A DNA stretch of 25,239 nucleotides from Gammaproteobacteria bacterium (lineage in GTDB: Bacteria; Pseudomonadota; Alphaproteobacteria; UBA828): NCBI GenBank assembly GCA_002714015.1, contig PAWF01000053.1:3482-28720 (forward strand). Reading direction: 5' to 3'. This document shows, piece by piece, positions 1 through 25,239 of this stretch. Under the pieces are notes generated by a model, which was not told the DNA's origin, did not search any database, and saw only the letters and a list, made by a program, of their open reading frames with translations. Within the stretch, counting starts at the first letter, position 1. Each line of letters starts with the position of its first letter. Position numbers and translations under genes: made by a program.

Positions 1-95
1 GGCTGGGTTTGTTCGAGAGGAGAGTTTCGCAAATACATATTAGTGTCATCTCTGTAGCTATTCCCATGAGTATTTGCATAAATTCCAATTTCCAT
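1..95 (-). CDS. LLM class oxidoreductase, N-terminal fragment cut by window edge
   Basis: Reading the minus strand from the ATG at 95 gives 31 codons with no stop before the window edge. The protein begins MEIGIYANTHG and is clearly related to the start of the LLM oxidoreductase at 7641-8660 (MEIGLYANTHG); a later stretch LRNSPLE aligns with LQHTPFD there. A GGAG lies six bases upstream of the ATG, supporting a real start. LLM (bacterial luciferase-like) enzymes are TIM-barrel oxidoreductases using FMN or F420; only the first beta strand region is visible, so no cofactor or substrate can be given. It is divergent from the SDR that starts at 266. It is a paralogue of the other two LLM genes in this window and shows that the gene cluster continues to the left. 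Whether the gene is intact beyond the edge is unknown. Confidence 0.72.
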   Translation of the reverse strand, partial: MEIGIYANTHGNSYRDDTNMYLRNSPLEQTQ

Positions 96-253
96 AGCCG
101 ACTCCATTTTGCCATATGGCAGGTTGTCCTTATAAATGCTTATATTTATAAAACAATAATATATCTAAAAACAGGAAAATTAGGCTAACTAGTATATTTG
201 AGCAATTGTTTTTATATGTTAAATATATCTATCGTCATTAATTGTTTTAGGTA
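96..253. promoter_or_regulatory. divergent intergenic region
   Basis: This 158-base, strongly AT-rich spacer separates the left-edge LLM gene (minus strand) from the SDR (plus strand), so promoters for both must lie here or inside the genes. A weak plus-strand candidate is TTGAGC (198-203) followed 17 bases later by AAATAT (221-226). No clear operator palindrome was seen. Confidence 0.3.
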
Positions 254-255
254 AT

Positions 256-259
256 GGAG
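256..259 (+). promoter_or_regulatory. Shine-Dalgarno deciding the SDR start
   Basis: GGAG at 256-259 is six bases upstream of the ATG at 266. The ATG at 254 overlaps this site and has only a weak AGG in front, so 266 is preferred. Confidence 0.5.
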
Positions 260-265
260 AATGCA

Positions 266-976
266 ATGACAACAGTATTGATTACGGGAGCTAATCGTGG
301 ACTTGGATTAGAATTTGTTCGTCAATATCAAAATGATGGAGCCGAGGTGATTGCATGTTGCCGTAACCCTGAAACTGCTGAGGAATTAAAACGGTTAGCT
401 ACCTCTTCCCATGGCAGAACTACCTTATATCAAATGGATGTTTCAAAACCAAAAGAGATTTTATCGGTCTCCAAAGAATTAAATGACTGTAGTATTGACT
501 ATTTGATCAATAACGCTGGCATTCTTGGTACTAAATTTGAGGAACCAATGAAAGGTGCCTTTGGCAGCGTGGATTACGAATCTTGGGAAGAAACATTAAG
601 GGTAAATGTTCTTGGACCTTTTAGAGTATGCGAGGCATTTGTGAATCAAGTTTCTCAATCTCAGAATCGTTTAATTGTATTCATATCAACCCACATGTCC
701 TCGATCACAAGCCTTACAGAAGGAGGGTTTTACCCTTACAGATCATCAAAGGCTGCTCTAAACTTATTAGTTAAAGGTCTTTCAATTGATTTAAAAGAAC
801 ACGACATCCGAACTCTTTCATTCCACCCAGGTTGGGTTAAAACAGATATGGGAACTAATGCTGCACCTATAGAGATTGATGATAGTATATCCGGAATGCG
901 TAAAGTTATAAGCGAATATACTCCTCCAAAGACTGGAGAATTCATTAATTATGATGGAACACCTTACCCATGGTGA
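266..976 (+). CDS. short-chain dehydrogenase, C-factor/sniffer-like
   Basis: A 236-residue NAD(P)-dependent SDR. It has the cofactor motif TGANRGLG at the extreme N-terminus, NNAG near residue 83, and a catalytic set consistent with Ser145, Tyr158 and Lys162 (YRSSK). The C-terminal end, in which a YDG motif is followed by a terminal PW, is typical of the C-factor (CsgA)/sniffer carbonyl-reductase branch, which reduces small carbonyls or ketones; the actual substrate is not readable. A start at 254 would add four residues, but GGAG sits six bases before 266 and SDRs usually begin a few residues before the glycine motif. The gene stands alone on the plus strand and converges on the MORN gene with only six bases between stop codons, so no independent terminator fits there. 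Confidence 0.87.
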   Translation: MTTVLITGANRGLGLEFVRQYQNDGAEVIACCRNPETAEELKRLATSSHGRTTLYQMDVSKPKEILSVSKELNDCSIDYLINNAGILGTKFEEPMKGAFGSVDYESWEETLRVNVLGPFRVCEAFVNQVSQSQNRLIVFISTHMSSITSLTEGGFYPYRSSKAALNLLVKGLSIDLKEHDIRTLSFHPGWVKTDMGTNAAPIEIDDSISGMRKVISEYTPPKTGEFINYDGTPYPW

Positions 977-982
977 ATCACT

Positions 983-2779
983 TTATTGGGGTATTAGATC
1001 AGACAAGTCTGTGCCATTTACCATGATACTATTAGAGTTTATTTCGATAGTATAAGAATCCGATGAGTTCCGTGAATTTTCTTGAGGATCAGAATTTGAG
1101 AGCCCACGTAGCATCAATAAAATAGGTAAAGCAGGCATCATCTCAGGACTGGGGTTTGATTGGAACTCAGAAATTACACCATTTAGACCATCAATATTTA
1201 TTTCTAGGTTTCCTATTATTCCAGTACTACTAGAAGGTTCAGGTTTTAGATTTCCCTTTATATCAATTGAAAACTTCTCACTTGAGACAAGAAACTTCGC
1301 AATTTTAAAACTTATTAAGTCTTGTAATGGTCCTGAATCTATAAATATATCCTCAAATGTCAGTTCGCCTGAATAATCTATATTTTTTGCTTGAGCTGTA
1401 ATGTCAAATCTCAAAAGATTTGGAATATATGGTAATGCAGTTTCAGGAATATCTTCGAATCCAGCTAGAATGAACTTCTCAATTTTTCCCGACATATCTA
1501 TGCGATTAATTTTATTGCGCTGTGGAACTGACCTACCAGAAATTAAAAGCCGTTCAAACTGAATATCACCTTCGGATGTCTCTATGTTTACATTTTTTAA
1601 AGATAATTCTTCATCAAGTTGAGAGGCCATTGAAACCAATGAGAAGTATGCAGTGTAGTCAAAGTTTGGAATAAAAGGTGGCCAGTTTTCCATATTTAAA
1701 CTTATATCTGTATTTTCAAAATTCATTTCAGACTGTAATGAAAAATCTTCTATGAATATCTCTACCTCCGGAGACTCAAAGCTAAAGTCCTCGAGATTAG
1801 CACTGTGGAAATAAGATTGTCTTGAGACCCTATGATCAAATTCTTGTTCAACTTCTAGTTTTTTAAATGCTAAAAACCCTTCTTTAGCCTGTATGTCTAA
1901 TTCTCTAGCTAGGATTTCTAGTTTGATTGGTTTAAGACCTTCCTCAAGAAAAATACCATTTACACTTATCTCATCTATTGAGCTGCTAGTAATTTCAGCT
2001 GTTTCATTTCCCACTACCTGTATTTCATCAGGAAAAATTATTTTATACTCCCAAGTTTCTCTATCCTTTACAAAATCAACTTCCATTGTATTGAATAAAG
2101 TCTCAAAAAATTTGACGTTTTTAGTTTTTGCAACGATCTCCCTATCGGGAGAACCATCAAGATAAATTGGATTTTGAAAATCTATAGTTGTTCCGTGTTC
2201 TCTTATTATATTTAGGGCTTTTCTAATTGCTTGTTGAGGTTTGTCAGTTTTCACCTCAGAAGCAGTTATAAAGGATGGATTAGTTATCTCTGTATCAACA
2301 TTTATTTCGGATGAGTGATCTTTATTATCTATTACAGAATTATGAGGTTCTAAAGGCTTAACTGAATTCTTTTGTTCTTGAAACTTACCCTCACTCCATA
2401 AACCTGTCTTAGTTTCACCAGTGGGTGAAAAGAGTGATCCATTTCCATTAAATTTGCCATCTTTCCAACTGCCAATATATCTTGATCCATCAGGCCATGT
2501 AGCAGTGCCTAAACCATTAAAGTTTCCATTAGAAAATTCGCCTACATAAACAAAGCCATTTGGTTTTTTATATGTGCCTTGTCCATTGGGGACATTATTC
2601 TCCCACTCTCCGGCATATTCTGAATTATCATCATAGGTGTAATAACCAAAACATGCATGCCAACGTGTATTTGTCTCATTTGGACAAGGTTCTACTGTGG
2701 CGGCCATTAGATTGGTAGGAATGAAAAAAAACAATCCCAAAGCTAGAAAATAATAAAAACTTTTATACATCAATCGCAC
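983..2779 (-). CDS. exported MORN-repeat protein with DUF2125/AsmA-like C-terminal region
   Basis: A 598-residue protein starting at a GTG; AAGGA at 2788-2792 is eight bases upstream and fits this start rather than the ATG at 2770. Residues 1-26 form a signal peptide with a long hydrophobic core and a cleavage site near NLMA/A. Three good MORN repeats follow (about 55-70, 78-95, 101-117) with a degenerate fourth near 124-136. From about residue 180 to the end the protein is rich in alternating beta strands, with repeated pieces resembling lipid-transfer-like AsmA or the alphaproteobacterial DUF2125 family, including a terminal 'VNG' motif after an IDGL segment. Location is likely periplasmic or outer-membrane facing. 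It is the last gene of the minus-strand block, 59 bases after the LLM gene, so it may be transcribed with it; a functional link to catabolism is not evident. Domain assignment of the C-terminal half is tentative. Confidence 0.75.
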   Translation of the reverse strand: MRLMYKSFYYFLALGLFFFIPTNLMAATVEPCPNETNTRWHACFGYYTYDDNSEYAGEWENNVPNGQGTYKKPNGFVYVGEFSNGNFNGLGTATWPDGSRYIGSWKDGKFNGNGSLFSPTGETKTGLWSEGKFQEQKNSVKPLEPHNSVIDNKDHSSEINVDTEITNPSFITASEVKTDKPQQAIRKALNIIREHGTTIDFQNPIYLDGSPDREIVAKTKNVKFFETLFNTMEVDFVKDRETWEYKIIFPDEIQVVGNETAEITSSSIDEISVNGIFLEEGLKPIKLEILARELDIQAKEGFLAFKKLEVEQEFDHRVSRQSYFHSANLEDFSFESPEVEIFIEDFSLQSEMNFENTDISLNMENWPPFIPNFDYTAYFSLVSMASQLDEELSLKNVNIETSEGDIQFERLLISGRSVPQRNKINRIDMSGKIEKFILAGFEDIPETALPYIPNLLRFDITAQAKNIDYSGELTFEDIFIDSGPLQDLISFKIAKFLVSSEKFSIDIKGNLKPEPSSSTGIIGNLEINIDGLNGVISEFQSNPSPEMMPALPILLMLRGLSNSDPQENSRNSSDSYTIEINSNSIMVNGTDLSDLIPQ

Positions 2780-2787
2780 ATAAAAAT

Positions 2788-2792
2788 TCCTT
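2788..2792 (-). promoter_or_regulatory. Shine-Dalgarno for GTG start of MORN gene
   Basis: AAGGA on the minus strand, eight bases before the GTG at 2779; it is too far (17 bases) from the downstream ATG at 2770. Confidence 0.5.
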
Positions 2793-2838
2793 ATAAGACT
2801 TTAATTCTTAATTATTTTAATAAGAATAGGTTTCGTTT

Positions 2839-3741
2839 TTAATTATTGAGTGGTGTTCCTGACGCTATTACATTAAGCATATCTTCCATTTCTTGAATAT
2901 CTGAAACAAAAGATGGAAAGTCTAAAATTAACCGGGTCACCCCAAGTTCCTCATATCTTGGTATGTCTCTAATAACACCTTCAGGAGTCCCGGCTATTAC
3001 AACAACAGTTATTTCTATTGTTTTTGGATCTCTACCGTTTTCTTCAGACATCTTGTGTAGGACTGCTAGGGAACTTTCTAGATTACCTCCCTTGCTATAT
3101 GTAAAGTCTGGACCCTCTGAAACAACTTGCCAACCGTCAGCTAAGTTGACTACACGCCTGAAACATGAGTTTCCATTACCACCTATAGTAATGGGAGGGT
3201 GAGGTTTTTGTAGTGGTTGGGGGCGACATTGGACGTTGGAAAAGCTAAAATAATCTCCTTCAAAATGTGGTTCTTCAGCTGTCCAAAGTTCTTTCCATAT
3301 TCTTATATACTCGTCTGTACGAGGCCATTTTTGTTTAGGAGAAAGGTTTAAAGCTTCAAACTCCTCATTTAACCAACCTGCTCCCGTACCTACAATTAAT
3401 CGACCATTTGATAAGACGTCAAGAGAGGCCATCTGTTTAGCTGTTTCTATCGGGTTACGGTAGGGTGCAATAAGCACCGTAAACCCAAGTCGTACATTTT
3501 TAGTATGTCCAGCTATAAATGCTAAACTTGTGAAGGGTTCCAGGTGTGCACCTTTAGGATCTGCTATATAATCAGCAGATTTTGTATAAGGGTAGGGGGT
3601 TTCAATTTTTGTTGGCATTACAATATGGTCGGGTGACCATACTGATTCAAATCCTTTGTCTTCAGCAAAGTGTGCCATGCGGATCATGTTTTCATGAGTT
3701 GCCATAACACCGAACATAGGTAGCATAAATCCAATTTTCAT
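2839..3741 (-). CDS. LLM class oxidoreductase (TIGR03619-like)
   Basis: A 300-residue luciferase-like TIM-barrel oxidoreductase. Family features seen: N-terminal beta strand MKIGFMLP, the VWSPDHIVMP segment (34-43), APYRNP (92-97), the SNGRLIVGTGAGW signature (111-123) and a later KPHPPITIGGNG phosphate-binding strand. This pattern matches the TIGR03619 group, often called F420-dependent, but FMN use cannot be excluded from sequence and no F420 biosynthesis gene is in the window. Start ATG is supported by GGGAG about nine bases upstream. It follows hyuB by 139 bases, a larger gap than elsewhere in the block, so it may have its own promoter. It is a diverged paralogue of the enzyme at 7641-8660. 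Likely role: a redox step (hydroxylation, desaturation or reduction) on the substrate of the neighbouring HyuAB and beta-oxidation genes. Confidence 0.88.
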   Translation of the reverse strand: MKIGFMLPMFGVMATHENMIRMAHFAEDKGFESVWSPDHIVMPTKIETPYPYTKSADYIADPKGAHLEPFTSLAFIAGHTKNVRLGFTVLIAPYRNPIETAKQMASLDVLSNGRLIVGTGAGWLNEEFEALNLSPKQKWPRTDEYIRIWKELWTAEEPHFEGDYFSFSNVQCRPQPLQKPHPPITIGGNGNSCFRRVVNLADGWQVVSEGPDFTYSKGGNLESSLAVLHKMSEENGRDPKTIEITVVVIAGTPEGVIRDIPRYEELGVTRLILDFPSFVSDIQEMEDMLNVIASGTPLNN

Positions 3742-3819
3742 CAGTTTAATCTCCCAATGTTAACTAAAAGATATTCAATCGAAATTATTTGGTAGTTAAT
3801 TTTATAAGTCTGCCACTAC

Positions 3820-3825
3820 ATTATA
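3820..3825 (-). promoter_or_regulatory. candidate -10 box before LLM gene
   Basis: TATAAT on the minus strand, 78 bases before the LLM start and inside the 139-base hyuB-LLM gap. No good -35 element is seen at the right spacing, and AT-rich DNA yields such hexamers by chance. Confidence 0.2.
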
Positions 3826-3880
3826 ATAAAAGATAACATAAAATTATAAACATACGGAAACTTTAAGTGGGATAGTTTTT

Positions 3881-5593
3881 TTATGAAGGTTTAGTGTTCT
3901 GGATATTTTCTAAATTTATTCCATAAGTATCAATAGCTTCTTCTCTTGAGATATAACCTAATACCAAGTCTCTTTTAATATCATAATCATTACGTTCTTC
4001 TGGTTTCCCGTATCCACCACCACCAGCTGTACATTGGCTAACAATATCTCCTTTTTTCAATGAAATTTGGGTGCCTTTGGATACAAATTTTGGAGAAGCG
4101 AGCTCTGAACCTTTGCCGCGATTAACAAAGTAAGCACCAACCCCACCCTCTTTTCCACCATCAAGACCATTTGCCCCGTATATGCAACGATCAGCTACAA
4201 AAGAAAGTGATGCAGAATCTGCTAGTATTTCATAGTCTCGGTGTGTTCCTAATCCTCCTCGATGGCGTCCAGCACCCCCGGTATCCTGCCTTAGCTCGTA
4301 CTTTAGTAATCTTATAGGTAATGAAAGTTCTAGGGCTTCAGCTGGCATATTCTTGCAATTCCCAACAATTGAAAAAAGTGCATTTTCTCCATCTTTTTTA
4401 TCAAGTGCTCCCCAACCTCCTTCTGGATATGAATAAAATACATTTGGTTCTTGATTTGGACCACTTGTAGTTGAGATTAGTAAGTTATTAGACGAGCCGT
4501 GATCTCCTGAAATAACTATAGGACCATAAGGTAATTCCGCAAAAGCTTTTTGAATAACATTAACTATACGATGTGATGTTTCATTACCTCCGGTACATGG
4601 AGCTGGAAATTTTGGATTAAGCACACATCCTTCTGGAGCGAAGATATTTATTGGGCGGTACGCACCATCATTTGCAGGTATGGTTGGGTCAACAGCAGCT
4701 TGAACCGCTAGGTAAGTGGCTGAGGCAGTCATCCCTCTTACAGAATTTACTGGACCCGTCACTTGTTTGTCTGAGCCACTAAAGTCAAACTCTAATTTAT
4801 CATCTGCCACAGTAAGTGCTACGTGAATTTTTATAGGTTTGTTATTAATTCCATCATTATCAAGATAATCCTCAGCGAACCAGGTACCGTTAGGCCAATC
4901 TTTAATTTTACTAAGCATCCTTTTTTCAGATTGATTACATATTTCTTTGGCAGCATATTGAAGAGTTTGTAGAGAATATCGTTCACAAAGATTTATTGTA
5001 CGTTTTACTGCTGTTCGGTTAGAGGAGAATTGGGCTTCTAGATCGCCACTCATTTCCCGAGGAACACGGACATTATTTAAAATTATTTCTTTTAAATCTT
5101 GATCTATTTTTCCTCTTCTAACAAATCGAACAGGCGGTATTCGCAATCCTTCCTGAAAGTTTTCTCGTGCTTCACTGTAAAAACTTCCAGGGACTGTTCC
5201 ACCTATATCAGCGTGATGAGCGCGGTTTGCTGCAAAAGCGATTATTTCCCCCGAGAAGAAAATTGGAGTTATTGCGGTCAGGTCAGGTAGATGTGTACCT
5301 CCGCGATATGGGTCATTCAACAAAACTGCATCACCTTCCTCAAAAGAAGAGATACCAACTTCTTCTATTGCTTCTCTTACAGCAAATTGAAGTGCTCCTA
5401 GGTGAATAGGTAAAAATTCTCCTTGTGCCCATAAACGCCCACTGCTATCGAAGACACCACATGAAAAATCCGACCCTTCATTAAAAATGTTTGAGTAAGC
5501 TGTTTGCCTTAGAGTTACACCCATTTCACGAGCTATTGATACAAGGTGGCTTCGTATTATGCCGACTGTAATAGGGTCTACTTTTTCGTTCAT
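3881..5593 (-). CDS. hyuB: HyuB-family hydantoinase/oxoprolinase subunit B
   Basis: A 570-residue protein of the N-methylhydantoinase B/5-oxoprolinase C-terminal-half family. Diagnostic segments: DPITVGIIRSHL at the start, the EGSDFSC motif (39-45), NDPYRGGTHLPD (93-104), AHHADIGG with the following PGS, DFSGSD with GPVNS near 270-283, and GGNETSHRI in the middle. Family members are the second subunit of ATP-dependent cyclic-amide hydrolases (hydantoinase, oxoprolinase, caprolactamase) or of ATP-dependent ketone carboxylases (acetone, acetophenone). Sequence alone does not separate these. The ATG overlaps the hyuA stop in an ATGA arrangement, indicating translational coupling and a 1:1 complex with HyuA. 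Length is normal for a stand-alone B subunit. A second, distantly related HyuB homologue is at 23404. Confidence 0.93.
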   Translation of the reverse strand: MNEKVDPITVGIIRSHLVSIAREMGVTLRQTAYSNIFNEGSDFSCGVFDSSGRLWAQGEFLPIHLGALQFAVREAIEEVGISSFEEGDAVLLNDPYRGGTHLPDLTAITPIFFSGEIIAFAANRAHHADIGGTVPGSFYSEARENFQEGLRIPPVRFVRRGKIDQDLKEIILNNVRVPREMSGDLEAQFSSNRTAVKRTINLCERYSLQTLQYAAKEICNQSEKRMLSKIKDWPNGTWFAEDYLDNDGINNKPIKIHVALTVADDKLEFDFSGSDKQVTGPVNSVRGMTASATYLAVQAAVDPTIPANDGAYRPINIFAPEGCVLNPKFPAPCTGGNETSHRIVNVIQKAFAELPYGPIVISGDHGSSNNLLISTTSGPNQEPNVFYSYPEGGWGALDKKDGENALFSIVGNCKNMPAEALELSLPIRLLKYELRQDTGGAGRHRGGLGTHRDYEILADSASLSFVADRCIYGANGLDGGKEGGVGAYFVNRGKGSELASPKFVSKGTQISLKKGDIVSQCTAGGGGYGKPEERNDYDIKRDLVLGYISREEAIDTYGINLENIQNTKPS

Positions 5594-7620
5594 AATATCG
5601 ATTCCGCAGCTTTATTATTTAAACATTCTAGTATTATACATCCATCATTTAATACAGATGCACCTGCTTTAGGTGGAATAACAATTGTTGAGTCGTTCTG
5701 CTGTACTATTGCAGGGCCTTCTAATTTTCCTGACTTTTGCATTTCCTCCCTGCTTAAGGTCGGAGTTTTGATCCAACCTTCCTTGGGGCCCCAAAAAACA
5801 GGACGCGATTCTGTGCGGTAGTCGGTTATCCATTGGGGTATTGTTTTAGGTATAACCTTTCTTGGTGCTGTTGCAGATGCCCTTGCGTGTACAAGCTCGA
5901 TAGGACCTTCTGGGAAAGCATGTCCATAACGGTTATTGTGCAGCTCATGAAATAAATTAGCTATCGATATAACTTGAATATCATCTATATGAACTGGAAC
6001 CCCTAGTTCATAAGTTTGTCCTTTGTATCTTAGGTCAAGCTTGTAACTATATTTTATATGCTCTTTCCTGACAGTTTCTGGTAAGCGGTTATAAGCCTCA
6101 TCAGAAAGTTCTAAAAATAGGGTTTTTAAAAATTTAACTGTAAGATCTAAGAGTGGTCTGTGGACTGTTCTTATTGAATCTATACGTATTTCACTGACCA
6201 ACATTCCGTGAGCAGATGCTGCTCCCGGAAAGGGGGGAATTAGTACCTTTTTAATGCCCAGCTCTTTTGCAACATCCCAGCCATGAGCTGGTCCACCACC
6301 TCCACTTGCAAACAAAACATAGTCTCTTGGGTCGCGTCCTCGCTCGACGGAAACTTCCCTAACAGCATTGGCCATATTTGCATTTACAAGTGATATAATA
6401 CCCCAAGCAGTTTCATGGGTATTCATTTTGAGTTTTTTTGATATGTCTTCAATACTTTTTTCAGCAAGGTCCTTTTGTATTTTTATAGTCCCACCTAATG
6501 GTATATCGGCATTATATCTACCGATAGTAACAGCGGCATCTGTAACTGTAGCATCTGTTCCTGAGTTACCATAGCAAGCTGGGCCTGGCATTGCCCCTGA
6601 TGATTTAGGACCCACCTCTAATCCTCCACCAGGATCTACTGAAGCAATACTTCCTCCACCAGCTCCTACAGAAATAATATCCAGAGATGGGATGGCAATT
6701 GGATATCCACCAATTTCTATGCCTATCGTGAGGTCTGGCTTTGCATCTGTTACGGCTGCGACATCTGTGCTTGTCCCACCCATGTCCAAACTTAGTAGAT
6801 TAGAGAATCCATGCCTTCTACCAAATTCAGCTGCGGCAATAACACCTCCCGCAGGTCCGGAGAAGAGTGAATAAACAGGCCTATCTATTGTCTCATTAGG
6901 AGAAGCCAGACCTCCATTTGATTGCATTACATAGAAATCTCCTTGAAAAGATTCTGATTGCAGCTTGGGAACGACTTCAGATATGTAATGTTTCATAATG
7001 GGCTGAGCAGAAGCATTGACGACTGTTGTAGAAGTTCTTTCATATTCACGATACAAAGGTAAGACCTCATGAGAGAGTGAAATGCTGATTCCTGGTATTT
7101 CATTAGCAATTGCTTTGCCAACAAGAATTTCATGAGAGGGGTCAAGGAAAGAAAACAATAAGCAGATAGCAACTGATTCAATTTTCAGTTGTTTTAGTTT
7201 TGTAATTATTGCGATGATTTCTGAGGAGTCTAACGGGAATATAATTTCTCCACTCGCTGATATCCGTTCATCAAGCTCTAGGCATCGATCTCTTGGGATT
7301 AGAGGTTTAGGCTTGGTTTGGCTTAAGTCAAATAAGTCTTTACGATCTGCTCGCATTATTTCCAGAACATCACGAAAACCTTTAGTCGTAATTAGGGCTG
7401 TTTGGGGTCCTTGACCAACTAGAAGAGAATTCAATACTACAGTAGTGCCATGAACAATTTCATCTACATCTTGAAATGAATTTGTGGCCATTTTAACTGC
7501 TTTTAGAAAACCCTGACTGATGTTTTTGGGTGTAGTGGGAGTCTTTCCAACAAAGACTTCTCCATCACTGACTGCTACTATGTCTGTAAAGGTACCGCCA
7601 ACATCAACTGCAATTTTCAT
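5590..7620 (-). CDS. hyuA: HyuA-family hydantoinase/oxoprolinase ATPase subunit A
   Basis: A 676-residue actin-fold subunit. DVGGTFTD at 6-13 is the phosphate-1 ATP-binding loop, followed by HGTT (57-60), GFRDVLE, REYERTSTT near 191-199, SGPAGGV (254-260), DMGGTSTD (279-286) and a glycine-rich GGGSIASVDPGG segment. These mark the hydantoinase A/oxoprolinase family, in which ATP is used to phosphorylate the amide or enol substrate before ring opening or carboxylation with subunit B. It starts 20 bases after the LLM stop, with AGGG four bases upstream of the ATG, and ends in a 4-base overlap with hyuB. The substrate is not identifiable: hydantoin, 5-oxoproline, lactam or ketone all fit. No carbamoylase or aminotransferase that would point to a hydantoin or lactam route is nearby. 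Confidence 0.93.
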   Translation of the reverse strand: MKIAVDVGGTFTDIVAVSDGEVFVGKTPTTPKNISQGFLKAVKMATNSFQDVDEIVHGTTVVLNSLLVGQGPQTALITTKGFRDVLEIMRADRKDLFDLSQTKPKPLIPRDRCLELDERISASGEIIFPLDSSEIIAIITKLKQLKIESVAICLLFSFLDPSHEILVGKAIANEIPGISISLSHEVLPLYREYERTSTTVVNASAQPIMKHYISEVVPKLQSESFQGDFYVMQSNGGLASPNETIDRPVYSLFSGPAGGVIAAAEFGRRHGFSNLLSLDMGGTSTDVAAVTDAKPDLTIGIEIGGYPIAIPSLDIISVGAGGGSIASVDPGGGLEVGPKSSGAMPGPACYGNSGTDATVTDAAVTIGRYNADIPLGGTIKIQKDLAEKSIEDISKKLKMNTHETAWGIISLVNANMANAVREVSVERGRDPRDYVLFASGGGGPAHGWDVAKELGIKKVLIPPFPGAASAHGMLVSEIRIDSIRTVHRPLLDLTVKFLKTLFLELSDEAYNRLPETVRKEHIKYSYKLDLRYKGQTYELGVPVHIDDIQVISIANLFHELHNNRYGHAFPEGPIELVHARASATAPRKVIPKTIPQWITDYRTESRPVFWGPKEGWIKTPTLSREEMQKSGKLEGPAIVQQNDSTIVIPPKAGASVLNDGCIILECLNNKAAESIL

Positions 7621-7640
7621 ATTACCCTACAATTTTTAAA

Positions 7641-8660
7641 TTATTTTAATGGTTTCCATTCACCCTTTGGTGTCACTGTTTTTACATTAGGTATAATCTC
7701 TTCACCAAATTCTTGAATTTGATCTTTTAATTCATTTATTGAGCCAGATGGACACATTAGCATACATGTTACTAAAGAATATCCTTCATCGGCGAGCTCT
7801 GCTAAGTGGTCAATGATTTGGTTAACACTTCCTGTAAGTGTATGCCTATTGGAGCTTTTCCCTAAAGATTTATTCCCATTTTTTATGTGTGCCCAAGCAG
7901 CAGCAATCATATAAAAATCACTGAGATTACGTTTTATTTTATCAGCTTCACGACGAATTATATCTTGTAATGGTTTATATAGGGCCGGGTTAAATTGTTG
8001 ATCAAAAAAAAGTGGATATAATCCATCGCAGTTTTCAATTGCTTTGCGAGCTCCAAATGGAGTATTGCCTCCATATAGAATAGGAGGTCTTGGTGACTGT
8101 ATTGGTTTAGGATCCATAGAAATATTATTAAAACGATAATGCAAACCTGAAAAATTAATAGACTTATCAGACCAACAATTTTTGTAGATCTCTATACATT
8201 CGCTAGTTTTTTCATTGCGTGTTTTATAGTTAATATTAAGAGCGTCAAATTCTTCTTTTAACCACCCAGACCCAACTCCGAGCAATAATCTTCCGTTAGA
8301 TAGCTGGTCAATCGTCATAAATTGCCTGGCATCAGAGAGTGGGTGCCTATAAGGAGCAATTAGAACGGCAGTGCCAAGTTTTATACGTGAGGTCGCTGCA
8401 GCTAATGCCCCCATCAGGACAGCTCCGTCTAAAATATTGTGCATTGGTTGATATGGTCGCTCTCCTGACGGGTGGGTACTGCCGGAATTAATAGGCATGC
8501 ATACATGATCGGGAAACCAAATCGAATGAAATAATTTGCTTTCAGCTAATTGTGCTATTTCAATGGCAGATATTTCATCAAAAGGTGTATGTTGAAGAAC
8601 AAAAGCTTCACCCACTTTTTTACCTAGACCATGTGTATTAGCGTATAGGCCTATTTCCAT
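7641..8660 (-). CDS. LLM class oxidoreductase
   Basis: A 339-residue luciferase-like oxidoreductase. It shows WFPDHVCMP (48-56), the APYRHP segment (102-107), SNGRLLLGVGSGWL (121-134) and SPRPPILYGGN in the C-terminal half. The N-terminal loop after MEIGLYANTHG is longer than in the enzyme at 2839-3741, and it shares this N-terminus with the fragment at 1-95, so these two form a subgroup. GAGG lies seven bases before the ATG. It sits between the MFE-2-type SDR (30 bases upstream) and hyuA (20 bases downstream), so co-expression with both is very likely. FMN or F420 as cofactor cannot be decided from the sequence. A role in oxygenation or reduction of the substrate handled by HyuAB and the beta-oxidation enzymes is inferred from context. 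Confidence 0.88.
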   Translation of the reverse strand: MEIGLYANTHGLGKKVGEAFVLQHTPFDEISAIEIAQLAESKLFHSIWFPDHVCMPINSGSTHPSGERPYQPMHNILDGAVLMGALAAATSRIKLGTAVLIAPYRHPLSDARQFMTIDQLSNGRLLLGVGSGWLKEEFDALNINYKTRNEKTSECIEIYKNCWSDKSINFSGLHYRFNNISMDPKPIQSPRPPILYGGNTPFGARKAIENCDGLYPLFFDQQFNPALYKPLQDIIRREADKIKRNLSDFYMIAAAWAHIKNGNKSLGKSSNRHTLTGSVNQIIDHLAELADEGYSLVTCMLMCPSGSINELKDQIQEFGEEIIPNVKTVTPKGEWKPLK

Positions 8661-8690
8661 TTATCAACCTCTGAACCAACTTTAAATAGC

Positions 8691-9596
8691 TTAAATAGGA
8701 TCCCAGCTGAATATATCTGCTGAGCGAGTTAGGGGAGCAAAATGTGCTTCTAATGCCGGTATAGCTTGTTCTCCTATAGACTCAACATCCCATCCTTCAC
8801 TTCGATGAACACTACGAATAGGCTCATAGGGGTCAAATAGAAAGATCTCATTATGTCTTACTGCGAAAACTTGACCAGTTACTTTGTTAGCATCTTCAGA
8901 AGCAAGAAATGCTGCTAGGGGAGCATTTTTTGCAGGCGTCATTTTTTTTAATCGGGCTACCCTTTCTTTTTGTTCATCAGTTTCTGCTGGTATTTCATTA
9001 GTCATTCTGCTCCATGCAAAAGGCGCTATAGCATTAGATCTTACATTAAATCTTTTCATATCTAGCGCTATGGATTTTGACAAAGCACAGATGCCTAATT
9101 TTGCTGCAGCGTAGTTAGCTTGTCCAAAGTTTCCAATAAGCCCTGAGGTGCTGGTCATATGAACAAAGGCCCCAGATTCTTGTTTACGAAAATGTTCAGC
9201 TGCTGCACGGCTCAGAAAAAAACTGCCATTTAAATGAACCCCAATTACAGACAGCCATTGTTCTGGGGTCATTTTATGGAAAATGGTATCCCTCAATATT
9301 CCAGCATTATTTATTACTATATCAATTTGTCCATATTCACTTATTGCAGTTTCGACTATAGCACTTGCACCTTCCCAGTTATCTACACTATTCGTATCAA
9401 TTACTGAGTGACCACCCATTTTCTCTATTAAATTTTTAGTTTCTTCTGCAGGGCTAGACGAGCCACCTTCTCCAGTCACGGATACTCCAATATCATTTAT
9501 AACAATTGAAGCACCTGTTTTTGCAAGTGTTAATGCTATTTCTCTCCCAATACCACCACCAGCACCAGAAACAATCGCAACTTTTCCATTATTCAC
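8691..9596 (-). CDS. MFE-2-type SDR, (3R)-hydroxyacyl-CoA dehydrogenase-like
   Basis: A 301-residue SDR. Motifs: SGAGGGIG (10-17), NNAG (96-99), and Ser149, Tyr162, Lys166 as the catalytic set (YAAAK). The ND.G...TGEGGSSSPAEE insertion after the second beta strand and the NNAGILRD...F.KMT stretch are characteristic of the dehydrogenase domain of peroxisomal multifunctional enzyme type 2 and its bacterial stand-alone relatives, which oxidise (3R)-hydroxyacyl-CoA to 3-ketoacyl-CoA. The start is placed at the GTG at 9596 because a strong AAGGAG lies seven bases before it; a longer frame from TTG at 9614 would place that Shine-Dalgarno inside the gene. It lies directly after the MaoC hydratase, its functional partner, which is a separate gene here rather than fused as in eukaryotic MFE-2. 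Confidence 0.9.
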   Translation of the reverse strand: MNNGKVAIVSGAGGGIGREIALTLAKTGASIVINDIGVSVTGEGGSSSPAEETKNLIEKMGGHSVIDTNSVDNWEGASAIVETAISEYGQIDIVINNAGILRDTIFHKMTPEQWLSVIGVHLNGSFFLSRAAAEHFRKQESGAFVHMTSTSGLIGNFGQANYAAAKLGICALSKSIALDMKRFNVRSNAIAPFAWSRMTNEIPAETDEQKERVARLKKMTPAKNAPLAAFLASEDANKVTGQVFAVRHNEIFLFDPYEPIRSVHRSEGWDVESIGEQAIPALEAHFAPLTRSADIFSWDPI

Positions 9597-9603
9597 AGCT
9601 TTT

Positions 9604-9609
9604 CTCCTT
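9604..9609 (-). promoter_or_regulatory. Shine-Dalgarno deciding the SDR GTG start
   Basis: AAGGAG on the minus strand, seven bases before GTG at 9596. This argues against the upstream TTG at 9614. Confidence 0.65.
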
Positions 9610-9669
9610 AGCAATTACTTTAGTTTCCAACTTTTAAAAACACATTATCGATTGTATTTTATTCTTGAG

Positions 9670-10515
9670 CTATTTTCGGGTAACGAATCCGTTGCTGAGT
9701 ACAATTTTATCTCTTTCAATAGCTGTAGCTTGAAAAGCTCCATTTTCCCATGACTCAATCAAAATTGTATCTCCTGGAAAGACTGGAGCAGAGAAGCGGG
9801 CTGACATCCCTCCAAATTTTGATAAATCACTATTAAGGATAGTTTGTAAAATGGCCTGACAAGCAATTCCAAAAGTACAAAGTCCGTGGAGTATTGGTTT
9901 TTCGAATCCAGCTGCCTTGGCTATATCTGGGTCAATATGTAAAGGATTAGGGTCTCCATTCAGGCGATACAATAATGCTTGCTCGGGGCGAGTTTGTATT
10001 GTGAAAGATGCCAGAGGTGAACCAGAAGGTCCAGGGGGTGCTGATGGAATGACTCCAGAAGGCCCATCATAACCTCCATCACCACGCAACATAATAGTTC
10101 TTCTTTCAGTTGCTAAGAGATTGCCACTGATTTTATCCAATAGTTTTTTTTCTAAATATAAAAGAGCCCCTTTGGCGGAGCCTTTATCTACCACATCCTT
10201 GATTTGTGTTTTCCCTATCACGGTTCCAGAACTTGGGATAGAGTTTTCAATTTTAATTTCTTGGGCGGCATGTACAAGCTTAGTTGCGTTTACTGAAGTG
10301 CGGGGATCTCCTAACCAAAAACCAGGGTGGCCAAGAACGGTACAAAAAGAAGGAATGACGGCAGGACCATTTGACTCGTTTGCAAACTGCAGCTGCCAAG
10401 GGTCAAGTTGATCTTGGCCTATCCCTACCGATAACGCATACCTAATAGTATCAAATACAGAATACTCTTGATGAATATCGGGTATATCAAAAGCCATTAG
10501 TTGCTTATAGTTCAA
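9670..10515 (-). CDS. MaoC-family enoyl-CoA hydratase 2
   Basis: A 281-residue double-hot-dog protein. The C-terminal half carries the full hydratase 2 signature YRLNGDPNPLHIDP (183-196) with Asp188 and His193 in the positions of the catalytic pair of human MFE-2 hydratase 2, followed by GF.KPILHGLCTFG (about 203-216). The N-terminal half is the degenerate hot-dog domain that binds the acyl chain in two-domain eukaryotic-type hydratases, which favours bulky or long acyl-CoA substrates. Reaction: trans-2-enoyl-CoA to (3R)-hydroxyacyl-CoA. The start is TTG, supported by an AAAGGAGG seven bases upstream; the ATG six codons in has no comparable site. It lies 72 bases after the thiolase and immediately before the MFE-2-type SDR. 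Confidence 0.92.
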   Translation of the reverse strand: MNYKQLMAFDIPDIHQEYSVFDTIRYALSVGIGQDQLDPWQLQFANESNGPAVIPSFCTVLGHPGFWLGDPRTSVNATKLVHAAQEIKIENSIPSSGTVIGKTQIKDVVDKGSAKGALLYLEKKLLDKISGNLLATERRTIMLRGDGGYDGPSGVIPSAPPGPSGSPLASFTIQTRPEQALLYRLNGDPNPLHIDPDIAKAAGFEKPILHGLCTFGIACQAILQTILNSDLSKFGGMSARFSAPVFPGDTILIESWENGAFQATAIERDKIVLSNGFVTRK

Positions 10516-10522
10516 TAGTTAG

Positions 10523-10530
10523 CCTCCTTT
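10523..10530 (-). promoter_or_regulatory. near-perfect Shine-Dalgarno for TTG start of hydratase
   Basis: AAAGGAGG on the minus strand, seven bases before TTG at 10515. This fixes an unusual start codon. Confidence 0.7.
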
Positions 10531-10587
10531 GATTCCATTTTTAGATATCGAGACTTGTGAGGTGCAGACCAAAAATAGTCTTTCTTA

Positions 10588-11790
10588 TTAACCGTTGTAG
10601 TGACCAATGATTGCTACGCTGGAGACGTTTTGAACTGGATGTCCACCCAAGTTATGAGTTAGTCCATATTTCATGTTGTTTATCTGCCGGTCACCTGCAC
10701 GACCTTGGAACTGGAGAAACATTTCATAGAGCATGCGAAGACCAGAGGCTCCAATGGGGTGACCGAAACATTTTAAGCCGCCATCAATTTGGCAAGGTAT
10801 TTTTCCATCAGCATCATACCTGCCGTCCAGGACAGCTTTCCAAGCTTCCCCTTCATCTGCTAGGTCAAGATCTTCCATTGTTACCAATTCAGTAATTGAG
10901 AAACAATCGTGAACCTCTGTGGCACTTATTTCCTTTCGAGGATTTGTTATCCCAGCCTCAGAATATGCTCTTTTAGCTGCAATTCTTGTAGTTTTGATGT
11001 GAGCTCCATTCCAACCATCAAAACCTGACTCCTCACCGTTGGATACGCTTAGTTGTAATGCTTTAACTGAAACAATATTGGTTTTTCCGAGACTCATGGC
11101 TATTTCTGGTGTGGTAACTATTGCACATGCAGCACCGTCACTTACGCCACAGCAGTCAAAAAGACCAATGGGTTCGGCGACTATAGGTGCATTAATCGCT
11201 TGCTCATGTGTAATTTCTCGCCTGAGATGTGCCTTTGGGTTGTTAACACCATTTGCATGGCTTTTGACTGAAACATGCGCCATAGCTCGTTTAAGTTCAT
11301 TTTTGTCGACTCTATGTGCTCCCCTATATCCTGCTGCGAGTTGGGCAAAAGCGCCTGGAGCTGAAACCGTTGGTGCATATAAATCGTTAGTTACGCCTCG
11401 CCCACGGGCAGGTAAGCCGCCATATCCTGTGTCTTTTAGTTTTTCAACGCCAAGAGCAAGAGCGAAATCTGCTGTTCCAGAAGCAACGGCGTAACATGCA
11501 CCTCTAAATGCTTCTGTTCCGCTTGCGCACATATTTTCAACATGTGTAACAGGAATATATTTTAGTCTAAGTGCAGTTGATAAGGGTATGGCACTAGGCC
11601 CTACATTGACGGCGTCAAAAGCCGTACTTAGCCATGCAGCATCAATCTGCGAACTATCTATGCCCGAATCTGTTAGACATTCTTCATAAGCTTCCGACAT
11701 CAAGTCAGAAGGTTCAGACTCCCATCGTTCGCCAAACTTTGAGCAACCCATTCCTAATATCGCAACTTTATCTCTGATGCCGTTAGCCAT
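10588..11790 (-). CDS. SCP-x-type thiolase (acetyl-/propionyl-CoA acyltransferase)
   Basis: A 400-residue thiolase of the SCP-x/archaeal acetyl-CoA C-acetyltransferase branch. The nucleophile is Cys88 in ENMCASGTEA; His294 is in HDCF (294-297), and GHPIGASG (343-350) supplies the second catalytic His. As usual in this branch the C-terminal CxG motif of classical thiolases is absent, with NLGGHP there instead. SCP-x-type thiolases cleave bulky or 2-methyl-branched 3-ketoacyl-CoA, such as sterol and bile-acid side chains, and in bacteria often work with a DUF35 partner. That partner is the next gene upstream here, separated by 24 bases. GGAG lies seven bases before the ATG. A biosynthetic (condensing) direction is possible, but the hydratase and dehydrogenase next door favour degradation. 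Confidence 0.92.
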   Translation of the reverse strand: MANGIRDKVAILGMGCSKFGERWESEPSDLMSEAYEECLTDSGIDSSQIDAAWLSTAFDAVNVGPSAIPLSTALRLKYIPVTHVENMCASGTEAFRGACYAVASGTADFALALGVEKLKDTGYGGLPARGRGVTNDLYAPTVSAPGAFAQLAAGYRGAHRVDKNELKRAMAHVSVKSHANGVNNPKAHLRREITHEQAINAPIVAEPIGLFDCCGVSDGAACAIVTTPEIAMSLGKTNIVSVKALQLSVSNGEESGFDGWNGAHIKTTRIAAKRAYSEAGITNPRKEISATEVHDCFSITELVTMEDLDLADEGEAWKAVLDGRYDADGKIPCQIDGGLKCFGHPIGASGLRMLYEMFLQFQGRAGDRQINNMKYGLTHNLGGHPVQNVSSVAIIGHYNG

Positions 11791-11814
11791 TTTAATTCTC
11801 CGCGATTTATTAGC

Positions 11815-13251
11815 TTATTCCGGTGATGCTTTCCAAAAATATTGTCGCATACCTCTGTTTTCATCTAAATGTTTAATTCTAAAATGCATCATTGTCTTGA
11901 CGCCAACGTCAAAAGTTTCAGGGTCTAAGTCTGTAAATTCTACCATCATGCGTCCTCCACCCTCAAATTCTATGAGACCAAAATATGCTGGGGGTTCCAT
12001 AGAAAACACAAGATGATCGGCTGTATAAGTTTTTACTCGTGCTGGTGTCGTTGACATAGAATATGATTCTTGTGTGTCTTTTGCTCCACAGTTAGGGTTA
12101 ACACAATATATTGATTTAGGGTACTGTATAGTTCCACATTTCTTGCAGCGCCCGCCCTTAAAACCTGTAACCCCTTCTTTATTTCTATATTGTGCGGTCA
12201 GAGCCGGGGGTCTGTCTAGCTCAGCTCTTTTGCCAAACTCCCTGTTTATAACACCATTGAATGTAAGAAATTTTTCATAATTTTTTTCTTCTACTTTTCT
12301 ATTTAACCAGCCTTCAATACCGCGATTGGGCTTAGAATTTGTTATATTGGTTGTAACTTCAAAAATTAACGCATCACACCCTTGACCAAAGCCTGTTATT
12401 AATATTTTTTGTCCTGGAGTAGCTTTTGAAAGTATAGATGTAAGCATTAAGAGGGGATGTGCGGTTCCGCATATACCTATACTGCCCAGCATAGTATTAA
12501 CAACAGAATCTGGCGAAATATTGCACATCTTGGCTATAGACTCAGCTACACGCCCATATTGGCATGGCACTATAAGGTAATCTATTTGAGAACCATCTAC
12601 TCCAACTTTCATGAGTGCCATATTAATAGCTTTGGGAACTGTTTTAAGCCAGCCTTCCTGTCGGATCCACCTATCTTCCCAAGTATAATCGTAATCATCT
12701 CCGCTTGCTCTAAAATGATCAATAAAATCATCGTTTATTGATGTAGAACCAAGAAACTTCAACCCCGGGTTATCTTGGCTTATAACAAAAGCTGCAGCGC
12801 CATCTCCAGAAATCATCTCCATTTGACTTCCTGCCCTTGCTTTCCGATTATCAGAGGCTATTAGTAAGACATCTCCATTTTGTGCGGATGCAATATCTAA
12901 GGCTGTTACAAGAGATGTTGTTGCAGCACGCAGACTCCCTGCTACGTCCATAGTTCTAATGTCTTCTGAAAAATTTAGAGCTTCTGCAACAATTCCGGCG
13001 TTTTGACGGACGGCAAATGGTAAAGTTGTAGAAGCTAGAATAATGGCTCTTGTTTTATTAGGTAAATTTTCAAGGTCTTGCGCTGCTTCAACTCCCATTG
13101 TAATGGAATCTTCATCCCAGTTACACATAGTTCTCTCGCCTTTAGAAAGACTTTTAAGAGATTTATCAAACCAGGAATTAGCCTCAGCCATTACGCTACG
13201 TTGTAACCTTCGGCGAGGTAAATAGGCTCCGAATTCTTTGATTCCAACCAA
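11815..13251 (-). CDS. HMG-CoA-synthase-like domain fused to DUF35 Zn-ribbon/OB-fold
   Basis: A 478-residue fusion. Residues 1-300 look like a thiolase-fold HMG-CoA synthase/KAS III-type domain (VGIKEFGAYLPRRRL start, ISGDGAAAFVIS near 147-158). Residues 365-390 are a Zn ribbon with Cys369, Cys372, Cys383, Cys388; an OB-fold follows to the end, making a DUF35 domain. By eye the HMGS catalytic Cys position falls in DVAGSLRAAT (102-111) as Ser106 or Leu107, and the catalytic His position falls in VPCQYGR (228-234) as Pro229, so both seem absent. In archaea thiolase, HMGS and DUF35 proteins form one complex; a similar scaffold for the adjacent thiolase is inferred. The start is TTG with AGGAG six bases upstream. 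It is the first gene of the minus-strand block. Confidence 0.85.
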   Translation of the reverse strand: MVGIKEFGAYLPRRRLQRSVMAEANSWFDKSLKSLSKGERTMCNWDEDSITMGVEAAQDLENLPNKTRAIILASTTLPFAVRQNAGIVAEALNFSEDIRTMDVAGSLRAATTSLVTALDIASAQNGDVLLIASDNRKARAGSQMEMISGDGAAAFVISQDNPGLKFLGSTSINDDFIDHFRASGDDYDYTWEDRWIRQEGWLKTVPKAINMALMKVGVDGSQIDYLIVPCQYGRVAESIAKMCNISPDSVVNTMLGSIGICGTAHPLLMLTSILSKATPGQKILITGFGQGCDALIFEVTTNITNSKPNRGIEGWLNRKVEEKNYEKFLTFNGVINREFGKRAELDRPPALTAQYRNKEGVTGFKGGRCKKCGTIQYPKSIYCVNPNCGAKDTQESYSMSTTPARVKTYTADHLVFSMEPPAYFGLIEFEGGGRMMVEFTDLDPETFDVGVKTMMHFRIKHLDENRGMRQYFWKASPE

Positions 13252-13400
13252 TTACTTCTCCTAGTATAGCTATTAATTATTAAATATGAGCTTCTAGTAA
13301 TAACAATTAATAACGATCATAATATAAAAAAATTATAGTAGCAGCGATTTTTAGATATTCTAGGCAATATTTTTCTCTTTATCAAAATAGCGGGGTTCTG
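13252..13400. promoter_or_regulatory. divergent promoter region
   Basis: A 149-base AT-rich spacer between the first gene of the catabolic block (minus) and the molybdopterin oxidoreductase (plus). Both must be transcribed from here. No confident -35/-10 pair and no long palindrome could be picked out by eye. Confidence 0.4.
13258..13262 (-). promoter_or_regulatory. Shine-Dalgarno for TTG start of HMGS-like/DUF35 gene
   Basis: AGGAG on the minus strand, six bases before TTG at 13251. No alternative start is nearby. Confidence 0.6.
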
Positions 13401-15788
13401 ATGGAGAATAAATTAAATGATCAAATCCAGGGATTCTGTGCCCTATGCTGGTCACGATGCGGTTGTATTTCAGAAATTAAGGACGGGATACTAATCTCTG
13501 TTAAACCAGATCCAAGTCATCCGACAGGTTCAGCCCTTTGTGCAAAAGGAAAAGCAGCACCCGAGAAAATATACAATAAAGACCGAATTTTGTATCCAAT
13601 GAAGCGATCGCGACCAAAGGGAGACAAAGACCCTGGATGGATCAGGATATCGTGGGATGAAGCATTAGATACAATCGTGACGCACCTAAATACAATTGCT
13701 GAAGAGTCAGGTGCTGAATCAGTTAGCTTTGGTATTACTACCCCAGCAGGAACCTCAATGAATGACGGTTATGCGTGGGTTGAGCGTTTTCGTCGGGTTT
13801 TTGGGAGCCCAAATGCGGCTATTGCTATGGAACTTTGTGGTTTTTCACGTGATATGGTTTTCCCATATACATTTGGTGTCCCGTTGCCGATGCCAGAGCA
13901 TAAGAATTCAGATTGTATTATTTTATGGGGGCATAATCCTAGTACGACATGGTTAGCACATGCCAAACGTGTAGCCGATGCAAAAGCACGGGGAGCAAAA
14001 CTTGTAGTTATTGACCCTCGACGTGTTGGTCTTGCTGTAAAGGCAGACAGTTGGTTAAGAATAAAACCAGGAACCGACGGTGCTTTAGCTCTATGTTTAG
14101 CAAACATCCTCATTCAGCAAAAACAATTCGATATGGATTTTGTTAGACAATGGACAAACGGTCCTTTTCTAGTACGTGAGGATAATGGGCGGTTTTTGAC
14201 TACTCAAGATTTATATTCTGATGGATCCAGCCGAGAATTTGTCGCCTGGGACTTGGAAAACAATAAACATGTGGTTTATGACTCTCAGCAAGGTATATAT
14301 TTAGCTAATGATATAAATTTTTCTCTTAGTGGCAGATACACCTTTAATTCGCATAATGGTCAATTAGTGTGTTCCCCCGCATTTTCTTTATATGCTGATT
14401 TATGTGCTGAATACTCTCCTAAATATGTTGCTCAATTAACACAACTGAAGGAGAGTGAGATCATTAACTTGAGCGAAATGATACGTAACTCAAAGGCACT
14501 ATCAATCTATATGTGGGCTGGGCTTGAGATGCATACAAATGCATCTCAAACCAATAGGGCCATTGCAATATTGTATTCACTCACAGGTCATTTTGATAAT
14601 CCTGGCGGGAATGTGATATTAGAAACTACAAAAACAAACGATATTTCTGGTGGTAATGAAATATCTCTTACTCAGAAAAGGAAAGCTCTTGGATATTTGG
14701 ACAGACCATTAGGTCCAGAGCAAGAGGGATGGATTAATTCAGATTCACTTTATAACGGGATTCTTCATTCTAGTCCTTATCCAATTCGTGCTCTAATAAA
14801 TTTTGGAAAAAATTTTCTTTTCTCACATGCCGATACAGGAACAGGTGAAGAAGCCTTTAAGTCACTAGAATTTATGGTTCACATAGACATGTTTGGAAAC
14901 CCTACTTCTTCTTATGCGGATATATTTTTGCCGGTTTGTTCCCCATGGGAAAGAGAGGGGATATCTACAGATTTTGTTGTTGATCAGGAAGCTTCAGGAC
15001 TTGTACAGTTTCGAAAGAGTGTTTTGTCCCCTCTGGGTGAGTCACGCTCAGATATTTGGATCGTTTTAGAATTAGCCAAGAGACTTGGGTTCTCTGAAAA
15101 GTTTTGGGGAGGAAATTTTGAACAAGGCATACAGCATTTTATAGAGCCTAGTGGAATAGAATTAAAAGATTTAAAAGAGAATCCTAGGGGCATTAACCTT
15201 AACCTTTCAACAAGATACAGGAAATACGCAGAGTCTGTTCATGGATTACCCAGAGGTTTTGATACACATACTAAAAAAGTTGAGATTTACTCCGAGCTTT
15301 TCCTGAAACATGGTTATTCTCCGCTGCCTAAATATATTGAACCGATGGTAAGCATAGGTACACCAAATATTTCTAAAAAAACATACCCTCTCATTTTAAC
15401 ATCAGGTAAATCCCCACATTTTCTACAAAGTCAAAATCGTGGAGAAGAATCACTACGGCGTATGGAGCTAGATCCTCTGGTTGAGTTACATCCTTCAACA
15501 GCGGAATTAAGAGGAATCCAAGAAAATGATTGGATCTGCATAGAAACGCCTCATGGAAAGTTGCGTGCAAGGGCAAAATTTTCAGACTATTTAGATCCGA
15601 ATGTTGTATCAGCCACACATGGTTGGTGGCAAAGGTGTGAGGCGCTTGATCGTGATGAATTACCAGTGCGTGGAGAAATTTCAGCTAATTTAAATTCAGC
15701 TATTGGGTGTGATTTTGTTGACCCGCTTGGGGGCTCGGTTCCTCACAAGTCTTATGTTTGTGAAGTTTTGAAACTTGATTCTAAATAA
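13401..15788 (+). CDS. molybdopterin-dependent oxidoreductase, DMSO reductase superfamily
   Basis: A 795-residue catalytic subunit. Cys13, Cys16, Cys20 and Cys47 (C-x2-C-x3-C-x26-C) form the N-terminal 4Fe-4S site, with the conserved Lys49 two residues later. ISWDEAL (83-89) and ILWGHNP (174-180) are bis-MGD-binding landmarks, and Cys146 in MELCGFSRD is the likely Mo/W ligand. The C-terminal MopB_CT domain spans about 660-790 (SGKSPHFLQSQNR, ATHGWW). There is no Tat signal, so it is cytoplasmic. HGWW and general layout recall the acetylene-hydratase-like branch, but the Asp that follows the second cluster Cys in acetylene hydratase is Trp17 here. No electron-transfer or chaperone subunit is adjacent. 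It is divergent from the catabolic block, possibly sharing regulation. GGGG lies five bases before the ATG. Substrate unknown. Confidence 0.9.
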   Translation: MENKLNDQIQGFCALCWSRCGCISEIKDGILISVKPDPSHPTGSALCAKGKAAPEKIYNKDRILYPMKRSRPKGDKDPGWIRISWDEALDTIVTHLNTIAEESGAESVSFGITTPAGTSMNDGYAWVERFRRVFGSPNAAIAMELCGFSRDMVFPYTFGVPLPMPEHKNSDCIILWGHNPSTTWLAHAKRVADAKARGAKLVVIDPRRVGLAVKADSWLRIKPGTDGALALCLANILIQQKQFDMDFVRQWTNGPFLVREDNGRFLTTQDLYSDGSSREFVAWDLENNKHVVYDSQQGIYLANDINFSLSGRYTFNSHNGQLVCSPAFSLYADLCAEYSPKYVAQLTQLKESEIINLSEMIRNSKALSIYMWAGLEMHTNASQTNRAIAILYSLTGHFDNPGGNVILETTKTNDISGGNEISLTQKRKALGYLDRPLGPEQEGWINSDSLYNGILHSSPYPIRALINFGKNFLFSHADTGTGEEAFKSLEFMVHIDMFGNPTSSYADIFLPVCSPWEREGISTDFVVDQEASGLVQFRKSVLSPLGESRSDIWIVLELAKRLGFSEKFWGGNFEQGIQHFIEPSGIELKDLKENPRGINLNLSTRYRKYAESVHGLPRGFDTHTKKVEIYSELFLKHGYSPLPKYIEPMVSIGTPNISKKTYPLILTSGKSPHFLQSQNRGEESLRRMELDPLVELHPSTAELRGIQENDWICIETPHGKLRARAKFSDYLDPNVVSATHGWWQRCEALDRDELPVRGEISANLNSAIGCDFVDPLGGSVPHKSYVCEVLKLDSK

Positions 15789-15804
15789 AAATATATCTAC
15801 TAAT

Positions 15805-16575
15805 TTATTTTGAGATAGTTACTCCTCCATCAACTGATATTGTTTGTCCCGTAGTCCATTTCCCAGCATCAGATGCAAGGTAAATAGCGATTCCAGCTAG
15901 GTCTTCGGGATCTCCTAGGCGTCTAAGAGGAGTTCGTTGAATTCTAACTTTGCTTGCTTCAGGGTCCTCCCAGAGTTTTTTAGCAAAGTCAGTTTTTACT
16001 AGGCCAGGGGCAATGCAGTTTACACGTATATTGTCTGGTCCAAGTTCAACGGCAAGATTTCTGGCAAGTTGGAAATCTCCAGCTTTTGAAACACAATAGG
16101 TTCCTATAACTTCTGATCCGAAAAAACCTCCTATAGATGAAACAAAAATTATGGAACCATCTTGTTTTTTTCGCATCCCCGGGGCTACAAGCTGTGCTAA
16201 CCACAGATTTGATTGAATATTTGATGCCATAGTTTTTGAAAAAATTTCGTCGGGGATATCGAGTGAGGAGCCATAGTGGGGGTTTATTGCAGCATTTCCT
16301 ATTGCTATATCTACATCACCCCAACGTTGATTCGTCTCATAAACCAATTTTTCTAGTTCAGTTTTTCGACCAACGTTGCATGGTATTCCTATCACCTCTA
16401 GTCCATCTGAACATAATTCTTCAACTACACTGCTGACGCGGCTCTCATCACGGCTTGAAATTACAACGCGAGCTCCATGTTGTGCCAAGGCAGATGCAAT
16501 AGCTTTTCCAATACCTTTTGTTGAACCAGTTACAATGGCATTTCTTCCTGAAAGATCAAAGAGGTTGTTTCCCAT
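15805..16575 (-). CDS. SDR family oxidoreductase in the liv operon
   Basis: A 256-residue classical SDR. TGSTKGIG (16-23), catalytic Ser147, Tyr160 and Lys164 (YCVSK), and a C-terminal SVDGG. The usual NNAG is GNAA (93-96). Overall appearance is of the DHRS4/FabG-like group with NADP(H) or NAD(H) use undetermined; Arg42 after the second beta strand hints at NADP(H). It begins 12 bases after livF, so it is the last gene of the ABC transporter operon and probably acts on the imported compound or its first product, oxidising an alcohol or reducing a ketone. Its stop is only 16 bases from the stop of the convergent molybdopterin gene, leaving no space for an ordinary terminator. AGGGA lies about ten bases upstream of the ATG. 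Confidence 0.88.
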   Translation of the reverse strand: MGNNLFDLSGRNAIVTGSTKGIGKAIASALAQHGARVVISSRDESRVSSVVEELCSDGLEVIGIPCNVGRKTELEKLVYETNQRWGDVDIAIGNAAINPHYGSSLDIPDEIFSKTMASNIQSNLWLAQLVAPGMRKKQDGSIIFVSSIGGFFGSEVIGTYCVSKAGDFQLARNLAVELGPDNIRVNCIAPGLVKTDFAKKLWEDPEASKVRIQRTPLRRLGDPEDLAGIAIYLASDAGKWTTGQTISVDGGVTISK

Positions 16576-16587
16576 TTTTAGGTTTCC

Positions 16588-17295
16588 CTAAAGTCCCAAA
16601 TATGCTGCTCTTACACTATCATCTTTGATAAGATCTTCGGCGGGGCCCTTAAGGGCAAGCGACCCTTGTTCAAGAACGTATCCATAGGAGGCTATACTTA
16701 ATGCTAATGCTGCGTTCTGTTCGACCAATACAACTCCGACATCTTCTTCTTGTGTAAGAGTACTGATTGTTTCCATGATTTTTTGTTCTATTACAGGTGC
16801 AAGCCCAATAGAAGGTTCGTCTAGAAGTAACATTTTAGGTCCAGACATTAGTGCCCTTCCAAAAGCTAACATTTGTTGCTCACCACCACTTAAATTTCGA
16901 GCAAGTTGTCGCCTTCGGTCTTTCAAAATTGGGAAGTGGTGATAGATCCTGTCCAGATCTCTATTAATACCTTTCTTATCTGAACGAAGATATGCTCCAA
17001 CCATAAGATTATCGTAAACGCTTATACGAGGAAATAATTCTCGTCCTTCTGGGACTTGGGAAATACCCATTTTTACAATTTTTGAGGGTGAAGCATTATC
17101 TATTCTGTTTCCTAAGAAACGAATTTCTCCGGAAGCAGGCCTTAAAAGACCTGAAATGGTTTTTAAGAGGGTTGTTTTACCTGCTCCATTACTACCAACA
17201 ATTGTCGTTATAGTATTCTCTGAAGCACTAACAGATACCTCTCTTAGAGCGGAGATCAGATCATACTTTACTTCAAGTTGTTTAATTTCAAGCAT
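16588..17295 (-). CDS. livF: HAAT-family ABC transporter ATP-binding protein LivF
   Basis: A 235-residue ATPase. Walker A GSNGAGKTT (34-42), signature LSGGEQQ (135-141), Walker B LLLDEP (156-161) and the VPEGRELFP segment diagnostic of LivF. The start is put at ATG 17295: GAGGG lies five bases upstream, and family members begin with ML.I..L...Y. The frame stays open to an ATG at 17328, but that would add 11 residues and deeply overlap livG. With the chosen start it overlaps the livG stop by eight bases, so translation is coupled. It works with LivG as the cytoplasmic ATPase heterodimer driving the LivHM channel. Confidence 0.95.
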   Translation of the reverse strand: MLEIKQLEVKYDLISALREVSVSASENTITTIVGSNGAGKTTLLKTISGLLRPASGEIRFLGNRIDNASPSKIVKMGISQVPEGRELFPRISVYDNLMVGAYLRSDKKGINRDLDRIYHHFPILKDRRRQLARNLSGGEQQMLAFGRALMSGPKMLLLDEPSIGLAPVIEQKIMETISTLTQEEDVGVVLVEQNAALALSIASYGYVLEQGSLALKGPAEDLIKDDSVRAAYLGL

Positions 17296-18055
17296 TATGA
17301 CCCTCAGATTTTCCCAAATAGGCTTCAATTACAGCAGGGTGTTTAGTTATTTCATCAGCAGTACCTTCAGCAATTTTTTCCCCAAAATTAATGACAGTTA
17401 TTTTATCGCAAATACTAAGGACTGATCGAACGTCGTGCTCAACTAACAAGATAGTAATCCCAAAATCACTTAAACCAGAGATTTTCTGTGCAACATTACT
17501 TTTCTCTGTTGGATTAAGCCCTGCTAGAGGTTCATCAAGCATTAGCAAATTAGGTCGAACTGCTAATGCGGTTGCTATTGAAAGAACTCTTTGCATACCT
17601 GCAGGAAGCATTCTTGCTGGGGTATCAGCCTCGTCCGATAGATTCATATGCTCAAGAATCCAAGAAGTACTATCTTCAATTGAACTGATGCTCGGGAGCT
17701 TCGTGTTGTTTGAAATTTCCACTGACTTTTTATTGGCGTGTATATGGTGACCCATGTGGACATTTTGGCGAACTGACATATCTCTGTAGACGCTTGTAAG
17801 TTGAAATGTTCTGACCAATCCCCTTTTTGCAATCCTATTGGGTGTTTTTCCTGTTATGGGTTGACCTTTAAACAAAACTTCTCCTGAAGTTGGCTTTAAA
17901 AAACCACTTATGAGATGGAAAGTAGTTGTTTTGCCTGATCCATTAGGTCCTATAAGCCCTCTGATCTGACCTTCTGGAATTGCCATAGATATGTCTTTGA
18001 CAGCAACTAGTTTGCCAAACCTTTTTGCGATATTGTTCACTTCAAGAATTGTCAT
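17288..18055 (-). CDS. livG: HAAT-family ABC transporter ATP-binding protein LivG
   Basis: A 255-residue ATPase. Walker A GPNGSGKTT (36-44), Walker B LLMLDEP (170-176), AGLNP, and the switch His207 in VEHD. RTFQLTSVYRDMSV is the LivG-type Q-loop region. The ABC signature is degenerate, LPAGMQR (150-156), where family members usually have L.YG.QR; the Gly and Gln-Arg are kept. A stretch rich in Asn/Lys/Ser (about 106-128) is inserted in the helical domain, as in many LivG proteins. The gene begins seven bases after livM and overlaps livF by eight bases. Confidence 0.94.
   Translation of the reverse strand: MTILEVNNIAKRFGKLVAVKDISMAIPEGQIRGLIGPNGSGKTTTFHLISGFLKPTSGEVLFKGQPITGKTPNRIAKRGLVRTFQLTSVYRDMSVRQNVHMGHHIHANKKSVEISNNTKLPSISSIEDSTSWILEHMNLSDEADTPARMLPAGMQRVLSIATALAVRPNLLMLDEPLAGLNPTEKSNVAQKISGLSDFGITILLVEHDVRSVLSICDKITVINFGEKIAEGTADEITKHPAVIEAYLGKSEGHNA
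17301..17305 (-). promoter_or_regulatory. Shine-Dalgarno deciding the livF start
   Basis: GAGGG on the minus strand inside the end of livG, five bases before ATG 17295. Confidence 0.55.
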
Positions 18056-18062
18056 ATGATGG

Positions 18063-19082
18063 CTACCCGATTTTCTTAGCCCTAGAGTTTTTAGCTCTAT
18101 TAAATAAGATTGATCTTAGCAGTGCTAGTAACTTTAAGACTGCCATTTCCAATCCCCCGGACCATATCATGAGTACTGCAATAACACTTGCACCCCACAA
18201 AAGAGGAACCCATTCTGCAAAGGCACGGAATATTTCTTCTAAGGCTGTTAGGTAAAGAAGTCCAATAATTGGGCCAAAGAACGTTGATACTCCTCCTACA
18301 ATTGCAGCAGCAACTAACTTGAACATAAGAATGGATCCAAAATCCAAAGGATTTATTGCTCCATTAAAATTGGCTGATAATGCCCCTGCGAATCCTGCAA
18401 TTACTGACCCTAACACAAAAGGCAGGGTTCTGTGACCCCAAGTATTTATACCAATGGATTCTGATAATTCTTCATTTGCTGCTACTGCCTTAATTGTTCT
18501 TCCTACTCTAGAAAGATCAAAACGGTATAGTAAAAGCCAAATGATCAGTGCGATTGCGAGAACAAGATAATAGAAACCTGTTGTTGTATTAAAATCAATT
18601 CCCCAGAACCCCTCAGGTCTTGGTATAAATGAAATTCCAAAACCACCCCCCGTGATACCTTTGAATTGAATATATCCCTGTCGCAAGGCTTCACCAGCAG
18701 CGAACGTACTTAGAAAAAAGTAATAATGTCGCGTTCTTAGAACTGGATATGCTATTATTAGAGCAAATAAACCAGAAATCCCAGCACCTAAAAATAGAGT
18801 TGCCCAGAATGACCATGGTGTTTCAAGAGTCATTAAGATAGCAGTAGTATATGCCCCGAGACCAGCTGTTGCTACATGAGAAAAAGACCATCCTCCCATT
18901 GTAGTAATCACACGGTAGCCCATAATCATAATAGTATTTAAAGCAAATATTACCAGAACGCTTTTCCAATAAGATGGCAGCGCGTGGGGTAAAGCTACCA
19001 GCAGAGGAGTAGCTATGATCGTGCCTATAATTGCGTACACAAAGGGCTTTGGTGTAGAGGTTATGAATTGAGGGATTGTCAT
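18063..19082 (-). CDS. livM: HAAT-family ABC transporter permease LivM
   Basis: A 339-residue integral membrane protein with about eight to nine hydrophobic segments. LivM landmarks are the GGWSFSHVATAGLGAYTTA segment near 63-81, YPVLRTRHYYFFLSTFAAGEA, the cytoplasmic loop GRTIKAVAANEELSESIGIN that docks on the ATPases, and AAAIVGGVSTFFGPIIG near the end. The C-terminus is basic (RAKNSRAKKIG) and likely cytoplasmic. Its ATG overlaps the livH stop as ATGA, so the two permeases are translationally coupled and form the channel heterodimer. Confidence 0.94.
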   Translation of the reverse strand: MTIPQFITSTPKPFVYAIIGTIIATPLLVALPHALPSYWKSVLVIFALNTIMIMGYRVITTMGGWSFSHVATAGLGAYTTAILMTLETPWSFWATLFLGAGISGLFALIIAYPVLRTRHYYFFLSTFAAGEALRQGYIQFKGITGGGFGISFIPRPEGFWGIDFNTTTGFYYLVLAIALIIWLLLYRFDLSRVGRTIKAVAANEELSESIGINTWGHRTLPFVLGSVIAGFAGALSANFNGAINPLDFGSILMFKLVAAAIVGGVSTFFGPIIGLLYLTALEEIFRAFAEWVPLLWGASVIAVLMIWSGGLEMAVLKLLALLRSILFNRAKNSRAKKIG

Positions 19083-19942
19083 TCCCGAGCACCCAAAAGA
19101 CCATTTGGCATGAAACTGAGTACGAGTAGCATAATTATTGCATCAACCATTGCTGTAAATTTTCCAGCACCAAATGTGGTCATTAAAGTGTCAATTAGTC
19201 CAAACAATAGTGCTGCTACTACTGTTCCCGATAGACTCCCTATACCGCCTACAATAATGATTATAAAAGCACGCCAAAGTGCCTCTCCACCCATAAAGGG
19301 TCCAATCATTAACACACTACCCATTAAAGTTCCGGAAATTGCTGCAAGTGCAGAGCCAACAAACATAGTGGTTAATGCAATTTTACCCATGCTTATACCC
19401 TGGAGCATTGCTCCGGTTTTATTCTGGGCAGTTGCTCTTACTGCGCGGCCTAGGTCGGTACGCATTAAGAAATACCAAAGTCCGGCCATCATCAATGCTG
19501 TAAAGCCAAGAACTACAATTCTCTGGATGGGCAAAATTGCGCCTTCAAACATAATGAAACCTGGGAAAATTGCTGGGACAGAACGCCCCATGGGTCCAAT
19601 AGTTTTCACTACGACGACTTGTAATACGTATGAGAGTCCCAGAGTAGCCATAAAAATGGAGAAGGGTTGCTCTTTGAGCCGTTCAAATAACGTTAACTGA
19701 ACAAGCATCCCTAAAATTCCCACAACGCCAGCACCAACAAGCATTGCAACAATAAAAGTTGCTCCATCAGGTATAGTATTAGAGAGAACACCTGAAAGCA
19801 GCCAAAGTGCATAGCCGCCAAGCATATAAAACTCACCATGCGCAAAGTTTATTGTGCGCATCACGCCAAATACTAACGCTAATCCCACCGCGAAGGAGAC
19901 ATAAAAGCTACTTAAGAAGATTATGTTGGCTAAAACTTGCAT
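19079..19942 (-). CDS. livH: HAAT-family ABC transporter permease LivH
   Basis: A 287-residue inner-membrane permease with about eight transmembrane segments. The MRTINFAHGEFYMLGGYALW segment (about 28-47) is the hallmark of LivH, and the cytoplasmic RTDLGRAVRATAQNKTGA loop is the ATPase contact. The C-terminal GIGSLSGTVVAALLFGLIDTL stretch is also typical. It is 172 bases from the binding-protein gene, with a hairpin in between (20055-20090). Its own Shine-Dalgarno is poor: GAGG is about 15 bases from the ATG, which suggests lower translation than the binding protein. Confidence 0.94.
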   Translation of the reverse strand: MQVLANIIFLSSFYVSFAVGLALVFGVMRTINFAHGEFYMLGGYALWLLSGVLSNTIPDGATFIVAMLVGAGVVGILGMLVQLTLFERLKEQPFSIFMATLGLSYVLQVVVVKTIGPMGRSVPAIFPGFIMFEGAILPIQRIVVLGFTALMMAGLWYFLMRTDLGRAVRATAQNKTGAMLQGISMGKIALTTMFVGSALAAISGTLMGSVLMIGPFMGGEALWRAFIIIIVGGIGSLSGTVVAALLFGLIDTLMTTFGAGKFTAMVDAIIMLLVLSFMPNGLLGARE

Positions 19943-20054
19943 TGTAGAATCTATCAGCCTCTTGTGCTTATAAATTAGCCATTGTTGTCACATTAAATCT
20001 TTATAAAAATGTAACCAAGCTAATATATAATAAATTAAGACTTTAAACGCTCTG

Positions 20055-20090
20055 ACGGAAGACACCTAAACTTACTTAGATGTCTCCCGC
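20055..20090 (-). promoter_or_regulatory. intergenic RNA hairpin between binding protein and livH
   Basis: Arms 20055-20069 and 20076-20090 pair over about 15 positions around a six-base loop. Three positions (55-90, 59-86, 65-80) pair as G-U only in the minus-strand transcript, the direction of the operon. There is no U-tract directly after it, so it resembles a 3'-stabilising or partial-attenuation stem rather than a full terminator. It would let the binding-protein mRNA outnumber the permease mRNA. Confidence 0.65.
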
Positions 20091-20114
20091 CCTAGCTAAA
20101 TTAAAGTGGACTTA

Positions 20115-21401
20115 TTATTTAAAAACTTGTCCGCCTGCATCGATTCTTGGTAATGCAGCGTCCTTATTCTTTGCCCACCATGCAGCGTGATCAACAACGT
20201 GATCAAGGACAACATTTCCATCAGGACCTAAATTATAAATCGGCAATGGAGTTAGAAGATGATGGTTTGCACCATAAATTTCTTCTCCACCCCATTTTGA
20301 AGGGCCAAATAATGGGTGGTCAACAACATCGGCAGCATAGAGTGTTTCCATAACTACCTTAGAATCTATACTTGGTGACATACGTATGCCAGCTTCTAGT
20401 GTCATCATAGAAGCATAGCCAATAGGTGCATAAGGAGACCATTCCTCAACTCCGTATTTTTCGACATACCATTTATACAGTCCATGTCCCATGGCACTAA
20501 AGGTTGGCTCAGAGGCTTCGAATGCATAGCCAAAATATGTTCTACCTGCTAACTGCTCTGCTGGAACACGTTCTAAAATCATAGGGAACGTAAAGCCTTC
20601 AGCGCAATGTACACCTTTAAAACCCATCTGCTCCATCGTTTCGATCGCAGAAGCATATTGTGCTGGTACCCAACCAAGTTGGCAAACCATATCGGGTTTA
20701 GATGCCATTAGTGGAGTTAATAAACCTAGCATATCCTTAGTAGCATCTGGAGCATAACTCTCGTTATATACAATTTCAACATGAGGATGAGCGGCTACTC
20801 CAGCTTCAAAATATGCCTTTGCTGCTAATCCAAATGATTGGTCAGATGTTATGATTGCTACACGCTTAACATCAGGGTTTGCATCTATTGCCCGACTTGC
20901 GATAAGCATATAGGCAGCTGGAGAACCAGTAATACCACCGTTTAGATAAGGATGATCCTTGCTAAGGTAGCCTGCACCATATGATGTTGTTAAAACATGA
21001 TTATCTGTAGTCATTTGAGCAATTGCTTGTCGACTTCCGGGAGTGAAGGTTTGCAGCATGAACTTGATATTGTCATCAAGAATAGCTTTTCTTCCAGCCT
21101 TAAGCTCTTCACCTGGAATGTAGCAAACATTGTCATATGTCTTTAGATTGATCATATAGCGTTTGCCATCTCCTGCTAATAGACCCCCATCAGCATTAAG
21201 TGTATCCGCCCAGTATTGCATTCCTCTAACGATTGGAATACCCCACTGTCCACAATCTCCAGCTAGGGGTTGGATTGCTCCAACATCTAGGGTTTCTGCA
21301 GCAGATGCTTGTTTATCAATAGCCGTACTTGCTACTAAAAGAGCAGCAGCACCAGCTATGGCGGGTAAAACTTTACCCATAATATTTGGTAATTTCATCA
21401 T
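20115..21401 (-). CDS. HAAT-family ABC transporter substrate-binding protein
   Basis: A 428-residue periplasmic type I binding protein. An N-terminal signal peptide (hydrophobic core about 12-26, cleavage near ASA/AE at 34-35) is followed by VGAIQPLAGDCGQWGIPIVRGMQYWADTLNADGG, the usual first strand and helix of Leu/Ile/Val-type receptors, written here only as its key part GAIQPLAGDCGQWG. Cys49 and Cys92 could form a disulfide, as the family often has one in lobe 1. Extra length compared with LivJ/LivK (about 370) comes from the C-terminal part. Ligands of this family include amino acids, amides, aromatic acids and short-chain carboxylates; none can be chosen from sequence. AAGGGAG precedes the ATG by five bases; a second ATG follows at once. 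Confidence 0.92.
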   Translation of the reverse strand: MMKLPNIMGKVLPAIAGAAALLVASTAIDKQASAAETLDVGAIQPLAGDCGQWGIPIVRGMQYWADTLNADGGLLAGDGKRYMINLKTYDNVCYIPGEELKAGRKAILDDNIKFMLQTFTPGSRQAIAQMTTDNHVLTTSYGAGYLSKDHPYLNGGITGSPAAYMLIASRAIDANPDVKRVAIITSDQSFGLAAKAYFEAGVAAHPHVEIVYNESYAPDATKDMLGLLTPLMASKPDMVCQLGWVPAQYASAIETMEQMGFKGVHCAEGFTFPMILERVPAEQLAGRTYFGYAFEASEPTFSAMGHGLYKWYVEKYGVEEWSPYAPIGYASMMTLEAGIRMSPSIDSKVVMETLYAADVVDHPLFGPSKWGGEEIYGANHHLLTPLPIYNLGPDGNVVLDHVVDHAAWWAKNKDAALPRIDAGGQVFK

Positions 21402-21614
21402 TTATGCTCCCTTACAATTCCTATTAAAAAAACATGTTATTTTATTATTATTTGCAAGTTAGTTTTTTATTTGAATTAACTTTATCGACTCTTTCAATAT
21501 AATCTAGTCTTAAATAATTAATTTTAATAAATACTGGTATATAACAAAAATATACTGTTAAATTAAATGTACGAAATTTACGAATAATGAATAAATTAAT
21601 AGGAATTAATTAAT
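21402..21614. promoter_or_regulatory. divergent promoter region of transporter and GNAT operons
   Basis: A 213-base very AT-rich spacer. The plus strand has TATAAT at 21498-21503 but no -35 at 16-18 bases. On the minus strand two copies of a CAGTAT element lie about two helical turns apart around 21533-21560, a possible regulator site. Neither is convincing alone. Confidence 0.35.
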
Positions 21615-22223
21615 TTGCTAAATCGACTTAAATTTCGTCCGATGAACAAAAATGACGTTGGAAGTGTACCTGTAAATTGTCAGGGTACTGAACTAGAGAT
21701 CTATTCACGTATCAAAAAACTTGGTTCTGCTGCTATCTTAGTATTTGATGAAACACAGCATATCGCACAATTACAGTTTCGTTTGTATGACCCTCAAACA
21801 CGTTCACCTAAAGGATTATGGGATCCATTATATTGGGGTGACTTTAATCCAAATGCCCCTAACTTGCGTAGCGGCACACTTTCGATTTATTGTTATCATG
21901 TTGGTCAACTTGATGAGACAGATGCTCGTGATATTAAATATCATGGCAAAGGTATAGGCAAAGCAATGTTAGAACATCTGTTGCTCTGGGCTAAGAAATA
22001 TGGATTTAGTGGAGTTGCTGCTAAAGCTACTCCAGAGAGCCGTGCTGTTATGGGATTCATGGGTGGACAACCTCTTTCTGTATATGAACATTTTGGTTTT
22101 AAAGTTTTAAGAAGCGCAATCGATTATCAATTGCTCAATGTAGTTCAGGAAAAAGGTATTGTTTCCAAGGATTCAAAACCAAAGGATGTCGCATCAGTTA
22201 GCCAATGTGTAATATACTTTTAA
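21615..22223 (+). CDS. GNAT family N-acetyltransferase
   Basis: A 202-residue protein with the acetyl-CoA pyrophosphate-binding motif A in YHGKGIGKAMLEHLLLWA (about 109-126) and the motif B end VYEHFGFKVL (about 156-165). The central part with two aromatic-rich strands (FRLYDPQ, LWDPLYWGDF) is not a common GNAT layout and may form the acceptor pocket. The acceptor amine or other substrate is unknown. The start is TTG, with AGGA ten bases upstream at 21601-21604; the next ATG (21642) has no Shine-Dalgarno, so the TTG is preferred but not certain. It is the first gene of a plus-strand operon with SDR, cupin and hyuB homologue, separated by 21 bases from the SDR. Confidence 0.78.
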   Translation: MLNRLKFRPMNKNDVGSVPVNCQGTELEIYSRIKKLGSAAILVFDETQHIAQLQFRLYDPQTRSPKGLWDPLYWGDFNPNAPNLRSGTLSIYCYHVGQLDETDARDIKYHGKGIGKAMLEHLLLWAKKYGFSGVAAKATPESRAVMGFMGGQPLSVYEHFGFKVLRSAIDYQLLNVVQEKGIVSKDSKPKDVASVSQCVIYF

Positions 22224-22244
22224 TAGAAATTATGGTGGGTAATT

Positions 22245-23027
22245 ATGTCAAAAATTATTCTGGTTACGGGCGGTAGTCGAGGTATTGGAGCTGCTATTTG
22301 TAGAACGGCAGGCAAAGCCGGATATGATGTTGCTGTAAATTATGTTAGTGCCCAAGATAAGGCAGATGAAGTTGTGGAAGATATTAAAAAAGAAGGTCAG
22401 AGAGCGATTGCAGTTAAGGCAAATATGGGTAAAGAAGAAGATATTTTAGCAATGTTAGAAACTGTAGACGCAGAACTTGGTCCAGTAACTGATATCGTCA
22501 ATAATGCTGCGATAGACTATGAAACATTAATTCCAGAAATGAAAACAGAAGGGCTTCGAAACCTTTTTGACACGAATGTTATAGGACTTTTTATAATTGC
22601 TCGAGAAGCTGTCAAAAGAATGTCAAAAAAAATTAATGGCGTTGGTGGTAACATTGTAAATGTTGGATCAATTTCATCAAGATATGGTGGGTTACCCGGA
22701 GACGTGGTCTATGCAGCAACCAAAGGGGCGGTTGATTCTATGACCAAGGGATTAGCTCATGAGTATGCTGATCATGGGATTAGAGTTAATTGCGTCCGTC
22801 CTGGCTTTGTTTTGACGGATATCTGGGAGAATTCTATTGGAGTTGAAAAAGCGAACGAAATTGCTAAGACTGGATCAATGCTTAAGAGAATGGGCCAGCC
22901 TGAAGAAATAGCAGATATGGTTTTATGGTTATGTTCCGATAAGGCATCCTATGTTACTTCAGCTATATTCGATGTAGATGGAGGTAGGTCTAATAGGATT
23001 AATACAGGTTCTGTTGATTCTAGATGA
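22245..23027 (+). CDS. SDR family oxidoreductase (FabG-like)
   Basis: A 260-residue SDR. TGGSRGIG (8-15), NNAA (86-89) in place of NNAG, catalytic Ser142, Tyr156 and Lys160 (YAATK), RVNCVRPGFVLTDI, and a C-terminal FDVDGG. The VNYVSAQDKADEV segment resembles glucose-1-dehydrogenase/FabG-like proteins using NADP(H). The substrate is unknown. GGTGGG lies shortly before the ATG. Its stop is 11 bases before the cupin start, whose Shine-Dalgarno overlaps the stop codon, so the two genes are tightly coupled. Confidence 0.9.
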   Translation: MSKIILVTGGSRGIGAAICRTAGKAGYDVAVNYVSAQDKADEVVEDIKKEGQRAIAVKANMGKEEDILAMLETVDAELGPVTDIVNNAAIDYETLIPEMKTEGLRNLFDTNVIGLFIIAREAVKRMSKKINGVGGNIVNVGSISSRYGGLPGDVVYAATKGAVDSMTKGLAHEYADHGIRVNCVRPGFVLTDIWENSIGVEKANEIAKTGSMLKRMGQPEEIADMVLWLCSDKASYVTSAIFDVDGGRSNRINTGSVDSR

Positions 23028-23031
23028 GGAG
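23026..23031 (+). promoter_or_regulatory. Shine-Dalgarno deciding the cupin start
   Basis: GAGGAG, overlapping the SDR stop codon, is seven bases before ATG 23039. The ATG at 23024 would begin before this site and is rejected. Confidence 0.65.
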
Positions 23032-23038
23032 ATTAAGA

Positions 23039-23377
23039 ATGAGCAATATTAAGGTAATGCATCTTGATGATGCGCAAATCTATGAAGATTCTTCTGTTAT
23101 AAGTCGCCGTTTAGTTAGGCGTGAACATGGTTCAGAAAATATGTCATTTAATATTTCTACTTTGCAAGAAGGCTATAATGATCAAAATTGTGTTTACCCT
23201 GATCATGATGAGATCGTGTATATTTTGAGTGGAAAGGCTGAATTGACTATTGACGGTGAAACCCAAGTTATTTCCAAGGGCGCTGCTTTCTATATCCCTC
23301 GAAAAAACTCATACGGTTATAAAGTAATTGAAGGTCCAAATGATATGGTAGTGGTGTTCACACCCGCCAAAGTGTGA
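23039..23377 (+). CDS. small cupin-domain protein
   Basis: A 112-residue single-domain cupin. Motif 1 is in YPDHDEIVYILSGKAEL (53-69) with His56 and Glu58, and motif 2 in GAAFYIPRKNSYGYKV (81-96). The second-motif His is Tyr92, and the first His of a normal HxH is missing, so a full metal site is doubtful; it may bind ligand without metal or act as a structural or isomerase-type partner. It is co-transcribed between the SDR and the second hyuB homologue (26 bases downstream). The start at 23039 is set by GAGGAG seven bases upstream. Confidence 0.83.
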   Translation: MSNIKVMHLDDAQIYEDSSVISRRLVRREHGSENMSFNISTLQEGYNDQNCVYPDHDEIVYILSGKAELTIDGETQVISKGAAFYIPRKNSYGYKVIEGPNDMVVVFTPAKV

Positions 23378-23403
23378 CATCAAGCAAGAACAGGAGAGAT
23401 TTC

Positions 23404-25239
23404 ATGGTTGCAAAAAGAAGATTAAAGTCTTCGAGTCAAAAGCAGAAAAAGTCTGTGAAAAAAAATAAAAACAATGGAAAAGCTATTGATCCCATTACAT
23501 TTTCCGTAATTTTAAATCGCTTTAATACCATTGCAACTGAAATGAGTAGCACCATGGAGCGGACAGCCTGGTCATCAATCATTTCTATATCTCATGATTT
23601 TTCTTGCGCTATTTACGATGTTCAGCATCGCCAAGTTTGTATGTTTGACGCACTGCCCGTTCACACAAACTCTTTGCACGTTGTTTTAAAAGAGATTGCA
23701 AAGGCCTTTGAAGGTGATATTCACGAAGGTGATGTAATTGTTTGTAATGACCCATATAGCGGCAATACGCATGTTGGAGATTTTGTAACTGCTTGTCCGG
23801 TTTTTTACAAAGGTAAGCATTTATTCTGGAGCGTAACTAAGGGGCATCAACTTGATTGCGGTGCCTATGTGCCTACAAGTGTGCCTGCCGCAGCAACAGA
23901 TGTGTGGCAGGAGGGTCTGCAGTTACCCCCAATTAAATTCTATAAAAAGGGGGTTCCGCAAGAAGATGTCATTCGTATGTATCTTGCAAACATTCGTTTT
24001 AAGGACTGGTTATATGGGGATCTAATGGCTCAGTTAGGGTCTATATGGACCGGACAAAAGAGAATTTTGGAACTCCTAGATAAGTATGGAGTTGCAGACT
24101 TAGAAAGATATACAGAAGCTATTTTTGATTACGCGGATAAGCGTACAGCCGCTGAAATTCGAGCTATGCCGGACGGTGAATATCATGGGGATGCCTGGTT
24201 AGATAGTGATGGTAAGGGCACTATTAATATCCATATTCACGCAAAGGTTACTATCAAAGGGGATATGGCATATGTTGATTTCTCGGGTTCAGCAGCCCAG
24301 GGTCCAGGATCTAATAATAGTACGATTGGAGTGATGGAAGCTGCAGCAGGTACACCGATTATGTCCATGATGGATCCATCTATTCCTCACAATTATGGAT
24401 GCTTAAAGCACATAGAAGCCAGTGCACCTGAGGGGACCGTCTGTAATGCCACCTATCCTACTTCAACAGCAACAGCAACTATTTGTCCAGGCGATACTAT
24501 GCAAATTGCAGTCTGGAGAGCATTGGCAGAAGCTATGCCCGAACGTGCATTTGGTGGAATGCCTGCAATCCATTGTGTCCCTATGTTTGTTGGCACTGAT
24601 ACACGTTCTGGTGAGGCTCGTGAATGGGGTAGCATGGTGTTCAACGCATCACCAGGACTAGGCGCAGGAGTTGGTGCTGATGGCTGGCCGGTCGGTTTAG
24701 GTCCAGCAGCCCTTGCTGGGCAGAAGATCATCAGTGTTGAGTTAAGTGAAAAACTTTACCCAATGATTTTTGAACATCAGGAAATTGCCGTTGACTCAAT
24801 GGGCGTGGGCGAAGATATAGGTGGCCCAGGTGTTTTGCTTAAAATTGTTCCTAGCAGTGGCTCTATGGAGTGCAATACTTTTGGTGACGGTCAAATTAAT
24901 CCGCCATATGGAGCAACTGGCGGAACGCCAGGGATAGGCGGTGGCAATTATAAAGAAAATAAAAAGACCGGTCATCGGATATTTTACTCTGCAAAGTCTC
25001 AACTTATTGTTGGTGAAGATGAAATGTGGGTGGGCCTTTCTACTGGAGGTGGGGGACGAGGCGATCCCTTAAAACGAACTCCAGAAGATGTATTAGAGAG
25101 CGTATTCGACGGAATGGTTTCACTCAAAGTGGCCAAAGATGTGCATGGAGTAGTTATTAACAAAGCAAAAATGACAATTGATCATACTAAAACAAAAGCT
25201 TTAAGAGCGAAAATTCGAAAGAAACGCGGACCTCTTCCA
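23404..25239 (+). CDS. hyuB: HyuB-family protein, 3' end outside window
   Basis: An open frame of 612 codons without a stop at the window end. It shows HyuB family marks: DPITFSVILNRF (29-40), HDFSCAIYD (64-72), NDPYSGNTHVGDF (115-127), VDFSGSAAQGPG (about 294-305) and a glycine-rich GGGGRGDP near the C-terminus. It is already longer than the HyuB at 3881-5593 (570 aa), partly from a Lys/Arg-rich N-terminal tail (about 27 residues, 11 basic) before the conserved start. CAGGAG lies seven bases upstream of the ATG. It is diverged from the first HyuB, so a different substrate is likely. A HyuA partner is not in the upstream part of this operon and may lie to the right of the window. Confidence 0.9.
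   Translation, partial: MVAKRRLKSSSQKQKKSVKKNKNNGKAIDPITFSVILNRFNTIATEMSSTMERTAWSSIISISHDFSCAIYDVQHRQVCMFDALPVHTNSLHVVLKEIAKAFEGDIHEGDVIVCNDPYSGNTHVGDFVTACPVFYKGKHLFWSVTKGHQLDCGAYVPTSVPAAATDVWQEGLQLPPIKFYKKGVPQEDVIRMYLANIRFKDWLYGDLMAQLGSIWTGQKRILELLDKYGVADLERYTEAIFDYADKRTAAEIRAMPDGEYHGDAWLDSDGKGTINIHIHAKVTIKGDMAYVDFSGSAAQGPGSNNSTIGVMEAAAGTPIMSMMDPSIPHNYGCLKHIEASAPEGTVCNATYPTSTATATICPGDTMQIAVWRALAEAMPERAFGGMPAIHCVPMFVGTDTRSGEAREWGSMVFNASPGLGAGVGADGWPVGLGPAALAGQKIISVELSEKLYPMIFEHQEIAVDSMGVGEDIGGPGVLLKIVPSSGSMECNTFGDGQINPPYGATGGTPGIGGGNYKENKKTGHRIFYSAKSQLIVGEDEMWVGLSTGGGGRGDPLKRTPEDVLESVFDGMVSLKVAKDVHGVVINKAKMTIDHTKTKALRAKIRKKRGPLP

Follow-up and report, generated by a model that had tools for sequence, protein, structure and literature searches.

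We analysed a stretch of 25,239 nucleotides (the window) in which an earlier note had described a protein joining an HMG-CoA synthase (HMGS)-like domain to a DUF35 part, next to an SCP-x thiolase. This arrangement was borne out: the fusion is an open reading frame of 478 amino acids on the minus strand, and a thiolase gene lies 24 bp downstream on the same strand. The features of the locus are:

11815..13251, minus strand: fusion of a putative HMGS-like pseudoenzyme with DUF35; single open frame, 478 aa, TTG start
12337..13251, minus strand: HMG-CoA-synthase-like domain, residues 1-305; T75, L107 and P229 in the Glu, Cys and His columns
11815..12336, minus strand: C-terminal part of the fusion, residues 306-478 (linker, zinc ribbon and OB fold, that is, DUF35)
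13252..13266, minus strand: ribosome-site stretch 5' of the fusion's TTG; AGGAG, then six bases before the TTG
10588..11790, minus strand: SCP-2-type thiolase (NCBIfam PRK06157, 663 bits, cut-off 403), 24 bp downstream of the fusion
9670..10515, minus strand: MFE-2-type hydratase (MaoC, from Pfam), third gene of the presumed operon
8691..9614, minus strand: SDR-family dehydrogenase, likely a 3-hydroxyacyl-CoA dehydrogenase by inferred function

On the minus strand the genes follow one another in the order fusion, thiolase, MaoC, SDR, luciferase-like oxidoreductase, HyuA and HyuB, with gaps of 24, 72, 55, 30, 20 and -4 bp, so that the row is probably one operon. Judging from this gene row, the hydratase, dehydrogenase and thiolase would together provide most of a beta-oxidation round. 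The beta-oxidation genes share the row with two luciferase-like oxidoreductases and with the HyuA/HyuB pair (3881-7620), whose proteins resemble the subunits of caprolactamase, at 488 and 299 bits with cut-offs of 1000. A segment running from HyuB to a cupin gene is found twice in the assembly (G000, contigs C2 and C47; here and below, G, C and L numbers are our labels for genomes, contigs and loci) at 99-100% protein identity, which points either to a redundant assembly (contamination 6.8%) or to a genuine duplication. A 598-aa protein is encoded at positions 983-2779 of the window; MORN repeats occupy its N-terminal part, and the long rest of the chain matches nothing in Pfam at E 0.001.

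Pfam models place ACP_syn_III_C, the C-terminal domain of ketoacyl-synthase III, at residues 214-292 of the fusion, the zinc ribbon zf-ChsH2 at residues 364-392 (30.7 bits, over the cut-off of 23.2) and OB_ChsH2_C at residues 404-454, the last slightly below its cut-off (25.8 bits versus 27.1). All four zinc-ribbon cysteines, read as intact in the earlier note, are present (C369, C372, C383 and C388); in 12 of 107 fused rows at least one of them is missing, which we counted against the protein being a subunit. Three loci (L079, L080 and L084) form a deep branch of the fusion at 32-33% identity, in which the zinc cysteines are lost and the thiolase partner is retained; in two of these loci the HMGS His column does read His. 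The NCBIfam model of archaeal HMG-CoA synthase, NF003274, spans residues 1-330 with 167 bits (cut-off 244) and TIGR00748 scores 114 bits (cut-off 353), so that the fusion stays below the curated cut-off of both catalytic HMG-CoA synthase families. Among solved structures, the sequence matches are led by PhlA with 106 bits, ahead of a PhlA-like chain (100 bits) and the archaeal HMG-CoA synthase of 6ESQ (73 bits), and the tail finds the DUF35 subunit of 6ESQ with 27 bits.

Structure prediction, which the earlier note had proposed as a check, points the same way. The predicted fold of the fusion (pLDDT 94) matches archaeal HMG-CoA synthase and the inactive PhlA, with the HMGS fold intact in the prediction, and the separate model of the tail (residues 306-478, pLDDT 77.9) matches PhlB and archaeal DUF35. 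All 20 Foldseek matches of the tail with E up to 0.001 are DUF35-containing complexes, Trf or the DUF35 protein 3IRB, and the DUF35 chains of PhlB, the archaeal complex and MucABC come ahead of those of aldolases. The predicted folds thus have counterparts among the subunits of PhlACB, of the archaeal complex and of MucABC of Streptococcus macacae (9VBO/9VBT), which, unlike the fusion, consists of separate chains. Benzoylsuccinyl-CoA thiolase BbsAB (7PXP) likewise combines a thiolase with a DUF35-type subunit; to our knowledge it has no HMGS-like subunit.

One of the closest known parallels is PhlACB (5M3K/5MG5), which has an HMGS-like subunit without Cys and Glu (PhlA) and a DUF35-type partner (PhlB), and in which only residues of the thiolase-fold subunit PhlC act (PMC6392133). 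Expression of all three subunits was needed to obtain an active enzyme (PMC6392133). It differs from the locus studied here in that PhlA and PhlB are separate chains whereas the fusion is one, and in that the thiolase of the window resembles 7YVY and the 6ESQ thiolase more closely than PhlC-type chains. In the archaeal complex the CoA site is the meeting place of the three proteins, but its HMGS, a separate chain, retains Cys114 and Glu82 (PMC6392133). DUF35 domains fused to thiolase-superfamily domains were noted in 2010, when PhlA was also called inactive (PMC2954200). The inactive PhlA is thus already published, and the near-obligate fused pair described below is the new part; in the open-access PMC literature, to which the search was confined with subscription papers outside its scope, we found no fused HMGS-DUF35 thiolase subunit named.

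Alignment to the archaeal HMG-CoA synthase of 6ESQ, in which Glu82 and Cys114 are the catalytic residues (PMC6392133), puts T75 in the Glu82 column, L107 in the Cys114 column and P229 in the His column. The earlier note's claim that both HMGS catalytic residues are lacking holds for Cys and His, while the number has to be revised to three, Glu being lost too. Among the best 120 of 4423 close homologues (query included), Cys, Glu and His are each found in 0 of 120. A larger alignment of 410 fused rows brings together 120 proteobacterial-type, 120 haloarchaeal and 120 actinobacterial proteins with 50 fetched loci, the latter comprising 9 from a scan of genome contigs and 41 of 54 listed places outside the own genome. 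The three sets are the best 120 of 4423, 1091 and 7389 matches, respectively, and therefore near relatives of three starting points, and the rows include the protein itself, near-duplicates and a few shortened proteins. Cys and Glu occur in 0/410 rows each and His in its column in 2/410; Cys and Glu have been lost across the family and not in the own genome alone. Both columns are free of gaps except for one actinobacterial row or, in another alignment, the Cys column of Streptomyces. The His-column loop of the haloarchaeal and actinobacterial rows differs between two alignments (mostly P versus Q, V, S, C or H); His was seen there in L080, L084 and Halostagnicola. The unfused synthases L091 and L093 retain the Cys.

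These columns bear directly on the idea of a working HMG-CoA synthase with its catalytic residues elsewhere, or of one in decay. The match to NF003274 with 167 bits and the intact predicted HMGS fold would fit it, but the score falls short of 244, Cys or Glu is present in 0/410 rows, and purifying selection and wide conservation oppose decay; we give this explanation almost no credence. Against L003, the closest relative outside the own genome, the fusion has a dN/dS of 0.057 at a dS of about 2, near saturation. Decay was rejected since the losses are family-wide, the frame is intact and selection is purifying, in agreement with the earlier note's argument from the conserved frame and the strong ribosome site. 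In a tree of 45 rows, HMGS and PhlA are split from the fused rows and FabH with support of 95/97, with long branches and an uncertain root; on that split the losses in PhlA and in the fusion would be independent. Neither independent losses nor a single origin is claimed here.

Where A-C-K stood, the family carries a G-S-x-R motif, with S106 in 376 and R108 in 399 of the 410 rows, whereas the position of the nucleophile itself varies (T 121, A 112, Q 86 and L 73, also M, G, R and S). The conservation of R108 could mean that the HMGS pocket is still doing something chemical, and we counted it against a non-catalytic reading. Taken further, the HMGS-like half would be a rebuilt, Cys-free second active centre that works in series with the thiolase and might, for instance, hydrolyse a thioester or carry out a retro-Claisen cleavage. 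The new motif would fit this, as would H179, conserved in 96% of the 170 proteobacterial rows, and C292, present in 79% of those and in 83% of the 120 actinobacterial rows. The drift of the nucleophile column speaks against such a centre, however, and the inactive PhlA is an adequate precedent for a subunit that does without one (PMC6392133); we judge it improbable. The earlier note had held that its reading would fall if a structural alignment put a different Cys and His of the protein into the active site. In the sequence alignment of the 410 rows the HMGS half has no Cys or His common to all three branches, which also speaks against a rebuilt centre, and C292 and H179 are branch-specific candidates for a displaced catalytic Cys and His. 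Other such residues are patchier: C230 is found in 46/107 and C261 in 19/107 rows, and H265 in 75% of the 170 proteobacterial rows and in 0 of the other 240.

To assess how closely the fusion is tied to the thiolase, we compared their occurrence across 289 genomes of the class. The fusion (E <= 1e-30) and the thiolase (E <= 1e-60) are each found in 51, and the 51 genomes are identical (Fisher test 5e-58, related genomes not being independent). All 56 fusion copies in this draw have a same-strand thiolase within 1960 bp, the spacing being 862-1960 bp in six of them. Conversely, 2 of the 58 thiolase copies lack an adjoining fusion (G082, contig C21, and G197, contig C1), and each of these genomes has a second, paired copy. 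The pair is retained in three genomes of about 1.4 Mb (G049, G174 and G270), which speaks for its use. In the 50 fetched loci the thiolase always lies downstream on the same strand, within 182 bp in 47 and at 826-1951 bp in three. Two loci from a phylum search outside the class draw, L088 in G550 and L094 in G417, show a fusion and no thiolase in the short stretch examined. Among eight genomes checked outside the draw, six encode both proteins and two neither (G472 and G309, with unfused synthases), and the thiolase adjoins five of the seven fusion copies in the six. In G550 the two genes lie near the ends of two contigs and may be adjacent, while in G417 they lie on different contigs (C3 and C6), a clear exception to adjacency. 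The statement that the genes are always adjacent was therefore rejected, which slightly lowered our confidence in the fusion being a thiolase subunit; co-occurrence is without exception in the genomes checked. The two lone thiolase copies and the six wider spacings of the class draw were likewise counted against that reading. The pairing reaches from Proteobacteria to haloarchaea: in 10 of 10 named plasmid loci (10 of 56 records found) the thiolase adjoins the fusion, which precedes it in eight bacteria and follows it in two haloarchaea, and the fusion retains the Cys in 0/10.

The two proteins also diverge together. Over 51 pairs, fusion and thiolase distances correlate with r = 0.76, a value reached by 0 of 1000 label permutations, with shared genome ancestry contributing. 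The thiolase is far more conserved, with a mean distance of 0.37 versus 0.85 for the HMGS part, which we counted against the fusion acting as a subunit. Clustering of neighbours by longest open reading frames, which serves as a hint only, recovered the fusion in just 38 of the 50 loci; false frames arising in GC-rich DNA are the probable cause.

The window thiolase carries Cys88, His294-Asp-Cys296-Phe (HDCF) and Gly-His344-Pro (GHP), and Cys, HDCF and GHP are retained in 50/50 fetched and 10/10 named loci. Among solved structures it scores highest with 7YVY, an acetyl-CoA acetyltransferase (180 bits), followed by the thiolase of 6ESQ (168 bits); PhlC-type chains reach 63-67 bits. These residues bear on whether the pair is an aldolase, in which the fusion would aid its thiolase-fold partner in retro-aldol cleavage as the DUF35 partners of Sal and Ltp2 do. 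SCP-2-like aldolases with DUF35 partners exist (PMC12329534, PMC11321319), and in the steroid aldolases Sal-Shy and Ltp2-ChsH2 (9MYR, 6OK1) DUF35 docks on the thiolase-fold partner (PMC12329534). The MaoC gene in the row and the steroid and aromatic catabolic clusters around relatives would also fit. Sal and Ltp2, however, carry YDCY/YDHF while SCP-2 thiolases have HDCF (PMC12329534), and the aldolase motif is absent from the partner, which has HDCF and the nucleophile Cys88 in 50/50 loci; this argues for thiolysis over retro-aldol cleavage. In addition, the tail of the fusion is nearer to the PhlB, archaeal and MucABC chains than to the aldolase DUF35 chains, which are fused to a MaoC domain and not to HMGS, and the SDR of the row could oxidise a 3-hydroxyacyl-CoA to the 3-keto form. 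We thus hold an aldolase to be quite unlikely.

Comparison with L003 suggests that the genes moved together. The flanks are mostly 91-100% identical in DNA, while identity drops to 64-87% in a block of about 9,150-13,350 that takes in the fusion, the thiolase and MaoC together with the 5' part of the SDR gene. The dS values are 1.97 for the fusion, 2.07 for the thiolase, 2.60 for MaoC and 0.41 for the mosaic SDR gene; those of HyuA, LLM1, MoOR, SDR2 and four transporter genes are 0.02-0.14. It looks as if fusion, thiolase and MaoC were homologously replaced as one block between near relatives, which fits a functional unit that includes MaoC. A second diverged stretch, 3881-5100, covers the 3' part of the HyuB gene at 68-84% identity, with a gene-wide dS of 0.77.

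Residue losses, fusion to a zinc domain and a near-constant thiolase neighbour together make it most likely that the protein is one half, without catalysis of its own, of a two-part enzyme that cuts acyl-CoA. We consider it probable, at roughly three in four, that the fusion is an inactive PhlA-like and PhlB-like chain serving as non-catalytic scaffold and CoA/acyl-pocket subunit of a heteromeric beta-ketothiolase. The HMGS-like half would be the equivalent of PhlA, or of an archaeal HMGS that has lost its catalytic residues, and the tail, joined to it in one chain, that of PhlB or archaeal DUF35. The fusion would dock on the thiolase via DUF35, and the adjacent SCP-2-type thiolase would do the chemistry, with Cys88 being acylated and HDCF and GHP giving the other catalytic groups. 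The emptied HMGS pocket may form part of the CoA/acyl chamber and decide which 3-ketoacyl-CoA is accepted. Set in a row with the MaoC hydratase and the SDR, this enzyme would carry out the thiolysis that closes a round of beta-oxidation. Of the two roles proposed in the earlier note, a scaffold serving the adjacent thiolase is thus favoured by the occurrence in the same 51 genomes, the adjacency of 56/56 copies, the correlated divergence, the folds and the PhlA precedent, while a new C-C lyase half is disfavoured as the partner keeps Cys, HDCF and GHP.

A broader and more speculative version, which we hold to be less likely than not, is that the pair represents a two-gene class of beta-ketothiolases common to bacteria and haloarchaea, of which the papers searched gave no description. 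The fused chain, far from being a relic, would there provide a rebuilt pocket (G-S-x-R for A-C-K) that binds or even turns over acyl-CoA and determines which bulky, branched or aromatic 3-ketoacyl-CoAs the thiolase accepts.

In relatives, the pair sits in acyl-CoA, aromatic or steroid catabolic clusters. The Halostagnicola locus has acyl-CoA dehydrogenase, hydratase, dehydrogenase and ligase genes with the pair, and in Rhodococcus and Variovorax its neighbours include genes for ring-hydroxylating dioxygenases. Because of these dioxygenase genes we considered a relation to ibuprofen ipfDE; the parts of PMC11347016 and PMC9195938 available to us hold no statement on an HMGS part in IpfE. Likewise, no link to the acetovanillone proteins VceA/VceB was found in the accessible part of PMC9618137. 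In Novosphingobium sp. ES2-1 the gene order around the pair is near that of the edc estrogen cluster, and the homologue there is a member of the fused family. The order is closely similar in Novosphingobium (Caenibius) tardaugens, where EGO55_13555 adjoins the thiolase EGO55_13550; by gene order, EGO55_13555 would be the counterpart of the ES2-1 fusion. EGO55_13555 has been described as an HMG-CoA synthase homologue beside a thiolase in the edc cluster and left unassigned, as an anabolic condensation made no sense there (PMC7793797). The portion of the estrogen review PMC12507874 at hand contains nothing on the fusion protein.

Databases name proteins of this family hydroxymethylglutaryl-CoA synthase or OB-fold protein, by which pathway reconstruction is misled. 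Reading the fusion as a non-catalytic thiolase partner would give the estrogen-cluster gene EGO55_13555 a testable role, and reading the partnership as near-obligate would define a large two-gene thiolase class across bacteria and haloarchaea. As a naturally joined counterpart of the PhlA-PhlB pair, the fusion would also help in studying what holds DUF35 complexes together.
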